Shown piece after piece: positions 1 through 64,000 of a stretch of 64,000 bases of DNA. How positions within the stretch are numbered: the first letter of the stretch is position 1; every line of letters begins with the position of its first letter. Below the pieces are notes generated by a model that was not told the origin of the DNA, did no database searches, and saw nothing but the letters and a program-made list of their open reading frames with translations. A program made the translations under genes and the position numbers. Source of the stretch: Bacteroidales bacterium (GTDB lineage: Bacteria > Bacteroidota > Bacteroidia > Bacteroidales > F082); NCBI GenBank assembly GCA_017427985.1, contig JAFRRS010000022.1, forward strand, positions 1-64,000, written 5' to 3'.

Positions 1-112
1 CGCGGTGCAGCAGACAGTCTACATCCCAATAGCCGGAATCCCAAGCGGTAATTACACGCTGGTGCTTGACAACGCCAACGGCGAAGCTGAAGGAGATTTT
101 GCGAAACAATAA
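1..112 (+). CDS. C-terminal end of a small secreted protein (partial)
   Basis: Reading from base 2, the frame stays open to a TAA at 110-112 and gives about 36 residues ending in LVLDNANGEAEGDFAKQ. The text IPSGNYTLVL resembles the last strands of the short Bacteroidales DUF3244-type periplasmic or secreted proteins, in which a GxYTL strand sits near the C-terminus. The 5' part lies outside the window, so neither a signal peptide nor a domain can be confirmed. The next gene starts 46 bases downstream in the same direction, so the two may be cotranscribed. Assignment to DUF3244 is a guess from the strand pattern only. Confidence 0.5.
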   Translation, partial: AVQQTVYIPIAGIPSGNYTLVLDNANGEAEGDFAKQ

Positions 113-132
113 ACCTTAAAATCAACAAAATA

Positions 133-150
133 ATTATTAACCTTAAAAAA
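133..150 (+). repeat. leader repeat, copy 1
   Basis: The 18-mer ATTATTAACCTTAAAAAA lies 8 bases before the ATG at 159 and recurs exactly at 538-555, also 8 bases before the ATG at 564. Both are followed by A-rich sequence, ACC and ATGAAAAAG. Two adjacent secreted-protein genes therefore share a 5' untranslated leader, from either duplication or a common translation-enhancing leader. Confidence 0.6.
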
Positions 151-158
151 TTAAAACC

Positions 159-367
159 ATGAAAAAGTTCCTAACTCTAATTGCGTTTCTTTGCGTGTTA
201 TTCAGCGGGAGGAATGGAGGTGCCTGGCTGTGGCGGTCATCACGAAACATGACACCAACGTACAGAACAGCCTCGCATTTGTCGAATTTGACGAGAATCT
301 TGAAATAACAAGCGAGAACGTTTGTGAGTTCGGGGATGATTATAACAAGCATGTCGGTGGTTTGTGA
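159..367 (+). pseudogene. degenerate small secreted protein, frameshifted after its signal peptide
   Basis: ATG at 159 opens a clear signal peptide (MKKFLTLIAFLCVLFSG), but this frame then gives composition-poor text and stops at 306-308. From about 212 to 367 a second frame reads sensibly (AVAVITKHDTNVQNSLAFVEF, then DENLEITSENVCEFG) and ends at TGA 365-367. This looks like one short secreted protein broken by a small deletion near 205-215. It could also be a signal peptide fused to unrelated sequence. Its 5' leader is nearly the same as that of the next gene. Confidence 0.45.
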
Positions 368-501
368 CCGAAAGAACAAGTTAAAAGGTGTTTTTAAGAC
401 TAAAGGCGCTGTCAACAATTTTCTTAATAACATGACAAACAATCACATCATTGATAACCAGTATCTTATCTCCAACCGCACAAAACCGCACACTTTTTTT
501 C

Positions 502-532
502 TTGACAAGAATCCACTTTCTTCATAATTTTG
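502..532 (+). promoter_or_regulatory. promoter with -33 TTG and -7 TAATTTTG
   Basis: TTG at 502-504 (within CTTGACA) and TAATTTTG at 525-532 are 20 bases apart, which fits the Bacteroidota sigma-ABfr pattern. The expected start lies about 25 bases before the gene at 564. The 254 bases from 309 to 563 hold nothing else I can support. Confidence 0.7.
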
Positions 533-563
533 TATTGATTATTAACCTTAAAAAAATATAACC

Positions 564-1895
564 ATGAAAAAGATTATTCTAAAATCCTTGTTGTTGGTTG
601 CAACATTTCTATTTGTTGAAATGATGAACGCCCAACAATGGCAAACACTTCAAACGGGTGTCACGGATGATTTGTATAACATTTGCTGCATTGATGAAAA
701 CACCATATTTGTCTGCGGGCAGAACGGAGTTGTTCTTAAATCAGAGGATGGTGGGGCAACTTGGCAGGAAAAATACAGAAATCCAAATTGGGAGATTTTC
801 AGCATGAAGTTCGCGGACGAGAATGTCGGTTATGGACTGGCATTAAAAAACGGATATGAAATACTCCAAATAAAAACCATTGACTCAGGAGAGTCTTGGC
901 AGTGTGTAAATACATCAGCAAGCCGCGACAATGATCCGTTAGAGTTGTTTACAGCAGGCAAACCAGCTGAATTATTTGTTCTGAATGCAGACACCATATA
1001 TGTGAGACTATACGAAGTGATAAGTAGAAGTATAGACGGTGGATTAACATTCGACAATTATGAATTGGGCTACTCACCATACACTGGAGGGATGGGAGAT
1101 AATGAAGGTATAAGAGGCGAGTATTTTGAAGACAACTATGGTTGGGTGATAGGCTATGACGAAGGAAACCAAAATACTTTAAGGGTGATGAGAACAGAAG
1201 ATTGCGGAAATAATTGGGAGAACATTGGGAACTACGAGTTTTCAGAATGCAAAATAGCTGCGTATCACGGTGACGGCAGATGCGCAAAAATATATGGAGA
1301 GTTCATTGGTTATAATGGCTCGAAAATTTCTTATAATATGATAGAGACGAATGACGGCTTTGAACATGTCACCATGTCAAAATCAGATGGATTTGATTGC
1401 TGGCATCAATATTCAGATGTTGATTTCATATCACAAGAACGCGGTTGTTTTATCAATAGTTCAAATATTGACGAACTTTATAATGACAGCCATGCATATA
1501 TCACAGATGATTACGGAATGTCATGGACAGAAGTCCCTTCCGGATTTAATAATAGGATGTTCTTATATTCTGTCGCTGCCACAAACTCCACATTTTTAAT
1601 CTCCTCACAGCAGGGCAGATTATATAAATATGATGACAGCCCGATACAAGGAATTGAGGAAAACGATATAGAGGCAAGTGTCTTTCCGAATCCGGCAGGA
1701 AATTTTCTTGAAATAAAGGCTGAAAATATAGAAACGGTAGAAATATTCGACAATTCAGGAATAAAAACCGTTGAAATTTTAGCAGAGCAAGACCATGTTA
1801 TAGTGGATGTCTCGAAACTTACTCCAAGTGTCTATTCCATTGTTATTACATATAATAACGGAATACGCCATACTGAGAAGTTAATTAAGTTATGA
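564..1895 (+). CDS. secreted BNR/YCF48-like beta-propeller protein with T9SS sorting domain
   Basis: 443 residues. A signal peptide (about 1-24, ending MNAQ) precedes a series of Asp-box-like turns of the S-x-D-x-G-x-T-W type: SEDGGATW near 61, SIDGGLTF near 155, TEDCGNNW near 212 and TDDYGMSW near 314. This spacing is typical of YCF48/sialidase-type beta-propellers. A linker leads to a type A T9SS sorting domain from about 372 (ASVFPNPAGNFLEIKA ... YSIVITYNNG ... EKLIKL). The protein is therefore expected outside the outer membrane. The propeller has no recognisable catalytic set, so a structural or adhesive role is more likely than sialidase activity. The next gene follows after 27 bases and is probably in the same transcript. 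Confidence 0.85.
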   Translation: MKKIILKSLLLVATFLFVEMMNAQQWQTLQTGVTDDLYNICCIDENTIFVCGQNGVVLKSEDGGATWQEKYRNPNWEIFSMKFADENVGYGLALKNGYEILQIKTIDSGESWQCVNTSASRDNDPLELFTAGKPAELFVLNADTIYVRLYEVISRSIDGGLTFDNYELGYSPYTGGMGDNEGIRGEYFEDNYGWVIGYDEGNQNTLRVMRTEDCGNNWENIGNYEFSECKIAAYHGDGRCAKIYGEFIGYNGSKISYNMIETNDGFEHVTMSKSDGFDCWHQYSDVDFISQERGCFINSSNIDELYNDSHAYITDDYGMSWTEVPSGFNNRMFLYSVAATNSTFLISSQQGRLYKYDDSPIQGIEENDIEASVFPNPAGNFLEIKAENIETVEIFDNSGIKTVEILAEQDHVIVDVSKLTPSVYSIVITYNNGIRHTEKLIKL

Positions 1896-1922
1896 TTCTT
1901 ATGATTGATTAATAGTAATGCC

Positions 1923-4900
1923 ATGAAAAGATACTTTTTAGCAGCATTCATATTGTTTTATTGTTGTGTGGTAAAAGCTCAGAAGATTGATACAATAAGT
2001 TTTTCTACTGATAATGTTGAGCTTTATACGGACAGTGGTTATACAAGAGTTGTTATGAACTCGTGTGAAACAACTGAAGAAATTGGATGTCCTGAACTTC
2101 CTCGTTTGGAACTAAGTTATATACTGCCGTATAATAGTAAAATATCATCAGTTGTGATTATAGACAGTACAAAAGTATTGTTGTCAAACAATGTAATTAT
2201 ATACCCAAAACAACCCGAATATCCGATGGATGATACAATTCAACATGAATTTGTGAACCCAAGTCGAGATGTTTATGAAAGCGATCGGTCTTATCCTTTC
2301 AAAATTATTGACGTATCGCAGCAATACTATGAAAAAGGGTTTCATATTGCAAAGCTGAATGTATATCCTATTTTTTATACGCCAAATGAAAATACAATTG
2401 AATTGTACACAAATATCCGATTCCAAATCAATTATGAGGATAACGAACCAACATTAACGAGACCTAAAACCCAAGCAAGATATATGTATAATTTGACAGA
2501 GAATATGATGTATCACAGAATACGCAATAAATCTGATTTTGCTTTATGCGAAAAAGGTCCATTAAATATACCACTAGGACCAAATATTCCCGCTCATCAT
2601 TATATTAGTCTGCTTGATATGGAAAATGATATTGACCCAGAATATATTATAATAACAAATAATTATGACGTAAATGGTAATTTGATCGAAGATGCCGAAC
2701 ATCCAGGAGTCTTATTGACGGATGTTTTTCAAGATTTTGCAAATTGGAAAACACAAACGGGCCTACCTACTAAAGTTGTGACCATTGACGAAATATCATC
2801 CAATTACAATGGAGACGATATACAGGAAAAGGTTCACAATTTTCTTGTTGATGTATATCACAATTATGGCTCATTATATATATTATTTGGTGGTGACACT
2901 AATATTGTTCCTGAAAGAATGATGTATTGTAGTCATGGTGATTATGATTTCCTACCATCCGATCTATATTATGTGGCCGTTGAGAGTTCTTGGAATAATA
3001 ATTTCAATAATATATATGGAGAATCTGGAGACATAGATTTAGAATATGAAAATCCACAGTTTTATTATGGAAGGGCTTCTGTGGAGAGCATATCTGAAGC
3101 AAGAACATTTGTTGATAAAAGTTATAAATACGAGAATCTGGCAAATATTCTTCCGGCGCAAAGAGATTATGTCAACAACATTGTGGCGATGGCAAAAAAC
3201 ATTTTTAATTCGAGATCTGTAGAATTGGGATTGGGTAGAACTATTAATAAGTATAATTCTTTGGGTAGTTTAATTGAGCAATTAGATTATGGTATAACTC
3301 AAAGCCAAGTTGAAAAATGGAGACTATATGTAGAAAACTTCCATTACAACAATGACACATTACTTTTTGTTGCAGGAAATAATAATATAAGAATTGGTAA
3401 TTCGTGGAATTGGGAAAATCATAATATGCTCTTTTCAAAAGAGACGGCCTTGGGATGTTTTGGTTCAAGAATTCCATTATCATCAGAAGAAAACCCCAAA
3501 CAAGGACATCTTGTTTTTCACATTGATCACTCCAGTTATCTTTCAATGGGCACATCATCTGAGATTATGCATCAAACTATTAATAGAACAGACGTGGATG
3601 GTTTTTTGAATGCTCCATTCTATCAAATTATATATACGGCAGGATGTTATCCAGGTGAATACCATAAAGATTGTATAACAGAACATTTCATAAACAACCC
3701 CAATGGAGGTGCTGTCGCTATGTTTGCAAGTTCAAGTACTTCAAGTGGTGAGTATAAAGGGTTTGTTGGTATACTTAAAGATATGTATTATTTTGTAGAT
3801 AACAATATTTCGACATCACCTCATATATACACGTTGGGCGCATTACATGATAATAATTTGTCAAAAGGGGGGTTATCTGACTCTTTTAATAAGAGGAAGC
3901 ATCATCTTTTTGGAGATCCAACGATTGGTGTATGGACAAGGAAACCGGAGGATTTAACAGTAGTTACTATACCATCGGTAATATCAAATCAGGAGAATCA
4001 GCTTACAGTTAGTGTTAGCGGTATGGTATATACAGAATATGCCACCAACGATGTTGTGGTTTGTGTAATGAAGGATAACGAAATTTATTTACGCGAACAT
4101 TATAACGGAAGCACCCCAAATCATGATTTTGTGTTTTCGATAAATCCAGAAACTGCAGGGGAATTGAAAGTCACAGTAACAGGGCATAATTACATTCCGT
4201 ACGAGACAACCATTCCTGTATCTATAACAGGGAAAAACATATTCATATCCGAAAAAAGTGTTTTGGACGCTTCTGGCAATAATGATGGAAATATGGATGC
4301 TGGTGAAACAGTTAACCTTAGCATTTCGCTTAATAACAATGGCACAACAAACCTAACCAATGTAAGTGCCACCTTGAGTTGTGAGTTTTTAAACGATAGT
4401 TTGAACCAAAACATAGGAAACTACATTACTTTATCGGTCCCAACAGCATTATTTGGAACTATAAACAAGAATACTACAGTTACGCGGAACAACTACCAAC
4501 TTACATTATCAAAAGGAATTCCAGACAGAACATCTTTAAGGTTTACACTAACCATAAGTGATGGCAGTGGTATTATTGCAAACAAGGTATTTGTTCTGCC
4601 AATTACATCTCCGAAAATTGAGTATGTCTCAATTCATCATGAGGTTAAACCTAATGGGAAAATAGGGCTTGATATTGATTTGTCTAATTTGGGATATGGA
4701 TCCGCTAAAAATGTTTCTGCTACATTAAGTTCAAGTAATGTTCAAATAACTCAGGGAACAAACTCATATGGGAACATGACACATAATGAATCAAATATAA
4801 AAGCTTTTGAGTTTATTCCAAATGGCAGTATTGATGGAAAAACATTTGCTTTATCAATATCAGATGCTTACAATAACAATTGGTGTTATAACTTCAATAT

Positions 4901-7900
4901 AAATGTCATTTCAAATACTGTGGAGAATTTATCATTTGAGAACACGGAAAACTCAATTAAACTAATATGGGCGCCCATAAATAATGCCAAAGGTTATTAT
5001 ATTTATAGGTCATCAGAAGAAAATGGCGTTTACAATAGACTTAATAATTACCCGATTTCATCGTCTGTATATTCTGATTTAGGACTTGGAGCAATGCAAA
5101 CATATTATTATGGGGTCTCTTACATTGATGAAATGGGCAATGAAAGTCAAAAATCTCATATTAAAGCATGGACATCACTACCAGTGGCATCAGGGTGGCC
5201 AGTCATAATCCCTGATAATCTTGGTAGAGCTTGGTTTACTGCTCCAAATGTAGCAGACATAACTCATGATGGAAAACAAGAAATAATTATTACTACTGGA
5301 AACGGAGAAAATATTGATAACAAGGGCGCAATATTGTGCTTAAATAATATTGGTGATGAACTTTACGATATAGATCATAATCCGACCACAATTAGCGGTT
5401 TTGCAAATATTGGAGTAAATATGACTTGTACACCTGCTGTAGGCGACATTGACAATGATGGTATAATCGAAATAGTTGTTGCGACTAGAGATTTAAATGA
5501 GAATAATGACAACAAATTGTGTGTCTATAAAAATGCCGATATTAATCAAGATGGAAATCCCGATCTTATATGGGAACACGACATTGCATACAGAAATTTC
5601 AATGGCGTTGTTCTTGATGATTTAAACAATGATGGAATGCTTGAAATTATAGCACCGAATCAAGGACGAAATGGACGTTATAATCATACCTATATGGAAG
5701 TTTTTGATTGTTATGGAAATTATTATTATCCACAAAATAAAATTAAAGTTGTGGACACATGCAATCATGATGAAAAGGCTGTCACTATGCCAGTCGTTTC
5801 TGATATGGATAATGATGGTTATAAAGAAATTGTTTTCGGATTGGAAAGAGGATTATATATGTGGAGCTGTGACAATGATACACTTATTCCTTTACTAATA
5901 AACGGCTCTGTTGAGACAGGGCGCAAAGACTGTCCGGTAATAGTTGCAGATATTGATAATGACGAAGATTTGGAAGTTGTTTATATGTCTATTAAAGACA
6001 CCATGGGCTATATTAAGGCAATTAATAAAAACGGACTTCTTGTAAATGGTTGGGATGACAATTCTCACTATATATCATTATCACAAGGTTTTCCATATTG
6101 GGAATGGCCTCCTTATTTTAGCATTGCTGACATTGATCATGATGGAGATGTAGAAATCTTTGTTGCAGATAAAGATACTCTAAAGATGTGGTCTCGTGAT
6201 GGCTCCTATTTTGGAATTGGCGAAATTGTTATAGAAGGTTTGGATTGTCGCTATTTTCAACCAATAATTGCGGATGTTGATAATTTGGGGGACTGTGAAA
6301 TTATTATACCTTCTAATAATGGATATATATATGCATACAAAACAAATGGTAATTCTGTTGAAGGTTGGCCTTTGTTAGTAAATGATATTGCGTCAATACC
6401 AGTTGTAACAGATATAGATGACGATGGTCTAAATGAAGTTATTGCTGCATCTCATACTGCAATATATGTATGGCATACACAAGGAAGAAGTACTAATAAT
6501 CAACAAGATAGATTTCGTTATAATAAACACAACAATGCTGTGTATGATTTGCCTTGTTCCCACATAAACAATCCAATGGAGATTTTTGATATTCAAATAT
6601 GGAATTGTGATAAATCGATAAATAAAGATGTCGTGTTAAATAGTGGTGCTTCTCTTACTGTGAAATCCGAGTTGAAAATGTCACAGAATTCTAGAATTAT
6701 TATCAAACCTGGAGGACACCTTATACTTGATGGTTGTAAACTTACAAGTGCATGCTCAGATGAAACATGGCAAGGCATCGAAGTCTGGGGAAACAGCAGT
6801 GCGCACCAATATCCCGTGAACGGCGGGTACCTGCAGGGCTATCTCGAGATGAAAAACGGCGCGACGATAGAGAATGCAGTATGTGCTGTGGAATTGTGTC
6901 GTCCTAACTATGGTAACACTACAGGCGGTATCATACATGCCTCAAATGCCGTGTTCCGAAACAACGCCAAATCTGTCCATGCATGCTATTACAGCAACCA
7001 CACCCCGACAAATGGTGCGGAAGTATCATATAACAGCTGGTTTAGAAACTGCACCTTTACAATAGACGAAAACTACTTGGGAACCGAGACATTCTACAAA
7101 CATGTTGACATGGAGCATGTTAAAGGTATAAGTTTCAAAGGTTGTGACTTTTCGGTGCTTCCAAATATTGATGGTGTATCCTCATCATGTATGGGTATCG
7201 GAGCTTATGAGGCGGGATTTGCAGTGGAATCCTACTGTGATGACATCTACAATGATCCGTGCCCTGAAAACAGCATAATACGCAGCACTTTCACTGGTTT
7301 CAATAATGGAATACTATCTGTAAATGATGGCTCAAATGCATGTGCTTTCTCTGTAAAAGATGCTGTTTTCACCAACAACAATCGTGGCATATATGCCCAA
7401 AACACAGGCTTTGCCACCATACTGAGAAATGAGTTCAACATAAAAAGCAGTGGTTCAATATGTGGATACGGTGTGTATGCAGAAGGCATAACAGGATTCT
7501 GCATAGAGGAGAATATATTCGTACCGGCGACTAACACACGTAGCCATAAATACGGTGTCGGGATATTCAACTCCAGAAGTGTAAACGATGTCTATCTCAA
7601 CTCATTCGAGAACCTCACCTGTGGCAATCTGGCGTATGGAATAAACCATACGGCAGATTTGAACGGAAGACCTCCGGCGATTGTATTCGGTCTGACATAT
7701 TCATGCAATGACAACACGGACAACGCCATAGATTTCTGTGTGCTGAAAGACATCGGAAGCGAAGGCATTGGCTCATTGCAGGGCTCGGCATCGTCACCTG
7801 CAGGCAACACATTCGGCGGCAACCAGTATCATTTCTACAACGACGGCAGTTACCCTGTCAACTATTATTACAACGCTAATAGTTCTTATGAGATACCGAA

Positions 7901-8867
7901 CACTTCGAAACTATTTGGAGTGAATACTTATTCCACAACCTACAACAACAGTTGTGCATCGCATTACGGTGGTGGAAGTGTGTCTAAATCTCCAGAAGAG
8001 AAAGCCGCACTTGCGGATGCATACAAACTTGCGGATGACGAATACAACCAGCTTGTTGAAATGTACGACAGCCAGATAGCGGCAGGCATAACGCCAAAAA
8101 CAGAACTCATAGCTCAGATTTACCAATACGCCCATGAAAGGAATATGGCAGCCGGTGACATTGTGCGCAGCGATTTAAACGACAGCGTCGCCAATCCTAC
8201 GGAACTGCGCCAGTGGCTCGGCAAGATGCACGACATCGCTGCCGACAGAATGGCTGTTGCATCTTATATGCATGAAGGCGACTTCAAAAACGCGCTCGTC
8301 CTGGCTAACTCATTCCCGGATGTTTACAGCTTAAAAGACGATGATTTGTCGGATCACAACGACTACATGAAGCTTCTTGCTCTTTATCAGACATTGTACA
8401 ATTCGAATCGCACGGTTCATGAAATGACCAAAGAAGAACTGGTTGTTGTAAATAGTATCGCCGAGTATGGATTGGGCACTTCGAGACTGATGGCAAGAGC
8501 CATAATGATGGAGGTTTCCGACAGGTTTGTTGAGCCATACATATGTCCCGAACTGCCAGGATGGAATTCCAGAGGAGAAAATAGCAATACGGACTACAGT
8601 TGTGAAGAAAATGACGGCTATAAAGTCAGTGTAACTCCAATTCCAGCCACCACATTTGTCTCTGTTGAATATAAACTACCAGACAACACCACGAAAGCGA
8701 CCATGGCTATAACGAATGTGCTTGGGGTTAAAAAGATAGAAATGGAAGTTAAAGGCAATCAAGGAGTTGAAACAATCGACATCTCAAACCTCACCCCTGG
8801 CATTTATATTCTAAAGGTGAAAACAACCGACGGCAAGGAATACACCGAAAGAATCGTGAAGGAATAA
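1923..8867 (+). CDS. giant secreted gingipain-type (C25) peptidase with FG-GAP and beta-helix regions and T9SS domain
   Basis: 2314 residues. I choose the ATG at 1923 (MKRYFLAAFILFYCCVVKAQ signal peptide) over the in-frame TTG at 1905. About 225-660 is a Peptidase_C25 domain: YILFGGDTNIVP, the His in VFHIDHSS (H533 or H536) and the Cys in YTAGCYPGE (C575) fit the gingipain His/Cys dyad. A CARDB-like domain (about 780-900), an Fn3-like domain (about 1005-1090), and FG-GAP/VCBS repeats with D-x-D-x-D-G loops such as DIDNDGIIEI (about 1105-1530) follow. A right-handed beta-helix-like region (about 1590-2030), a helical stretch and a T9SS sorting domain complete it. It is likely an extracellular protease displayed or released through T9SS. 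Base composition changes sharply near residue 1617, which suggests a fusion. Confidence 0.88.
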   Translation: MKRYFLAAFILFYCCVVKAQKIDTISFSTDNVELYTDSGYTRVVMNSCETTEEIGCPELPRLELSYILPYNSKISSVVIIDSTKVLLSNNVIIYPKQPEYPMDDTIQHEFVNPSRDVYESDRSYPFKIIDVSQQYYEKGFHIAKLNVYPIFYTPNENTIELYTNIRFQINYEDNEPTLTRPKTQARYMYNLTENMMYHRIRNKSDFALCEKGPLNIPLGPNIPAHHYISLLDMENDIDPEYIIITNNYDVNGNLIEDAEHPGVLLTDVFQDFANWKTQTGLPTKVVTIDEISSNYNGDDIQEKVHNFLVDVYHNYGSLYILFGGDTNIVPERMMYCSHGDYDFLPSDLYYVAVESSWNNNFNNIYGESGDIDLEYENPQFYYGRASVESISEARTFVDKSYKYENLANILPAQRDYVNNIVAMAKNIFNSRSVELGLGRTINKYNSLGSLIEQLDYGITQSQVEKWRLYVENFHYNNDTLLFVAGNNNIRIGNSWNWENHNMLFSKETALGCFGSRIPLSSEENPKQGHLVFHIDHSSYLSMGTSSEIMHQTINRTDVDGFLNAPFYQIIYTAGCYPGEYHKDCITEHFINNPNGGAVAMFASSSTSSGEYKGFVGILKDMYYFVDNNISTSPHIYTLGALHDNNLSKGGLSDSFNKRKHHLFGDPTIGVWTRKPEDLTVVTIPSVISNQENQLTVSVSGMVYTEYATNDVVVCVMKDNEIYLREHYNGSTPNHDFVFSINPETAGELKVTVTGHNYIPYETTIPVSITGKNIFISEKSVLDASGNNDGNMDAGETVNLSISLNNNGTTNLTNVSATLSCEFLNDSLNQNIGNYITLSVPTALFGTINKNTTVTRNNYQLTLSKGIPDRTSLRFTLTISDGSGIIANKVFVLPITSPKIEYVSIHHEVKPNGKIGLDIDLSNLGYGSAKNVSATLSSSNVQITQGTNSYGNMTHNESNIKAFEFIPNGSIDGKTFALSISDAYNNNWCYNFNINVISNTVENLSFENTENSIKLIWAPINNAKGYYIYRSSEENGVYNRLNNYPISSSVYSDLGLGAMQTYYYGVSYIDEMGNESQKSHIKAWTSLPVASGWPVIIPDNLGRAWFTAPNVADITHDGKQEIIITTGNGENIDNKGAILCLNNIGDELYDIDHNPTTISGFANIGVNMTCTPAVGDIDNDGIIEIVVATRDLNENNDNKLCVYKNADINQDGNPDLIWEHDIAYRNFNGVVLDDLNNDGMLEIIAPNQGRNGRYNHTYMEVFDCYGNYYYPQNKIKVVDTCNHDEKAVTMPVVSDMDNDGYKEIVFGLERGLYMWSCDNDTLIPLLINGSVETGRKDCPVIVADIDNDEDLEVVYMSIKDTMGYIKAINKNGLLVNGWDDNSHYISLSQGFPYWEWPPYFSIADIDHDGDVEIFVADKDTLKMWSRDGSYFGIGEIVIEGLDCRYFQPIIADVDNLGDCEIIIPSNNGYIYAYKTNGNSVEGWPLLVNDIASIPVVTDIDDDGLNEVIAASHTAIYVWHTQGRSTNNQQDRFRYNKHNNAVYDLPCSHINNPMEIFDIQIWNCDKSINKDVVLNSGASLTVKSELKMSQNSRIIIKPGGHLILDGCKLTSACSDETWQGIEVWGNSSAHQYPVNGGYLQGYLEMKNGATIENAVCAVELCRPNYGNTTGGIIHASNAVFRNNAKSVHACYYSNHTPTNGAEVSYNSWFRNCTFTIDENYLGTETFYKHVDMEHVKGISFKGCDFSVLPNIDGVSSSCMGIGAYEAGFAVESYCDDIYNDPCPENSIIRSTFTGFNNGILSVNDGSNACAFSVKDAVFTNNNRGIYAQNTGFATILRNEFNIKSSGSICGYGVYAEGITGFCIEENIFVPATNTRSHKYGVGIFNSRSVNDVYLNSFENLTCGNLAYGINHTADLNGRPPAIVFGLTYSCNDNTDNAIDFCVLKDIGSEGIGSLQGSASSPAGNTFGGNQYHFYNDGSYPVNYYYNANSSYEIPNTSKLFGVNTYSTTYNNSCASHYGGGSVSKSPEEKAALADAYKLADDEYNQLVEMYDSQIAAGITPKTELIAQIYQYAHERNMAAGDIVRSDLNDSVANPTELRQWLGKMHDIAADRMAVASYMHEGDFKNALVLANSFPDVYSLKDDDLSDHNDYMKLLALYQTLYNSNRTVHEMTKEELVVVNSIAEYGLGTSRLMARAIMMEVSDRFVEPYICPELPGWNSRGENSNTDYSCEENDGYKVSVTPIPATTFVSVEYKLPDNTTKATMAITNVLGVKKIEMEVKGNQGVETIDISNLTPGIYILKVKTTDGKEYTERIVKE

Positions 8868-8873
8868 CCCCCT

Positions 8874-8901
8874 GTAGAGACGTGCCATGGCGCGTCTCTA
8901 C
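8874..8901. repeat. 28-bp GTAGAGACG palindrome, intergenic copy
   Basis: GTAGAGACG and CGTCTCTAC arms flank a 10-base centre, with one mismatch that would be a G-U pair in RNA. CCTGT/ACAGG flanks extend the stem. It sits just after the stop of the C25 gene and before the convergent lolE-like gene, so it may also act as a terminator. The rest of 8902-9072 shows nothing I can support. Confidence 0.85.
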
Positions 8902-9072
8902 AACAGGTTTTACATCATTGCCGAACTTTGGTTTCCATCGTAACCCATTGTGATATGCATTGTGTCGTAGCCTGCATTCACAAACTGCAACAACTTTTTG
9001 TCGCGTTTTGCGATTGCCTCCTTGCAAAAATAATGGAAATATTAATACATGAAGCCGATTTTGATAAAAAAA

Positions 9073-10323
9073 TCAGTAGTTCTTCATCGAAACCCTCACT
9101 GTGGTGTATGCTGCGAGTCCGCCGATGATTGTGATGGTGGCAAGCACGACTAAAACGTCTTTGAGTTGAAGCGCAACTGGATAATACTCAACGATGTAGC
9201 TGCCGGTGCCGTCGCCGAGGCGGATGATGCCGACATATTGCTGCAAGAGCACCGCGACGATGCCTAAAACCAGCCCGATGATGCCGCCGACCACCGCGAT
9301 GATGGTGCCTTCGTTCATGAAGATGCTGCGTATCAATGAGTTGTCGCCTCCCATGGCGCGAATCGTGGAGGTGTCCTTCTTTTTCTCGATGATGAGCATC
9401 GACAGCGAGCCGATGACGTTGAACGTCGCCATCACCAAAATGAACACAAGGATAAGATACACGGCGAGTTTCTCGGATTTCATCATCTTGTAAAGCGTCG
9501 ACTGCTGTTCATATTGGTTGAAAACATTGTAATCGGGACCGAGGATCGCCTTAATTTGTTTTTTTACATTTTTAATGTCTCGTGTAGAGACGCGATTAAT
9601 CGCGTCTCTACGGTAATCCTGTTTGACGAATATCTCAACATCCGATGCAACACCTTCGTAACCAATGAGTTCCGACAGCCATTCGTATGGTGCCAAGACT
9701 ATTTTCTCGTCGATGTCCTGGTTTGTGGAAAACACCTTTTTGACAAGGAGCTGACCGTTGCTGAAGCTGTTTTCAAGGCTGAACGACGATGCGTTGCCGC
9801 GACGTGGCACGTAGACCTGTAACAGTGACAGCGGGTCGTTGGGGTTGATGCCCAGAAAATACGCCATGCCCACCCCCGGAATGGCTATGTTGCTGTGGGA
9901 ATCCATGCCGTAAACGCGTCCTTCCGACACTATGGTGTTGCCTATTCTCTCCACCTGGAAAAACTCCGGCGGCACGCCTTTTATCTGCCCAATCTGCTGT
10001 TTGTCCTTGTTCCTGAAAAGCGCATCCTCGGTGATGGTCGGCAAAACCAGCTCCACGTCTTTTATCTCTTTGATTTTTTCGAAAGGGAAATCATTAACAT
10101 TCAATGTCTTGCCGTTAATTGACGTGATTTGCAAATCAGCCGACATCTTGTGAATGTTGTCGCTAATCACAACGTTGAAGCCGTTGAATACGGAGAGCAC
10201 GAAAATCATGGCGAAAGCCGCAACTCCCACGCTGACAATCGAAATCCATGTGACGATGTTGATGAGGTTGTGGCTCTTCTTGGCGAGAAGATAACGTTGC
10301 GCTATAAATAACGGCAGCTTCAA
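9073..10323 (-). CDS. LolC/LolE-type lipoprotein-releasing ABC permease
   Basis: 416 residues, the usual length for LolC/E. The N-terminus (FIAQRYLLAKKSHNLINIVTWIS) and first membrane helix are typical of the family. A periplasmic MacB-PCD-like domain follows, then three more helices in the FtsX domain (LAVYLILVFILVMATFNVIG, then GTIIAVVGGIIGLVLGI). The role is transfer of lipoproteins out of the inner membrane, with an ATPase encoded elsewhere. The start is a TTG at 10321-10323 that overlaps the TGA of rbfA, so the two genes are translationally coupled. A perfect 28-bp palindrome (9584-9611) lies inside the gene and encodes about residues 238-247 (RRDAINRVST) without breaking the frame. Confidence 0.87.
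   Translation of the reverse strand: MKLPLFIAQRYLLAKKSHNLINIVTWISIVSVGVAAFAMIFVLSVFNGFNVVISDNIHKMSADLQITSINGKTLNVNDFPFEKIKEIKDVELVLPTITEDALFRNKDKQQIGQIKGVPPEFFQVERIGNTIVSEGRVYGMDSHSNIAIPGVGMAYFLGINPNDPLSLLQVYVPRRGNASSFSLENSFSNGQLLVKKVFSTNQDIDEKIVLAPYEWLSELIGYEGVASDVEIFVKQDYRRDAINRVSTRDIKNVKKQIKAILGPDYNVFNQYEQQSTLYKMMKSEKLAVYLILVFILVMATFNVIGSLSMLIIEKKKDTSTIRAMGGDNSLIRSIFMNEGTIIAVVGGIIGLVLGIVAVLLQQYVGIIRLGDGTGSYIVEYYPVALQLKDVLVVLATITIIGGLAAYTTVRVSMKNY
9584..9611. repeat. 28-bp GTAGAGACG palindrome inserted in the lolE-like gene
   Basis: Both 14-base halves are exact reverse complements. On the coding (minus) strand it is read as RRDAINRVST inside the periplasmic domain. The gene is otherwise intact. 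Confidence 0.9.
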
Positions 10324-10661
10324 GACTTGAGCAGATTGTCAATGTTTTCTATATAATCCAAGGAATCATCCTCGAAGAACTGCAGTTCGGGAATCACCCT
10401 GATCTGGAACCTGATGCGCTCGCCGAGCATGCGGCGGATGTTTCTGCCCATCTCGTTCACTTCTTTCACCACGTTGGTCTTCGCCTCGCGGTCGGGACCG
10501 AAAACGCTGAGATACACGCGGGCGTACGACATGTCGCTGGTCACGTTGACTTTCGTCACGGTAATCATGATGCCGCCCTGCGTCTTTATCTCGCGCTGAA
10601 ATATCTCGCTGAGTTCCTTCTGAATCAGCTTCGAAATTTTTTGTTGTCTTTTTGTTTCCAT
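10320..10661 (-). CDS. rbfA: ribosome-binding factor A
   Basis: 113 residues from the ATG at 10661 (METKRQQKISKLIQKELSEI). The open frame runs 60 codons further upstream, but that part overlaps dtd and the divergent promoter and has no family character. The KH-like fold is evident from KVNVTSDMSYARVYLSV, the helix NEMGRNIRRMLGERI and VIPELQFFEDDSLDY, which carry the RbfA signatures R-x-(V/I)-P-x-L-x-F and a C-terminal helix. It binds the 30S subunit and supports 16S rRNA maturation and cold adaptation. Its stop codon overlaps the TTG start of the lolE-like gene, giving a two-gene operon. Confidence 0.93.
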   Translation of the reverse strand: METKRQQKISKLIQKELSEIFQREIKTQGGIMITVTKVNVTSDMSYARVYLSVFGPDREAKTNVVKEVNEMGRNIRRMLGERIRFQIRVIPELQFFEDDSLDYIENIDNLLKS

Positions 10662-10669
10662 AGCGATTG

Positions 10670-10677
10670 CAAAATTA
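10670..10677 (-). promoter_or_regulatory. -7 element of the rbfA promoter
   Basis: TAATTTTG on the minus strand, 8 bases before the rbfA ATG. The transcript would have almost no leader. It is divergent from the dtd promoter about 50 bases away. Confidence 0.55.
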
Positions 10678-10723
10678 CATATTTTTTTAATTCGAATATG
10701 CCTGATTTTCAAATTTAATTTCG

Positions 10724-10731
10724 TAATTTTG
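10724..10731 (+). promoter_or_regulatory. -7 element of the dtd promoter
   Basis: TAATTTTG 12 bases before the dtd ATG. No clear TTG is seen at -33. Confidence 0.55.
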
Positions 10732-10743
10732 CAAATAAAAAAT

Positions 10744-11196
10744 ATGAGAATTGTTGCACAAAGAGTCGGTCGCGCCTCAGTCACCATAGGCGGCGTGTTG
10801 AAATCGAAGATTGGGAATGGCATGATGGTGTTTCTTGGCATCGAAGACGCTGACAGTCAAGAAGATGTGGAATATCTTTGCCAGAAATTGACTAAGCTGC
10901 GCATCTTCGCCGATGAAAACAACGCCATGAACCTCGACATCAACCAGGTCGGGGGCGATTTCTTAGTGGTGAGCCAGTTTACGCTTCACGCGATGACGAA
11001 AAAAGGCAACCGTCCGAGCTTCATAAAGGCGGCGAGACCCGAGAAGGCGATACCGCTTTATGAGTTGTTTCTAAAGAGGTTAACGGAGATTTCGGGTCGC
11101 AAGGTGGAATGCGGGGAGTTCGGTGCCGACATGCAGGTCGAGCTCATCAACGACGGACCGGTGACAATAATAATTGATACAAAAACTAAAGAATAA
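10744..11196 (+). CDS. dtd: D-aminoacyl-tRNA deacylase
   Basis: 150 residues from the ATG at 10744 (MRIVAQRVGRASVTI). An in-frame start 15 bases upstream would fall on the promoter. Both family signatures are present: SQFTLHA (the S-Q-x-x-L motif) and NDGPVTI (the N-x-G-P-x-T motif), which together form the substrate pocket at the dimer interface. The enzyme hydrolyses D-amino acids, and mischarged glycine, from tRNA in the cytoplasm. The TAA overlaps the ATG of the next gene (TAATG), so the two are translationally coupled. Confidence 0.95.
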   Translation: MRIVAQRVGRASVTIGGVLKSKIGNGMMVFLGIEDADSQEDVEYLCQKLTKLRIFADENNAMNLDINQVGGDFLVVSQFTLHAMTKKGNRPSFIKAARPEKAIPLYELFLKRLTEISGRKVECGEFGADMQVELINDGPVTIIIDTKTKE

Positions 11197-11972
11197 TGTT
11201 GCTTTTTTACAGAAAATACGGTGACCCGAAAAACAAGCCGATTGTGGTTTTGCACGGTGTGCTGGGTCTTTCCGACAACTGGGATTATTTTGGGAAACGC
11301 TTTGCGGAGCTGGGTTTTTATGTTATTGTGCCCGACATGCGCAACCACGGGCAGTCGCCGCGCATGGAGGCGTTCAACTACAAGGTGATGGCGCGTGACG
11401 TGAAGAAAGTGCTTGATTATGAGCATATTACAAAATGTTATGTCATCGGGCACAGCATGGGCGGCAAAATCGCCATGATGCTCGCGTTCGAGAATCCGCA
11501 ACTCGTTGAGCGTCTGGAGGTTCTGGACATCAGTCCGAAGAAGTTCGACCATCCTCTGGAGCATGTTGGTTTCATCGATGCCATGGGAAAAGTCGATTTG
11601 AGGCACGTGAAACGCCGCAGCGACGTGGAGGATCAGTTGGCGAAATACAATTTCGAGAAGCGCGTCCTGCTTTTTCTGATGAAAAACCTGTCGTACAGCC
11701 ACGAACACGGATTCAGGTGGAAGCCATATCTCAAATCTATTTACAAAAACATAGAAGAGATTGGCAAAGGTCTTGAAAATAAAGGGGTTTATGAAGGACC
11801 GACGTTGTTTATCAGAGGCGGGCAGTCGGATTACATCTTGGAAAAGGATGTTGAACAAATCAAATTGCAATTCACAGATTATCAGCTTGTTACACTTCCG
11901 GAATCAGGACACTGGATTCATGTCGACGACCCGGCGGGATTTATGCGGGAGACGGAGAGGTTCCTTATTTAA
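11196..11972 (+). CDS. alpha/beta-hydrolase (YbfF-type esterase)
   Basis: 258 residues. It has the alpha/beta-hydrolase plan: oxyanion segment VLHGVLGLSDNW (HG at about 20-21), PDMRNHGQSP, nucleophile elbow GHSMGG with Ser87, and a final GHW with His239. The acid is probably the Asp in FIRGGQSDYI. The sequence fits the small cytoplasmic YbfF-like esterases better than lipases, because there is no signal peptide. The natural substrate cannot be inferred. It overlaps dtd by one base and is followed by a small hairpin cluster. Confidence 0.85.
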   Translation: MLLFYRKYGDPKNKPIVVLHGVLGLSDNWDYFGKRFAELGFYVIVPDMRNHGQSPRMEAFNYKVMARDVKKVLDYEHITKCYVIGHSMGGKIAMMLAFENPQLVERLEVLDISPKKFDHPLEHVGFIDAMGKVDLRHVKRRSDVEDQLAKYNFEKRVLLFLMKNLSYSHEHGFRWKPYLKSIYKNIEEIGKGLENKGVYEGPTLFIRGGQSDYILEKDVEQIKLQFTDYQLVTLPESGHWIHVDDPAGFMRETERFLI

Positions 11973-12066
11973 ATGTGCGCCTTCGGCGAATGTGCAAAGC
12001 CAACACATTGCCTAAAAGGCATCACATTCAGGCGATAGCCTGCAGATTCTGCGAAGCAGCACATTT
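11972..12066. repeat. cluster of four small hairpins with AATGTG/CACATT linkers
   Basis: After the hydrolase stop come four short stems with different sequences: CGCC/GGCG, GCCT/AGGC, CAGGC/GCCTG and CTGC/GCAG. They are separated by AATGTG on the left and CACATT, its reverse complement, on the right. It is the same family as the larger array at 30714-30975 and may double as a terminator. Confidence 0.75.
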
Positions 12067-12099
12067 TAAAAAAATATTTTCATGATGAAAGAATTTTTG

Positions 12100-12107
12100 T
12101 ATTTTTG
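12100..12107 (+). promoter_or_regulatory. -7 element of the mrp promoter
   Basis: TATTTTTG, 32 bases before the ATG at 12139. Confidence 0.55.
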
Positions 12108-12138
12108 TAGTCTTGTTTAAAGATAAAAATTGTTAGAA

Positions 12139-13161
12139 ATGATTCCGTCAAAACAGAGGGTTTTAGAAGTTTTAAAAGACGTGGTTTATTTCCCGAAGGG
12201 GAGTAACATCGTTGACGCTGAGATGGTTAAGGACGTCGAGGTGGGAGAGAATCTGGTTCGTTTCAAGCTCGTGCTTGACGATGTGGATGATGAGAAAAAC
12301 AAATTCGTCATCGAGAATGCGAAGAAGATTTTGAACGATAATTTCGGAGATGTTGAGGTTGACATCATCCCGACTGCGCCGGTGACAATGCTTTCGAAGG
12401 TGAAACATATCATCGCGGTGGCATCGGGTAAAGGCGGCGTGGGCAAGTCGACGGTGTCGGTGAACCTCGCGGTGGCGCTGGCGACACAGGGCTTCAAGGT
12501 CGGTTTGCTTGACGCTGACATCTACGGTCCGTCGGTGCCGATTATGTTTGGAACAGAAGGCTTGCAGCCGGAGTGTTACGACAAGGACGGCAAGACATAT
12601 ATGGTGCCGCTTCAGAAATACGGCATCAAGCTGATGAGCATCGGCATGATGGTTGACGCGAGCACGCCGTTGATTTGGCGCGGACCTATGGCAACAAGCG
12701 CTTTGACACAGCTCATGACCGAGACCGACTGGGGCGAGATCGACTTTTTGGTGGTGGATATGCCTCCAGGAACAGGCGACATACAGCTCTGTCTGGCTCA
12801 GAACTTCAAAGTTTCAGGTTCTGTCATCGTGACGACACCGCAGAAGGTGGCTTTCGCCGATGTGCGCCGCGCAGCTAACATGTTCAAACACAAGGGCGTG
12901 AGCGTCCCGATTTTGGGCTTGGTGGAGAATATGGCTTATTTCACGCCAAGTGACATGCCTGACAGAAAATATTTCATCTTTGGAGAAGGTCACGGAAAGC
13001 AGTTTGCCGAAGAGCTTGGCATCCCGTTCCTCGGTGAGATTCCGATTGACGAGAACGTGGCGAGCGCTGGAGATGCCGGAACACCTTATACTTTCGGCAA
13101 TTTCGGTCCTGTGACGGTCGCTTTTGAGAAACTGGCGAGAAAAATCATTGAAAGGTTCTGA
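12139..13161 (+). CDS. Mrp/ApbC-type iron-sulfur carrier ATPase
   Basis: 340 residues from the ATG at 12139; the TTG at 12130 is less likely. The N-terminal ~80 residues are a MIP18/DUF59 domain, but the usual conserved Cys of that domain is not obvious here. The P-loop is the deviant Walker A GKGGVGKS (97-104), followed by DADIYGPSVP and MPPGTGD, as in the Mrp/NBP35 family. The family binds and transfers a [4Fe-4S] cluster in the cytoplasm. The C-x-x-C normally near the end of Mrp proteins is not seen: the segment reads ENMAYFTPSDMPDRKYFIFG, where CPxC-type residues would be expected. The nfu-like gene follows after 2 bases, so both act in Fe-S delivery. Confidence 0.9.
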   Translation: MIPSKQRVLEVLKDVVYFPKGSNIVDAEMVKDVEVGENLVRFKLVLDDVDDEKNKFVIENAKKILNDNFGDVEVDIIPTAPVTMLSKVKHIIAVASGKGGVGKSTVSVNLAVALATQGFKVGLLDADIYGPSVPIMFGTEGLQPECYDKDGKTYMVPLQKYGIKLMSIGMMVDASTPLIWRGPMATSALTQLMTETDWGEIDFLVVDMPPGTGDIQLCLAQNFKVSGSVIVTTPQKVAFADVRRAANMFKHKGVSVPILGLVENMAYFTPSDMPDRKYFIFGEGHGKQFAEELGIPFLGEIPIDENVASAGDAGTPYTFGNFGPVTVAFEKLARKIIERF

Positions 13162-13163
13162 TC

Positions 13164-13400
13164 ATGGAAAAAGAAGCTATCATTAGGAAAGTGAAGAACG
13201 TGCTGACGCAGATTGAGCCTTATCTGAAGGCTGACGGCGGCGGCGTGGAGTTTGTGAATCTCGACGACGACATGGTTGTTTGGGTGAAGCTTACCGGACA
13301 TTGCGCCAACTGCCCCCACAGCTCGCAGACGTTGAAAAACGGCATCGAGAAGACGATGAAAAGCGTGATTCCTGAAATCAAATCAGTAGAAAAACTGTAG
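13164..13400 (+). CDS. NifU C-terminal-domain Fe-S scaffold protein
   Basis: 78 residues and entirely a NifU-like domain: LKADGGGVEFVNL, then the cluster-binding C-x-x-C in GHCANCPHS (C47, C50). It can hold a [4Fe-4S] cluster at a homodimer interface and pass it to client proteins. It starts 2 bases after the Mrp-type ATPase gene, so carrier ATPase and scaffold are made together. The TAG stop lies inside a perfect palindrome. Confidence 0.93.
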   Translation: MEKEAIIRKVKNVLTQIEPYLKADGGGVEFVNLDDDMVVWVKLTGHCANCPHSSQTLKNGIEKTMKSVIPEIKSVEKL

Positions 13401-13423
13401 GACAAGGCATGCCTTGTCCGTAC
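13397..13423. repeat. GGACAAGGC palindrome overlapping the NifU-C gene stop
   Basis: GGACAAGGC AT GCCTTGTCC is an exact 20-bp palindrome at 13400-13419, with GTA/TAC flanks. It includes the last base of the stop codon. Its sequence differs from the GTAGAGACG family, but the organisation is similar. It may act as a terminator. Confidence 0.75.
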
Positions 13424-13472
13424 TGGACGAAAAATAATTTTAAACATAGTATAACATCAAAAAATTAAAAAC

Positions 13473-15125
13473 ATGAAGAAAACTTTACTATTTTTAGCAG
13501 TAGTGCTAATGGGTTTAGGTGTCATGGCACAGACCAACACCTACACAAAAGTGACATCAACAGCTGATTTGAACGCTGGTGACAAAGTCCTTCTCGTTGG
13601 TATTCATGAGGATGGATCAGCTTATGCAATGTCATATCAGAAGGCTAACAACCGTCATGCTGTTGATATTGTGATGAACGGTGATGACATCACAACAGCA
13701 GTGGCTTCATCTGCTTCAAGCCAGACAGAGCCATTTGAAATCACAATCGGCATGAACAACGGTGCTTTAACATTCTTCGATGAGCTGAACAACGGTTATC
13801 TCTACGCAGCAGGTGGCGGCAACTACCTCAAGACACAGACAGCTCTTGACAACAAAGGCGAATGGATTTTGACAATGGACGGTGAAGGCTTTGTTCCTAC
13901 ATCAAACGGCGGTGTTGAGCAGAACATCATGCGTTTCAACATCAACAATTCAAATCCTACTTACACTCCTTTGTTCGGATGCTACAAACCATCATCAAAT
14001 GTGACAGGTCTTGTTTACATCTTCAAGGCAGGCGGCACTCCAACAATTGATCCGGAACCGAGCAATTATCCTATTGATTTCATGGGTAATGCCGACAGAA
14101 ACAGTGTCACACTCACATGGGGTGAAATGGCAGGCGAGCAGCTTCCAAGAGGCTATGTCATCATCGGCTCAACAGGCTCAATCACACTTCCAGTTGACGG
14201 CACACCTATTGCAAACGACCTCAACGCAGCTAACGGCAATGTGGCTTACAACGTGATGTACGGCACAACTCAGTACACATTCAACCAGCTCCCAGCCAAC
14301 ACATCATGGACATTTGCAATATTCCCATACACCAACAGCCTGACAAACATCGACTACAAGACTGACGGTGACTATCCTTCAACAGGAGTTGAGATTGGTG
14401 ACACATATTGCGTGCTTTACGCTAATTTCGCCGATGGTCTTGCACCATTCACAGCATTCAACGTGGAAGGTGACCAGGAGTGGACAACAGCTGTTTACGA
14501 CGGCATCCCATTCGCAAAGATGAGCGGTTATTCAGGCGGCTCACACGCCAACGAGGACTGGCTGATTTCACCAAACCTCTTCGCAAGCGGAAGATTCGAG
14601 ACATTGTCAGTGAGCTTCAACAACGCATATAAGTTTGACGGCGATCCTCTCAGAGTGATGCTTTCAAACGACTATGACGGCATCAGCGAGCCAGGTGAGT
14701 TCACATGGGTTGATGCTACAGATCAATTCAGCTGGTCGGCAGGTGATTATGCATGGCAGGAGTCAGGTGTCATGGTGATGGAAGAGATTGAAGGCGATGT
14801 CGTTTATTTGGCATTCGTTTACACAAGCACCGATTCAGCAGCTTCCACATGGGAAGTGACAAATGTTGAGGTTTACGGAACAGGCTACGATGCTGTTGCA
14901 GAGAAAGAGGCTGTTACATTCAACGTTTATCCTAACCCGGCATCAAGCGTCCTCAACGTGAAAGCCGAGAGCGCAGCAGAGGCACAGATCATGGACATGG
15001 CAGGTCGCGTGATGATGACCGTGAACGTCAACGAAGGCGAGAACGCCATCAACGTGGCAGAGCTCGAGAGCGGTGTTTATTTCGTGAGAATGAACGGCGC
15101 TGTCGTGAAATTCGTGAAGAAATAA
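13473..15125 (+). CDS. secreted choice-of-anchor-J protein with T9SS domain
   Basis: 550 residues. The signal peptide is MKKTLLFLAVVLMGLGVMAQ. Residues ~20-190 are a beta-rich domain (YTKVTSTADLNAGDKVLLVG) of the kind found at the start of many Bacteroidales surface proteins. An Fn3-like domain (~195-300) leads to a choice-of-anchor-J/cleaved-adhesin domain (~310-465, with EDWLISPNLF and LSVSFNNAYKFDGDPLRVML). A T9SS sorting domain ends it (FNVYPNPASSVLNVKA ... VYFVRMNGAVVKFVKK). It is probably an extracellular binding protein. Codon use is G+C-richer and more regular than in the giant C25 gene, consistent with good expression. Confidence 0.85.
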   Translation: MKKTLLFLAVVLMGLGVMAQTNTYTKVTSTADLNAGDKVLLVGIHEDGSAYAMSYQKANNRHAVDIVMNGDDITTAVASSASSQTEPFEITIGMNNGALTFFDELNNGYLYAAGGGNYLKTQTALDNKGEWILTMDGEGFVPTSNGGVEQNIMRFNINNSNPTYTPLFGCYKPSSNVTGLVYIFKAGGTPTIDPEPSNYPIDFMGNADRNSVTLTWGEMAGEQLPRGYVIIGSTGSITLPVDGTPIANDLNAANGNVAYNVMYGTTQYTFNQLPANTSWTFAIFPYTNSLTNIDYKTDGDYPSTGVEIGDTYCVLYANFADGLAPFTAFNVEGDQEWTTAVYDGIPFAKMSGYSGGSHANEDWLISPNLFASGRFETLSVSFNNAYKFDGDPLRVMLSNDYDGISEPGEFTWVDATDQFSWSAGDYAWQESGVMVMEEIEGDVVYLAFVYTSTDSAASTWEVTNVEVYGTGYDAVAEKEAVTFNVYPNPASSVLNVKAESAAEAQIMDMAGRVMMTVNVNEGENAINVAELESGVYFVRMNGAVVKFVKK

Positions 15126-15130
15126 TTTCT

Positions 15131-15157
15131 GTAGAGACGGATGAAAATCCGTCTCAT
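15131..15157. repeat. GTAGAGACG palindrome, truncated copy
   Basis: GAGACGGAT and ATCCGTCTC pair around GAAA, but the right arm ends in CAT instead of TAC. It directly follows the T9SS gene. Confidence 0.75.
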
Positions 15158-15168
15158 AAATAAAATCC

Positions 15169-15196
15169 GTAGAGACGCACGACCGTGCGTCTCTAC
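15169..15196. repeat. GTAGAGACG palindrome, second tandem copy
   Basis: 13-base arms (GTAGAGACGCACG and its complement) flank a two-base centre, 11 bases after the previous copy. The ATG of the next gene lies 12 bases beyond. Confidence 0.85.
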
Positions 15197-15208
15197 GTTT
15201 TAAAACCA

Positions 15209-15586
15209 ATGATTATCAGTTATCTGAAATATCGTTTTCATGCGCAGGGCAAATATCATCTGCATTCGCCAATGGTGTTTGATTTGTATGAAAATATTTT
15301 GGAACCATCATGCAGGGACGCATTGCATGCGTTCATGAATGACGATATTTTTTATGATGATTTGGATAAAAGATTGAAATCATTTGTCAAAGATAATCCA
15401 TTGATTTTCAAAGAAAACGATGTTGTGATGATTGTGAAGGACATTCATCGCGACAAGCGGAACGAGAGAGACTGGGAGAAGCTGAGGAGCGAGGAGAAGG
15501 TGCGGCTGAGCATCGATTGCTGGCGTTTTGGGCTGGTTTTTATCATGGACAGACTGAAAAAAGAACATTATATATTAAAGGTATGA
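15209..15586 (+). pseudogene. methyltransferase remnant lacking its catalytic core
   Basis: 125 residues from the ATG at 15209; the open frame reaches back to a GTG inside the palindrome, which I reject as the start. The first ~50 residues (YLKYRFHAQGKYHLHSP, MVFDLYENIL) match the N-terminal region of the Bacteroidetes SAM-dependent methyltransferases of ~250 residues. The last ~55 (VMIVKDIHRDKRNERDW ... RLSIDCWRFGLVFIM) match their C-terminal end. The glycine-rich SAM-binding Rossmann core that should lie between is missing, while the frame stays open. It therefore looks like an in-frame internal deletion. It may be dead or may have kept another function. The stop overlaps the next start (ATGA). 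Confidence 0.6.
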
Positions 15587-16110
15587 AAGTTTACACAAAA
15601 ACAGGCGACAAGGGCACGACGTCGCTGGTGAACGGCACGCGCGTGGGCAAGGACGACCTGCGTCTGGAGGCATACGGCACTTTGGACGAGCTGAGCGCAT
15701 TCATCGCGGTGCTGATGGACTCGACAGAGAGATATAACGACGTTTTCAAGAAGATTCAGGAGCGTCTTCTGGTGGCGGAATGTCTGCTTGCCACCGATGA
15801 GAACAGCGAGCTGAAGAAGCAGCTTCCGCAGATGGAGGAGTCGGACGTTGAAGGCATCGAGAGATTCATCGACGAGATGAACGAAACGTTGAAGCCGTTG
15901 AACAGCCTGATAATCCCTGGTGGCAACCTTTTGGCATCGAAGTGTCATGTGTGCCGTACGGTTTGCAGGAGGGCGGAGAGAGCCGTTGTGAGGATGAGCA
16001 GGCAGCACGAGGTTAACTCGGTGATAATGAGGTATTTGAACAGGCTTTCCGACATGTTTTTTGTGATGTCGAGAGTGTTTTCCGAGGGTGATAATAAATG
16101 GAATCCTTAA
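15583..16110 (+). CDS. cob(I)alamin adenosyltransferase, PduO type
   Basis: 175 residues from the ATG at 15583. The family signature YTKTGDKGTTSL binds ATP at the N-terminus. LEAYGTLDELSAFI and CRTVCRRAERAVV (the R-R-A-E-R motif) follow within a five-helix bundle. The enzyme transfers the adenosyl group of ATP to cob(I)alamin, making coenzyme B12. Its ATGA overlap with the methyltransferase remnant shows the two were an operon, so the deletion has been kept without polar damage. Confidence 0.93.
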   Translation: MKVYTKTGDKGTTSLVNGTRVGKDDLRLEAYGTLDELSAFIAVLMDSTERYNDVFKKIQERLLVAECLLATDENSELKKQLPQMEESDVEGIERFIDEMNETLKPLNSLIIPGGNLLASKCHVCRTVCRRAERAVVRMSRQHEVNSVIMRYLNRLSDMFFVMSRVFSEGDNKWNP

Positions 16111-16157
16111 TGGTTAAAGGCTGTTTATTAAGGGCTAAAAATTTTATAAAATTTTTC

Positions 16158-16187
16158 TTGACAAAATAAAAAATTGTAGTATTTTTG
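16158..16187 (+). promoter_or_regulatory. promoter of the DUF2795 gene
   Basis: TTG at 16158-16160 (in CTTGACA) and TATTTTTG at 16180-16187 are 19 bases apart, a good match to the Bacteroidota pattern and 25 bases before the ATG. Confidence 0.75.
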
Positions 16188-16212
16188 CACCCCAAAATAA
16201 AAAAGGTAGAAT

Positions 16213-16434
16213 ATGTATTGGACATTAGAATTAGCGTCGAAGATGGAGGATGCTCCATGGCCGGCAACGAGAGACGAGCTTCTTGAGTGGGCAATGAGAA
16301 CAGGTGCACCGCAGGAGGTTATAGAGAATCTTCAGGAGATTGAGGACGAGGGTGATGTTTACGAGCGTATCGAGGACCTCTGGCCCGATTATCCCACAAA
16401 GGATGACTTTTTCTTCCACGAAGATGAATACTAA
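16213..16434 (+). CDS. DUF2795-family small acidic protein
   Basis: 73 residues, strongly acidic. The opening MYWTLELASKMEDAPWPATR followed by DELLEWAMRTGAP and VIENLQEI is the conserved pattern of this short Bacteroidetes protein family, in which the DUF2795 fold is a small helical unit. Function is unknown. Its strong isolated promoter and a strong terminator immediately after it make it a monocistronic, probably well expressed gene. Confidence 0.85.
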   Translation: MYWTLELASKMEDAPWPATRDELLEWAMRTGAPQEVIENLQEIEDEGDVYERIEDLWPDYPTKDDFFFHEDEY

Positions 16435-16468
16435 TCAGTCAATATACTGATTATCAAAAGATTAAAAA

Positions 16469-16497
16469 GACTCTTAGTTAACTAAGAGTCTTTTTTT
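16469..16497. terminator. bidirectional intrinsic terminator
   Basis: GACTCTTAGTT and its exact complement form an 11-bp stem (16469-16490) with A-rich sequence before and seven T after it. It separates the DUF2795 gene from the convergent GH2 gene. Confidence 0.92.
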
Positions 16498-16509
16498 ATT
16501 CATCTTATC

Positions 16510-19500
16510 TTATCTTATCACTATCTTCTGAGTCATTACGCTGTTGCTGCTGATGAGACGCAGGATATACGTCCCTGCTGCCATTCCATTTGTAGAGACG
16601 CTTCCTGAAACGTCTCCCTCACGTGAAACAATCACACGCCCCATTACATCAATCACCTGTAAGGTCGCGCCTTCAACGTCAGCCGTTATGATGATGTTTC
16701 CGTTGCTGATGAATGCAAAGGTCTTGTTGCCGTTGTTCGCGTCCCCGCAAACGAACACGAGCTTGAATCTGTCGGCATCGTCCATCGTCTTGGCCTTGAA
16801 GCTGTAGCTCGGGGTCTGGAGCAGGTCGACATCAGTGCCTGTCTGGTTGTCGATGAGGTGCAGATATTTGAAGTTTAGAGTTGAGAGTTTAGAGTTGAGA
16901 GTCTCCGAAACGGTCAAGGTGTAGGTGCCGTTCTTGGCGGCGACGAAATAGATGGCGAGCTCGTTGTCATCAATGGGAACGACAGCCATTTCTTTGTTGT
17001 CGCGTATGGCGAAAATTCTCGTGCTGTTTTTTTGCAGGCTGAACTTCTCTAAAGGCTCGCCCTCGGGTTTCACGATGAGGCGGTCGATGAGGCGGTTGTT
17101 CTTGCTGATTTCCAGGTTGATGCGACCCGTTTTTGTCATCGCGGCTTTCGCATCGCTGTTGAAAGTGATGGAGGCATTTTCAGCTGTTGCCTTCACGAAG
17201 AAGCCCTCGCCGGTTTTCAGCGGGTTGCTGTCGCTGATGTCGCCCACTATCAGGTCGGTGTTAGTGCCGTTCATGCGATAACACTCGCTGGCGATATTGG
17301 TTCCTGTATAGGCGGTGACATTGTGCGCAAAGGGATTGCCAACGAGGTTGAAGCCTTTCGCGCCGCCCGCACCGGATGTATAACTCAGAGGCACGTTCAC
17401 CGTGGCGTTGCCTGCGCGAAGACTGCCCTGGAAAACGAGCGTCACGTCTTGGGTGTTGGCGTAGAGATAGCCTTTCATCGGCTCGATGTCGAAGCCGGGG
17501 TCTGAATTGTTGGCGCCAGCCTTGTAGTTTCTCCAGTACTGTGTCGGCTCATGGTAATAATAGAGGTCGTATTCGTTGGCAAGGAAATCATTGTCCGCCG
17601 ATGGCGCAAAACTTTCAGCTACGGGCGAGCCTATCATGTGCCAACGGTCGGTTTCTGTGTCTTCTGGAGTTTGTGGGGCAGTGTATTGTGCAATGTCTTT
17701 CTGCACCGTGGCTGTCACACCTTCGTTGTTGTGATACAGCTGACCGCCATCTTCGATGGTGAGGGTGCTGCCATAAAGCGTGATGTTGCCAGCATTGGCG
17801 GTGTAGTCGCTCGGGACGGTGGCGTTGGCGGCTATATCCACATCACAGCCAGCTGCCGGCACCGCATTGGCACTCCAGTTGGAAGCCTCATCCCAATCGC
17901 CTTCTGTTGTGAAGACATTGTAGTCAGTGAAAGTAAATGTATCATTAGATGTTTCACCAACTACTCTTATCACATCACCTGGAGTGAAATCTCTTGCTGT
18001 AAATGTTGCGATGTTGTTTGTAACTGCTTTAGTTTCAATCTCTTCATCGTTTACAAAAAGTGTCAATGCACTGCCATCGTTTGTATAGCACTTTATTACT
18101 CTGTCATCTCGCTTTTTATAATCCTTTCCGCAAATGTGCACGAATTTGTCAGTCTGATTCCACCACGCCTTGTAAAGATAGAATGGGTCCTTCCTTGTCT
18201 TGTGGTCTCGCTCAACAAGCCCCTTGTTGTTCAATCTCTGGAGTTCAATATTGTCAAATACTGTCTCTCCATCCAAACAAACCTTATAGCCTTCCACTCT
18301 GTTATATACTGCAATGTCAAAGAGTTGCCATTGTGATGTGAACAACAATTGTGGGAAGTTTTTGATGGCTGCGATATGTCCTTCATGCAACCACATCTGA
18401 TATTCAATATCGTGTCTTGGGTTGTTACCAGTTGTTGTCGTTGACTTAAAGTCATCAGAGTGGCAGCTTGGTGTACCGCCACAACCGTATTCAGAAAATG
18501 CCAATGGTTTGCTTAAGCGGGTAAGGGTCTTGTCCAATCGTGTATTCAGACGACCTGTAGGGTTGTTTGAAGTCGGATCGATATACCATCCTACATAGAT
18601 ATTGCAACCGAACCAATCAGCATCCGGGTCTTTATAATAACCACTTGGATCATCAATGCTGTGAGACATCACATAACCTACCAAACGTGATGAATCAAGG
18701 CTCTTGATGAGGGTTATGTATTCATTTATCTTCTCCTTTGCAAAATCCTTGTCATCTGTTGTCGTCTCATTACTCAGTCCCCAGAAAACAATACAAGGAT
18801 GATTGAAATACTGGTTAACCATATCCTTATATTGTGTGGTTAAGTGATTATAATAATCCACAGGTAAATCTGATTGCATTCTGTTTACACAAGGCACCTC
18901 TGTCTGTACTATGATGCCCATCTTGTCACAGTGGTCGTAAACCTCTTTTGGGTGCGGGTAGTGGGCGAGACGGACGAAATTACATCCAAGATCTTTCAAG
19001 AGTTCAAAGTCATTGTCAATATCTTCCGCTGTAAGTGCATTTGCCTTTCCTTCCAAATCATGGTGCATACAGACACCTCTCAAAAGATAAGGCGAACCAT
19101 TGAGATAGAAACGTGAGTTTGCAGGGGTTTCATTATCGACACGATATTCAAAGAATCTGAGACCGTATCCTCTCTTGAATGTATGATATACTACGCCGTC
19201 TTTTGCAATGGTGAGCGTCACATCATAGAGATATGGATCCAATGTGCCATTCCAGAGATGTGGATCGGTGATGGTTGTCTCGAATGTGATTTCTTCACCT
19301 GTACTTGTCTGGGTGTTGGAATAATCACAGTTTTCACCTTTTATAGAACATGTGAGTGACGCACCTGTCGGAACCTTTGTCTTTACTGTTATGGTTGCTT
19401 CTAGCGCTGTCACTGTTGATGTGATATGGAATCCGTCATAACCGTAAACAGTGTCTGGAACAACAGGTGATGAAATGAGTTTCACCTCACCGAGTGTGGC

Positions 19501-22500
19501 ATTGAAGTTGAAGTCACCGGCACAAGGAGCAAGTTTTGTTCCCTCATTATTCTTTATTGCCACCTTGATATTGTTAGTTCCAACGTGCACATAATTAGTT
19601 ATATCCACAAAGAACGCATTATAACCGCCCCAGTGTTTTTTAACCAATGTGTTATCCACATATACCTCAGCTGACTGGTCAGCATGCTGGAACCAAAGAT
19701 ATGTAGGTTGTGATTCCTTTAACTTGACATTGGTTGTAAAGTTGAATGTACCCTTTGCATAACTTGATGAATGACCGTCAATTGCATTTACAGAATAGGG
19801 GAGTTCAACCTCATTTCCTTTATATGTCCATGTTTTGAGGAGTTTGGTTGCTTCATCAGCGGCGGCCTTTACAAGATAGACTGGGAAATAATATGTTCCC
19901 TTGTTTTTGTAGTCGGTTGATGTTATTGTATTTGAAGGTTCAAAGTGCAAATCATATCCTGTTGATGAATCCTTTTCTGTGGAACTCCAAAAGTAATGTC
20001 CATTGTTCCAACTGCCATTATAGTAACCGCTGCCAGGCAGGAATATACAACCTTGGCTCAAATATCCGTTCAATTGTGATTCTGTAATACCCGTATTGGA
20101 TGTTGTGTTATCCATATTGGAAAGCGCAACACCGGTTATTGTCTCTCCGTCAGGGAAGATGAGCAATCCAGAAACACCTGATGTAAGTTGTATCATTGCA
20201 TAATGCTTGCCGGAAGAGCCGTTTACGGTTGAACCGTCACGGGTTGTTCCAAGGATGGAAGCCCATTCCGCATTTGTAGGAACTCTCCAACCATCAAGTG
20301 GGTCAAGCACTTTTTCGATGTCGCCATCAGATGTTGAGAACACTGACGATTCAAACAACTGCCCAAGTTCAATGAAATTGAAATAGGTGCTGCCGACAGT
20401 CTTTCCATATATTGAATTATATGAATCATAGTTCCAGCCGTCCTTTATTTCATATCCATTGCTGCCATAGTAAAGAGGACCTGGGGTTATTTCCATTCCT
20501 GCAAATTTATATGATTTGATGGCTATACAGTCTTCGCTTACTGTATTACTCTGTACATCATTCTTTTCCGCATAAGCCTGGACTGTCACATTTGATGTAA
20601 TGAGCATCGGACTTTCATACTTTGTGAATTCGCCTGATGTGCCAAACCTGTAGAAGATGTCTGCACCAAATGTCTGACAGGTGATTGTGATAAATTCACC
20701 ATCACAGGTGATGACCGGATCAGCAATACAGTCATCTTCATCCCATCCAGAAGGAATACCTGATGCACCAGTTGTCCAGGTTGCACCAACATCCTTTACA
20801 AATGTACCTTTTGCTGCTACGCCGGAAACCCAATTTGTTAATGCATTTGTAGCAGATAATCCATTTACTGCTGTACATTTTATATAATTAAGGGAAGAGC
20901 ATCCTTCGAACATGTGCCCATAACACTCATTAACAAGAGTTGTGGCATTCAGTTCAGGAGCTGTTGTTATAGCACATTGTTCAAACATATACCAATAACA
21001 TCCGCGTGATAAAGTTGTTGCGGGTAATTCTGGGGCAATTTCCAAACGTTCGCAATAACTAAACATGGCGCGATAAGCGTAAGTTCTCAACGAAGTGGCT
21101 GGAAGTATAAGGTTTTCTGCTGAAATTACAAGAGCTTTTTTGAATATGGAACAAAATATATATGATTCATCTGGTAATGTGGAATTACCTGCAAAACTAT
21201 CTCCATACAAAAGACTCATTATATTACCTTCAATGTCGAAAGTTGCAGTTCCGCCTTCAAACCCGGCATAATTGCTTTTATCTGTTGCGTATGTTGTGTA
21301 ACTCCCTTTGAAACGTACCTTATCGCCAGCTACAACTGATATTGTTGCTGGAGTTGAACTTGCTGTTATACTTGTCCAAGCACCACCGTTCTTGCTGTAT
21401 TGGATGGTTTCTGTATGACCAGTTCCTATTGAGTTCCACGCAATTGTTCCATTAGTGAGCACATCGAATGTGAGATAATCTTTTGAGTAGTCATGGGTTG
21501 GAGTGAAAGACCATGTTGCCACATTGGAAGTAAGATAGCCTGCGTGAGTGGCGATGGCTTTCACCGTAATGTCAGAGGAAACGGTAAACGGTGCGCTGTA
21601 TAAAGTGCCGGAAGAAGGAGTCGGGTCGGATTGAGAGCCGTCACCTGTATTGTAATAAACGGTGCCATCGCTGGAGATAGTGATTTGTGAAGTGCTGTTG
21701 TTGAAACTGATGATTGGGGTGGGGTATTTTGGCACGTTGTAAGTTGTCACGTCGGAATGCTCTGAAAGGTCGCTATTATAAGTGATAGCCTTGATGACAG
21801 TGGCACTGCCAAGGGAGAAAGCCGATTCGTATAGCGTGCCATTGCTGCTCGAAGGCGTAGTTCCGTCGATGGTATAGTAGATTTTTGCATCGGGAGTGGT
21901 TGTGCTCAGCGAGATGGTTCCGTCGTAGTTGTTAGTAATTGTGGGCTCTTCTACATCGACATAAACCGTTGCCACAAAAACCCAGTGGGCATAATTGTTG
22001 TTTTGCCCCCTGTCATTGTAAATACCGATTTTCATATCGTTGCTAAGGGAATTGGAATAACTACTCTCAGGGCTCAAGCTGGCGTTTTTGTCATAATAAT
22101 AACTTATCTCCAACTTTGGCATAATGGAATAGGCGCTATAAGTATCTCCTTTGGCATTCAACACCATGAATTGGAATCTGTTTTCAGTCTCTCCCGTTTC
22201 AGAACCACTATGTTCATAAAGCCGCAATGAATTAGTTTGCGAGTTTCCGTTTGCTGTTCCGGTAAACTTCAGGTATTTGCCTGTAACAGCATTCACAATA
22301 TAGTAATACTTGAGGTTTGGAATGGTGTTGTCTGAAGCGGCTTCCACAAAATACCATATCCTTTTGCTGTTGTTGACATTAGAAACGGTTGCGTATGGGT
22401 CAGAATCATTGTCGGTGGACATGTAATATGTGTCTCCATTTGAAGTGGCATTGTGAATAAGGTAATAGTTGGTTTCGCTATTGGTGGAATTGGTAAATGG

Positions 22501-23076
22501 ATGAGCCCATGTCACAGAATTTTCTGCCACGAAATTCCATTTGGAGTTTGCATCAGGAGAACCGCCATAATTACTCGATTTGAAGTAATTTGAGTATGAG
22601 ACATTACCGCCTCTCTTGTTTACCCAATAACTGCCATTTCCGCTTTTTGGGTATAAAACCCATTGCCCATCACTTCCTGTGATAGAAAACTTATAGGCAT
22701 CTCCTCCGGAACCAAAACTTGCAATCTTAATTGTATTATTATCACCGAGTAATCCATCAAGCTTAAGATAATACCCGGTATTATGGTTGACAATATAGTA
22801 GTACTGGGTTTTGCTGTCAGTTCCGGCATCCATGAAATACCATAATGCTTTCAAGTTGGGCATATTGGTGGTGGATACGTTCGAGTCATCTGTGTGAGGA
22901 ATAGCATAAAATCCAGTGGCTCCTTTCGATTCAATCCAATAAAGCGTCTCGGTGCCATTGGTGACATCATCTTCAGTTGTCAAAGTAAACGGGTGCTGCG
23001 CCATTGCCGGCATCATCCAGGCCATCATCAGGACCATCAAAGCGGCACATCGTAAAAATCCAAAAAAATTTTTCAT
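16510..23076 (-). CDS. giant secreted multidomain glycoside hydrolase family 2 protein with T9SS domain
   Basis: 2188 residues. A signal peptide (to ~27) is followed by two lectin-like segments with YYIVNHNTGYYLKLDG-type text (~30-370). Two chitobiase C-terminal-like domains (IYYTIDGTTP, ~375-530), a short DUF285-type leucine-rich stretch (~660-735) and a Fib_succ_major-like region (WRVPTNAEWASILG, ~850-1080) come next. The GH2 unit lies at ~1082-1740: sandwich domain, immunoglobulin-like domain and TIM barrel. The acid/base is E1437 in WGLSNET and the nucleophile E1529 in FSEYGCGG, as in beta-galactosidases and beta-glucuronidases. The C-terminal ~450 residues are a module shared with the 1654-residue protein at 25751, ending in a T9SS signal (KIVIR). 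It is likely a cell-surface glycosidase; the substrate is unknown. Confidence 0.88.
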   Translation of the reverse strand: MKNFFGFLRCAALMVLMMAWMMPAMAQHPFTLTTEDDVTNGTETLYWIESKGATGFYAIPHTDDSNVSTTNMPNLKALWYFMDAGTDSKTQYYYIVNHNTGYYLKLDGLLGDNNTIKIASFGSGGDAYKFSITGSDGQWVLYPKSGNGSYWVNKRGGNVSYSNYFKSSNYGGSPDANSKWNFVAENSVTWAHPFTNSTNSETNYYLIHNATSNGDTYYMSTDNDSDPYATVSNVNNSKRIWYFVEAASDNTIPNLKYYYIVNAVTGKYLKFTGTANGNSQTNSLRLYEHSGSETGETENRFQFMVLNAKGDTYSAYSIMPKLEISYYYDKNASLSPESSYSNSLSNDMKIGIYNDRGQNNNYAHWVFVATVYVDVEEPTITNNYDGTISLSTTTPDAKIYYTIDGTTPSSSNGTLYESAFSLGSATVIKAITYNSDLSEHSDVTTYNVPKYPTPIISFNNSTSQITISSDGTVYYNTGDGSQSDPTPSSGTLYSAPFTVSSDITVKAIATHAGYLTSNVATWSFTPTHDYSKDYLTFDVLTNGTIAWNSIGTGHTETIQYSKNGGAWTSITASSTPATISVVAGDKVRFKGSYTTYATDKSNYAGFEGGTATFDIEGNIMSLLYGDSFAGNSTLPDESYIFCSIFKKALVISAENLILPATSLRTYAYRAMFSYCERLEIAPELPATTLSRGCYWYMFEQCAITTAPELNATTLVNECYGHMFEGCSSLNYIKCTAVNGLSATNALTNWVSGVAAKGTFVKDVGATWTTGASGIPSGWDEDDCIADPVITCDGEFITITCQTFGADIFYRFGTSGEFTKYESPMLITSNVTVQAYAEKNDVQSNTVSEDCIAIKSYKFAGMEITPGPLYYGSNGYEIKDGWNYDSYNSIYGKTVGSTYFNFIELGQLFESSVFSTSDGDIEKVLDPLDGWRVPTNAEWASILGTTRDGSTVNGSSGKHYAMIQLTSGVSGLLIFPDGETITGVALSNMDNTTSNTGITESQLNGYLSQGCIFLPGSGYYNGSWNNGHYFWSSTEKDSSTGYDLHFEPSNTITSTDYKNKGTYYFPVYLVKAAADEATKLLKTWTYKGNEVELPYSVNAIDGHSSSYAKGTFNFTTNVKLKESQPTYLWFQHADQSAEVYVDNTLVKKHWGGYNAFFVDITNYVHVGTNNIKVAIKNNEGTKLAPCAGDFNFNATLGEVKLISSPVVPDTVYGYDGFHITSTVTALEATITVKTKVPTGASLTCSIKGENCDYSNTQTSTGEEITFETTITDPHLWNGTLDPYLYDVTLTIAKDGVVYHTFKRGYGLRFFEYRVDNETPANSRFYLNGSPYLLRGVCMHHDLEGKANALTAEDIDNDFELLKDLGCNFVRLAHYPHPKEVYDHCDKMGIIVQTEVPCVNRMQSDLPVDYYNHLTTQYKDMVNQYFNHPCIVFWGLSNETTTDDKDFAKEKINEYITLIKSLDSSRLVGYVMSHSIDDPSGYYKDPDADWFGCNIYVGWYIDPTSNNPTGRLNTRLDKTLTRLSKPLAFSEYGCGGTPSCHSDDFKSTTTTGNNPRHDIEYQMWLHEGHIAAIKNFPQLLFTSQWQLFDIAVYNRVEGYKVCLDGETVFDNIELQRLNNKGLVERDHKTRKDPFYLYKAWWNQTDKFVHICGKDYKKRDDRVIKCYTNDGSALTLFVNDEEIETKAVTNNIATFTARDFTPGDVIRVVGETSNDTFTFTDYNVFTTEGDWDEASNWSANAVPAAGCDVDIAANATVPSDYTANAGNITLYGSTLTIEDGGQLYHNNEGVTATVQKDIAQYTAPQTPEDTETDRWHMIGSPVAESFAPSADNDFLANEYDLYYYHEPTQYWRNYKAGANNSDPGFDIEPMKGYLYANTQDVTLVFQGSLRAGNATVNVPLSYTSGAGGAKGFNLVGNPFAHNVTAYTGTNIASECYRMNGTNTDLIVGDISDSNPLKTGEGFFVKATAENASITFNSDAKAAMTKTGRINLEISKNNRLIDRLIVKPEGEPLEKFSLQKNSTRIFAIRDNKEMAVVPIDDNELAIYFVAAKNGTYTLTVSETLNSKLSTLNFKYLHLIDNQTGTDVDLLQTPSYSFKAKTMDDADRFKLVFVCGDANNGNKTFAFISNGNIIITADVEGATLQVIDVMGRVIVSREGDVSGSVSTNGMAAGTYILRLISSNSVMTQKIVIR
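16592..16617. repeat. degenerate GTAGAGACG palindrome inside the GH2 gene
   Basis: GAGACG and CGTCTC arms flank a partly paired centre. On the coding strand it is read as GDVSGSVST in the sorting domain, in the same codon phase as the copies in the lolE-like gene and queE. It is weaker than the others and could be chance. Confidence 0.45.
16873..16900. repeat. 14-bp tandem repeat (two exact copies) inside the GH2 gene
   Basis: GTTTAGAGTTGAGA is repeated twice without a gap, encoding LNSKLSTLN on the minus strand. Alignment with the paralogous module at 25751 shows about eight extra residues here, consistent with a local insertion. Confidence 0.8.
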
Positions 23077-23112
23077 TGTAAATAATAATATTTAAAGAAA
23101 ATATCAAAGTTG

Positions 23113-23120
23113 CAAAATTA
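23113..23120 (-). promoter_or_regulatory. -7 element of the GH2 gene promoter
   Basis: TAATTTTG on the minus strand, 36 bases before the ATG at 23076. Confidence 0.55.
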
Positions 23121-23133
23121 CAAAATAAGTGTA

Positions 23134-23162
23134 TTGTAAGTCAAAAATAATTCATATTTTTG
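23134..23162 (+). promoter_or_regulatory. promoter of the C10 protease gene
   Basis: TTG at 23134-23136 and TATTTTTG at 23155-23162, 18 bases apart, 27 bases before the ATG. Confidence 0.65.
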
Positions 23163-23189
23163 CAGTCCTTAATCCTATAATCTAAAAAA

Positions 23190-24203
23190 ATGAAAAAGTT
23201 TTTATCTGTTTTGTTGTTGTTTTGCGCACTGACTGGCTTTGCGCAAGATTATCTCATGAAATCGAAATGGGACCAGGGCTATCCTTACAACATGCTTTGC
23301 CCAAGAGATCCGCTAAACGGTTATGCGTATAGCGCTGCCGGTTGTCCGGCTGTTGCCATGGGGCAGATTATCAATTATTTGCGTACGACACAAGGCACTC
23401 GCTTTGACGATGGTGATGACTATTACCATAATTACGCGGGTAGAGTGTATTATATTGATGACGATTGGGAGATGTTGCAGTTCCCGTCATTTCCGAAGCT
23501 GAACGTGTTGTTGGATTCTGTCGATGCCGCTTTCCGGCGTGGCGATGAACTCAGCGACTCGTTGAAGGCTGCGGTGATTTTTGCCTGTGGCACGGCATGC
23601 ACGCAGATCTATACTTCGGAAGGCTCTGGCACCTTCCATGTGGGTCAGGCGTTTGCGGCGTATCAGCGTTTCGGCTTCACCGACTGCAAGCTGTTTCGTG
23701 ACCCGACCGATGAGATGTACGAGATTCTGATTTCCAACATTCAAGCAGGCTATCCCGCCCATCTCGCCGTTGAAAACCCGGAGGGAACGGTCGGACATAA
23801 CGTCGTGGTCGATGGCTATCGCGAAAGCGACGGCAAATTCCATGTCAACTTTGGCTGGGGCGGTCCTAATGATGACTGGTATGACATTCCCGACGCTAAT
23901 TTTTATTATGGAATGACAAAGGTGGAAGGCATTATCGTGGATATCATCCCTACGGATGACGCTGTTCACGAGGTCTTAAGCCAGCAGCTTGAGGTTTATC
24001 CGAATCCGGCTTCCGATGTCCTTTATATAAATAACCTTCCTTGCGAAACGGTTGATTACGCCATTTTCAATGTGTTGGGTCAAAATGTGGCTTCGGGCTT
24101 GTCCGATGGAACGATTTCCGTCAATGGTTTGGAAAAAGGACTTTATGTCTTGCAAATCAAAGGCGAGAGACTCTTTGAAACGACAAAGTTCATGGTGAAA
24201 TAG
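23190..24203 (+). CDS. secreted C10-family (streptopain-like) cysteine protease with T9SS domain
   Basis: 337 residues. The signal peptide ends GFAQ at 19. The C10 catalytic set is present: C52 in SAAGCPAVAMGQI, H203 in VGHNVVVDGY and the Trp motif FHVNFGWGG (W223). The last ~80 residues are a T9SS sorting domain (LEVYPNPASDVLYINNL ... LYVLQIKGER). Streptopain-like enzymes usually carry an inhibitory propeptide of 100 residues or more. Here only ~15 residues separate the signal peptide from the mature domain (WDQGYPYN), so activity must be controlled in another way. The expected role is extracellular protein degradation. Confidence 0.9.
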   Translation: MKKFLSVLLLFCALTGFAQDYLMKSKWDQGYPYNMLCPRDPLNGYAYSAAGCPAVAMGQIINYLRTTQGTRFDDGDDYYHNYAGRVYYIDDDWEMLQFPSFPKLNVLLDSVDAAFRRGDELSDSLKAAVIFACGTACTQIYTSEGSGTFHVGQAFAAYQRFGFTDCKLFRDPTDEMYEILISNIQAGYPAHLAVENPEGTVGHNVVVDGYRESDGKFHVNFGWGGPNDDWYDIPDANFYYGMTKVEGIIVDIIPTDDAVHEVLSQQLEVYPNPASDVLYINNLPCETVDYAIFNVLGQNVASGLSDGTISVNGLEKGLYVLQIKGERLFETTKFMVK

Positions 24204-24304
24204 GGGGATTGCTTTTTGTCCTAACCTAATGACACTTCTATTGACAAATGCCTTGTGTCTCAACAACGGTGTTATGGAATAATTTTTTTTGATAGAAAAA
24301 ATAA

Positions 24305-24336
24305 TTGTCTCCAAAACAAAAAAAAGTGTATCTTTG
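24305..24336 (+). promoter_or_regulatory. promoter of the DUF3791/DUF3990 cassette
   Basis: TTG at 24305-24307 and TATCTTTG at 24329-24336, 21 bases apart, 17 bases before the first ATG of the cassette. Confidence 0.7.
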
Positions 24337-24352
24337 CGGAAAAGAATTACAA

Positions 24353-24577
24353 ATGAGCAAGCACGTCATAGATAAAATCAATTATATCGTGGCACTGATA
24401 ACAGAATTCGCTTCTGCGCACCGGATTTCCACACAGCAGGCATACCAGTATCTCCAGAGATACAAAGGCCTTGATTTTGTTGACGAATATTATGATGTGG
24501 AGCACACATATTCTTTTGAGAATACTGTTGAAGATCTGACCGCTTATTGCAAAAGAATGGGAGGAAACCTGGCATGA
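24353..24577 (+). CDS. DUF3791-family protein, first gene of a three-gene cassette
   Basis: 74 residues from the ATG at 24353; the open frame continues upstream over the promoter, which I reject. The pattern INYIVALITEFASAHRIST, QQAYQYLQRYKGLDFVDEYY and DVEHTYSFENTVEDL fits the DUF3791 family: a small helical protein often found next to DUF3990. No DNA-binding motif is visible. Its stop overlaps the next start by four bases (ATGA), so it is made at a fixed ratio to the DUF3990 protein. An antitoxin or partner role is inferred from position and size only. Confidence 0.8.
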   Translation: MSKHVIDKINYIVALITEFASAHRISTQQAYQYLQRYKGLDFVDEYYDVEHTYSFENTVEDLTAYCKRMGGNLA

Positions 24578-25044
24578 TTCTCTATCACGGGACAAATTCA
24601 ATTATAAAAAGTATCGACCTTTCACATAGTCGTGTGGGAAAGGATTTTGGAGCGGGTTTTTATCTGACACCCGACGAACAGATTGCGCAACGCCAGGCGG
24701 AACGGAAATTTGAACGATTTGGTGAAGGCAAAGCAATCGTCTACAAATTTTCTGTTGATGACGATTTGTTAAACACGGTTAAAACGCTTCATTTTGACAG
24801 TTATACTTCGGAGTGGGCTAAGTTTGTTTTCGCCAACCGCAAGAACCGGACTTTAAAACAAACCCACGATTACGACATTGTGATAGGTCCCATTGCCGAT
24901 GATGTTGTCGGATATCAGATTCGACGTGTTGAGGAGGGCATCATTTCGGAGGAACAGTTTTTGGAGGAGATAAAATTTCACACGATTACTATACAATATA
25001 TGTTCGCCACACAAAAGGCAGTCGATTTGTTGATGATGTTATGA
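24574..25044 (+). CDS. DUF3990 protein, probable ADP-ribosyltransferase-fold effector
   Basis: 156 residues from the ATG at 24574 (overlapping the upstream stop). The N-terminus LYHGTNSIIKSIDL followed by DFGAGFYLTPDEQIAQ resembles the ART core: a His in YHGT and a Tyr in GFYLT are the first two positions of the H-Y-E triad of PARP/diphtheria-toxin-type enzymes. DYDIVIGPIADD near 110 is a candidate for the last strand. DUF3990 is placed in the ADP-ribosyl fold group in domain databases. The reaction is not shown here. No secretion signal is visible, so it acts in the cytoplasm. The cassette layout suggests a toxin-antitoxin or modification unit. Confidence 0.78.
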   Translation: MILYHGTNSIIKSIDLSHSRVGKDFGAGFYLTPDEQIAQRQAERKFERFGEGKAIVYKFSVDDDLLNTVKTLHFDSYTSEWAKFVFANRKNRTLKQTHDYDIVIGPIADDVVGYQIRRVEEGIISEEQFLEEIKFHTITIQYMFATQKAVDLLMML

Positions 25045-25262
25045 ACGGAAAAGAAACTTTCATGGTTGAGACATTGACTCGCGAATTGATTACGCGGCTG
25101 ATGGAGGAACGTTCCATTTCCATGCGTGAGGCGATGGATATTGTGTATAGTTCAAAAACATTCACCGCCCTCAACAACCTTAAAACCGGTCTTTATTTCC
25201 AAAGTCCGGCGTATGTTTACGATGTTTTGAAAATTGAACTCTTGGGTGGTGCTCACGAGTAG
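25041..25262 (+). CDS. small helical protein, third gene of the DUF3791/DUF3990 cassette
   Basis: 73 residues. The start ATGA overlaps the DUF3990 stop by four bases, the same junction as between genes one and two. The text LITRLMEERSISMREAMDIVY and TGLYFQSPAYVYDVLKIEL is of a type commonly encoded beside DUF3990 genes. I do not know a characterised function. It is mostly helical and has no signal peptide. A later ATG (codon 8, MVETL) could be the real start, but the ATGA overlap favours the one given. Confidence 0.75.
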   Translation: MNGKETFMVETLTRELITRLMEERSISMREAMDIVYSSKTFTALNNLKTGLYFQSPAYVYDVLKIELLGGAHE

Positions 25263-25342
25263 AACCCTTACTGATACTTTGTGCTTTTGCGGTTGTTGAA
25301 AATGTTTTTCAAAATAATTATACCTTATTAAAAAATAATTTG

Positions 25343-25350
25343 TAATTTTG
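25343..25350 (+). promoter_or_regulatory. -7 element before the structured RNA candidate
   Basis: TAATTTTG, the commonest -7 form in this window, with no coding gene starting within 390 bases. It points into the structured RNA at 25459-25568. Confidence 0.5.
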
Positions 25351-25354
25351 CGCC

Positions 25355-25590
25355 GCGAAAAATTGGAAATAAAACGATTGATTATCAACATTTGATTAAG
25401 AAACAGATAAAAATTTGAATAAAAAGACATAATTGAAGGCGTTTTCGCTTTTCTTAGCAAGTCCCGAAATCTAGCAAATTTCAAACAACGCATGAGAAAG
25501 GAGAAACGCTCGCGGATTTTACCGTGAGCTTTCTTTTTGCGTTGTGGGTATGCTAGAACCTCGGGCTTGAAAAAAAGTTCGCGGTTTTTT
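25355..25590 (+). ncRNA. candidate structured RNA, rod-like fold, possibly 6S-like
   Basis: Bases 25459-25568 fold into one long interrupted rod of nested stems: AAGTCCCGA with TCGGGCTT, CTAGCA (25471) with TGCTAG (25551), ACAACGCA (25485) with TGCGTTGT (25538), AGAAA with TTTCT, and GCTCGCGG (25508) with CCGTGAGC (25522). Internal bulges separate the stems, and a T-rich stretch follows at 25585-25592. A -7 box lies upstream and the 488-base region has no gene. The shape recalls 6S RNA, including the Bacteroidales-1 motif, but I cannot confirm this by alignment. Confidence 0.55.
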
Positions 25591-25603
25591 TTATGCCGTT
25601 TTG

Positions 25604-25700
25604 AGAAGAGGTTCCTCACCCCTGCGGGGTTCGGAATGACAAGGCAAGGTGGGGGAGTGAGCCCTCTGATGACCCAGAGCGATAAGGGAACTCGAGGAAC
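25604..25700. repeat. ~97-base dispersed inverted-repeat element
   Basis: GTTCCTC at 25611-25617 pairs with GAGGAAC at 25694-25700. Inside lies the hairpin ACCCC TGC GGGGT, then TTCGGAATGACA. This text is familiar from repeats scattered through many bacterial genomes, often misread as protein (HSEPRRGEEP on the minus strand). It separates the RNA candidate from the next gene. Confidence 0.65.
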
Positions 25701-25750
25701 AATTTAGAAAAAATAGAAATAAACAAAAATAACAAACTAAACACAAAAAA

Positions 25751-28700
25751 ATGAAAAAAAGATTTACAATCTTAATCGCAGCGCTCATGCTGCTGACAAT
25801 GATTTCACAGCCGACAAGGTTGTGGGGACAAACAAGAACTACTATGACTTTCGATTTTGAGGATAGTGGGGCTCATACAACCACTACTAATGCTTACACT
25901 TCGCACACTTACAGTGAAAATGGATTTGATATTAGTTGTACCTATTTTGATTGTATATCAAATTCTGATATAGGAGGCAGTTATTTGGCAAGAGGTCGTG
26001 TAGCAAAAAAAACTACTAATTCTCCAATTTTAGAGATTGGACCTATTAATATCACTGGATGGACCATTACTAGTATTACATATTATACAAAAGGAAATAC
26101 AAACATTAATCAAGTGTTTGAAACAAAAACAAATACAGATAATGATTATGTTACACAAATTTCTTCATATTCATCGCCGAGTTCATCAACACAAAAAACC
26201 GCAACGGTTTCTATTTCTGGCAAAACATCTTTATTGTTAAAATGGACAGGATCTGTTAGTTCGTCAAATAATAGTAATAATAGAGACTTTGATATAGATG
26301 ACATTGTCATTACATATACGACCAGCGGTGGCTCAACCGTCAACACTCCACAAATCATCCCTAACGGTGGCAGCTTCTATCCAACACAATCTGTTGAGCT
26401 TTCTTGTACAACTGATGGCGCTTCGATTTACTATACCACAGATGGAACTGCTCCTTCAACTTCAAGCACTCCTTATTCTTCAGCTTTCACAATCAATTCA
26501 AGCTGCACGGTTAAGGCTATTGCAACAAAAAGTGGCATGACAAACAGCAGTGTGGCAGAGGCGACATTCACCAAAATCACTCCATATGCCAACATCGCGG
26601 CTCTTACAGAACAAACCGTGGCAGGTACATATTATGTGACCTTGGATGATGCTGTTGTCACATTCACCAATGGAAGTTATGCATATATTAAAGATAATAG
26701 TGGCGCTATTTTGTATTATAAAAGTGGACACGGGCTTTCTGCAGGTCAAATTCTTGATGGAACTGCAACCGTAAGCTATAAATTACAAAACAACCTACCT
26801 GAAATTACTAGCCTTTCTGGAATAACTCCGGCATCTGGCTCAGCTCCAGACCCGACTGTTGTTGTCGCTTCTGCATGGAATTACACATTTAATGATGTCC
26901 TTAGCCAATATATTAAAATCACAGATGCCACAATTACTTACTCCAACCCCTATTATTATGTTTCTGTTGGCAGCAGTGATAAAGCTGTAGAAAGTTTTCA
27001 ACTATACGGACGAGATGCTGCTTCTAGCTTTAGCATCAGTAATCTTAGTGACAGTGATAAATATACAATTGTTGGTTTTCCTACATTGTATAATTCAACT
27101 AAAGAATTCCAAATATTTGCAGTACCTCAGAAAGAAGATATTACTATTGAATCATCAGCATTGCAACTCTCATACGCAGCTAACGCTTCAGGTAGCATGG
27201 CGGTTGGCTATTCCAACTTCACTCCAACCAGCGTTACAGCGGCATTGTATTCAGATTCCGGTTGCAGCACTTCATTTTCTGACGATTGGATATCAATCAC
27301 CTCACCTTTAACAACTCCGTTCACCAGTTTGGCATACAACGTCAGCGCAAACGAAACTGGCGCCAACAGAACAGTCTATATGAAAGTTAGTGCCACAAAT
27401 GCAAACGGTACGAGAATTGAAAAAATATTTACAATCACTCAGGTACTCCACACAACCTACTCCGTAACTTACAAAGCCAACGGTGGCACAGGTTCTGACC
27501 ATGAAGTGACAGGTTATGATTATGGAGCAACCGTCACAGTTAAACCAAATACTGGTACTGGCAATCCTAACTTCTCAAAGGCAGGTTACACTTTCCAAAA
27601 CTGGAATACTAATACTGGCGGTACAGGCACATCGTATGATCCAGATGACGACGAACACAACACCTTTACTATTACAGCCAACACCAATCTTTTCGCTCAA
27701 TGGCAAGCTGATAGTCACGGCCTTAATGTAGATAATGATATAGAAAACGGAAACATTTCGTTCAAAGTCAATAATACCACTGCCACTACTGCAAAAACAG
27801 ACGAAACAGTTACTATCGTTGTTACACCTGCATCAGGCTACAAACTCACACCATCATCACTTACAGTAACCAACGATGAAACTCATGAATCTGTCACCGT
27901 GTCTAACACAAACACTTTCACAATGCCAGCCAGCAGTGTCACAGTCAGCGCCGAATTTGAAGTTTATTATGCTCTTACAATCGACTTCGAAAGTGCTTTA
28001 AACACTTATTCCAATTGGGAGTTTGATGGTAATATAAGTAGATATGAATATAATTCTTCACATGGTGGATCATATTGCGGTATTAATTATAATGGTTCGT
28101 CAGCAACAACTTCAGGTACAATAACGACTAAGAGCAAAATTGCTAAACCAGGTATATTGTCATTTTATGTAAAAAAGACTAGTTCTAATTCCAATACAGC
28201 AAAATGGAAAGTTTATACAAAAGCAGACGATGGCGATTGGACACAAAGAGGCGATGATATAGATGCAACAGCTGCTACTTGGACTGAAGCTTCAATAGAC
28301 CTTTCCTCATATACAAATGTTAAGGTAAAGATCGCATATGATGGTAACAACGCCCAATACAGAGCAATTGATGATATCTGCTTGGAATACACTCCAACAG
28401 AATATGCAGTTTCGGTTTCGAATGTTGCTGACGGAACAATTACCGCATCTGATGGTACCACAACCATTACGGAAGGTAACAGTGCCAATATCGAATCCGC
28501 CAAAACCATCACTCTCACCGCTGAAGGCGATGCAACACACATGTTCAGTGCATGGAATGTTACAGGTGCTACAGTAGCCGATGCATCATCAGCAACAACC
28601 ACTTTTGAAATGCCTGCTAACGCTGTCACAGTTTCAGCCAACTTTGTTGAGTGCTGGACATTTACCTACAACATCAATGGCAATGTAGTAACCGAAAAAT

Positions 28701-30715
28701 ATGCAAAAAATGGCGCGTCAATCACTCTTCCAACCACTTCAGAACATGTTCCAGAAGGATATGCGATTAAAGGCTGGACAGCAACCGAAGGCAATGTTGC
28801 ATCTACTATTACCAGTGCAACTGCTTCTCAAGACAGAACACTGTACGCTGTTTTTGAAAAAATAGTTTATGGTGATTTTGAAAAAGTAGAATCCAGCCAA
28901 TCAGATTGGTCTGGTTTTTATCTTATTGTTTATGAAGAAACTAGCGTGGCTTATAATGGCAGCCTTACTAGCACGAATCTTGACAACACTCCTAATACAA
29001 TTGGTGTGACAATATCTTCAAGCACAATTGAACATAATACTACAACAGATGCATTAATGTTCAAAATTGAAAAGAATAATAGCTATTACACAATTCGTTC
29101 AGCATCTGGATATTATATTGGTCGTACAGGAGACTCAAATGGTTTGGATATTTCCTCTGAAACCAAATACAATCACACTATCACATATTCTAATGAAATT
29201 ACAACAATAACATCAAGTGGTGGCCCGACATTGCAGTTTTTAAAGTCAGGAGCCAACTCTAAATTCCGCTATTATGCATCAACGCAAAAAAATGTCGCAT
29301 TATACAAAGCATCTGTATCATACGAAGGCGCTTACACCCACATTTATCCTTCAAACGCCACTGCAACAGACGATATCGATGTCAGTACATCAGGTCCAAT
29401 AGTTATCGAAAGCGGTGCCACATTGGATATGGGCTCTTATGATCTTTCATGCAATGATGCAACAAAACTCATCATCGAAGACGGCGGTCAGCTCATCACT
29501 ACAAGCACTGGAGTTAAAGCCACCGTTAAGAAAGAAATCGAGGCTTCTACTGCCAAAGACGGCGAAGGGTGGTATACCATCGCCTCGGCAGTTGAAACTC
29601 CAAGCATCGAAGACGACACCAACCTTTTGACAGATGACGGCGAAGACCCAACATACGACCTCTATCGTTTCAACGAAGAGAAAAACGATGACAAACCATG
29701 GGAGAATTACAGAAATTCTGATTACAGTTCATCATTCACAACTCTTGAACAGGGTCGCGGCTACCTCTACCGTAACGGTGATGACCATACGCTTAGCTTC
29801 ATCGGCGCATTGAACGTCGGCACAGTGAACTACGCTGTGTCAAAGACAGGAACCGGCGACCTGGCGGGTTTGAACCTTGTAGGAAACCCATATTCACATA
29901 ACATCAATCTGAAATACACCACATTATACAACGGCAGCAGCGCTCTTGACGCGGAATCACAGCTCACAGCATGCTACACGCTCAGCAACGAGGGCAAATG
30001 GGATACAAAACTCGGTGTTGCTGACGATATAAAACCGTCACAGGGATTCCTTATCCAAGTTCCTGCAGATGCGACCAAGATAAGATTCAGCCAATCGGCA
30101 CAAAGAGACAGATACAATAATGAATACATCCAGTTTGCAGTGGAGAACTCGAATTATTCGGATGTGACATACGCCTTGTTTGACAAAGGTCTGGGTTTGA
30201 GCAAAATCAACCACCGCAACTCCGCAATACCGATGATTTACATCCCGCAAGGCAAAGAGGACTATGCTGTGGCAGTCATGGGCGACGACACCGAGGCGTT
30301 CAGCCTCAACTTCAGGGCGATGACGACAGGCAAATACACTCTGAACTACAAGGCGAAGGGCGAGTTCAGCTATCTGCACGTCATCGACAAGTTCACGGGC
30401 GAGGACGTCGACATGCTTCTCGATGGCGAGTACAGCTTCATTGCAAGCCCTAACGACAGCGACGCGCGCTTCATCGTGAAGCTTGCCTACCTGCCTGACT
30501 ACGGCGAGGGCAGCGACGACATCTTCGCATTCCAGAGCGGCAGCGAGATCTTCGTGAGCGGCGAAGGCGAACTCCAGGTGTTCGATGTGTTGGGACGTTT
30601 CGTGATGAGCGAGCGCATCAACGGCGTGAAGGCGGTGAGCGTGCCTGCACAAGGCGTTTACGTGTTCAGGTTGGTGGGCGAGAACGTGAAGACACAGAAA
30701 ATTGTAATAAGATGA
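25751..30715 (+). CDS. giant secreted multidomain surface protein with T9SS domain
   Basis: 1654 residues. After a signal peptide (~1-28) come a beta-sandwich region, a chitobiase C-terminal-like domain (IYYTTDGTAPSTSS, ~198-275) and an OB-fold-like domain (~285-470, YVTLDDAVVTFTNGSYAYIKD). A BACON-like domain (~472-570) and InlB B-type repeats (YKANGGTGSD ... LFAQW, ~575-660, and further copies) follow. A MAM/anchor-J-like domain (~740-880) comes next. The C-terminal ~450 residues (IIEDGGQL ... NLVGNPYSHNI ... YLHVIDKFTGEDVDML ... KTQKIVIR) match the end of the GH2 protein and include the T9SS signal. No catalytic domain is recognised, so it is probably an adhesin or carbohydrate-binding surface protein. 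The last ~400 bases are richer in G+C than the rest. Confidence 0.85.
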   Translation: MKKRFTILIAALMLLTMISQPTRLWGQTRTTMTFDFEDSGAHTTTTNAYTSHTYSENGFDISCTYFDCISNSDIGGSYLARGRVAKKTTNSPILEIGPINITGWTITSITYYTKGNTNINQVFETKTNTDNDYVTQISSYSSPSSSTQKTATVSISGKTSLLLKWTGSVSSSNNSNNRDFDIDDIVITYTTSGGSTVNTPQIIPNGGSFYPTQSVELSCTTDGASIYYTTDGTAPSTSSTPYSSAFTINSSCTVKAIATKSGMTNSSVAEATFTKITPYANIAALTEQTVAGTYYVTLDDAVVTFTNGSYAYIKDNSGAILYYKSGHGLSAGQILDGTATVSYKLQNNLPEITSLSGITPASGSAPDPTVVVASAWNYTFNDVLSQYIKITDATITYSNPYYYVSVGSSDKAVESFQLYGRDAASSFSISNLSDSDKYTIVGFPTLYNSTKEFQIFAVPQKEDITIESSALQLSYAANASGSMAVGYSNFTPTSVTAALYSDSGCSTSFSDDWISITSPLTTPFTSLAYNVSANETGANRTVYMKVSATNANGTRIEKIFTITQVLHTTYSVTYKANGGTGSDHEVTGYDYGATVTVKPNTGTGNPNFSKAGYTFQNWNTNTGGTGTSYDPDDDEHNTFTITANTNLFAQWQADSHGLNVDNDIENGNISFKVNNTTATTAKTDETVTIVVTPASGYKLTPSSLTVTNDETHESVTVSNTNTFTMPASSVTVSAEFEVYYALTIDFESALNTYSNWEFDGNISRYEYNSSHGGSYCGINYNGSSATTSGTITTKSKIAKPGILSFYVKKTSSNSNTAKWKVYTKADDGDWTQRGDDIDATAATWTEASIDLSSYTNVKVKIAYDGNNAQYRAIDDICLEYTPTEYAVSVSNVADGTITASDGTTTITEGNSANIESAKTITLTAEGDATHMFSAWNVTGATVADASSATTTFEMPANAVTVSANFVECWTFTYNINGNVVTEKYAKNGASITLPTTSEHVPEGYAIKGWTATEGNVASTITSATASQDRTLYAVFEKIVYGDFEKVESSQSDWSGFYLIVYEETSVAYNGSLTSTNLDNTPNTIGVTISSSTIEHNTTTDALMFKIEKNNSYYTIRSASGYYIGRTGDSNGLDISSETKYNHTITYSNEITTITSSGGPTLQFLKSGANSKFRYYASTQKNVALYKASVSYEGAYTHIYPSNATATDDIDVSTSGPIVIESGATLDMGSYDLSCNDATKLIIEDGGQLITTSTGVKATVKKEIEASTAKDGEGWYTIASAVETPSIEDDTNLLTDDGEDPTYDLYRFNEEKNDDKPWENYRNSDYSSSFTTLEQGRGYLYRNGDDHTLSFIGALNVGTVNYAVSKTGTGDLAGLNLVGNPYSHNINLKYTTLYNGSSALDAESQLTACYTLSNEGKWDTKLGVADDIKPSQGFLIQVPADATKIRFSQSAQRDRYNNEYIQFAVENSNYSDVTYALFDKGLGLSKINHRNSAIPMIYIPQGKEDYAVAVMGDDTEAFSLNFRAMTTGKYTLNYKAKGEFSYLHVIDKFTGEDVDMLLDGEYSFIASPNDSDARFIVKLAYLPDYGEGSDDIFAFQSGSEIFVSGEGELQVFDVLGRFVMSERINGVKAVSVPAQGVYVFRLVGENVKTQKIVIR

Positions 30716-30975
30716 TGTGCAGCCTTCGGCTGAATGTGCCGCCTGACGGCGGAATGTGAAGCCTTCGGCTTAATGTGCCGCGATGCGGAATGTGCAGCCT
30801 GACGGCTGAATGAGGCGAAGCCTCCACATTCCCGAACGTAGTGAGGGCACATTTCACGAAGTGACACATTTCACAAAGTGACACATTTCACAAAGTGACA
30901 CATTTCACGAAGTGACACATTTCACGAAGTGACACACATTCTGCGAAGCAGCAAATTTTGCGAAGCAACAAATTT
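30714..30975. repeat. array of about 14 tiny hairpins with AATGTG/CACATT linkers
   Basis: Starting at the stop of the giant gene, short stems of 3-5 bp follow each other every 16-20 bases: CAGCC/GGCTG, CCGCC/GGCGG, AAGCC/GGCTT, CCGC/GCGG, CAGCC/GGCTG, AGGC/GCCT, CCC/GGG, then five CAC/GTG, then CTGC/GCAG and GC/GC. Loops are mostly TTC, TGAC or GAA. AATGTG separates the first half and CACATT the second half. The stem pairs change together while the linkers stay constant. The array fills the 284 bases before the next gene. Confidence 0.85.
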
Positions 30976-30999
30976 TGACAAATTAAAAAAACAGATACA

Positions 31000-31263
31000 A
31001 TGAGAAAAGCATTATTAACATTAGTGATTGTGATGACATTCGGTCTTTGTGCGAGTGCTCAGAGCGACGGTTTCTTCAAGAACAGCAAAAATGACGGTTA
31101 CAGCGACCGCGGTGGTGTTCCAAGCGACCCGTTGATGCCTGCATTGCCTGGTGGCAGCGTGGGAGAATACAACAGCGACCAGGGCGCTCCGTTAGGAAGC
31201 GGTATCCTCGTCCTTACGGCACTTGGAGCGGGATACGCGGTGGCGCGCAGAAGACGCAGCTGA
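31000..31263 (+). CDS. small secreted protein with C-terminal PLGSG-membrane-Arg sorting-like signal
   Basis: 87 residues. The signal peptide is MRKALLTLVIVMTFGLCASAQ. A short polar, glycine/proline-rich region (DRGGVPSDPLMPALPGGS) leads to GAPLGSG, a hydrophobic helix (ILVLTALGAGYAVA) and a final RRRRS. The order motif, one membrane helix, basic tail is the tripartite layout of LPXTG, PEP-CTERM and PID-CTERM sorting signals. It is not a T9SS domain. The mature peptide would have only ~40 residues. Function is unknown; it could be a surface-anchored peptide or a precursor. Confidence 0.8.
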   Translation: MRKALLTLVIVMTFGLCASAQSDGFFKNSKNDGYSDRGGVPSDPLMPALPGGSVGEYNSDQGAPLGSGILVLTALGAGYAVARRRRS

Positions 31264-31294
31264 AAATAGTCAGTCGCTAAAAGCAAAGAAATAG

Positions 31295-31345
31295 CCGCAC
31301 AAGACGTTTTTCTTACTTCAAAATGGCTTTGTTTTGTGCGGTTTT
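31295..31345. terminator. intrinsic terminator between convergent genes
   Basis: CCGCACAA at 31295-31302 pairs with TTGTGCGG at 31334-31341, followed by TTTT. The loop is long (31 bases), so the call is moderate. Confidence 0.6.
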
Positions 31346-31376
31346 AGCCCGCAGCGATGCGTCGGGTCTTCTGGTA

Positions 31377-32507
31377 TTAATATATCCGTTTGAGCCACTG
31401 GTCCATGAAACGGTCGTAAACGATATAGCCATCGGGCAGACGATAGAGAAGCTCCTTGTCGCTCAAGACGTCCAGGGCGGTTTTCACGCTGCTGGCTCCG
31501 GAAAGCTTGTATTTGTTGATGAAATCCTTGCTCAAAGGCTGCTGCGCTATGCCTTCTGTAGCGACAGAGCGCAACAGCGAAAACTGGTTGTCGGTCAGGA
31601 AAAGCACAAGGTTCTCATATTGCGGCGCCTTGCTTTCGACAACGGCGAGAATCGTCCCGTTGAGTTGGGAAAGAGCGGACACCTTTTTATATTGTTCATA
31701 CAATCTGTTCAAAACCGACTGGATATACCATGTGTAGCCGTCAAATTTCTCATAAAGCTCATGAAATACCTCACGGCTAAGTTCTCCTTTGTTTTTTTCA
31801 AAAAAGCCCTTTGCAAACTGGTAATACGTCTCTTCTTCAAGAGGTTTGAGATTCATCAAATCGGTGCTTTGGTAGAAAGGGCGTTTCGGCGAGGTGAACA
31901 TTTCTGCCATGAGATGCTGTTTGCTGCCTGAGAAAATGAAATGCACATTTTGGGAAAACTGGATGTAGGAGCGAAGCAGTGCCTCGGTGCCTGTCTCGGG
32001 ATATTCGTTGATTTGCTGAAACTCGTCGATGGCAATGAATACCTCGCGCTGCAGCTTGTTGAGATAACTGAAAATGTTGCGGATGGTGACATCGGATTGC
32101 GATGGCTCGACGCTTACCGACACGCTGGGCATTCCTGTGAGGTCGTCAATTCCGACGATGGGGCGTAACGAGGCGAGAACATTGAGGGCTTTGCGACCAA
32201 ACATGCGCGTTCTGGATAACGTTTCGTTAAGAACGGCTGTGCCGAGCATGCGCACAAACTCGCTCTGGTTTTTTGTCGGGAAAATATCGATATAGATGCA
32301 AATCGCGTCCTTGTTCTCGGCTTTTATTTGATGAAAAGTGTTCCAAATAAGCCCTGTTTTGCCCAATCTGCGAGGCGAAATCAGTGTAATATTGCGCCCA
32401 TTATAGAGTGTTGAAGACAGATTTTTTGTTTCTTCGATACGGTCGCAAAAATAGTCTTGTCCTTCATAACCTTGACAAATAAAAGGGTTTACAATCTTTT
32501 TTTTCAT
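31377..32507 (-). CDS. AAA-type ATPase with C-terminal DUF234-like winged-helix region
   Basis: 376 residues. Near residue 44 the Walker A reads SPRRLGKT, and the Walker B is VFIAIDEFQQ (~145). The opening NPFICQGYEGQDYFCDR, EETKNL is typical of the archaeal-type ATPase family (ATPase_2/AAA_14 group) that is abundant and multi-copy in Bacteroidales. A sensor-1-like FIFSGSKQHLM follows. The C-terminal ~80 residues (LRSVATEGIAQQPLS, SSVKTALDVLSDKELLYR) look like a winged helix. Its cellular job is unknown; related genes behave as solitary accessory genes. It stands alone, with a terminator downstream. Confidence 0.83.
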   Translation of the reverse strand: MKKKIVNPFICQGYEGQDYFCDRIEETKNLSSTLYNGRNITLISPRRLGKTGLIWNTFHQIKAENKDAICIYIDIFPTKNQSEFVRMLGTAVLNETLSRTRMFGRKALNVLASLRPIVGIDDLTGMPSVSVSVEPSQSDVTIRNIFSYLNKLQREVFIAIDEFQQINEYPETGTEALLRSYIQFSQNVHFIFSGSKQHLMAEMFTSPKRPFYQSTDLMNLKPLEEETYYQFAKGFFEKNKGELSREVFHELYEKFDGYTWYIQSVLNRLYEQYKKVSALSQLNGTILAVVESKAPQYENLVLFLTDNQFSLLRSVATEGIAQQPLSKDFINKYKLSGASSVKTALDVLSDKELLYRLPDGYIVYDRFMDQWLKRIY

Positions 32508-32614
32508 AACTGCAGTATAAAATTTAAATAAATTCCATTACATTGATTCCGTTACGGATTTTACGTAATGCAAAAATAGATAAAATTTTAAAACTGACAA
32601 CAAAAATTTTAAAA

Positions 32615-33988
32615 TTATTTATACCTCTTAAAGCTCACCGCAACCATTGTCACGGAGATGATGAACGCAAGGGTGTCGGAGATCGGGCTGGCGGCGAGGA
32701 TGCCGTGGATGCCCATGAACTTCGGCAGGATGATGAGAAGCGGTATCAGGAAAAGCCCCTGCCTCGACAGCGACACCAAAAGCCCCTGCTTCGCGTTGTC
32801 GGTGGCGGAGAAATAGGTGACGGTGACAGGCTGTATGTTCTGGAAGAACACAAACATCATGTAAATCTTGAGATATTTCTCGGCGAACTCGAAATACAAG
32901 TCTGAGCCCGTTCCGAATATCGCGACGATTTCGCGAGGGAACAGCTGCAGCAGGGCGAAGAAGACGACGCCGATGCCGAACGCCGCCGCGAATGCCCGTT
33001 TGTACGTCCCTTTGACGCGCTGGTAGTTTTTCGCGCCGAGGTTGTAGCCCCAGATGGGCTGGCAGCCCTGCGCGATGCCCACCGCAAACGAAATCATGAT
33101 CATGTTGGTTTTCTGCGCCACTCCCGACACCGCGAGCGGGATGACGGAGCCGTAATGCGAGGCGGCGCCATAGGTCTCGAGCATGTTGTTGAGCACGATG
33201 TTGGTGGTCATGAGAAGTATCTGGTTCATGAAAGTGGGTATTCCCGCCTTCATGCTGTTTTTCATGTGTCTCATGCTCAGGCTGATGTCGCACAGCCTCA
33301 TCTTAAACGCCTTGAATCTTGGGAAATACATCATGGCGAGCACGAACGTGACAAATTGCGATATCACCGTCGCCGCCGCCGCGCCTTCGATGCCCCATCC
33401 TAACGGATACATGAAGAGCCAGTCGAGCCCTACGTTGAGCACCGCACCCACGACGTTGAAAATCATCGAGTAGCGGGGACTCCCGTCGGCGCGTATCGTG
33501 GTGGCTGCCGCCGAGGCGAAGATGTAAAAAGGCAGTCCGATGGCTGAAATGGAGAGGTACTTCATCGCGTAGGGGTACACCTTGCCCGACGGACTCGCTC
33601 CGCAGAGGTCGATGATCTGACCCCTGAAGAGGAATACCAGCAGACCCGTCAAGAACCCGATGATGGCTGTCATGGTGAGTCCGGTGTAGACGTATTTCTT
33701 GGCTTCGTCGGTTTTTCCGGCGCCCTGGCTGATGTTGAACCCTGCCGCGGTGCCTATCCCGAGCAGCATGCAGATGGCTGTCGACAACGTGGTGGTGGGG
33801 AAGACGACGTTGGAGGCGGCGTTGCCCACGACTCCCACGATGCGTCCGATGAAAATCTGGTCGGTGAGGTTGTACAAAGCCCCGACGAGCATGCTGATTA
33901 TCGACGGAATCGCGTATTTGGCGATGAGCGGCATCAGCGGCGCCGAGCCGAGCTCCACTTCCGGATTTGCTGTCTGTCTCCCTTCCAT
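32615..33988 (-). CDS. MATE-family multidrug/Na+ antiporter
   Basis: 457 residues from the ATG at 33988. An in-frame TTG at 34006 would overlap the promoter. About 12 membrane helices in two MatE halves: APLMPLIAKYAIPSIISMLV, VGALYNLTDQIFIGRIVG, then the second half from LSMRHMKNSMKAGIPTFMNQ. The text fits the MepA/NorM-like MATE branch common in Bacteroidales, which exports cationic compounds in exchange for Na+ or H+ at the inner membrane. Codon use is strongly G+C-biased compared with neighbours. Confidence 0.92.
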   Translation of the reverse strand: MEGRQTANPEVELGSAPLMPLIAKYAIPSIISMLVGALYNLTDQIFIGRIVGVVGNAASNVVFPTTTLSTAICMLLGIGTAAGFNISQGAGKTDEAKKYVYTGLTMTAIIGFLTGLLVFLFRGQIIDLCGASPSGKVYPYAMKYLSISAIGLPFYIFASAAATTIRADGSPRYSMIFNVVGAVLNVGLDWLFMYPLGWGIEGAAAATVISQFVTFVLAMMYFPRFKAFKMRLCDISLSMRHMKNSMKAGIPTFMNQILLMTTNIVLNNMLETYGAASHYGSVIPLAVSGVAQKTNMIMISFAVGIAQGCQPIWGYNLGAKNYQRVKGTYKRAFAAAFGIGVVFFALLQLFPREIVAIFGTGSDLYFEFAEKYLKIYMMFVFFQNIQPVTVTYFSATDNAKQGLLVSLSRQGLFLIPLLIILPKFMGIHGILAASPISDTLAFIISVTMVAVSFKRYK

Positions 33989-34003
33989 AGGCTTTTGAAA
34001 GTG

Positions 34004-34011
34004 CAAAGATA
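34004..34011 (-). promoter_or_regulatory. -7 element of the MATE gene promoter
   Basis: TATCTTTG on the minus strand, 15 bases before the ATG at 33988. Confidence 0.6.
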
Positions 34012-34052
34012 CATTTTTTTTAAAAAAATATTATTTTTAATTATTTAATTCG

Positions 34053-34060
34053 TAATTTTG
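34053..34060 (+). promoter_or_regulatory. -7 element of the barrel/TANFOR/lipoprotein operon promoter
   Basis: TAATTTTG, 16 bases before the ATG at 34077, divergent from the MATE gene. Confidence 0.6.
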
Positions 34061-34076
34061 CGAGGCTAATTCGATA

Positions 34077-36056
34077 ATGATGAAAAACCTTGTGATAAAA
34101 CGTCGTGCGCTGTTACTAAGTTTATTGTGGTTTTCTCTGCTGTCGGGAATTTCCTTTGATTCGATGGCACAGAAAGCAAAACGTGAGACCCTGATCGACC
34201 CGCTTACCGTTTCAGGTACTGTCGGAACCCAGCTCACATCATCGTGGAATAATGTCGACCTGCATTTCAACGCGCCGTTCTCGGCTCTTGCATACGCAAA
34301 CATGACATTCAACATCTACGGTGTCTGTATCCCGGTGACGGTCAACTACATCACGGTGAGTGCCACTCCTTTTGACTTCTCCAATCCGAAATACACTATC
34401 AGTGTGAGACCTATGTGGAGGAAGTTCTATTTTTATTTCGGCACTAACAGCATGAATTTCTCCAACTACACCTACAACGGCATCTCATTCACCGGTGTCG
34501 GTATGGAATATAAAGGTAATAAGCTGCGTTTCGGAGGCTTCTACGGCACTTTCAACCGTTCCACGACCTTCAGCGCCGAGCTTGACAACAAAGACGCCAT
34601 CCAATACCTTTCGGACTCGCTGATGGGCGTCAACAACGTGGCTTATACCACTTTCCCGCAGTTCAAGCGCAAGGCTTACGCTGCCCATATCGCTGTCGGT
34701 AGTCTTCGCAACTATGTGGACTTCAGCCTCCTCCATGCCGCCGACGACCGCAACAGTCTGCCGGAGCAGTGGTATATGATTAACATGCTGACAACCACCA
34801 TCATCGATACGATTCTCGTCAACCGCGACCAGGCCATCAAAGCCAAGGAAAACCTGGCGATGGGTTTGAGAGGGCATTTCTCATTTGGCAAACACGTGAT
34901 GTTTGAAACCAATTTGGGCGCGAGCCTGTTCACCCCCGACCTCTCGCAGGATGAGATTACCATCGACGGCGGCGACAAGGCGAATACCGCGAATGACATC
35001 ATCCACGGGATTGGAAAGACGGGACTTTTCACGGTGCGTTACGGCAGCGAGATACGTTTTGCCGGCGACGCTTTGCTGAATTTGAACTTCAAGCCAGTCA
35101 CCACGACGTTCACCTACCGCTTCGTGCAGCCGAACTACACTTCGTTGGGTGCCAACAGGTTCAACCAGAATACTCAGGCGATAGGCGGTAACTTGGCAAC
35201 AACGCTGTTCCGCAACAGGGCGCGCCTCAACCTTAACGGAAACCTGCAGCAGGACAACTTGGACGGGAAGCAGAAATACACCAACAGGGTGGGTACTTAT
35301 ACAGTCAACTGGAGCAATTTCTTTGGTGAGAGAATGGCTCTGGCGGTCATCTACAACGGCGTGACACAGCAGCAGCTCAAAGGTCTGCTCGAAGTGCCGG
35401 AAGAGACCCGCGTTGACAAGATAACCCATTCCATTGACCTCACCCCGACGTATACCATAATGCGTCACAACGACCACACTTTCGGACTGCATTTCAATTA
35501 TTTGCAGAACATGAACCGCAACAAGAAGATGGTCAACAGGTTGAATGTCAACACCACGAGTTTCGGTGTCGGCTATGATGTGAGGTTCAAACGCAAGGGC
35601 GTGTCGCTTGATTTCGACTACGACTACTCGATTTCACGCTCGCCGGGCAACGACTACAACTCGCATGGCTTCTCTGGTGGCACCACCTTTAATTTTATAA
35701 AGAAGAAAAACTACACCCTTTCGGGAAACGCCAGAGTGGTGCTCGCATTTAACATGCAGAAAACCGAGGAGGAGCTTTCTGAAAAAGACAGGATGCTTCT
35801 CGACTACCTCGCTGGCGGCGTGGGCGCGGAGACCATGGATGTTGTCACCAACGACGTCTCTGTCGCGACACGTCTGGGCGCGTCGTTCAATTACAAAGAC
35901 CATCACAAGGCAACTCTCTCATTTTCAATCAGTAACTATAGCGATAACATCGTCATCGGACAGCATGTGGCGGTCAATACCGATGTGCGTCTGATGTTTG
36001 AATACAGCTATAATTTCGCATCACGTTGGATTAAATCAAAAAAACATAAACAATAA
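34077..36056 (+). CDS. outer-membrane beta-barrel protein
   Basis: 659 residues. A signal peptide (to ~31, DSMAQ) is followed by alternating amphipathic strands throughout, such as LNLNFKPVTTTFTYRFV, LFRNRARLNLNGNLQ and HTFGLHFNYLQNM. The last strand (LMFEYSYNFASRW) is close to the C-terminus, as in outer-membrane barrels. There is no plug or TonB box, so it is not a SusC-type receptor. It is followed after 8 bases by a TANFOR-like secreted protein and then a lipoprotein, suggesting a surface complex in which this is the membrane part. Family not recognised beyond the barrel architecture. Confidence 0.75.
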   Translation: MMKNLVIKRRALLLSLLWFSLLSGISFDSMAQKAKRETLIDPLTVSGTVGTQLTSSWNNVDLHFNAPFSALAYANMTFNIYGVCIPVTVNYITVSATPFDFSNPKYTISVRPMWRKFYFYFGTNSMNFSNYTYNGISFTGVGMEYKGNKLRFGGFYGTFNRSTTFSAELDNKDAIQYLSDSLMGVNNVAYTTFPQFKRKAYAAHIAVGSLRNYVDFSLLHAADDRNSLPEQWYMINMLTTTIIDTILVNRDQAIKAKENLAMGLRGHFSFGKHVMFETNLGASLFTPDLSQDEITIDGGDKANTANDIIHGIGKTGLFTVRYGSEIRFAGDALLNLNFKPVTTTFTYRFVQPNYTSLGANRFNQNTQAIGGNLATTLFRNRARLNLNGNLQQDNLDGKQKYTNRVGTYTVNWSNFFGERMALAVIYNGVTQQQLKGLLEVPEETRVDKITHSIDLTPTYTIMRHNDHTFGLHFNYLQNMNRNKKMVNRLNVNTTSFGVGYDVRFKRKGVSLDFDYDYSISRSPGNDYNSHGFSGGTTFNFIKKKNYTLSGNARVVLAFNMQKTEEELSEKDRMLLDYLAGGVGAETMDVVTNDVSVATRLGASFNYKDHHKATLSFSISNYSDNIVIGQHVAVNTDVRLMFEYSYNFASRWIKSKKHKQ

Positions 36057-36064
36057 TTCTTGAT

Positions 36065-38122
36065 ATGAACCGCATTTTTAGAATTTTAGTTTTGGCAGCC
36101 ACTCTTGCTTTTGGAGTGACGACCATATCAGCACAGACAGTACAAGTCATTGCCACACAGAAGGTTATGAACCTGCCTACGACAGTGACAAGCTATTTGG
36201 ATGACCCTCTTTATTATTTCGATGTGAATTTTATCGTGACAGGTTCGGGGACCGCTGGCGTGGATATCTTCTTCGACATGTCGTTCAGGGTCACCACAAG
36301 CTCGTTTTATGTGCAGACCAATCCGAATACCATTCCACCGGAGTTCATACATCTTAGGGAAGGCTCCAACCCGATGAGCAAGGCGATTTTGGAGAACCAG
36401 ATGCATCATCGTATCGACACCAACATGGACTACAGCGACCTCATGAGCCTGCTGCAGCTGCCAGAAGGCACTTACACGCTTTGCTTTAACATCTATCGTT
36501 GGGAAGACAGGTTCGTTCCGGTTCAAAACCGTGAAAAACTCAACGACGACTATTGCCCTGAGTTCGAGATATGCTATTCTGGCTCGGCACCTGAGCTCGT
36601 GTCGCCGTTGGCAGGCGCGGAGATAGGCATGGACGGCGAGATGGTGGTGAAACCTACCCGTAAGGTCAATTTCTTCTGGACCCCAGTCATCTCGAACTGC
36701 TCCACCAACAACACACGTTTCAGATATATGCTGAAGATGGTGAAGGTGTTTGACGGTCAGAACTATCAGGACGCCATCAGATACAACCCGACGGTGTTTT
36801 CAGCAGAGACGCGCAACAACACTTATGTGGTTTTGGACACTCTGCGTGACGTCAAGGTGCAGCTTGAAAGAGGCGCGATGTATGTGGTGCAGGTGCAGGC
36901 TCAGCAGATCGAGACAGCAAGAGATGAGACCTTCATCGTCGCCAACGACGGTGTCAGCCAGCCGATGCCATTCTACTGGGGCTACAGCGACGACATGTAT
37001 ACAAGAACCTACAAGACCAGCATGAAAGACGAAGCCGACAAGGAAAAGGAGAAGAAGGGAATGAGCGGCTTGACGCAATGGGAAGGCGGCATCAAGACCG
37101 TGTCGCAGCTTGACACCATCAAGGAGAAGATGAAGAAACAATATCTCGCGAGCTTCATCCAGGACGTGGATGCAGTGAACAGCCTTACGGCGAAATATCC
37201 TGAGGAGATGAGATATGTGCCGACTCCAAAACATCATTATGTGGAGAGCGACGGCTATTACACCGTCCCGATGACCGACGACCTGGAGGTCAGCTTCATG
37301 CCGACACGCCATAGCTCGCTGAAGAAGACATCATATTCGATAGAGCTGTTCAATTATAAAAAAGGTGGCATGGACAGCATCACTTCTAAAGAGCCTCTGC
37401 TCGTAGAGTTTATTGAAGACGTCCCTGACAGCTACAACAAGCCTAACAGCCATGAGATGGTCAGCCGCACTCTCGAGGGATGGGGCGCGAAGCTGAGCCA
37501 GGGCAGCCGCTACTATCTGCAGCTGTCGTGCCAATATGACGTGGATTATTGGAAATACACCGTTTCCGACACCAGCTATTACGTCAACGACTTGTTGGCA
37601 GAGCAGATCCACGACACCCTTTCGCGCGACTTCGTGAGCGAGACGTTGAAATTTTCAAACGGAGTTTGTTTCCAGTGGGGCGACAACCCCGACATGCCTG
37701 CTTTCGACACACCACAATGGACGGCTCCAGTCGACTGCTCTGGCGCCGACGTCTACGACCCGACGAGCTATGAGCTCCCGACAGCAGTGCCTGAAGTGAA
37801 GAAAGGCAAATCGTTCCCTGTCTCGTGGACTCCTATCACTATCGTGACCGAGGGCGACAAGGCGGAATATGAGGTGAAGGTCTATGAGCTGAAGCACGGT
37901 CAGACGGTGAAAGAAGCCATCTCGACCAATAAGGTATTGGTGTCACGTACTGTTAGCGACGCCAACGAAATCGCAGAAAGCGACGCGAAGTTCTTTAAAG
38001 TGTTCTCACACAAGAAGACATACGTGATGACACTTACGACCAAAGTGAAATGTGAGAACGGCAGTTACCATTTCAAGAATGGCAATGAGGCTATTCCAGC
38101 TGTCTTCAAGGTCGTGAAATAA
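36065..38122 (+). CDS. secreted TANFOR-domain-like protein
   Basis: 685 residues. The signal peptide (~1-23) is followed by an N-terminal region (~24-170) that resembles the TANFOR domain: VQVIATQKVMNLPTTVTSYL, STNIPPEFIHL-type text and LQLPEGTYTLCFNIYRW. Fn3-like segments then recur with P(E)LVSPLAGAEI and VNFFWTPVISN (~180) and again FPVSWTPI (~580). The protein has no T9SS sorting domain. It is probably periplasmic or attached to the barrel encoded just upstream. TANFOR proteins are usually larger and of unknown function, so the assignment is moderate. Confidence 0.65.
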   Translation: MNRIFRILVLAATLAFGVTTISAQTVQVIATQKVMNLPTTVTSYLDDPLYYFDVNFIVTGSGTAGVDIFFDMSFRVTTSSFYVQTNPNTIPPEFIHLREGSNPMSKAILENQMHHRIDTNMDYSDLMSLLQLPEGTYTLCFNIYRWEDRFVPVQNREKLNDDYCPEFEICYSGSAPELVSPLAGAEIGMDGEMVVKPTRKVNFFWTPVISNCSTNNTRFRYMLKMVKVFDGQNYQDAIRYNPTVFSAETRNNTYVVLDTLRDVKVQLERGAMYVVQVQAQQIETARDETFIVANDGVSQPMPFYWGYSDDMYTRTYKTSMKDEADKEKEKKGMSGLTQWEGGIKTVSQLDTIKEKMKKQYLASFIQDVDAVNSLTAKYPEEMRYVPTPKHHYVESDGYYTVPMTDDLEVSFMPTRHSSLKKTSYSIELFNYKKGGMDSITSKEPLLVEFIEDVPDSYNKPNSHEMVSRTLEGWGAKLSQGSRYYLQLSCQYDVDYWKYTVSDTSYYVNDLLAEQIHDTLSRDFVSETLKFSNGVCFQWGDNPDMPAFDTPQWTAPVDCSGADVYDPTSYELPTAVPEVKKGKSFPVSWTPITIVTEGDKAEYEVKVYELKHGQTVKEAISTNKVLVSRTVSDANEIAESDAKFFKVFSHKKTYVMTLTTKVKCENGSYHFKNGNEAIPAVFKVVK

Positions 38123-38147
38123 TCTGTTTTACAAAAGGACTTCCAGA

Positions 38148-39635
38148 ATGAAAAGAATCTGTTTAATTTTTGCGATACTTCTGTGTGTTGTATCTTGTAG
38201 AGATAATAAGAAAGACAACAAGGATTATTCATTTAAGATGAGCAAGGTAAACCTCAGCGGTGCCCGTTATCTCGCTTTGGGTTCCCAGGGTGGAGCCAAG
38301 GACGGCGAGACCACGGGATTCCTTTACGGCATCGACGACGAAGGCAATCTGCAGCTTATGGCTTATGAATATGACTGTGACGACAATGGTGTAGCCACGG
38401 AGCTGAGACGTAACCTCACCATCCAAATCACGCAGATGATACCTGTCGGCGACATGTACATCTGGCTCATGGGATGCCGTTACCAGTGCGACGACTACAG
38501 CGGTTTCAGCGACGGTATGGCTGACCGTATCCGCGGCGCCGTGGAGCACAGCTGGTGGTCGGATTTCGGCGAAAACTTCCTTCTTCGCCGCAGCGATGGT
38601 AAGATTTACGACCTTGGCGAGGTTATAATGAAATTCCCTATAAGAAACCTTAAATATTTGGGAGGCCCGAATATCCCAGGGATTTTCGATAATGGAGTGC
38701 CTCTCGATGGTGATTTGAGCGGTGAAAGACTGCGTAAACTAGGCCTCATTTCACAAATTGGCAGTGACATTTATCTCGCTTCTGGAGGATATAATGGTGG
38801 ACTTTGCAAACTAAGCATAAATGGCAATAATGTCAATGTTATTGATGTGTTGCCGGGTAGTGAAGGACAGCCTATCAACATTGCTTACGCGGTCACCGAC
38901 AATGACGGACATCTCGGCACATGCATCAGCTACGGCAGCAATATCCCGCATGTGGCGGCAATCATGGCTTCCGACGGCACTCTGCCGACAATTCAGGGTG
39001 TTCCGGTGGCTACAGGCTGGGACAATTCCTATATGCCTGAGATGCGTTGCATAGGCGGTAAGTATTTCGTGTCAATAAACTCCGATTACAACGGGACTCC
39101 AACGATTTATCGTGTCGATATCGAGGGCAATCAGGCTACGGGTACGGCAGTGGCAGAGGGTTATTTCAGTGATGACCCATGTGAGGGAGCATCTCTAAGG
39201 ATTTGTGTGAGTGATGAGGAAAATTATTCGTGGGTAAACTGCGAGACTCTCTATACGTTCAACTCTAACACATACGCTATCACGACCAATACACTTCCTG
39301 AAGGATGGCCTGGATATGCTTGGTTTGACGCTGAAGGGCACTATTATGAGTCGATTGTGGCTAATGGCTTGGTGAGTTTCAACGTCTACGACCTCGCTAC
39401 GCTGTGCATAGAGTCGGTCAGTGTTGACCGTTCACAGGTGCCGCAGTATAATTTCGTAACTGAATGCAAATATGATGGTGGTATCATGGCATTCATCGAG
39501 AGTGCCATCAAGGCTGATGGCGCCACCATTACGCTTGTCACCGATGTGACTGGTCTGGAGCGTGGTATCACACGAGTGCAGAGCGAGACTGAGCCGAACA
39601 ACAACGTGGTTGTCAGTACGCTGATACCGCTTTAG
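38148..39635 (+). CDS. lipoprotein of unknown function (barrel/TANFOR cluster)
   Basis: 495 residues with a lipobox ending LLCVVSC (Cys17) and then RDNKKDNK. There is no Asp at +2, so outer-membrane sorting is expected. The body is beta-rich with repeated short loops (YLALGSQGGAKDGET, IYLASGGYNGGLCKLSING, GKYFVSINSDYNGTPTIYRVDI) that read like a beta-propeller, with some likeness to DUF4374 lipoproteins. It starts 25 bases after the TANFOR-like gene and is probably its partner. I do not recognise a function. Confidence 0.7.
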   Translation: MKRICLIFAILLCVVSCRDNKKDNKDYSFKMSKVNLSGARYLALGSQGGAKDGETTGFLYGIDDEGNLQLMAYEYDCDDNGVATELRRNLTIQITQMIPVGDMYIWLMGCRYQCDDYSGFSDGMADRIRGAVEHSWWSDFGENFLLRRSDGKIYDLGEVIMKFPIRNLKYLGGPNIPGIFDNGVPLDGDLSGERLRKLGLISQIGSDIYLASGGYNGGLCKLSINGNNVNVIDVLPGSEGQPINIAYAVTDNDGHLGTCISYGSNIPHVAAIMASDGTLPTIQGVPVATGWDNSYMPEMRCIGGKYFVSINSDYNGTPTIYRVDIEGNQATGTAVAEGYFSDDPCEGASLRICVSDEENYSWVNCETLYTFNSNTYAITTNTLPEGWPGYAWFDAEGHYYESIVANGLVSFNVYDLATLCIESVSVDRSQVPQYNFVTECKYDGGIMAFIESAIKADGATITLVTDVTGLERGITRVQSETEPNNNVVVSTLIPL

Positions 39636-39680
39636 GACGGGAATACGTTTTTGATGACTACTAATAAATAAGCTTGAGAT

Positions 39681-40547
39681 TTATTTTGAAAGTCTCTTTT
39701 TAATCTGTGCCATATTGCTTCTTGAAACTGGAATTGCATCGCCGCAGTGTTTGATGACGAGAAGCATGCCGCCAGGTTTGGAGACAATCTCTTCGACCTG
39801 CTGCAGGTTGACGAGGAAGGCGCGGTGACAGCGCACTATCATCGGGTAGGCGCTGAGGTCGTCCTCAAGCTGCTTGGAGGTGGCACGAAGCATGTCGGAA
39901 CGCACTTTACCGTCGTGTAGCTGATATATTTTCACGTAATTGCCGACGGTTTCTATATATAACAAATCCTGGATGCTGACTTTGACGGTCTCGCTGGTGC
40001 TGCCGTTGAGCGTGATGCTGTCGGGAAGCGGTGTCGCGGCTTTTAACACTTGTGAGGACTGCGTCTCTTGAAGCTTCTCGTTCATTTGGCGCGTCTCGTT
40101 GAGTTCGGCGGTGAGATAACGGCTGCGGAACTGAAATCTCCAATAAATCCCAATAATAAATGAACAAAACGCAATGATGATGAGTGTCTCAAGGAAGTTG
40201 CCCCACGAGAGACTGTTGCCCGCCACGCTGACACTCATCACGAAATGGCGGTAAAGGCATAGCATCAGCGCTACCAGTGGAGTGTTGATGAGTTGAAACC
40301 TTTTGTTGCGCTTGATGATGTAGTCGACGCCATTGTCGAGCGATGTGGGCATCTTGAAGATGAATCGGATGATGCAATCTGTCACAAGACAACAGGCCAA
40401 GCCAATCACGAACATTGCCAAAAGATGCATGTAGGCTTGCCACTGGGTCAAATCGAGTCCGAACGGCTTGAAGATGGCTATTGCCACCACCGTGAAGCCA
40501 GAGCTGATGGCGCGAATGCGAATCGTTTCTTTCTGTTCGTTTGTCAT
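39681..40547 (-). CDS. LytTR response regulator with N-terminal membrane domain
   Basis: 288 residues from the ATG at 40547 (MTNEQKETIRIRA); a start four codons upstream is possible. The first ~150 residues hold four membrane helices (ISSGFTVVAIAIFKPFG, LLAMFVIGLACCLVTDC, TPLVALMLCLYRH, LETLIIIAFCSFIIGIY). A coiled linker leads to a LytTR DNA-binding domain (~185-288: IQDLLYIETVGNYVKIY, MIVRCHRAFLVNLQQVEEI). There is no receiver domain, so the signal is sensed in the membrane. It is divergent from the LiaF-like gene, which it may control. Confidence 0.88.
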   Translation of the reverse strand: MTNEQKETIRIRAISSGFTVVAIAIFKPFGLDLTQWQAYMHLLAMFVIGLACCLVTDCIIRFIFKMPTSLDNGVDYIIKRNKRFQLINTPLVALMLCLYRHFVMSVSVAGNSLSWGNFLETLIIIAFCSFIIGIYWRFQFRSRYLTAELNETRQMNEKLQETQSSQVLKAATPLPDSITLNGSTSETVKVSIQDLLYIETVGNYVKIYQLHDGKVRSDMLRATSKQLEDDLSAYPMIVRCHRAFLVNLQQVEEIVSKPGGMLLVIKHCGDAIPVSRSNMAQIKKRLSK

Positions 40548-40634
40548 TTCAAGTGGCAAAAATACGGATTTTTTTTGCCATTCATCCCAAAATTTTGCAG
40601 TTTGTCACAAAATCATGCAGAATATCCCAAAAAC

Positions 40635-40665
40635 TTGACCCGTATTGAATCTCGCTCTACTTTTG
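40635..40665 (+). promoter_or_regulatory. promoter of the LiaF-like gene
   Basis: TTG at 40635-40637 and TACTTTTG at 40658-40665, 20 bases apart. The upstream sequence (CAAAATTTTGCAGTTTGTCACAAAATC) is A/T-rich with repeated CAAAAT pieces that could bind the LytTR regulator. Confidence 0.65.
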
Positions 40666-40708
40666 CAGAAAAATTCAAACAAAAAATAGGAATTTAAATT
40701 ATAGAATT

Positions 40709-41260
40709 ATGACAAAAAGAACATTTTTCGGAATCATTTTGATTGTGGCGGGATTGCTGAAGCTTGCCGATATGTGGGGCATCCTGAATTGGGAATGGCT
40801 GTGGAGCCAGCCTTGGACAGAGTATATCGCGCCGGCGCTCCTTATCTATTTGGGTGGCGACTTTATTATTAATGGCTTCAGGCACAACCACGACCAGTGG
40901 CTCGACCGACCGGTGCCGGTTGAGGAGGACGGCAAGCGCATCTGCTGCAACACTAAATACGGCGGCGACCAGTACATCTATCATGGCGAGACATTCCATG
41001 GCGCCAAGCTCGACGCGACTTTCGGAGGCATAAAATTAGACCTTCGCGAGGCTGTGATAACAGAAGACGAGGAAATCGACATCCATACCTTCTTTGGCGG
41101 AGTCGAGATTTACGTGCCGACCAACGTTGATGTGGTGGTGCAGAGCCGCAGTTTCATCGGCGGAGTGGGCGACGAGACAAATAAAGGAATTAAAAATGAC
41201 GCTAAGACCCTGCACATCGTGGCAAGTAATTTCTTCGGTGGCGTTCACATTTTGAATTAG
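40709..41260 (+). CDS. LiaF-like membrane stress-response protein
   Basis: 183 residues. Two N-terminal helices (TFFGIILIVAGLLKLADM and YIAPALLIYLGGDFIING) belong to the LiaF_TM type. The C-terminal domain (KYGGDQYIYHGETFHGAKL ... TFGGIKLDLREAVI ... TFFGGVEIYVPTNVDVVV ... NFFGGVHIL) has the repeated F-G-G strands of the toastrack fold. LiaF-like proteins take part in cell-envelope stress control. The LytTR gene stands divergently next to it, a typical Bacteroidetes pairing. The M28 peptidase gene follows 19 bases downstream. Confidence 0.85.
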   Translation: MTKRTFFGIILIVAGLLKLADMWGILNWEWLWSQPWTEYIAPALLIYLGGDFIINGFRHNHDQWLDRPVPVEEDGKRICCNTKYGGDQYIYHGETFHGAKLDATFGGIKLDLREAVITEDEEIDIHTFFGGVEIYVPTNVDVVVQSRSFIGGVGDETNKGIKNDAKTLHIVASNFFGGVHILN

Positions 41261-41279
41261 AATTTAAAATTTAAAAAAA

Positions 41280-42542
41280 ATGAAAAAAATATCAATTTTA
41301 TTAGTAGCATTAGTTTTGTTGGTGGCGTGCACTTCGTCGCCGGAAGGACCAAATTTGAAGCATTACAAAGAGATTGTCAAGGAGCTGAGCTCCGAAAAAT
41401 ACCAGGGCAGGGGATATGCCCGTGACGGTGCGAATATGGCGGGACAATATCTTGAGCAGGAGTTCAAGAACGTCGGCGTCGATGAGGTCGTGTGCCAGCC
41501 TTTCACCATCGACATCAACACTTTCTGCGGAAAGATGGAGATGTGGGCCGACGGCAAGAAACTCACTCCAGGCGTTGACTTCGCGATGAGAGAATATTCA
41601 CCGGGCGTGCATGGTGAATACCCTGTTTATCATGTCGACACGGTGAATTTCGATGCCGAGAAGATGTATGAGGATTTGGCGAAGCCTGAATACGCCAACT
41701 GCCTCGTGGTGTGCGACTTCTGGTTCATGTACAAACGCCCTGAGTTCAAGCCGCTTCACAAGGCTGACGCCACCAACGCGGGGTTCATCCAGACATGGAC
41801 GTCGCCGATCAAGTTTTACAAGGCTTACGGCAGCCGCGTGATGGGCAAGCCTATCGTATGGGTGACGCCTGAGTCTATCCTGGGCGTGAAAAACGTCAAG
41901 TTGGATGTTGACAACGAGTTTTTGGAAAACTATGAGCTTTTCAACGTCATCGCGAAGGTCAACGGTGAGAAACACGACAGCTGCTTTGTGTTTACCGCAC
42001 ATTACGACCACCTTGGCAACCTCGGCAGGGATGTGTATTATCCGGGAGCTAACGACAACGCTTCGGGTACAGCTACCATCGTCACCTTGGCAGAATATTA
42101 TGCTAAAAACAAGCCTGAATACGACATGTATTTCATCGCTTTCTCGGGCGAGGATTCAGGTCTGAACGGCTCGATTTACTATGCTGAACACCCGACGGTG
42201 CCGCTTGAGCAGATAAGATATCTGTTCAACATCGACATGATTGGCGACAACAATCCTGTGCAGTATTGCGAGGCGAGTGACGAGGGCGACCGCGGGTATG
42301 CCTTGTTGGAGGAAATCAACGGTGAGAAGCACTATTTCAAGGCTCTTGACCGCGGTGAGCTTGCTGCCAACAGCGACCATTATCCGTTTGCGGAGCGTCA
42401 TGTGCCGTGCATCTTGTTCGAGAACGAGAACGGCGACGCCTTCAAGTATTATCACACCATTTACGACACCTACGACAGCGCCATTTTCGTCACCTACGAG
42501 CCGATTTTCAAGATTATCAGTGACTTCGTGGAGAGGTATTAA
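41280..42542 (+). CDS. M28-family zinc aminopeptidase lipoprotein
   Basis: 420 residues. Lipobox LLVAC (Cys17), so membrane-anchored. The M28 di-zinc ligands are all present: H241 in TAHYDHLG, D259 in GANDNASG, E291 in FSGEDSG (catalytic/ligand Glu pair), D319 in NIDMIGDN and H392 in YYHTIYDT. It is expected to cleave N-terminal residues from peptides on the outer face. No PA domain insert is obvious between ~100 and 230, though a beta-rich segment is there. Transcription probably continues from the LiaF-like gene. Confidence 0.92.
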   Translation: MKKISILLVALVLLVACTSSPEGPNLKHYKEIVKELSSEKYQGRGYARDGANMAGQYLEQEFKNVGVDEVVCQPFTIDINTFCGKMEMWADGKKLTPGVDFAMREYSPGVHGEYPVYHVDTVNFDAEKMYEDLAKPEYANCLVVCDFWFMYKRPEFKPLHKADATNAGFIQTWTSPIKFYKAYGSRVMGKPIVWVTPESILGVKNVKLDVDNEFLENYELFNVIAKVNGEKHDSCFVFTAHYDHLGNLGRDVYYPGANDNASGTATIVTLAEYYAKNKPEYDMYFIAFSGEDSGLNGSIYYAEHPTVPLEQIRYLFNIDMIGDNNPVQYCEASDEGDRGYALLEEINGEKHYFKALDRGELAANSDHYPFAERHVPCILFENENGDAFKYYHTIYDTYDSAIFVTYEPIFKIISDFVERY

Positions 42543-42552
42543 TTTTTGAGAA

Positions 42553-43680
42553 ATGAGAAAACATTGGATTGACAACCTGCGTTGGGTGACGGTGCTTCTG
42601 GTGCTGCTTTATCACGTGGTTTATTTTTACAACAACAAAGGCGTTTTCGGTGGAGTGGGCGGCTTCGGCGACGGCCCGCAGTACCAGGACGTGCTGATGT
42701 ATATTCTATACCCTTGGTTCATGCCGATGCTGTTTTTGCTGGCGGGAATCAGCTCAAGATATTCCTTGGAGAAAGTCTCTGCAGGTCAATGGTTCAAGGC
42801 AAGGACGAGAAAGCTTCTGGTACCTGCCACCATCGGACTGTTCGTGTTCCAATGGATGGTCGGATATTTCAATACCCGCGTGGCTGGTGTTGATGTGATG
42901 GCGAACGTCGAGCAGCCTGCAAAATTTTTCATGTGGGCGGTCAGCGGCATCGGACCGCTGTGGTTTATACAGGATTTGTGGCTGTTTTCTTTGATTTTGC
43001 TCATTATAACCGCCATAGATAAAAGCGGTCGTTTTCACAGCTGGTGCGGCAAAATAGCATCTGGTAAGTTGGGCATGGCGTTGATTGTTCTCCTTGTTAT
43101 CTTCTTCTGGCTTGGCGAGAAGACCCTCATAATGAATCCGCGCGTACAGTCGCTCGATGGACTTTACAACCTCTACAAACCGATGTTTTACTTCATCGTC
43201 TTCATGATGGGATACCTTGCATTCTCTCACGATAAAGTGCAAGAAACTCTGGGTAGGTTCTGGGCTCCGATGATGCTGTTCGCTGCTGTCACAGGCGCGG
43301 TTTTGGTTATCACCACCTTCGGTCAGAACAACACCTTGCCTCGTTATATGGCAAGTCCGCTCAACTGCCTCTACGGCTGGCTGATGTGCCTCGCGATGAT
43401 GGGCTGGTTCAAGGCAAAATTCGACTACACTGGCAAATTCGCCGGTTACATGACGAAATCAAGTTTTGGCATATATGTCGTTCATTATCTGGTGATTGCG
43501 AGCGTCGGCTCATATATGTATTTCAACATGAGAGAGCAGTTGCCTCCTTATGCGATGTATCTCATCCTGACGGTGGCGGTATTTGCGATTTCACCTTTGA
43601 TTTATGAGGGATTACACAGAATTCCGTTTGTGAGATGGTGTGTTCTTGGAGAGAAGAAAGTAAAAAATGTAGACAGATAG
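42553..43680 (+). CDS. acyltransferase family 3 membrane protein
   Basis: 375 residues, ~10 membrane helices. The catalytic-site region is RKHWIDNLRWVTVLLVLLYH, with His21 as the typical family residue. RTRKLLVPATIGLF supplies the R-x-x-R-x-x-x-P motif. Such enzymes O-acylate sugars or lipids at the inner membrane (acetyl or other acyl donors). The sequence follows the M28 gene by 10 bases and precedes a flavodoxin gene by 3, so it is in an operon. Substrate unknown. Confidence 0.87.
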   Translation: MRKHWIDNLRWVTVLLVLLYHVVYFYNNKGVFGGVGGFGDGPQYQDVLMYILYPWFMPMLFLLAGISSRYSLEKVSAGQWFKARTRKLLVPATIGLFVFQWMVGYFNTRVAGVDVMANVEQPAKFFMWAVSGIGPLWFIQDLWLFSLILLIITAIDKSGRFHSWCGKIASGKLGMALIVLLVIFFWLGEKTLIMNPRVQSLDGLYNLYKPMFYFIVFMMGYLAFSHDKVQETLGRFWAPMMLFAAVTGAVLVITTFGQNNTLPRYMASPLNCLYGWLMCLAMMGWFKAKFDYTGKFAGYMTKSSFGIYVVHYLVIASVGSYMYFNMREQLPPYAMYLILTVAVFAISPLIYEGLHRIPFVRWCVLGEKKVKNVDR

Positions 43681-43683
43681 AAA

Positions 43684-44217
43684 ATGAAATCAATAATCGT
43701 TTACGGCAGCGAATATGGCGCGACGAAGCGCTATGCTGAGCATCTTTCGGAGATGACAGGCATTGAATGTGTGAATTATAAAGACGCGAAAGACGTTGAA
43801 AAATATAATAAAGTCGTCTATTTGGGCGCTTTGTATGCCGGCGGTGTCACTGGAATAAAGAAAACTGTCGCAAAGATGGCTGATAATCAAGTATTGATAG
43901 TGGCCACTGTCGGCCTGGCTGACCCAACCGATGCCGAGAACGTCCAAAACATTAGGAACTCTTTGAAAAATCAGATTCCTGCAGCATTTTATAATGAAAA
44001 CAAAATCTTCCATCTTCGCGGTGCCATCGACTATAGCAAATTGGGTTTAAAACACAAACTGATGATGTCGCTGCTGCATTCGAAAGTCTCGAAGCTGCCT
44101 GAATCGGAGCAAAACGCCGAGACCAGAGCGATGCTTGAAACATACGGAAAGATTGTCGATTTTGTTGATTTTAATTCATTAGAAGCTATAAAAAATGTAA
44201 TTTTGTCGAATAATTGA
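43684..44217 (+). CDS. flavodoxin-domain protein
   Basis: 177 residues. The phosphate-binding loop is GSEYGATKRYAEHL, close to the S/T-x-T-G-N-T of flavodoxins but with Y and A as in HemG/menaquinone-dependent protoporphyrinogen oxidase-like flavodoxins. LGALYAGGVTG and VATVGLADPTD form the FMN-contacting loops. The C-terminal ~60 residues are helical and form no second domain. It is likely a cytoplasmic FMN electron carrier; its partner is not identified. It begins an operon with four small cytoplasmic or membrane enzymes. Confidence 0.85.
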   Translation: MKSIIVYGSEYGATKRYAEHLSEMTGIECVNYKDAKDVEKYNKVVYLGALYAGGVTGIKKTVAKMADNQVLIVATVGLADPTDAENVQNIRNSLKNQIPAAFYNENKIFHLRGAIDYSKLGLKHKLMMSLLHSKVSKLPESEQNAETRAMLETYGKIVDFVDFNSLEAIKNVILSNN

Positions 44218-44230
44218 TTTAAATAATTCT

Positions 44231-44506
44231 ATGGAACAAGAAACGAAATTTTGTCAGAGCTGCGGAATGCCACTGAATGATGAGAATCGCGGCACTAATG
44301 ACGACGGAAGCAAAAATGAAGATTACTGCATGTATTGCTATCAGAATGGCAAGTTTACCAATGACTGCACAATGGACGAGATGATTGAATTCTGTGCGCA
44401 GTTTGTTGACGAGGTGAACAAAAACATGCCGAAGCCGATGACCAAGGAGGAATACAAGGACATGATGCGGCAGTATTTCCCGATGCTTAAACGCTGGAAA
44501 AAATAA
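44231..44506 (+). CDS. putative zinc-ribbon domain protein (Zn_ribbon_2 type)
   Basis: 91 residues. Cysteine pairs CQSCG (~8-12) and YCMYCYQNGKF (~36-40) form a zinc ribbon, with the typical spacing of the PF12674-type proteins, and TNDCTMDEMIEFC follows. The helical C-terminus contains PMTKEEYKDMMRQYFP. The function of this family is unknown. The TAA overlaps the next ATG by one base, so it is coupled to the CDP-alcohol transferase gene. Confidence 0.85.
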   Translation: MEQETKFCQSCGMPLNDENRGTNDDGSKNEDYCMYCYQNGKFTNDCTMDEMIEFCAQFVDEVNKNMPKPMTKEEYKDMMRQYFPMLKRWKK

Positions 44507-45003
44507 TGCAGGCCAACATCATCACAGGCATACGTATCCTGTGCGGCATCGCCCTCTTGTTTTGCCCTGCGTTTTCAGCGGCATTCTATGCGCTTTACAT
44601 CACCGCAGGGCTTTCCGATATAGCTGACGGTTGGGTTGCAAGGAAAACAAACACTGCCAGCGAGTTTGGTGCTAAGTTGGATACTGTAGCAGATGTTGTT
44701 TTTGTCGTGGTATGTTTGGTTAAACTGCTCCCAGTCATGGATATTCCGCTTTGGCTTTATGTTTGGATTGGAGTCATCGCGGTCATTAAGGTAATAAATA
44801 TCGTCTCTGGTTTTGTTGTCCAAAAGCGGTTCGTGGCTGTCCATAGCGAGATGAATAAGGTTACGGGAGTGCTGCTGTTTTGTCTTCCGCTCACGTTATC
44901 TTTTATTGGTTTGAGATACAGTGCTATGGCGGTTTGCTCCATCGCCACTTTTGCAGCGGTTCAGGAAGGACACTTCATCAGAATAAAAAAAATTATAGAA
45001 TAA
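44506..45003 (+). CDS. CDP-alcohol phosphatidyltransferase family protein
   Basis: 165 residues with five or six membrane helices. The family signature is complete: DGWVARKTNTASEFGAKLDT with a following VAD, fitting D-G-x2-A-R-x8-G-x3-D-x3-D, whose Asp residues hold Mg2+ and perform the transfer. It moves a phosphatidyl group from CDP-diacylglycerol to an alcohol at the inner membrane. It is shorter than typical PgsA or Pss enzymes, so the acceptor is uncertain. Confidence 0.9.
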   Translation: MQANIITGIRILCGIALLFCPAFSAAFYALYITAGLSDIADGWVARKTNTASEFGAKLDTVADVVFVVVCLVKLLPVMDIPLWLYVWIGVIAVIKVINIVSGFVVQKRFVAVHSEMNKVTGVLLFCLPLTLSFIGLRYSAMAVCSIATFAAVQEGHFIRIKKIIE

Positions 45004-45005
45004 AT

Positions 45006-45530
45006 ATGCAAACTGAAAGAATAATACTTCGTCCGTGGCTGGAAAGCGACGCCGAGGCTCTTTTCAAATACGCTTCAGATCCTGATGTCGGACCTCGCGC
45101 AGGATGGCCACCGCATCGATCGGTGGAGGAGAGCCGCGAAGTGATAAAAAACTTCTTCAGCAATGACGATACATGGGCAATTGAGTTAAAAGAGACCTCG
45201 GAGATTATCGGATGTGTCGGAATTCTACGAGCTTCGGTGTCAAACTTGAAAATTGCAGAAAACGAGTGCGAAGTCGGCTACTGGATTGCAAAACCTTATT
45301 GGGGAAAGGGCATCTGCACCGAGGCTTTGCGCCTTGTCATAGATTACTGCTTCAATGTGAAAAATTTCAATACACTTTGGGGTGATTATTTCCCTGAAAA
45401 TCCAGCATCCGGCAAGGTGATGGAGAAATGCGGATTTAAAGATACAGGCATTGAAACCGTTTGTCCAAATCTCGTAGTCGGCGCCGACAGGCCAGTAAAA
45501 GTGATGAAACTTGATAGAATGAAAAATTAA
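45006..45530 (+). CDS. GNAT-family N-acetyltransferase (RimJ-like)
   Basis: 174 residues from the ATG at 45006. RIILRPWLESDAEALFKYASD is the standard N-terminus of RimJ/Acetyltransf_3 proteins. The acetyl-CoA loop is GYWIAKPYWGKGICTEAL, where WGKGICTEA corresponds to the Q/R-x-x-G-x-G/A motif. NPASGKVMEKCGF closes the domain. It acetylates a protein or small-molecule amine in the cytoplasm. It shares TAATG with the next gene. Confidence 0.9.
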   Translation: MQTERIILRPWLESDAEALFKYASDPDVGPRAGWPPHRSVEESREVIKNFFSNDDTWAIELKETSEIIGCVGILRASVSNLKIAENECEVGYWIAKPYWGKGICTEALRLVIDYCFNVKNFNTLWGDYFPENPASGKVMEKCGFKDTGIETVCPNLVVGADRPVKVMKLDRMKN

Positions 45531-46561
45531 TGAATCCTATTGCTATACGTCTTCTTAATCAGCAACTTGCAGCGCCGCAGTTTAGTGACCCTGCCGAGGT
45601 GATTGGCCTTTTGGGTGCCATGCAGGCGCAGGAGTACCGTCTGATGCGGTGGGCGGTGGAGATGCGCACCAAGAAGCCGTCGGCAAAGGCTTTCAAAAAG
45701 GCATTTGATAGCGGCGAGATTGTCAGGCTTCATTTGATGAGAGGTACGTGGCAGTTGGTCGTAAAAGAAGATTACTGGTGGATGCTCGACCTCTGCGCAC
45801 CGAAGGCCATAGCCGTCACCAAAGGCTGGATGCACAGCAACAAAATCGACATTCACGATGAGGAATACCTGAAAATTAGGAAGATTCTGGCGCAGACCGC
45901 CGCCGACAAAAGAAGCGTGACGAAAGAGGATTTCGTGCAGGCATTGGCTGAAAAAGACATCACGATGGACGACCACCGCCTTTCGTATCACATCCGAATG
46001 GGCGAGTTCACAGGAACGCTGTGTAGTGGCGACTTACAGCCGATGAAGGCGACATATGCGCTTGCCGAGAGCAAAGTCGGACCTCGTAAGACTATCTACC
46101 GCGACGAGGCTTTGATGCGCCTCGCAAAGAAGTATTTTCAAAGCCGTCAGCCTGCTACGTTGGAGGATTTCGTGTGGTGGTCGGGACTCGGTATCAACGA
46201 CTGCCGAAAAGGCATCGAATTATTGGGCGATTACCTGCATCTCGAAAAATGGAAACGTCGCGAATTCTATCTCACCGACGACTGCCGTACCCGCGGTTTC
46301 CGCAAAGGCCAATATCTGCTGATTCCGCCTTACGACGAATATCTTATTGGATACAAGAGACGCGACCTTGTGCTTTCGCCGGAATTAAAGCATAAAGCGC
46401 ACAACAACAGCGGCATCTTCCAGCCGATTATCGCGAAAGACGGCGTCATTTGCGGCAACTGGAAGCCGTTTTCCGACAAAATGGAAATCGATTTCTTCCT
46501 TGGTGAGCATGACGAGGAAGAGGTATGGAAAGCCTGGCGGGATTATATCATATTTAAATAA
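45530..46561 (+). CDS. AlkZ/YcaQ-like winged-helix DNA-binding protein
   Basis: 343 residues of the HTH_42 (PF06224) type. The text GAMQAQEYRLMRWAVEMR carries the Q-x-Q pair (Q32, Q34) used by AlkZ-type DNA glycosylases. Winged-helix parts follow (IVRLHLMRGTWQLVVKEDY; YRDEALMRLAKKYFQSRQPATLEDFVWWSGLG), then the C-terminal domain (LIPPYDEYLIGYKRR). The family removes interstrand crosslinks or bulky alkyl adducts, or protects against self-made genotoxins. It is the last gene of the operon. Confidence 0.85.
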   Translation: MNPIAIRLLNQQLAAPQFSDPAEVIGLLGAMQAQEYRLMRWAVEMRTKKPSAKAFKKAFDSGEIVRLHLMRGTWQLVVKEDYWWMLDLCAPKAIAVTKGWMHSNKIDIHDEEYLKIRKILAQTAADKRSVTKEDFVQALAEKDITMDDHRLSYHIRMGEFTGTLCSGDLQPMKATYALAESKVGPRKTIYRDEALMRLAKKYFQSRQPATLEDFVWWSGLGINDCRKGIELLGDYLHLEKWKRREFYLTDDCRTRGFRKGQYLLIPPYDEYLIGYKRRDLVLSPELKHKAHNNSGIFQPIIAKDGVICGNWKPFSDKMEIDFFLGEHDEEEVWKAWRDYIIFK

Positions 46562-46579
46562 TGGTTTGAAAAAAATAAC

Positions 46580-46587
46580 TATCTTTG
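46580..46587 (+). promoter_or_regulatory. -7 element of the broken acyltransferase gene
   Basis: TATCTTTG, 25 bases before the ATG at 46613. Confidence 0.5.
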
Positions 46588-46612
46588 TTCCCGAATTAGT
46601 AACAATCGGGTC

Positions 46613-47708
46613 ATGAGTAGCTTTTTTAGTGTTGATGTTGACGGCAAGAGAGTCTTCGGACTGGATTTTTTGAGGGCTTTCGCTATTTTTTGTGTGCTGC
46701 ACGGACATGCCGGGGCTTTTCTTGACGACACATCATTGGAGTTTCTGACAAAAATCCCCATTCCTCACGGCGTCGATATATTTTTCATAATGAGTGGCTT
46801 TCTTATAGGAAAATCGTTCATTTCTTATCTTGAGAAAAACGACAACAGGCTTGGAAGCGCCAAGGTTTTGAATTTTTATGCAAGAACAGCTTTGCGAATC
46901 TTGCCGAATTACTTTTTTATTCTTCTCGCAAACTACTTTTTGGTGCGCCTGCATGTCATTCAGGGTAATACCGAAGCCTTTCCAGTGTGGCGTTTCGTTA
47001 CTTTCACGCAGAATCTTATCACTCCGTTTTGGGAATTCTATTGGGAGTCGTGGTCGTTGCCGGTGCAGTGGTGGTTTTACATCTTTTTCCCACTTTTTCT
47101 GATGTTTTTTTGTTTGGTTTCAAAACCGAAAAGATTTATTCCATGGCTCTGTGTTTTCTTTGTGCTTTTTTCAATAATCTATCGCTTTTCCGTTGCCGAA
47201 ATGGTGAATGGTGCCTTTATGTGGGATGTGTGGATAAGGAAAACGGTGGCTTCGCGTATCGACAACATCTACATAGGGGTTCTTGCCGTTTGGACGATGC
47301 ATTATTTTAGAAATCAATGGGATAGGCATGCGGTCAAATGTCTGGTTATTGGCATCGTGCTGTTCTTTGTTTCAAGACTGATACCTCATAAAATCGGCTC
47401 ATTCTATTACGATTTGTGTATCTGACTCTTTCGGCGGTCGCCATAGCTCTTTGGCTGCCTTTCATTACGAGATACAAGACATATAAACAGCAGTCGGAGG
47501 TTTTGTCTCGCGCATTAGCATACTGTCGTATTCAATGTTTTTGACCAATTTGCTGGCTGTCGAGATTCTTGTTTGCCAGTTTCCTGATTTTGTCAAAAAC
47601 CATGGAATCATAGCATATTTCGTGTTCTGGCCGATTGTTTTCGCGGCCTCGTATCTTTTGCATATCCTGGTTGAAAAACCATTCATGCAGATCAGGAAAC
47701 ACCTTTAA
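46613..47708 (+). pseudogene. acyltransferase family 3 gene with two frameshifts
   Basis: ATG 46613 opens an acyltransferase-3 protein (VFGLDFLRAFAIFCVLHGHAG, with the catalytic His). The frame stops at 47423-47425 after 270 residues. The protein continues in the next frame (FVYLTLSAVAIALWLPFITR, stop at 47542-47544) and again in the third (SILSYSMFLTNLLAVEILV ... LLHILVEKPFMQI, stop 47706-47708). Each switch equals the loss of one base, and both lie beside runs of T. It is either a decaying gene or two assembly errors. If repaired, it would be about 365 residues, normal for the family. Confidence 0.8.
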
Positions 47709-47711
47709 GCT

Positions 47712-48167
47712 CTAATGTTTCGCTATTGCCAAAGCACGTCTCTTCGACTCTTCGAGGACCTCTTTCGCCTGCGCGTTGAGCCATTTTTCGTCATCCGTCT
47801 CCGGCTCTATGACCACGCCGTGCGGCTTGGAGTGATGATTTTCATCGAGATATGAGAACGTGGCGAAGCCGTCGGCGGCAATCTTCTCTGGCTCGCGGCT
47901 GCGGTACATCTTGGTGTAGACCGTCAGTGTGGAGCGGCCCGCGGCGATGACCTTGCTTTCGTAAGTGACGATGTCGCCCGCAAAAATCGGGAACTTGAAG
48001 TCGATGCCGTGAAGCACCAAAAGCACCGTGTCTTTGGTGTCAACATATTGAGCTACAGCGAAATACGAGCTTTCCAAGAAATATTCCGAGCAGCGGCCTG
48101 CAAAGAAAGTCTGATGATGGTTCAGGTCGGCGAGTTTTATCAAACGTTGTGAGTAGGTTGCTTTCAT
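47712..48167 (-). CDS. hotdog-fold acyl-CoA thioesterase
   Basis: 151 residues. The family text LNHHQTFFAGRCSEYFLESS and FKFPIFAGDIVTYESKVIAAGRSTLTV is that of the YciA/BACH-type cytosolic acyl-CoA hydrolases (active-site Asn/His in NHHQT and the Gly-rich helix). It hydrolyses acyl-CoA to free acid and CoA. It stands alone, convergent with the broken acyltransferase gene (3 bases between the ends). Confidence 0.88.
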   Translation of the reverse strand: MKATYSQRLIKLADLNHHQTFFAGRCSEYFLESSYFAVAQYVDTKDTVLLVLHGIDFKFPIFAGDIVTYESKVIAAGRSTLTVYTKMYRSREPEKIAADGFATFSYLDENHHSKPHGVVIEPETDDEKWLNAQAKEVLEESKRRALAIAKH

Positions 48168-48225
48168 TTTTTTTAAATTTGACGCAAAATTACGAATAAT
48201 TATTACTTTTTTGAAAAAAAATCAT

Positions 48226-48233
48226 TATTTTTG
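48226..48233 (+). promoter_or_regulatory. -7 element of the T9SS adhesin gene
   Basis: TATTTTTG, 51 bases before the ATG at 48284. Confidence 0.5.
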
Positions 48234-48283
48234 CAGACAATTTCATCTAAACAAAATCATTTATAAATTAAAAAATTAAAGTT

Positions 48284-49780
48284 ATGAAAAAAAATCTTAT
48301 TAAAACACTGGTGATGGCGATGGCATTTAGCTTGATTGACGTGCTTGCTTTCGCCCAATGCGTGATTCCTATTGCCGTAGGGCAGTCGTATGTGGAGGAC
48401 TTTGAATCTGGTCAGATGGAGTGCTGGACGGTGGAGACTACCGGAGCAGGCACATGGGCTGTGATGACAGGCACAGCGTCGAATGTGGCGGCATTCCAAA
48501 ACGCATCTGCTGGCGACGAGGCGCGACTCATCTCGCCGACTTTCGACATGTCGGGCGTAGGCAGCGCCACATTCAGCTTCTCGTATGCCATGATGGCTCT
48601 TTACAACAATGACGTGCTGACGGCAAGCTACCGCACCTCGCCGACAGACACATGGCACGAACTCGGTACATATAGCATCAACGACTGGTCGAATATCTTT
48701 GAAGAATCGTTCACTCTGCCTGATATTTCGTCTACTTATCAGGTGTCGTTCTTGGGACATTCCAATGGCGGGTATTATATCTTTATAGATAATGTGGAGA
48801 TAACAGGTGAAGGCGGTTGTGCGCGTCCGGTGAGTCTTCAGGCGACTGAATTGTCGGCGTTTTCGGCACTTCTCGGATGGTCGACAACAGGCAGCGAGGA
48901 AAGCTGGGTGGTCGAGTTGAACGGTGTTGAGAAGACCGTTGAGACACAGCCTTATCTTATGGAGAACCTGGAACCGCAGACCGATTACACTTTCCGTGTG
49001 AAGGCCAACTGTGGCGGAGGATTGTCGTCCGACTGGTCGCTTCCATTCACGTTCAAGACCTTGTGCGATGTCATTGTAGTGACCGATGACGAGCCGTATT
49101 TCGATGACTTTGAGGCTTCCGACGAATTCCTGTGCTGGCAGGATGAAATCACCTCCGGCGACTACGGCTGGGCAATCGACCCTGGGTATCTGATACTTAA
49201 CAACACCGCCAATTTCTTCTGGATGGGAGAGGAAGCTATCTTGATTTCGGCACAACTCGACATCACGAATGTGACCAATCCGACGCTCGAATTTAAACAC
49301 AAACAGCCCGTGATGGAAGGCGCTGTCGATTTTCTCTATGTGGCGTATCGCACCTCGCCAACCGATTCGTGGCATATTATTGGCAGCTACGAATATCCTT
49401 GCAATGACTGGGAAACGGTGACTTTGGCTTTGCCTAATGCATCGGCGACTTATCAGATCGGATTCGACGGCTTGTCTAACAATGCCGATGGCGTTTATAT
49501 TGATGATGTTTGGGTTGGCAACAACGTTGATGCTGTCGCGGAAGAACCTGCGATGGCGGTTTCGGTTAACCCTAATCCTACAACTGGAAAAATCATCGTT
49601 AACACCAACATCTCAAATGGAAACGTGGATGTTTTCAACATGGTGGGAAAACAAATCAAAACTGAAAATATCGTTGACGGTCACGCTGAAATTTCTCTTG
49701 AAGAATTTGCAAATGGCGTTTATTTCGTGAAGATTTCGGATGAAAAAGGCGTGAAGACAGTAAAAGTTGTAAAGAAATAA
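48284..49780 (+). CDS. secreted protein with two anchor-J/cleaved-adhesin domains and T9SS domain
   Basis: 498 residues. A signal peptide (~1-24, VLAFAQ) is followed by the first choice-of-anchor-J domain (~30-170: YVEDFESGQMECWTVE ... ARLISPTFDMSG). An Fn3 domain (~178-255: LLGWSTTGSEESWVVELNG) and a second anchor-J domain (~260-405: YFDDFEASDEFLCWQDE ... AILISAQLDI) come next. A T9SS sorting domain ends it (VSVNPNPTTGKIIVNT ... VYFVKISDEKGVKTVKVVKK). This repeat plan is that of hemagglutinin/adhesin regions in gingipains, so a binding role outside the cell is likely. The GH89 gene follows 8 bases later. Confidence 0.88.
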   Translation: MKKNLIKTLVMAMAFSLIDVLAFAQCVIPIAVGQSYVEDFESGQMECWTVETTGAGTWAVMTGTASNVAAFQNASAGDEARLISPTFDMSGVGSATFSFSYAMMALYNNDVLTASYRTSPTDTWHELGTYSINDWSNIFEESFTLPDISSTYQVSFLGHSNGGYYIFIDNVEITGEGGCARPVSLQATELSAFSALLGWSTTGSEESWVVELNGVEKTVETQPYLMENLEPQTDYTFRVKANCGGGLSSDWSLPFTFKTLCDVIVVTDDEPYFDDFEASDEFLCWQDEITSGDYGWAIDPGYLILNNTANFFWMGEEAILISAQLDITNVTNPTLEFKHKQPVMEGAVDFLYVAYRTSPTDSWHIIGSYEYPCNDWETVTLALPNASATYQIGFDGLSNNADGVYIDDVWVGNNVDAVAEEPAMAVSVNPNPTTGKIIVNTNISNGNVDVFNMVGKQIKTENIVDGHAEISLEEFANGVYFVKISDEKGVKTVKVVKK

Positions 49781-49788
49781 CTTAAAAA

Positions 49789-52029
49789 ATGAAGAAACGG
49801 GAGCATATTGGCAAAAAGCTGTTTTTTGCAGGTCTATTATGTGTTTTGTTGGCCGGTTGTAATAATAACAAAGACACCGATTCAGAGGCTGTCGCGATGC
49901 GCGGACTGGTGGAACGCGTTGTGCCTCAATATTCAAAACATATTGTGCTTGAACGACTTAACGACACTGTCGACTGCTTCGAGATTGAAACTGTCGGCAG
50001 CAACCTCGTGATTCGTGGCAACAACGCAAACAGCATGGCGGTGGGGCTGAACCATTATCTGAAATATTATTGCAAGGCACAGTATTCGTGGTTTGAGACA
50101 GAAAAACTCGAGATTCCGGTGAAGATGCCTCAGGTCACGAAAAAAGTGCGCCTGAACGCCCGCGTGCCAGAGCGTTTCTTCTTGAATTACTGCACTTTCG
50201 GCTACACCATGCCGTGGTGGGGCTGGTCGCAGTGGGAGCATTTCATCGACTGGATGGCGCTCAACGGCATCAATCTGCCACTCGCCATCACCGGACAGGA
50301 GTCCGTTTGGTACGAGGTGTGGCGCGAGCTCGGCTTGACCGACGAGGAGATTCGCAGCTATTTCACGGGTCCTGCTCACCTGCCGTGGCACCGCATGCAG
50401 AACATCGACCGCTGGGGCGGACCGCTGCCGATGGTGTGGCTCGAGAACCAGAAAGCACTTCAGAAACAGATTGTGGAACGTGAACGCGAACTCAACATGA
50501 AGCCGGTGTTGCCAGGTTTTGCGGGTCATGTGCCACCATGCATCACACGTCTCTATCCTGACGCTCCGCTGGCGTCACTCGGCGACTGGGCAGGTTTCGA
50601 CAGCACATGCTGGTGCAAGTTCCTCGACCCTCTCGACCCGCTTTACACCGACATTCAGAAGAAATTCATAGCAAAACAGACCGAGTTTTACGGCACCGAC
50701 CATATCTATGGCATCGACATCTTCAACGAACTCATTCCGCCGAGTTGGGAGCCGGAATACCTCGCGCGCGTCAGCCGTCAGGTTTATGAGTCGCTTGAAG
50801 CCGCCGACCCGGAGGCGAGATGGCTCGAGATGGCTTGGCTCTTCTGGAACGAACGCCAATATTGGGAAGTCGACAACCGCATCGAGGCGTACATCACTTC
50901 AATGCCGAAAGACAGGCACATCATGCTCGATTATTATTGCGAGAGACAGCCAGTGTGGGAGCGCACCAACGCCTACTACGGCGTGCCTTATATCTGGTGC
51001 TACCTCGGCAATTTCGGCGGAAACTCAATGCTCGCGGGTAATCTCAACATCGTCAACGAGAGGATTGAGCATGCTTTTGAGGCAGGCGGCGACAACTTCA
51101 TCGGCATCGGCTCTACACTCGAGGGCTTCGACTGCAACCCGTTCATGTATGAATATGTGTTTGAGAAGGCTTGGGACAACCCGCTTATCAACGACATAAA
51201 AGCCTGGGTTGAGTGTCTCGCCGACCAGCGTGCAGGAAAAGAGGACGCGCACATCCGCGAGGCGTGGCGGCTTCTTGCCGACAGCGTTTACAACAAGGTG
51301 TCGTCGCCAGGTCAGACAGTGCGCATCAACCAGCGCCCGACGACTGGAAACATCAAGGATTACAGGCAGTATTACATTGCACCGACGTATAAATACAAAA
51401 ACATCGTGCTATTGGATGTCTTGGATAATCTTCTGGCATCAGATTGTGACACTCGCACCCGCCATTTCGATATTGTGAATGTCACGAGACAGCTTTTGGG
51501 CAACTATTTCAGCGATTTGTACATCGATTATGTAAATGCTTACAAAGACAACGACTTTGAAAAGATGCAGAGGCTTGAAAAGACTATGGTTTCGATTCTC
51601 GACGACACCGATGCTATCTTGGCTTCCGAGGGTGCTTTCCTTGTCGGGAAATGGATAAGGGACGCGAGAGCAATTGGAAACACGGAGGAGGAGAAGGATT
51701 ATTTTGAGAGCAACGCGCGCAATATCATCACCACTTGGGGCGAGGAGGACGCTTTGCTGAACGAGTACGCGAGCCGTGCCTGGGCTGGACTCACCGCGAC
51801 ATATTATGCCTACCGTTGGAAGGAGTTCTTCAAAGATATGGATTCCGCAATTGCCCAAGGCGTTGATTTTGATGAGGTAGCATACCACAATCGCATCTGC
51901 AAATATGAAGGGCAGTGGTGGCGCGAACGTCTCGGCACCTTCAGCGCCGAGCCCACCAACAACGGCATAGCCCTTGCATTCGAGATAGCGCAGAAATACA
52001 GGGAGGAATTGGAGAAGAGGTACAGATAA
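49789..52029 (+). CDS. GH89 alpha-N-acetylglucosaminidase lipoprotein
   Basis: 746 residues with lipobox LLAGC (Cys23). The N-terminal small domain (~35-120) precedes the TIM barrel with the family hallmark text YCTFGYTMPWWGWSQWEHFI, then DWMALNGINLPLAITGQESV. The catalytic pair fits E314 in DIFNELIPP and E445 in GSTLEGFDCN, close to the positions 316 and 446 in human NAGLU. It removes terminal alpha-linked GlcNAc, as found in heparan sulfate and in gastric mucin. The helical C-terminal domain is complete (to ~746). It forms an operon with the adhesin-like gene upstream, so a host-glycan role is plausible. Confidence 0.94.
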   Translation: MKKREHIGKKLFFAGLLCVLLAGCNNNKDTDSEAVAMRGLVERVVPQYSKHIVLERLNDTVDCFEIETVGSNLVIRGNNANSMAVGLNHYLKYYCKAQYSWFETEKLEIPVKMPQVTKKVRLNARVPERFFLNYCTFGYTMPWWGWSQWEHFIDWMALNGINLPLAITGQESVWYEVWRELGLTDEEIRSYFTGPAHLPWHRMQNIDRWGGPLPMVWLENQKALQKQIVERERELNMKPVLPGFAGHVPPCITRLYPDAPLASLGDWAGFDSTCWCKFLDPLDPLYTDIQKKFIAKQTEFYGTDHIYGIDIFNELIPPSWEPEYLARVSRQVYESLEAADPEARWLEMAWLFWNERQYWEVDNRIEAYITSMPKDRHIMLDYYCERQPVWERTNAYYGVPYIWCYLGNFGGNSMLAGNLNIVNERIEHAFEAGGDNFIGIGSTLEGFDCNPFMYEYVFEKAWDNPLINDIKAWVECLADQRAGKEDAHIREAWRLLADSVYNKVSSPGQTVRINQRPTTGNIKDYRQYYIAPTYKYKNIVLLDVLDNLLASDCDTRTRHFDIVNVTRQLLGNYFSDLYIDYVNAYKDNDFEKMQRLEKTMVSILDDTDAILASEGAFLVGKWIRDARAIGNTEEEKDYFESNARNIITTWGEEDALLNEYASRAWAGLTATYYAYRWKEFFKDMDSAIAQGVDFDEVAYHNRICKYEGQWWRERLGTFSAEPTNNGIALAFEIAQKYREELEKRYR

Positions 52030-52129
52030 AAAACCACAAAAAGTTTATCTCAATCCTAAAACCGTTTCTGCTTGCAAGAAACATCCCATAAAACACAGAA
52101 ACATCGTAATGACCTGTTCGCCTAACTTG

Positions 52130-52191
52130 TTAATCCTGTCTAATCAATTCTATTACAGCACTTTCTTTGTCATTATCCTGTTAATCCTGTC
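52130..52191. repeat. TTAATCCTGTC direct repeats, one inside the SDR gene end
   Basis: TTAATCCTGTC occurs at 52130-52140 and 52181-52191. The second copy, with a half-unit before it, encodes DRINR near the C-terminus of the SDR protein. The 123 bases between genes show no other feature. Confidence 0.6.
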
Positions 52192-52989
52192 CCACCATCT
52201 TGTCGGGAGCACGCTGTGCAGGAAAACTATCATCTTTCCGCCACGTCCGATGCAGTAGCGGGTGCGAGGTCTGCGGCGGTTCACCGCCTTGCAGATGGCT
52301 TTTGTGACCACAGCAGGCTTCGAAAACATGTTTGAAGTGTAAGCTTTGTGCATGTTGTTGGCTTCATTGAGAGCTTTTTCCTCGTATGCGGTGCCTCGTG
52401 ACGACTTCTCGAGGTTGTCTGCGGCGATTATTCCCCAGTTCGTCTTGATGGCGCTCGGCTCAATCACCACCACATCGATGCCGAACGGCTTGGTCTCCAT
52501 CCTTAGCGCGTCGCTGAAGGTCTCGACAGCGTATTTCGACACGTTGTACCAGCCTCCGAAATAGACTGTGGCTCGTCCTGCTATTGAAGCTATGTTGATG
52601 ATGCGCCCTGAATGCTGTTCACGCATCGTCGGAAGCACCAGCTGGCACATTCTTGCCATTCCGAACACGTTGACTTCAAGCTGTTTGCGGGCTTCTTCCA
52701 TCGTCACGTTCTCGATGGCGCCGAAGTAGCCGTAGCCGGCGTTGTTAATCAAGACGTCAATGCGACCTTCAGCGTCAAGCACTGATTTCACGCATACTTG
52801 CATCGAGTTGTCGTTTGTCACATCTAAGCTGAGCGGCACGATGCCGAATTCCTTTAGCGGCTCCATCATCTCCACTCTTCTTGCTGCAGCATAAACTTTA
52901 TGTCCTTGCTTGGCCAGCGCGATTGCCGAATCGAAGCCTATTCCCGAGCTTCCTCCAGTGATGAGGATTATTTTTGAGTTGTTTTTCAT
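52153..52989 (-). CDS. short-chain dehydrogenase/reductase
   Basis: 278 residues. Classical SDR: cofactor loop TGGSSGIG (11-18), NNAG at ~86-89, catalytic Ser in NIASIAG, Tyr/Lys in YNVSKYAVE. The Arg after the second strand (AAARRVE) favours NADP(H). It fits the YbbO-like subgroup. The C-terminal extension (~250-278, WWDRINRIMTKKVL) is basic and ends in residues encoded by a DNA repeat, so its last ~12 residues are probably a recent addition. Two small genes lie just upstream in the same direction. Confidence 0.88.
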   Translation of the reverse strand: MKNNSKIILITGGSSGIGFDSAIALAKQGHKVYAAARRVEMMEPLKEFGIVPLSLDVTNDNSMQVCVKSVLDAEGRIDVLINNAGYGYFGAIENVTMEEARKQLEVNVFGMARMCQLVLPTMREQHSGRIINIASIAGRATVYFGGWYNVSKYAVETFSDALRMETKPFGIDVVVIEPSAIKTNWGIIAADNLEKSSRGTAYEEKALNEANNMHKAYTSNMFSKPAVVTKAICKAVNRRRPRTRYCIGRGGKMIVFLHSVLPTRWWDRINRIMTKKVL

Positions 52990-52991
52990 AA

Positions 52992-53249
52992 CTATTCTAT
53001 TGAGTCTGCTGCGCGACGGATGCGGTCTGCCAAATCAACAAGCGCACCCTTGAGTTGATAACGTTCTTCAAATGAAAATTCAGTTGGTTTTTTATTTCCA
53101 TCCACGCCGTCAAGCTTATGATAAAGCCACGATCCTGATTTTCCGAAATAGCGGTTTGCGAGGTCTCTCCATGAGATTGAAACCAGCAAATCTTCAAGTT
53201 GTTTCTTCATTGTCGCCTGCTGCGAATCTTTTAATACCATTGTTGCCAT
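52992..53249 (-). CDS. DUF5053-family small protein
   Basis: 85 residues. The pattern MKKQLEDLLVSISWRDLANRYF followed by GKSGSWLYHKLDGVDGN and LVDLADRIRRAA is the DUF5053 family: a small helical protein with a part that resembles a helix-turn-helix (WRDLANRYFGKSGSWLYHKL). Function is unknown. The gene lies 2 bases upstream of the SDR gene and follows a 51-residue gene, so the three could be one transcript. Confidence 0.8.
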   Translation of the reverse strand: MATMVLKDSQQATMKKQLEDLLVSISWRDLANRYFGKSGSWLYHKLDGVDGNKKPTEFSFEERYQLKGALVDLADRIRRAADSIE

Positions 53250-53265
53250 AACTTTATATTTTTAA

Positions 53266-53421
53266 TTATTCTTCACCTTCCATTAATTCAGTAAAGAGTT
53301 TTTCAATGTGATAAACTATATCAGGACCAGAAAAAATATAACTTTTTCTATAATTTCTGATTGCCTGAATCAAATCGAACTCTTTTTCCGTGAGTTCCAA
53401 CGGTTTAGTTTTTTTATTCAT
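53266..53421 (-). CDS. 51-residue helical protein upstream of DUF5053
   Basis: From the ATG at 53421 (MNKKTKPLELTEKEFDLIQA); the open frame extends 20 codons further, over the promoter, which I reject. The protein is helical (LIQAIRNYRKSY ... VYHIEKLFTELMEGEE). Such short LTEKEFxLIxAIRNYR proteins often stand next to DUF5053 genes in Bacteroidales. Function not known. Confidence 0.7.
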   Translation of the reverse strand: MNKKTKPLELTEKEFDLIQAIRNYRKSYIFSGPDIVYHIEKLFTELMEGEE

Positions 53422-53447
53422 AATAAAATGGTTTTGGTCTGACGGTG

Positions 53448-53455
53448 CAAATATA
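53448..53455 (-). promoter_or_regulatory. -7 element of the small-gene pair/SDR transcript
   Basis: TATATTTG on the minus strand, 26 bases before the ATG at 53421. No clear -33 TTG. Confidence 0.5.
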
Positions 53456-53590
53456 ATACAAATATTTGTACTAACAGACAATTATTAAAAATATTTTTGA
53501 AATCCGATTTCATAAATACAGTGTTTTTGAATTATCCCTGCAAAAATACAAAATTTTGATAAAGAATCTAAACCTTGAAAATAATTTTTG

Positions 53591-53598
53591 TATTTTTG
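53591..53598 (+). promoter_or_regulatory. -7 element of the membrane-protein gene at 53626
   Basis: TATTTTTG, 27 bases before the ATG. Confidence 0.5.
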
Positions 53599-53625
53599 TC
53601 GTTACCAAATAAAATTCAAAGTATT

Positions 53626-54435
53626 ATGGAAAATAAAAAAGCAGACCTGTTTCGTGGCATTTGGATGCTGCTTCCTTTTTTTATCATTACATTATTTATT
53701 GTAATAAGTTGGATAGATAGAGAATCATTTCTTGTGTTTATTATTTTGTTTATGGTAACATTAACAGCTGGTGTTGCTGCCATTGTTTTAATAATATTGG
53801 CATTCCGAAATATGAAAAACAAATGGAATAAAGCGATTATTATTTGGGGTGTTTTTAATATACTTTTTATAGGAACTTATTTTTGCTATCATGCAACACA
53901 CTCCGTTTTTGCAGAAAGAATGGCAAAGCATTATGAGAGCAATAAGACTGGTATTGAAGATATTTGTAATTATTTTATAAACTCGATTGACGATGGTTGT
54001 TATGTAGATTTGATGTTTGATAAAAATTATGAGATTTCAAGATTGATAGTACGACCAGTTGGAGGAGAAGACTACATCGAATGGGATTATAATTCCAATG
54101 TAAATTCTTTGTTATTGCTTGTCGGATTGAATGACGAGGAAGTTGACAATATTCAGGGAAAATTAAAGAAAGTTGGCTGTATCGGAATATGTTACTCGGA
54201 TAAATATGATAGGATAGATTTGTCTTGGAAGTATCGTGGTTTTGACCGTCTTAGTTACGAATTATTAAACAAGCCAATGACTGAAGAAGAGAAAGATAAG
54301 GCATTGAGGTGTGGGGAATGTGGAATTCCATATAATGACCAAGTTATCTTTCATAAATATGGTGGTGCCATGGGTTATATTGATTTTCCATCAGAAGACC
54401 GTGAAAAATTCCTTAAAAAACACCAGCCGTGGTAA
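53626..54435 (+). CDS. membrane protein of unknown function
   Basis: 269 residues from the ATG at 53626. Three N-terminal helices (IWMLLPFFIITLFIVISWID, LVFIILFMVTLTAGVAAIVL and IIWGVFNILFIGTYFCY) precede a soluble domain (~110-269). The domain is mixed alpha/beta (CYVDLMFDKNYEISRLIVRP, LSWKYRGFDRLSYELL) and has cysteines in CGECGIPYND. I do not recognise a family. The gene is much richer in A+T than its neighbours and has an isolated promoter, so it may have come in by transfer. Its end overlaps the next start. Confidence 0.75.
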   Translation: MENKKADLFRGIWMLLPFFIITLFIVISWIDRESFLVFIILFMVTLTAGVAAIVLIILAFRNMKNKWNKAIIIWGVFNILFIGTYFCYHATHSVFAERMAKHYESNKTGIEDICNYFINSIDDGCYVDLMFDKNYEISRLIVRPVGGEDYIEWDYNSNVNSLLLLVGLNDEEVDNIQGKLKKVGCIGICYSDKYDRIDLSWKYRGFDRLSYELLNKPMTEEEKDKALRCGECGIPYNDQVIFHKYGGAMGYIDFPSEDREKFLKKHQPW

Positions 54436-55061
54436 CCGTCAATCCCGAAATAATCTCCTACATCGAACAGGAAATCATCCCTCGTTACGACGCTTTCGAC
54501 GCAGCACATAGGCGTGACCATGTCAATATGGTGATTCAGCAAAGCCTTGAAATTGCTGAGCATCTCGATGTTAATCCCGATATGGTTTATGTCATCGCGG
54601 CATATCACGACACCGGGCTTTGCGAGGGCAGGGAGCGGCATCATGAGGTGTCGGCACAGATCATTAAAGCCGATGAAAACCTACGAAAATGGTTTACCGA
54701 AGAGCAGATTAAAACTATGGCTGATGCCGCTGAAGACCACCGTGCCTCGGCGAAACACGAGCCTCGCACCATATACGGCCGCATTGTGGCTGAAGCCGAC
54801 CGCTTCATCGACCCAGAGATCATTGTAAAGCGCACGATTCAATATGGATTGGATAATTATCCCGAGCTCTCCAAGGAGCAGCAATACGACCGCATGATGC
54901 AGCACCTTCATGAAAAATACGGCCGCAACGGATACCTGAAGCTATGGTTTCCGAATTCGCCCAACGCCGCAAGATTAGATAAGTTGAGGCAAATGATTGA
55001 TGAGGAAACAATAATAAAAGGGATTTTTCAAGATGTTTTTAAAATCATGAAGAATCTATAG
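54429..55061 (+). CDS. HD-domain phosphohydrolase
   Basis: 210 residues, starting with GTG at 54429 inside the end of the previous gene. The HD metal ligands are visible: H31 in HRRDHVNM, the HD pair in AAYHDTGLC, DHRAS and the last Asp in EADRFID. Such small HD proteins hydrolyse phosphates of nucleotides or related compounds. The exact substrate is not predictable. G+C content is higher than in the overlapping upstream gene, so the two differ in origin although they touch. Confidence 0.87.
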   Translation: MVTVNPEIISYIEQEIIPRYDAFDAAHRRDHVNMVIQQSLEIAEHLDVNPDMVYVIAAYHDTGLCEGRERHHEVSAQIIKADENLRKWFTEEQIKTMADAAEDHRASAKHEPRTIYGRIVAEADRFIDPEIIVKRTIQYGLDNYPELSKEQQYDRMMQHLHEKYGRNGYLKLWFPNSPNAARLDKLRQMIDEETIIKGIFQDVFKIMKNL

Positions 55062-55132
55062 TCATTAGTCGTCAATTTTTCAGCCTTCAGCTTTCGAAGA
55101 AAGGTGGCAGCTGAAAAAATGATGACTAATGA
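55062..55132. repeat. 22-bp imperfect inverted repeat with 27-base loop
   Basis: Bases 55062-55083 and 55111-55132 are complementary at 20 of 22 positions (arms begin TCATTAGTC). The loop itself is partly palindromic (CCTTCAGCTTTCGAAGAAAGG). It could act as a terminator after the HD gene, but its length suggests a mobile palindrome. Confidence 0.7.
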
Positions 55133-55152
55133 CGGAAATTAATAGTATTTTT

Positions 55153-55160
55153 TGTAATTT
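55153..55160 (+). promoter_or_regulatory. -7 element of the peroxiredoxin gene
   Basis: TAATTTTG, 24 bases before the ATG. Confidence 0.6.
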
Positions 55161-55184
55161 TGCAAAAACATAAAAATTTATATC

Positions 55185-55628
55185 ATGTTACAAATTGGTC
55201 AAAAAGCCCCTTACTTCGAGGGCACCGATGAAAACGGAAATGTCGTAAAACTCTCAGATTTCGCTGGAAAGAAGCTCGTTTTGTATTTCTATCCGAAGGA
55301 CAGCACCCCGGGCTGCACCGCCGAAGCCTGCGACCTCCGCGACAACTACCACCGCTTCATCGCATTGGGTTACAACGTGTTGGGAGTGAGCCGCGACAGC
55401 GCCGCCTCGCACAAGAAGTTCATCGCCAAATACGAGCTGCCGTTCCATCTCATCGCTGACACCGACCTCACAATACTCAAAGCCTACGAAGCCTGGGGCG
55501 AAAAGAAAATGTACGGCAAAACGACCGAAGGAACTTTAAGAACGACTTACATAATTGACGAAAACGGCGTAATTATAGACGCAATCGGCAAAGTTGACAC
55601 AAAGAATCACACGGCTCAAATATTATAA
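55185..55628 (+). CDS. peroxiredoxin, BCP/PrxQ type
   Basis: 147 residues with thioredoxin fold. DSTPGCTAEACDL holds the peroxidatic C44 and the resolving C49 five residues later, the atypical 2-Cys pattern of BCP. Conserved Thr/Arg positions (TPGCT, RTTYIID) are present. It reduces hydrogen and alkyl peroxides in the cytoplasm, recharged by thioredoxin. A membrane-protein gene follows 3 bases later. Confidence 0.93.
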   Translation: MLQIGQKAPYFEGTDENGNVVKLSDFAGKKLVLYFYPKDSTPGCTAEACDLRDNYHRFIALGYNVLGVSRDSAASHKKFIAKYELPFHLIADTDLTILKAYEAWGEKKMYGKTTEGTLRTTYIIDENGVIIDAIGKVDTKNHTAQIL

Positions 55629-55631
55629 ATT

Positions 55632-55925
55632 ATGAATAATTCTACAAATCGGTTCCTACGTTATTGGTGGATTTTCCCAATAATCAGTATGGTTTTTATA
55701 TATTTAAGTTGTATCACAGTATCTTTTGGTTGGTTATTTTTAATAACATTATTGGTTACATTTCTTTCTTTGATTTTTCAATTGGCAATATTAATTATGT
55801 CAATAAAAGAGAATTTAAAAGATAAGAAATGGTGGCGGTCAGTCCTTATTTTGTTGGCAGGTTTAATTAGTTGTAATATATTTGTGGGATTATTATTTTG
55901 GAGTTCTTTAAGAATTGTTAGTTAA
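55632..55925 (+). CDS. small three-helix membrane protein
   Basis: 97 residues, A+T-rich, with three hydrophobic stretches (WIFPIISMVFIYLSCITVSF, WLFLITLLVTFLSLIFQLAI, VLILLAGLISCNIFVGLLFW) and basic KENLKDKKWW between the second and third. No family is recognised. It sits 3 bases after the peroxiredoxin gene and 5 before the next gene, so it belongs to that operon, but its base composition differs from both neighbours. Confidence 0.65.
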   Translation: MNNSTNRFLRYWWIFPIISMVFIYLSCITVSFGWLFLITLLVTFLSLIFQLAILIMSIKENLKDKKWWRSVLILLAGLISCNIFVGLLFWSSLRIVS

Positions 55926-55930
55926 TAATT

Positions 55931-56854
55931 ATGAAAAAGCTTCTTTTCATTGCTCTTTTCGCCATTTTAGCGTTTTCTGCCGCAGCACAGGAGATGCTCG
56001 TTGGCTCGTATAATATCCGTTACAAAAATCGTAACGATAACCTCAATGGCAACGTCTGGACCAAGCGCTGCCAGGTGATTTGCGACCAAGTCAATTTCAT
56101 GAGCCCGCTCATTTTCGGCACCCAGGAAGTGCTCTACGGTCAGCTTCAAGATCTTCTAGCAAATCTCGATGGCTACTCCTATATCGGCATCGGTCGCGAC
56201 GACGGCGAAAGGGGAGGCGAACACGAAGCCATTTTCTATAAAAAACACCAGCTCACTCTCCTCGACAGCGGCAACTTCTGGCTCAGCGAAACACCCGAAA
56301 AATCAGGTCTCGGCTGGGATGCCGCCTGCATCCGAATCTGCACCTGGGGCAAATTCCAGGTCAACGCCAAGAAGAAAAAGGACCGCACCACGTTCTATTT
56401 CTTCAACCTCCACATGGACCACGTGGGAGTGGTGGCGCGTCGTGAAGCGGCAAAACTCGTTGTAAGCCGTATCCGCGAAATAGCAGACGGCGCCCCCGTT
56501 ATCCTCACTGGCGACTTCAACGTAGACCAGACAAACGAAATCTATAATATTTTCACTGATTCAGGCCTCTTAAAAGACTCTTACGAGGCTGCTCGTGTCC
56601 GCTTCGCCGAAAACGGCACCTTCAACGCGTTCAAAACCGAATATTTCACAACGAGCCGCATCGATCACGTCTTCGTGTCGCCGTCAGCGACTGTTGAGGC
56701 TTACGGCGTTCTCACCAACAGCTACTGGACCGAAAACGAGACATCCAACACTTCTGAAAAAGCCGACGACGCGCCACAGGAAATCTGGTTCAGCAACACA
56801 ACGCGCCGCAATCCTTCCGACCATTATCCGGTTTTCGTTAGAATAAAAATGTAA
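55931..56854 (+). CDS. secreted endonuclease/exonuclease/phosphatase-fold hydrolase
   Basis: 307 residues with a signal peptide (~1-19, FSAAAQ). The fold motifs are all present: VGSYNIRYKN (metal Asn), FGTQEVLYGQ (metal Glu), HMDHVG, TGDFNVDQTNE (D-x-N), RIDHVFV and a final NPSDHYPVF (catalytic His). Members act on phosphodiesters or phosphomonoesters of nucleic acids or lipids. The signal peptide places it in the periplasm or outside. No T9SS tail is seen. Confidence 0.9.
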   Translation: MKKLLFIALFAILAFSAAAQEMLVGSYNIRYKNRNDNLNGNVWTKRCQVICDQVNFMSPLIFGTQEVLYGQLQDLLANLDGYSYIGIGRDDGERGGEHEAIFYKKHQLTLLDSGNFWLSETPEKSGLGWDAACIRICTWGKFQVNAKKKKDRTTFYFFNLHMDHVGVVARREAAKLVVSRIREIADGAPVILTGDFNVDQTNEIYNIFTDSGLLKDSYEAARVRFAENGTFNAFKTEYFTTSRIDHVFVSPSATVEAYGVLTNSYWTENETSNTSEKADDAPQEIWFSNTTRRNPSDHYPVFVRIKM

Positions 56855-56859
56855 AAAAT

Positions 56860-56887
56860 ATAGAGACGCAAAATTTTGCGTCTCTAT
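56860..56887. repeat. 28-bp GTAGAGACG-type palindrome between convergent genes
   Basis: ATAGAGACGCAAAA and its exact reverse complement. It lies between the endonuclease-fold gene and aqpZ and probably works as a bidirectional terminator. Confidence 0.88.
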
Positions 56888-56911
56888 CATCCATTAATAT
56901 TTCAATATTTT

Positions 56912-57640
56912 TTATTCTTTGCATTTTTTGCAGCAGCAGTCTCCCATGATGCATTTGTAGGCGAGTCCTGCACAGCAAGCGCCGACGAGCGGTGCCACGA
57001 TGAACAGCCACAGCTGGCCGCATGCACTCCATGATGCGCAGTCTGAGAACAACGCCACGCCGAGTGAACGTGCCGGGTTGACAGATGTGTTTGTCAACGG
57101 GATGCTGATGAGGTGGATGAGCGTCAGGGTGAGACCGATGGCGAGACCGCCGAACTTGCCGTTCTCATGACGGCTGTCGGTGACACCAAGGATGACCATC
57201 AGGAACACGAAGGTGAGGAGAGCCTCCACGAGGAATGCGCCGCCTGTTGTGAGCTTGAGGTATCCGTCGCCAGCAGCCTGTGCGAACTCAGGACCGTAGC
57301 CGTTGGCTGCGAAAACGCCAGTCTGACCAAGACCTGCGGCCTTCCAGATGACGAGAAGAAGAGCACCGGCGATGATGCCGCCCAAAACCTGTGCTCCCCA
57401 GTAAACGAGCATCTCTTTGAAACTCATGCGGCCGTTAGCCCACACACCGAAACTCACCGCAGGGTTGAGATGAGCACCGGAGATGTGGCCGATGCCGTAT
57501 GCCATCGCGATGACTGTCAAGCCGAAAGCGATTGCAACTCCGAGAAATCCTACATGTCCGAAGAGTGCTGTGCCGCATCCTCCGAAAACCAAAACGAATG
57601 TGCCGAAAAGCTCGGCGAAAAACTTGTTACATGTTTTCAT
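56912..57640 (-). CDS. aquaporin (AqpZ-type)
   Basis: 242 residues, six helices. Both NPA loops are normal: GAHLNPAVS and TSVNPARS. The selectivity filter appears to hold the Arg in NPARS and a His in [11 protein letters not shown], as in water-specific AqpZ. It conducts water across the inner membrane. The C-terminus is unusual: [13 protein letters not shown], with five Cys in the last ~13 residues. Confidence 0.93.
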
Positions 57641-57665
57641 GACTATAATTTTTAAAATTACGACG

Positions 57666-57673
57666 CAAAAATA
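57666..57673 (-). promoter_or_regulatory. -7 element of the aquaporin promoter
   Basis: TATTTTTG on the minus strand, 25 bases before the ATG at 57640. Confidence 0.6.
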
Positions 57674-57690
57674 TTAAATTTGTTCGGAAA

Positions 57691-57723
57691 TTGTTCGGTC
57701 GTTTGATATTTTTTGTAATTTTG
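57691..57723 (+). promoter_or_regulatory. promoter of the TerB/Sel1 gene
   Basis: TTG at 57691-57693 and TAATTTTG at 57716-57723, 22 bases apart; the start codon is 48 bases downstream. Confidence 0.6.
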
Positions 57724-57770
57724 AGCCGATAGAAATAGCATTTATAATTCATTATCAAAAAATCTTAACC

Positions 57771-60044
57771 ATGGCATCATCGAAAAACACAAGGATGGCA
57801 CATATCGTGAACCTTATGTCCATCGCGGGAATTGACGGAAATATCTCGGAAGACGAAAAAAACGTAATCGTGAATATAGCCCAGGATATGGGTCTCACGG
57901 AGGAGGAATTCGACAAATGCATAGATATTTGGCAGAATGTCGACGAGACAAAACTTGAAACCATTGTGCCTGATTCTGTTGATGAAGCGTATCAGTTTTT
58001 GAAAAATATGGTCCTCGTGATGATGATCGACGGTGAAATTGATGAGAACGAGCGTTCCTATATCGCAGGCCTTGCCGAGCAATACGGCATCGAAGATGAG
58101 GAAATCGTCGACGAACTGATAAAAGTCGTTTATGACGAGTATTTTTCCGATGATGATTCTGAAGATGAAGACGAGGATGAGGATGAAGATGATGAAGAAT
58201 ATGAGGACGAGGAGGAGTTTGATGAGGAGATTTTGAAAGATGCGTACATCGACACCCGTTTGTTCCATTTCACGGAAGAGCAACTCGAGGAGATTCAAAG
58301 AATGGCGGAAAACGGCAACGGCGACGCGCAGTACGTCCTCGGTCGCTATCATTTCGTGGTGAAGCCTGAGGACGACTCCACCGACAAGGCTCATGAACTT
58401 TTCGATGCGGCTGTCGAAAACGGCAACTATGACGCCTGCGCCTCGTTGGCACAGATGCTTGCCTATGGATATTATGACTCCGACGACGATGACCTTTACG
58501 ACAATCTTATTCAAAAAGGTCTGGAAGAAGGCAGCCCGATGGCGATAAAGATGAAGTTGGAGAATATGATTTATGGTCGCTACGGCTATAAAAAAGATCC
58601 TAAGAGGGTTATCGATTTTCTTGAAAATGACATACTTACAGATGATGACGAGGGTTTCAAATACCCATATTTCTATGTTGTTCTCGGCGATGCGTACGAC
58701 AAACTCGGCAACAAGGCTAAGGCTGGTGAGTGCTACGAGCAGGCTTCTTTCGCTGATTTGAAAGAGGCTGATTATAAGAAAAACGCCGTGCATCTCGAGG
58801 GTCTCAACCCGATGGCGCGCGAGATGTATGAGACGGTCATCGACATGGACTGCGACGACGATATTCCAGGATGCTTCACGCTGCGTGCCATGCTTCTCGG
58901 CGAGAAATATGAGGATCAGGATGAGGAGACACAGGAAGAGACGGCGCAGAAGATCATCGAGGCTCTCGAACATGACCATGAACTCGGTTTCAGCGAAGCT
59001 GCCGCAAAACTCGGAGACATCTATTATTATGGTGAATACGGCATCGAACGCGACCCGCAGGAGGCGTGGGGCTGGTATTATAAAGGCACATTGCGCGAGG
59101 ACGCGGCGGCGTTCACGGGTCTCGGCACTATGGTGAAAGACGGCGTGTGCCCTGACAACCTGCCGGAATCGTTCTTCGAATGGTGCCAGCTTAGCGCACA
59201 ACGTCGCAGCAACGGCGCTCCCGACAAGCACTACCTCGCCATCATCAAGCCCGACGGCAAGACGATTGCGTACTGTTTCATCAAGGATGACTGGGACAAG
59301 GTGGCGGGCTACTTAGGCGCGAAACGTCTTGCCCCTGTGAGAGTCGACGCACTCGACAAGATTGGCAAGAAAGTTGGCATCAGCGAGCATCTCACAGCAT
59401 GGATCGACATCGAGGCACCGCGTAAGAAGATGCCGATGAACGCCGTGGCGAAGAAGTTCTACAAAGGCGTCATCGCGGGCGACATCGTCCTGACCATGGC
59501 TGATGACATCTGGGACCCGATGCTTTTCATGGAGGTCGACGACATCAGCAATATCGTTGAAGCCCTTGGCGGGAGACTCGTCGACGTTATTGATGACGAA
59601 CTCGCGCTTGGCAAGGAGAAACGTGAATACACCAAGATTAGCGCCGACTTGCTGCATTCGGAGAGCGGCTTCGTGGCGAGGATACAGCCCGACAATACCG
59701 CGCATATCGTAGGCTCTAACCACAAGATTTTCGCCTTGACGGAAGAAGACATCTACGACCCGGTGCGTCTGGAAAGCCTTTACAAGATTGGCGAGAAACT
59801 CGGTCTGAAAGGCCGTCTCACCATCTGGACCGACAACTCTTCTTTGCGTAAGCAGATGATAATGAACAATAAAAACGACATGAACGCCATCGGTACGAAG
59901 CTTTGTGCTGGTCCTGTTGCCGACAATTTCTTCGTGGCGATGGAGGATGAAAACTACAATATCATGCTCTTCGACGATGTCGAGCAGCTGAAAAACGTCG
60001 TGGTGGCGATGGGCGTGAAGGCAGGAAATATTGTAAAGGATTAA
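57771..60044 (+). CDS. TerB-like/Sel1-repeat protein with duplicated C-terminal module
   Basis: 757 residues, very acidic. The N-terminus (~5-125) has two TerB-like helical pairs with D-G-x-I-x-x-x-E loops (IDGNISEDEKNVI and IDGEIDENERSYI), which resemble metal-binding loops of the tellurite-resistance family. A stretch of mostly Asp/Glu (~126-155) follows. Sel1/TPR-type repeats (~165-490; AENGNGDAQYVLGRYHF, GFSEAAAKLGDIYYYGEYGI) come next. Residues ~520-757 contain two copies of a ~115-residue module (each with PVR-x-x-x-L-x-KIG-x-K-x-G and MNA ... LF ... NVV/NIV ... GGR/GVK). No signal peptide, so cytoplasmic. No known family covers the whole protein. Confidence 0.82.
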   Translation: MASSKNTRMAHIVNLMSIAGIDGNISEDEKNVIVNIAQDMGLTEEEFDKCIDIWQNVDETKLETIVPDSVDEAYQFLKNMVLVMMIDGEIDENERSYIAGLAEQYGIEDEEIVDELIKVVYDEYFSDDDSEDEDEDEDEDDEEYEDEEEFDEEILKDAYIDTRLFHFTEEQLEEIQRMAENGNGDAQYVLGRYHFVVKPEDDSTDKAHELFDAAVENGNYDACASLAQMLAYGYYDSDDDDLYDNLIQKGLEEGSPMAIKMKLENMIYGRYGYKKDPKRVIDFLENDILTDDDEGFKYPYFYVVLGDAYDKLGNKAKAGECYEQASFADLKEADYKKNAVHLEGLNPMAREMYETVIDMDCDDDIPGCFTLRAMLLGEKYEDQDEETQEETAQKIIEALEHDHELGFSEAAAKLGDIYYYGEYGIERDPQEAWGWYYKGTLREDAAAFTGLGTMVKDGVCPDNLPESFFEWCQLSAQRRSNGAPDKHYLAIIKPDGKTIAYCFIKDDWDKVAGYLGAKRLAPVRVDALDKIGKKVGISEHLTAWIDIEAPRKKMPMNAVAKKFYKGVIAGDIVLTMADDIWDPMLFMEVDDISNIVEALGGRLVDVIDDELALGKEKREYTKISADLLHSESGFVARIQPDNTAHIVGSNHKIFALTEEDIYDPVRLESLYKIGEKLGLKGRLTIWTDNSSLRKQMIMNNKNDMNAIGTKLCAGPVADNFFVAMEDENYNIMLFDDVEQLKNVVVAMGVKAGNIVKD

Positions 60045-60045
60045 T

Positions 60046-60801
60046 CTACTTTCTTACTATAACACTTCCGCTGCCTTGATACGTCGCAAGAATCAGCACC
60101 TCGGCAATCTGAACGTGCTCAGGTGCGTTGGCGGCGTACACTGCCACGTCGGCGATGTCGTCGCCGGTGAGCGGGTCGATGCCTTTGTACACCTTGGCGG
60201 CACGCTCTGTGTCGCCGTGGAAACGCACGTTGCTGAAGTTCGTCTCCACTAATCCGGGCTTCAGGTTCGTCACGCGGATGTTGCTGTCGGCGACGTCGAG
60301 ACGCAGACCGTCAGAAAGTGTCTTCACTGCCGATTTCGTGGCGCAATAGACGTTGCCGTTGGCGTAAGCGGCGTCACCTGCCACCGAGCCCACGTTGATG
60401 ATATGGCCGCGGTTGCGCTCCATCATGCCAGGCACGACTAATCTTGTCATCGTCAAAAGACCTTTGATGTTGGTGTCAATCATCGTCTCCCAATCCTCGA
60501 AATCGCCTTGATATTCTGGCTCAAGACCGAGGGCGAGACCAGCGTTGTTCACCAAGACGTCGATGTCTTTCCATTCATTCGGCAGGTTTTTGATACATTC
60601 GGTGGCTTTTTCGCGGTCGCGCACGTCAAAAACCAAAGCCAGGACCTGTGTGCCTTTGGCTTCCAGTTCCTTGCGAATCTCTTCAAGACGCTGCTCGTTA
60701 CGGCCTGTAAGAATAAGTCTGTCGCCATTTTCGGCGAATTTGCGTGCGCATCCGAGTCCGATACCGCTCGTGGCACCTGTTATCAACACTATCTTGTTCA
60801 T
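60046..60801 (-). CDS. short-chain dehydrogenase, YdfG-like
   Basis: 251 residues. Cofactor loop TGATSGIG (7-14), NNAG (~88-91), Ser in NVGSVAG, Tyr/Lys in YCATKSAVK. The R after the second strand (LTGRNEQRL) favours NADP(H). It resembles YdfG, which oxidises serine, allo-threonine and 3-hydroxy acids. The end lies 2 bases from the end of the TerB/Sel1 gene (convergent). Confidence 0.92.
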   Translation of the reverse strand: MNKIVLITGATSGIGLGCARKFAENGDRLILTGRNEQRLEEIRKELEAKGTQVLALVFDVRDREKATECIKNLPNEWKDIDVLVNNAGLALGLEPEYQGDFEDWETMIDTNIKGLLTMTRLVVPGMMERNRGHIINVGSVAGDAAYANGNVYCATKSAVKTLSDGLRLDVADSNIRVTNLKPGLVETNFSNVRFHGDTERAAKVYKGIDPLTGDDIADVAVYAANAPEHVQIAEVLILATYQGSGSVIVRK

Positions 60802-60881
60802 CTCTGTAATGATTTTTCAATTAAAGATTGCAAAAATACAAAATGTTTGATTATGCCGACTCCTTGCATTAAAAAAAGTAG

Positions 60882-60889
60882 TATCTTTG
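60882..60889 (+). promoter_or_regulatory. -7 element of the que operon promoter
   Basis: TATCTTTG. Transcription would start a few bases later, just before the riboswitch. Confidence 0.6.
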
Positions 60890-60904
60890 CAGCCGATTTT
60901 AACA

Positions 60905-60942
60905 TCAGGGGTACTTGGAAACCCCCTTTAACAAAACAAGAC
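60905..60942 (+). promoter_or_regulatory. preQ1-I riboswitch controlling queCDEF
   Basis: A GGGG/CCCC stem (60908-60911 with 60922-60925) closes the loop TACTTGGAAA. The loop CTTG can pair with CAAG in the tail AACAAAACAAG (60930-60940), forming an H-type pseudoknot. The tail UUAACAAAACAAG is the same as that of the class I preQ1 aptamer of Thermoanaerobacter tengcongensis. The ATG of queC is only 4 bases after the tail, so preQ1 binding should hide the ribosome site and block translation. Confidence 0.9.
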
Positions 60943-60943
60943 A

Positions 60944-61594
60944 ATGGATTCTGTTATTATTTATTCAGGCGGTCTCGACTCCACCACGCTTCTCTACGAG
61001 GAACGTGCACGTATCGCATTGGCGGTCACGTTCAACTATGGCGGCAACCACGCCGCACGCGAGATGGCTTGCGCCGAATGGCATTGCAGGCATCTCGGCA
61101 TCGAACACATCGTGATAGACCTCGCCTTCATCGGAAAATATTTCGATTCTTCGCTGGTTTCAGGTGCTGACGCCATTCCCGAAGGTAATTACGATGACGA
61201 CAACATGCGTAGCACCGTGGTGCCGTTCCGCAACGGCATCATGCTGTCGGTGGCATGCGGACTGGCGGAGAGCCGCGGATTGAAACGTGTGCTCATCGCC
61301 AACCACGGCGGCGACCACGCCATCTATCCCGACTGCCGTCCGGAGTTCGTGAAAGCGATGGATTCGGCAATGAAGGCTGGCACTTACGAAGGCGTTCAAC
61401 TTGTGGCACCTTACACCAACATCACCAAAGGCGACATCGTGAAAAAAGGCGTCGCACTCGGCATCGACTACGGAAAGACGTATTCATGCTACCGCGGCAA
61501 AGAGCTGCACTGCGGACGCTGCGGCACCTGTCGCGAACGTAAAGAGGCTTTTGCGGAAGCCGGAATCATTGACCCAACAAACTACGAGGACTGA
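60944..61594 (+). CDS. queC: 7-cyano-7-deazaguanine synthase
   Basis: 216 residues. The PP-loop is SGGLDS (8-13), preceded by VIIY. VPFRNGIMLSVACGLAES and NHGGDHAIYPDCRPEF are characteristic of QueC. The zinc site uses the cysteines of SCYRGKELHCGRCGTC near the C-terminus (residues ~184-197). It converts 7-carboxy-7-deazaguanine to preQ0 with ATP and ammonia. It is the first gene of the que operon, directly after the preQ1 riboswitch. Confidence 0.96.
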   Translation: MDSVIIYSGGLDSTTLLYEERARIALAVTFNYGGNHAAREMACAEWHCRHLGIEHIVIDLAFIGKYFDSSLVSGADAIPEGNYDDDNMRSTVVPFRNGIMLSVACGLAESRGLKRVLIANHGGDHAIYPDCRPEFVKAMDSAMKAGTYEGVQLVAPYTNITKGDIVKKGVALGIDYGKTYSCYRGKELHCGRCGTCRERKEAFAEAGIIDPTNYED

Positions 61595-61597
61595 AAA

Positions 61598-61933
61598 ATG
61601 TATTACATCAAGAAAACGATAGAAGTGGCTGGCGCGCATCAGCTGACACTCGATTACCCCAGCAAATGCTGCTCGTTTCACGGGCATAACTGGATTATCA
61701 CCATTTACTGCAAAGCCAGGGAACTCGACAAAAACGGCATGGTAGTCGATTTCTCGGAGATAAAACGCCGTATCGTCGACGCTTTGGACCATAAGGTCAT
61801 CAACGACGTGTTGAAATGCAACCCTACGGCTGAGAACATAGCGCGATGGTGCTGCGAGCAGATCACCAACTGCTACCGCGTCGACGTGCAGGAGACTACA
61901 GGCAATGTCGCATCATACGAAAAAGACGAGTGA
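61598..61933 (+). CDS. queD: 6-carboxy-5,6,7,8-tetrahydropterin synthase
   Basis: 111 residues. Zinc ligands H14 (AGAHQL), H28 and H30 (FHGHNW), catalytic Cys in SKCCSFHGH (C24 or C25), later Asp/His in LDHKVIND, and Glu in VQETTGN. It turns dihydroneopterin triphosphate into 6-carboxytetrahydropterin, the second step of the pathway after GTP cyclohydrolase (encoded elsewhere). Its TGA shares the A with the queE start (TGATG). Confidence 0.95.
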   Translation: MYYIKKTIEVAGAHQLTLDYPSKCCSFHGHNWIITIYCKARELDKNGMVVDFSEIKRRIVDALDHKVINDVLKCNPTAENIARWCCEQITNCYRVDVQETTGNVASYEKDE

Positions 61934-62532
61934 TGAAAGTCAACGAGATTTTTTATTCACTGCAGGGCGAGGGTTTCAATACAGGGACGCCCGCCGTGTT
62001 CGTACGTTTGAGCGGATGTAACCTCCAGTGCCCGTTCTGCGACACAGAGCACGCCGAAGGTAAGGAGATGACCGAAGGCGAGATTGTAGAGGAAGTGTCG
62101 CGCTACAAGGCGAGTCTGGTGGTGATAACAGGCGGTGAGCCCGCATTGCAGCTGACGGAATCGCTGGTGGAGCTGCTGCATTTTCTGGGTAAGACAGTCG
62201 CAGTGGAGACCAATGGCACCATCGAGTTGCCTAAAAACGTCGATTGGATCACATTGTCGCCGAAAGACGCATTTCTGGGTGAGAAAGCAAAACCTGTTTT
62301 GACAGAAGCCGACGAATTGAAGGTCGTTATCACCGACGATATGTGTAGAGATGCACGGCCGTGCGTCTCCACGTACCCAGACATAAAAATAAAACATCAT
62401 TTCCTCCAGCCCTGCGACACCGGCAACCCCGAAAAAAACACCCAAATAATCAAAAAAACGATAGAATATTGCAAAGAGCATCCCGAATGGAGATTGTCGT
62501 TGCAGACACATAAATTATTAAACATCAGATAG
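61933..62532 (+). CDS. queE: 7-carboxy-7-deazaguanine synthase (radical SAM)
   Basis: 199 residues from the ATG at 61933. The cluster cysteines are C29, C33 and C36 in [10 protein letters not shown] (C-x3-C-x2-C). [18 protein letters not shown] precedes it and [11 protein letters not shown] follows, as expected. It rearranges carboxytetrahydropterin into 7-carboxy-7-deazaguanine with SAM and Mg2+. A 28-bp palindrome of the GTAGAGACG family lies at 62345-62372 and adds [10 protein letters not shown] (residues 138-147) between [10 protein letters not shown] and the C-terminal strands, without damage to the frame. Confidence 0.94.
62345..62372. repeat. 28-bp GTAGAGACG palindrome inserted in queE
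   Basis: Arms GTAGAGATGCACGG and CCGTGCGTCTCCAC pair with two wobble-type mismatches. It is read as [10 protein letters not shown], in the same codon phase as RRDAINRVST in the lolE-like gene. Confidence 0.88.
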
Positions 62533-62534
62533 TT

Positions 62535-62996
62535 ATGAATAGAGAAAAAGATAATTTGCAGCAGCTTGGCCACAAAGCCGAGATTCCTGAGACATACGCC
62601 CCCGAGGTTCTTGAAACCTTTGAAAACCGTCATCCTGAGCGCGACTACTGGGTGCAGTTCAACTGCCCAGAGTTCACCACGCTTTGCCCGATCACCGGAC
62701 AGCCCGACTTCGGCGAAATCAAGATTTTGTACATCCCTGACGAGCGCATGGTGGAGAGCAAGAGCCTCAAACTGTATCTGTTTTCATTCAGAAACCACGG
62801 CGATTTTCATGAAGATGTGGTCAATATAATACTCAACGACCTCGTGAAGCTGATGAATCCGCGTTACATCGAGGTCGTTGGGCTGTTCGTTCCGAGAGGC
62901 GGCATCAGCATTCATCCTTATGTCAATTTCGGCGTGAAAGGCACGAAATACGAGCTGATGGCGGAGGAACGTATGAGAAATTATCAGTTGAGATAA
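62535..62996 (+). CDS. queF: NADPH-dependent 7-cyano-7-deazaguanine reductase
   Basis: 153 residues, the short unimodular QueF type. The nucleophile is C51 in [13 protein letters not shown], the family motif [22 protein letters not shown] binds substrate and NADPH, and the C-terminus has [12 protein letters not shown]. It reduces the nitrile of preQ0 to preQ1. Since preQ1 is the riboswitch ligand, the last product of this operon represses its own synthesis. The gene starts 2 bases after queE. Confidence 0.96.
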
Positions 62997-63004
62997 AGTC
63001 TTTT

Positions 63005-63036
63005 CAAGACGCTTTATTCGCGAATAAAGCGTCTTG
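63005..63036. terminator. perfect 32-bp palindrome, bidirectional terminator that encodes the end of the T9SS gene
   Basis: CAAGACGCTTTATTCG and its exact reverse complement, with TTTT on both sides. It ends the que operon from one side. From the other side it contains the last codons and the stop (63014-63016) of the convergent T9SS gene. Confidence 0.92.
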
Positions 63037-64000
63037 TTTCTGTATTGTTTCCTGTTGTTATTCTAATGAAATAAACTCCGCTTTGCAAGGCTTTGACGTT
63101 CATTTCAACCTTGTCGGAATTGCATTCCTGCTTCAACACCGCTGCTCCTGTAAGATTGTAAATCTCCACGTTGCTGATGTTTCCATTTGATTCGATGAAG
63201 AGCTTGTCGTTTGCCGGGTTAGGATAGATGCTCATCGTCTGCTCATCGTTCTCGCCTACATTTGAGATGTAAGTCAGATGTGCGATAAAGTAATGGTGTG
63301 TCGTCAGGGTGATGCTAAACGACTCCTCTTCTGACACTATTACGCCGTCTTCAGTCCAGTTTTGGAAAACGTAGTTTTCTGCAGGAGTTACAGTCAGGGT
63401 TACTGTATCGCCATAATGATTACCATTGCTTTTGAATATTGTGCCGCCTTCTTGTGGGTCGACGGAAGCTAACACTTCATATTCAATAAATGAGAAGTTG
63501 GCAATGAATGACATGTCTTCGGTTACGACAAATGTTATAGAGGCATCTGTCGAGTAAATACTGAGGTTTGTTACCCAGTTAAAGAAGTTGAAGCCTGCGT
63601 TTGGTGTTGCTGTCAGAGTGCATTCCTCACCATAGTTGTAGGTGCCAGCTCCTTCAATTGTTCCTCCATAGTCAGGAATTGACGATGCTGTCACTGTGTA
63701 AGACATGATTTGGAAGTTGGCGACGTAAGCCGCTGCTTCGGTGACGGTGAAGGTGTATGAGGCGTTGGTTGATACCTGAACGCCGTTCTTGGTCCAGTTG
63801 ACGAACTGGTAGCCTGCATTTGGTGTCGCTGTCAGCGTGCACTGCTGTCCTTGTGTGTAGGTGTTGGCGCCTGTCACTGTTCCCGCGTTTGCAGGATTCA
63901 CTGATGTTGTGATTGTATATTGTTGCGGTGCCGAACCTCCCACGCTGATGGTCTGTGAATACGGCTGACGCTGCGGTTTTGTCACCACAATCTTCACCTG
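63014..64000 (-). CDS. C-terminal part of a secreted repeat protein with T9SS domain (partial)
   Basis: At least 328 residues; the frame is open at the window edge, so the real start lies beyond 64000. Three divergent B-type repeats of ~75 residues are visible, each with G-T(V/I)-x-G ... Y-x-x-G-x-x-x-T-L-T-A-x-P-x-x-G-Y/F-x-F-x-N-W (for example QGQQCTLTATPNAGYQFVNW). A T9SS sorting domain follows (MSIYPNPANDKLFIES ... VYFIRITTGN ... RRFIRE). Such repeats are stalk or adhesin elements of surface proteins. The last six residues and the stop are encoded by the perfect palindrome at 63005-63036. Confidence 0.87.
   Translation of the reverse strand, partial: QVKIVVTKPQRQPYSQTISVGGSAPQQYTITTSVNPANAGTVTGANTYTQGQQCTLTATPNAGYQFVNWTKNGVQVSTNASYTFTVTEAAAYVANFQIMSYTVTASSIPDYGGTIEGAGTYNYGEECTLTATPNAGFNFFNWVTNLSIYSTDASITFVVTEDMSFIANFSFIEYEVLASVDPQEGGTIFKSNGNHYGDTVTLTVTPAENYVFQNWTEDGVIVSEEESFSITLTTHHYFIAHLTYISNVGENDEQTMSIYPNPANDKLFIESNGNISNVEIYNLTGAAVLKQECNSDKVEMNVKALQSGVYFIRITTGNNTETRRFIRE

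Follow-up and report, generated by a model that had tools for sequence, protein, structure and literature searches.

A run of mini-hairpins in the window, by which we mean the whole 64-kb stretch of DNA that was analyzed, is tentatively best explained as one copy of a REP-like dispersed repeat family that is propagated at the DNA level, and whose fixed linker would be read by sequence and its hairpin by shape by a candidate factor. We hold this reading with slightly less than even confidence. The data reveal that the units are dispersed, that their stems covary, that their linkers are conserved, that their loops are strand-specific, that arrays point away from stop codons, that unit number varies within a gene for a GH77 enzyme, and that the same grammar occurs in some unrelated Bacteroidota. 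Repeat families are usually found by similarity, and similarity searches catch only fragments of this one because what it conserves is a single six-letter word together with a structure. No paper on this element was found in the literature searched (bioRxiv and most subscription papers lay outside its scope), and literature searches on the linker words and on octamer strings each returned nothing. The interpretation in a preliminary description of this DNA proved right in part, and of the three roles it offered, an expanding mobile repeat is the best supported.

Architecture of the array

Reading and parsing of the sequence yielded 14 mini-hairpins at 30714-30984, with five in a left arm, one at the center and eight in a right arm (Table 1), which agrees with the earlier account of about 14 hairpins with variable stems and fixed linkers after a giant gene. 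That account also had the linker AATGTG give way to its reverse complement. The linker is indeed fixed, as AATGTG in the left arm and as CACATT or CAAATT in the right arm, and the apparent reversal arises because the two arms are opposed, and the loops are flipped along with the linker. The last right-arm linker, which ends at 30984, lies 15 nt upstream of the next start codon. Although a single array had been described, and this array is real, it belongs to a repeat family with a second member in the same window. An Rfam scan of the window gave no matches above the gathering score. Identification of the upstream gene as a T9SS gene was not borne out by its Pfam matches, and an NCBIfam search with this gene gave no match. 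Look-alikes of the flanking gene end and gene start border arrays at two other places in the same genome (L002 and L003).

Table 1. Positions of the array, its parts and neighboring features in the window
Feature	Position	Strand	Content
Second, shorter array of the same family	11972..12065	+	Two AATGTG and three CACATT linkers
Upstream gene, 1654 aa	25751..30715	+	Pfam Flg_new_2, CHB_HEX_C_1, Fn3_assoc, Flg_new, BACON
First left linker	30714..30719	+	GATGTG; overlapping with the upstream gene's TGA stop (30713-30715)
Left arm, five units	30720..30808	+	CAGCC-TTC-GGCTG, CCGCC-TGAC-GGCGG, AAGCC-TTC-GGCTT, CCGC-GAT-GCGG, CAGCC-TGAC-GGCTG
Left-arm AATGTG separators	starts 30733, 30753, 30772, 30789	+	
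Center, meeting point of the arms	30809..30830	+	AAT + GAGGC-GAA-GCCTC + CACATT
Class B hairpin (17-mer)	30831..30847	+	CCC-GA-AC-GTA-GT-GA-GGG, with a symmetric GA/GA internal loop
Right arm	30848..30984	+	Five TCAC-RAA-GTGA units on CACATT, then CTGC-GAA-GCAG and TTGC-GAA-GCAA on CACATT/CAAATT
Downstream gene, 87 aa	31000..31263	+	No Pfam or NCBIfam match

Pairing, loops and polarity of the units

All inserts between consecutive exact AATGTG linkers, which are picked by linker and not by pairing, were compared with 300 shuffles. In the stretches taken from the window's own genome (G000), 57 of the 104 distinct inserts form a stem of 4 bp or more without mismatch (shuffle mean 2.7, maximum 8), and the same holds for 37 of 65 inserts in the related genome G032 (shuffle mean 1.5) and for 13 of 22 in G050 (shuffle mean 0.4). 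A chance origin of the hairpin pattern is excluded. If near-variant linkers are admitted, there are 333 units, 161 of them distinct, with perfect pairing in 262 and one mismatch in 47. Many of the remaining inserts also form hairpins, in which a symmetric internal loop of two bases interrupts the stem.

The stem sequence is not conserved, as evident by the use of all four Watson-Crick pair types at the outer stem positions, and C-G predominates as the pair that closes the loop (in 88 of 105 stems of four pairs and in 34 of 38 stems of five). On the AATGTG strand, 61 of 82 triloops are TNC, which reads GNA on the other strand, and only one is GNA. Similarly, TC/TC accounts for 21 of the 23 internal loops of two by two bases, and this form fits 22 distinct units. 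The loop and internal-loop signature is polar and marks one strand of each arm. Read on the CACATT strand, it consists of C-GNA-G loops and tandem GA/GA, which would place the units among the highly stable mini-hairpins of DNA, such as GCGAAGC, that are built on sheared G.A pairs. Four-base loops were also considered as RNA GNRA tetraloops, and this was rejected: 14 of 21 are TNNC, and just two of those read GNRA on the other strand. The energetic asymmetry between strands is modest, with the CACATT strand more stable in 56 and less stable in 16 of 147 units under RNA parameters, and more stable in 45 versus less stable in 22 under DNA parameters.

A dispersed family with ordered arms

Linker pairs in the own genome number 81+73, compared with 1+6 for a control in which the linker pattern is read backwards, and the array is thus part of a dispersed family and not a single locus. 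Parsing of 39 stretches around the matches listed gave at least 50 array pieces, or at least 51 when AATATG/CATATT are counted as linkers. Left arms precede right arms, or one arm stands alone, in 45 of 51 arrays; six are mixed, and none runs right-then-left. Identical units make up 4 of 107 adjacent pairs and 6 of 99 other same-arm pairs (together 10 of 206), 0 of 132 pairs across arms, and 237 of 16867 pairs between arrays. Opposite arms have no unit in common, so a simple inverted duplication does not account for the array.

The numbers of left and right linkers are uncorrelated (rho 0.11, p = 0.50, n = 40), and for this reason we rejected a strict nested rod in which each AATGTG pairs with a CACATT of the other arm through four-way junctions. 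That model had been prompted by centers that read AATGTG-hairpin-A/T-hairpin-CACATT. Minimum-energy folds pair many linkers across arms.

Arrays lie mostly at gene ends

Gene context was established for the own genome only, with genes called by a longest-ORF rule. The 51 arrays gave 48 places, as two pairs were merged and L171, which is without a left neighbor, was dropped; seven of the 48 are flagged as overlapping a called ORF and were retained. These places are convergent in 18 cases, tandem in 28 and divergent in 2, whereas those stretches also contain 68 gaps of 50 nt or more without an array, of which 11 are convergent, 34 tandem and 23 divergent. Arrays thus avoid divergent gene pairs (p = 7e-5 for divergent versus the rest). 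Near stop codons, the first linker is of the AATGTG type in the sense of the gene for 49 of 53 array ends, such that AATGTG reads away from the gene. The array starts between -3 and +5 nt from the stop codon in 33 of 53 cases, and the commonest offset (16 of 53) yields TAATGTG, which contains the stop. Several arrays span the entire gap between two stops. The position relative to gene ends noted earlier for one array is the usual one in this genome.

Such placement is what might be expected of a functional RNA element, whose hairpins would be under RNA selection and would serve as a bidirectional structure at transcript ends (a terminator, an insulator or a 3′ stabilizer). The avoidance of divergent places and the abutment of stops accord with this explanation, as do RNA folding z-scores, which fall below -3 for 26 of the 51 arrays and have a median of -3.2, and the finding that just 5 of 51 arrays have another site resembling an intrinsic terminator within 70 nt. 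However, the units carry no T-tract, and AATGTG or CACATT stands 3′ of the hairpins, so that they do not have the form of intrinsic terminators. Left and right linker numbers do not rise together, and REP elements show the same gene-end distribution (PMC3733652, in part). We also looked for RNA-level selection in single stem mismatches, and rejected it on the AATGTG strand, where 8 are G-T and 17 are A-C (p = 0.11); the lean to wobble mismatches on the CACATT strand is no more than suggestive. Overall, a transcript-end role seems a somewhat unlikely explanation for the family, and units found within a coding sequence weigh against it as well.

In-frame units within a GH77 gene

A gene for 4-alpha-glucanotransferase of family GH77 (PF02446, E 4e-117), whose region was matched in 24 of 99 genus genomes, carries units or a remnant in frame in six of the 24 and none in the other 18. 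G092 retains a remnant, G005 has one hairpin, G000, G032 and G050 have three each, and G096 has four, one of which is of class B. The frame stays open in all six genomes, at 489-543 aa. The gene lacks units in G062, which has arrays elsewhere in its genome. Unit number therefore varies in frame at a place where a transcript-end role is implausible, which indicates change at the level of DNA. This argues against a pure terminator role, and it likewise weakens the 3′-end RNA stabilizer that had been offered as one option. The GH77 case may also have come about without an enzyme, through one inherited insertion followed by slippage.

Turnover and covariation in orthologous arrays

Alignment of arrays in G000 with those in G032 and G050 covered 18 locus pairs, with 78 hairpins kept and 33 gapped hairpins set aside. 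Among the aligned stem pairs, 317 are unchanged, 10 are double changes to another Watson-Crick pair, and 14 are one-sided (4 G-T, 6 A-C and 4 other); a single locus pair (L189/L214) contributes five of the ten double changes, for which replacement of units is a possible origin. A few of the single changes belong to hairpins outside units. The earlier observation that stem halves vary together is upheld by these changes and by the occurrence of all four base pairs. Substitutions affect 13 of 711 linker bases, 21 of 245 loop bases and 1470 of 17230 flank bases; the difference between linkers and flanks (p = 1e-13) is biased by the choice of linkers that are exact in one genome. Units have been gained, lost and swapped at orthologous sites among the three genomes, and the arrays of one region (L178/L210) are partly missing in G032. 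Copy number thus differs between genomes, a comparison that had been proposed from the single array.

Covariation was initially taken as strong evidence that paired structure matters. The covariation is genuine, but it does not by itself prove a paired RNA, because template switching during replication can create and maintain hairpins (PMC8794818, in part). Indeed, the arrays might be a passive product of replication, generated by slippage between identical linkers and template switching within hairpins, with neither a factor nor a function. Two neighboring stem pairs can change at once (e.g. CCGC..GCGG versus TTGC..GCAA), near-identical units stand side by side (e.g. the five TCAC/GTGA units), and identical units are proportionally commoner within an arm than between arrays, all of which fit this explanation. 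Yet template switching also yields spacer inversion (PMC8604942, in part), whereas the loops remain polar, and a passive origin leaves unaccounted for both the arm order and the sharing of AATGTG and loop polarity with some unrelated genomes. We therefore consider it unlikely.

Distribution in other genomes and in mobile DNA

Of the 173 genomes of the family, 12 show the unit pattern, and all 12 belong to one genus; the control matched once in total. The matches number 68 in G000, 97 in G032, 20 in G050, 14 in G096 and 13 in G062, with one or two in each of the other seven, and the array thus recurs in relatives, as had been proposed for examination. In the order sample, 10 of 393 genomes matched, several with single chance-like units, and there was again one control match. 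One matching locus (L070), from Bacteroidales bacterium RGIG7852 of water buffalo reticulum, lies in a genome whose match coordinates are those of G032.

Linker pairs also far exceed the reversed control in G460, from another Bacteroidales family (33+40 versus 1+1), and in two Saprospiraceae, G948 (53+91 versus 2+2) and G949 (125+149 versus 15+7), for which the counts are of linker pairs and hairpins were confirmed just at L048 in G948 and at L106, L134, L156 and L274 in G949. At these five loci and at L237, L272 and L280 of G460, the inserts are hairpins with TNC/GNA loops and the same polarity. Other loops, such as CAAG, are also present in G949. The linker-pair searches were keyed on AATGTG, and neither loop polarity nor class B units served as a search criterion. 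Because all of these searches began from AATGTG, the specialness of this word is not to be read from them. A linker-free search for GCGAAGC pairs matched 167 of 392 phylum genomes, many of which matched the control as well. The arrays of G831 and G920 are of other types and lack AATGTG at the listed places.

A triple AATGTG pattern was found in 30 of 392 Bacteroidota genomes of the phylum sample, compared with 24 of 392 for the reversed control, and gave 242 matches versus 70. By hand counts, the removal of G000 and G726 leaves 66 versus 70, and we therefore rejected AATGTG as a phylum-wide word. G726 has 52+51 triple matches versus 0 in the control, and its arrays are hairpin-free in the places listed. 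Hairpin-free AATGTG arrays with 2-nt spacers exist in other genomes, and G276 has both kinds of unit. Among the matches listed, at least three CANATT words lie downstream in 11 of 103 spans (from 10 loci; two spans, both of L056, seem to be unrelated), and none of the 103 has as many upstream.

Binding sites held apart by hairpins are the architecture of CsrB/RsmZ-type RNAs, and AATGTG/CACATT could likewise be a candidate site for a protein on RNA or DNA, with the hairpins as spacers. The greater conservation of linkers than of stems, loops and flanks is consistent with such a binding array, as are the hairpin-free arrays, the one-sided CANATT words and the mixed units of G276. In opposition, there is no known protein reader, and the triple pattern does not rise above its control once the two richest genomes are set aside. 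The Bacteroides RRM protein RbpB reportedly prefers GUAGGAUA (a secondary statement in PMC12119571, in part), and we rejected it as a reader of AAUGUG because this motif differs. The protein binding raised in the preliminary description is a possible role, in line with the conservation of the linker relative to its flanks; as the explanation for the family, we regard it as very improbable.

Searches of phage and plasmid records for array units gave no match. Viral contigs contributed 63 stretches with one unit-like match each, and just 2 of the 63 have at least three further pairs.

A possible DNA-level mechanism

The combination of a fixed linker, a free stem, strict polarity and DNA-level turnover is in keeping with a linker that is read by sequence and a hairpin that is read by shape. 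According to this favored reading, the unit would comprise the fixed 6-nt AATGTG linker and a mini-hairpin that is free in stem sequence but retains its pairing, loop class and polarity, and the family would grow and shrink unit by unit in DNA. REP/RAYT and IS200/IS605 systems recognize hairpins. We infer that a factor may in a similar manner recognize the linker by sequence and its adjacent hairpin by shape, probably while the DNA is single-stranded during replication or transcription, and that this putative enzyme may copy, trim or homogenize units. Gene ends and sites where the frame is kept would then be the places where selection tolerates units, and, as a secondary effect, arrays may help to define the ends of transcripts where genes converge. 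Weighing against this proposal, a search for the agent among Y1_Tnp matches and phage, plasmid and viral contigs gave none, and the conservation of arrays at gene ends could likewise reflect a host function.

A more far-reaching version, which we consider doubtful, the more so as the AATGTG triple is not generally enriched across the phylum, is a mobile system of patchy occurrence in Bacteroidota, in which a candidate enzyme reads single-stranded hairpins beside AATGTG purely by their shape (C-GNA-G loops and tandem GA/GA on the CACATT strand) and adds or removes units singly, and to which the hairpin-free AATGTG arrays would be related. If true, this would be a spreading element whose stems carry no conserved sequence. 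A factor that reads AATGTG together with hairpin shape would be a new agent of genome remodeling, and arrays that end transcripts would rank as a major signal at the gene ends of these genomes. The family also offers a natural test case for selection on paired structure versus the upkeep of palindromes by template switching, because it has hundreds of short units, orthologous copies across several species, and one copy that sits in frame within the gene of an enzyme, where genomes with an empty site serve as a control.

Comparison with known systems

The nearest known kind is the REP/RAYT system. REP elements are dispersed and extragenic, prefer tandem and convergent gene pairs, and have known intragenic copies; their families bear GTAG or CGTC at the foot and are classified by stem and loop (PMC3733652, in part). 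The arrays described here resemble REP/BIME elements with RAYT in their dispersed, extragenic hairpin units in opposed orientation, and in a distribution at gene ends that avoids divergent promoters (same source). They differ in their free stem, AATGTG foot, ordered arms and a Y1 gene that does not track the arrays. Among 85 hairpins of the own genome that were chosen for lying between exact linkers, none has GTAG, CGTC or their complements at a foot. Y1_Tnp (PF01797) is present as one copy each in G000 and G032 and absent from G050, which is 99% complete and has arrays, and 70 of 99 genus genomes have a Y1 match and lie mostly near background for linker pairs. We therefore rejected a Y1/RAYT transposase as the agent. 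The single own-genome copy (L197) is surrounded by scattered linker words and no array.

Rickettsia palindromic elements are palindromic repeats inserted in frame in coding genes, and are longer and conserved in sequence. The in-frame insertion in the conserved GH77 gene is alike, and the differences are the short units and the conservation of structure rather than of stem sequence.

TAACTGA heptamers form direct repeats in Beggiatoaceae, Cyanobacteria and five Bacteroidetes (PMC4679880, in part). They share with our arrays a fixed short word in tandem, an intergenic location, a patchy occurrence across phyla and no evident mechanism, but they have no hairpins between words, and the copies in the Beggiatoaceae genome lie mostly just upstream of start codons (same source). 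The BrickBuilt MITE minisatellite of Porphyromonas gingivalis is also an intergenic tandem repeat of Bacteroidales with long predicted stem-loops; it differs in its 23-nt repeat, leader, tail and inverted-repeat ends, and CACATT is missing from the main text of its description (PMC4596501, in part). Finally, the palindromic repeats of Volvox organelle genomes are likewise short palindromes that proliferate, and they have been interpreted as selfish DNA (PMC2670323, in part); unlike our arrays, they reside in organelle DNA.

Arrays and their surroundings

A similar gene pair occurs at three places, and at each of them an array of mini-hairpins lies between the two genes. One member of the pair is a large gene whose 3′ end looks alike from place to place, and the other encodes 87 aa and begins, as judged by eye, like a signal sequence. 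Within the window, a second array of the AATGTG/CACATT family was also observed, located in a gap that is divergent when gene orientation is assigned by a simple ORF rule. At L177 and L191, arrays are adjoined by a separate, larger inverted repeat (TAGAGA...TCTCTA or TAGGGACG...CGTCCCTA), which is followed by a T-tract in one case.

Coordinates of arrays, repeats and the gene pair
Feature	Location	Position
Second mini-hairpin array	window	11972-12065
Gene pair	window	25751-31263
Gene pair	L002	
Gene pair	L003	
Larger inverted repeat	L177	near 2500
Larger inverted repeat	L191	near 2100 and 2730
In-frame AATGTG hairpin units, GH77 gene	L167	1960-2130
In-frame AATGTG hairpin units, GH77 gene	L346-L369 (a different palindrome at L362)	
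GCGAAGC hairpin array	G831, contig C11	23723-23845
GCGAAGC hairpin array	G920	

Related and distinct repeats

AATGTG hairpin units are carried in frame by the 4-alpha-glucanotransferase (GH77) gene. In genome G049 (L362), the unit site is occupied by another palindrome, TTGAGACGTGC-AGCG-GCACGTCTCAA, which is likewise in frame.

Hairpin arrays based on GCGAAGC (G831 and G920) have short, variable spacers, and AATGTG is absent from them in both genomes among the matches listed. A distinct dispersed repeat, GCGAAGCGATACTCCAGCANNGCGAAGC, is present on several contigs of G709, where the search that yielded it also gave a high count for the reversed control pattern, and occurs once in G826 among the matches listed.

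Several Bacteroidota carry hairpin-free tandem NNAATGTG arrays followed by CANATT arms (L039, L074, L091, L121, L157 and others). For genome G726, triple matches numbered 52+51, versus 0 for the control. An array in G276 (L236) combines octamer units with a GCGCTTCGC hairpin unit, and this mixed array is possibly a link between the octamer and hairpin forms.
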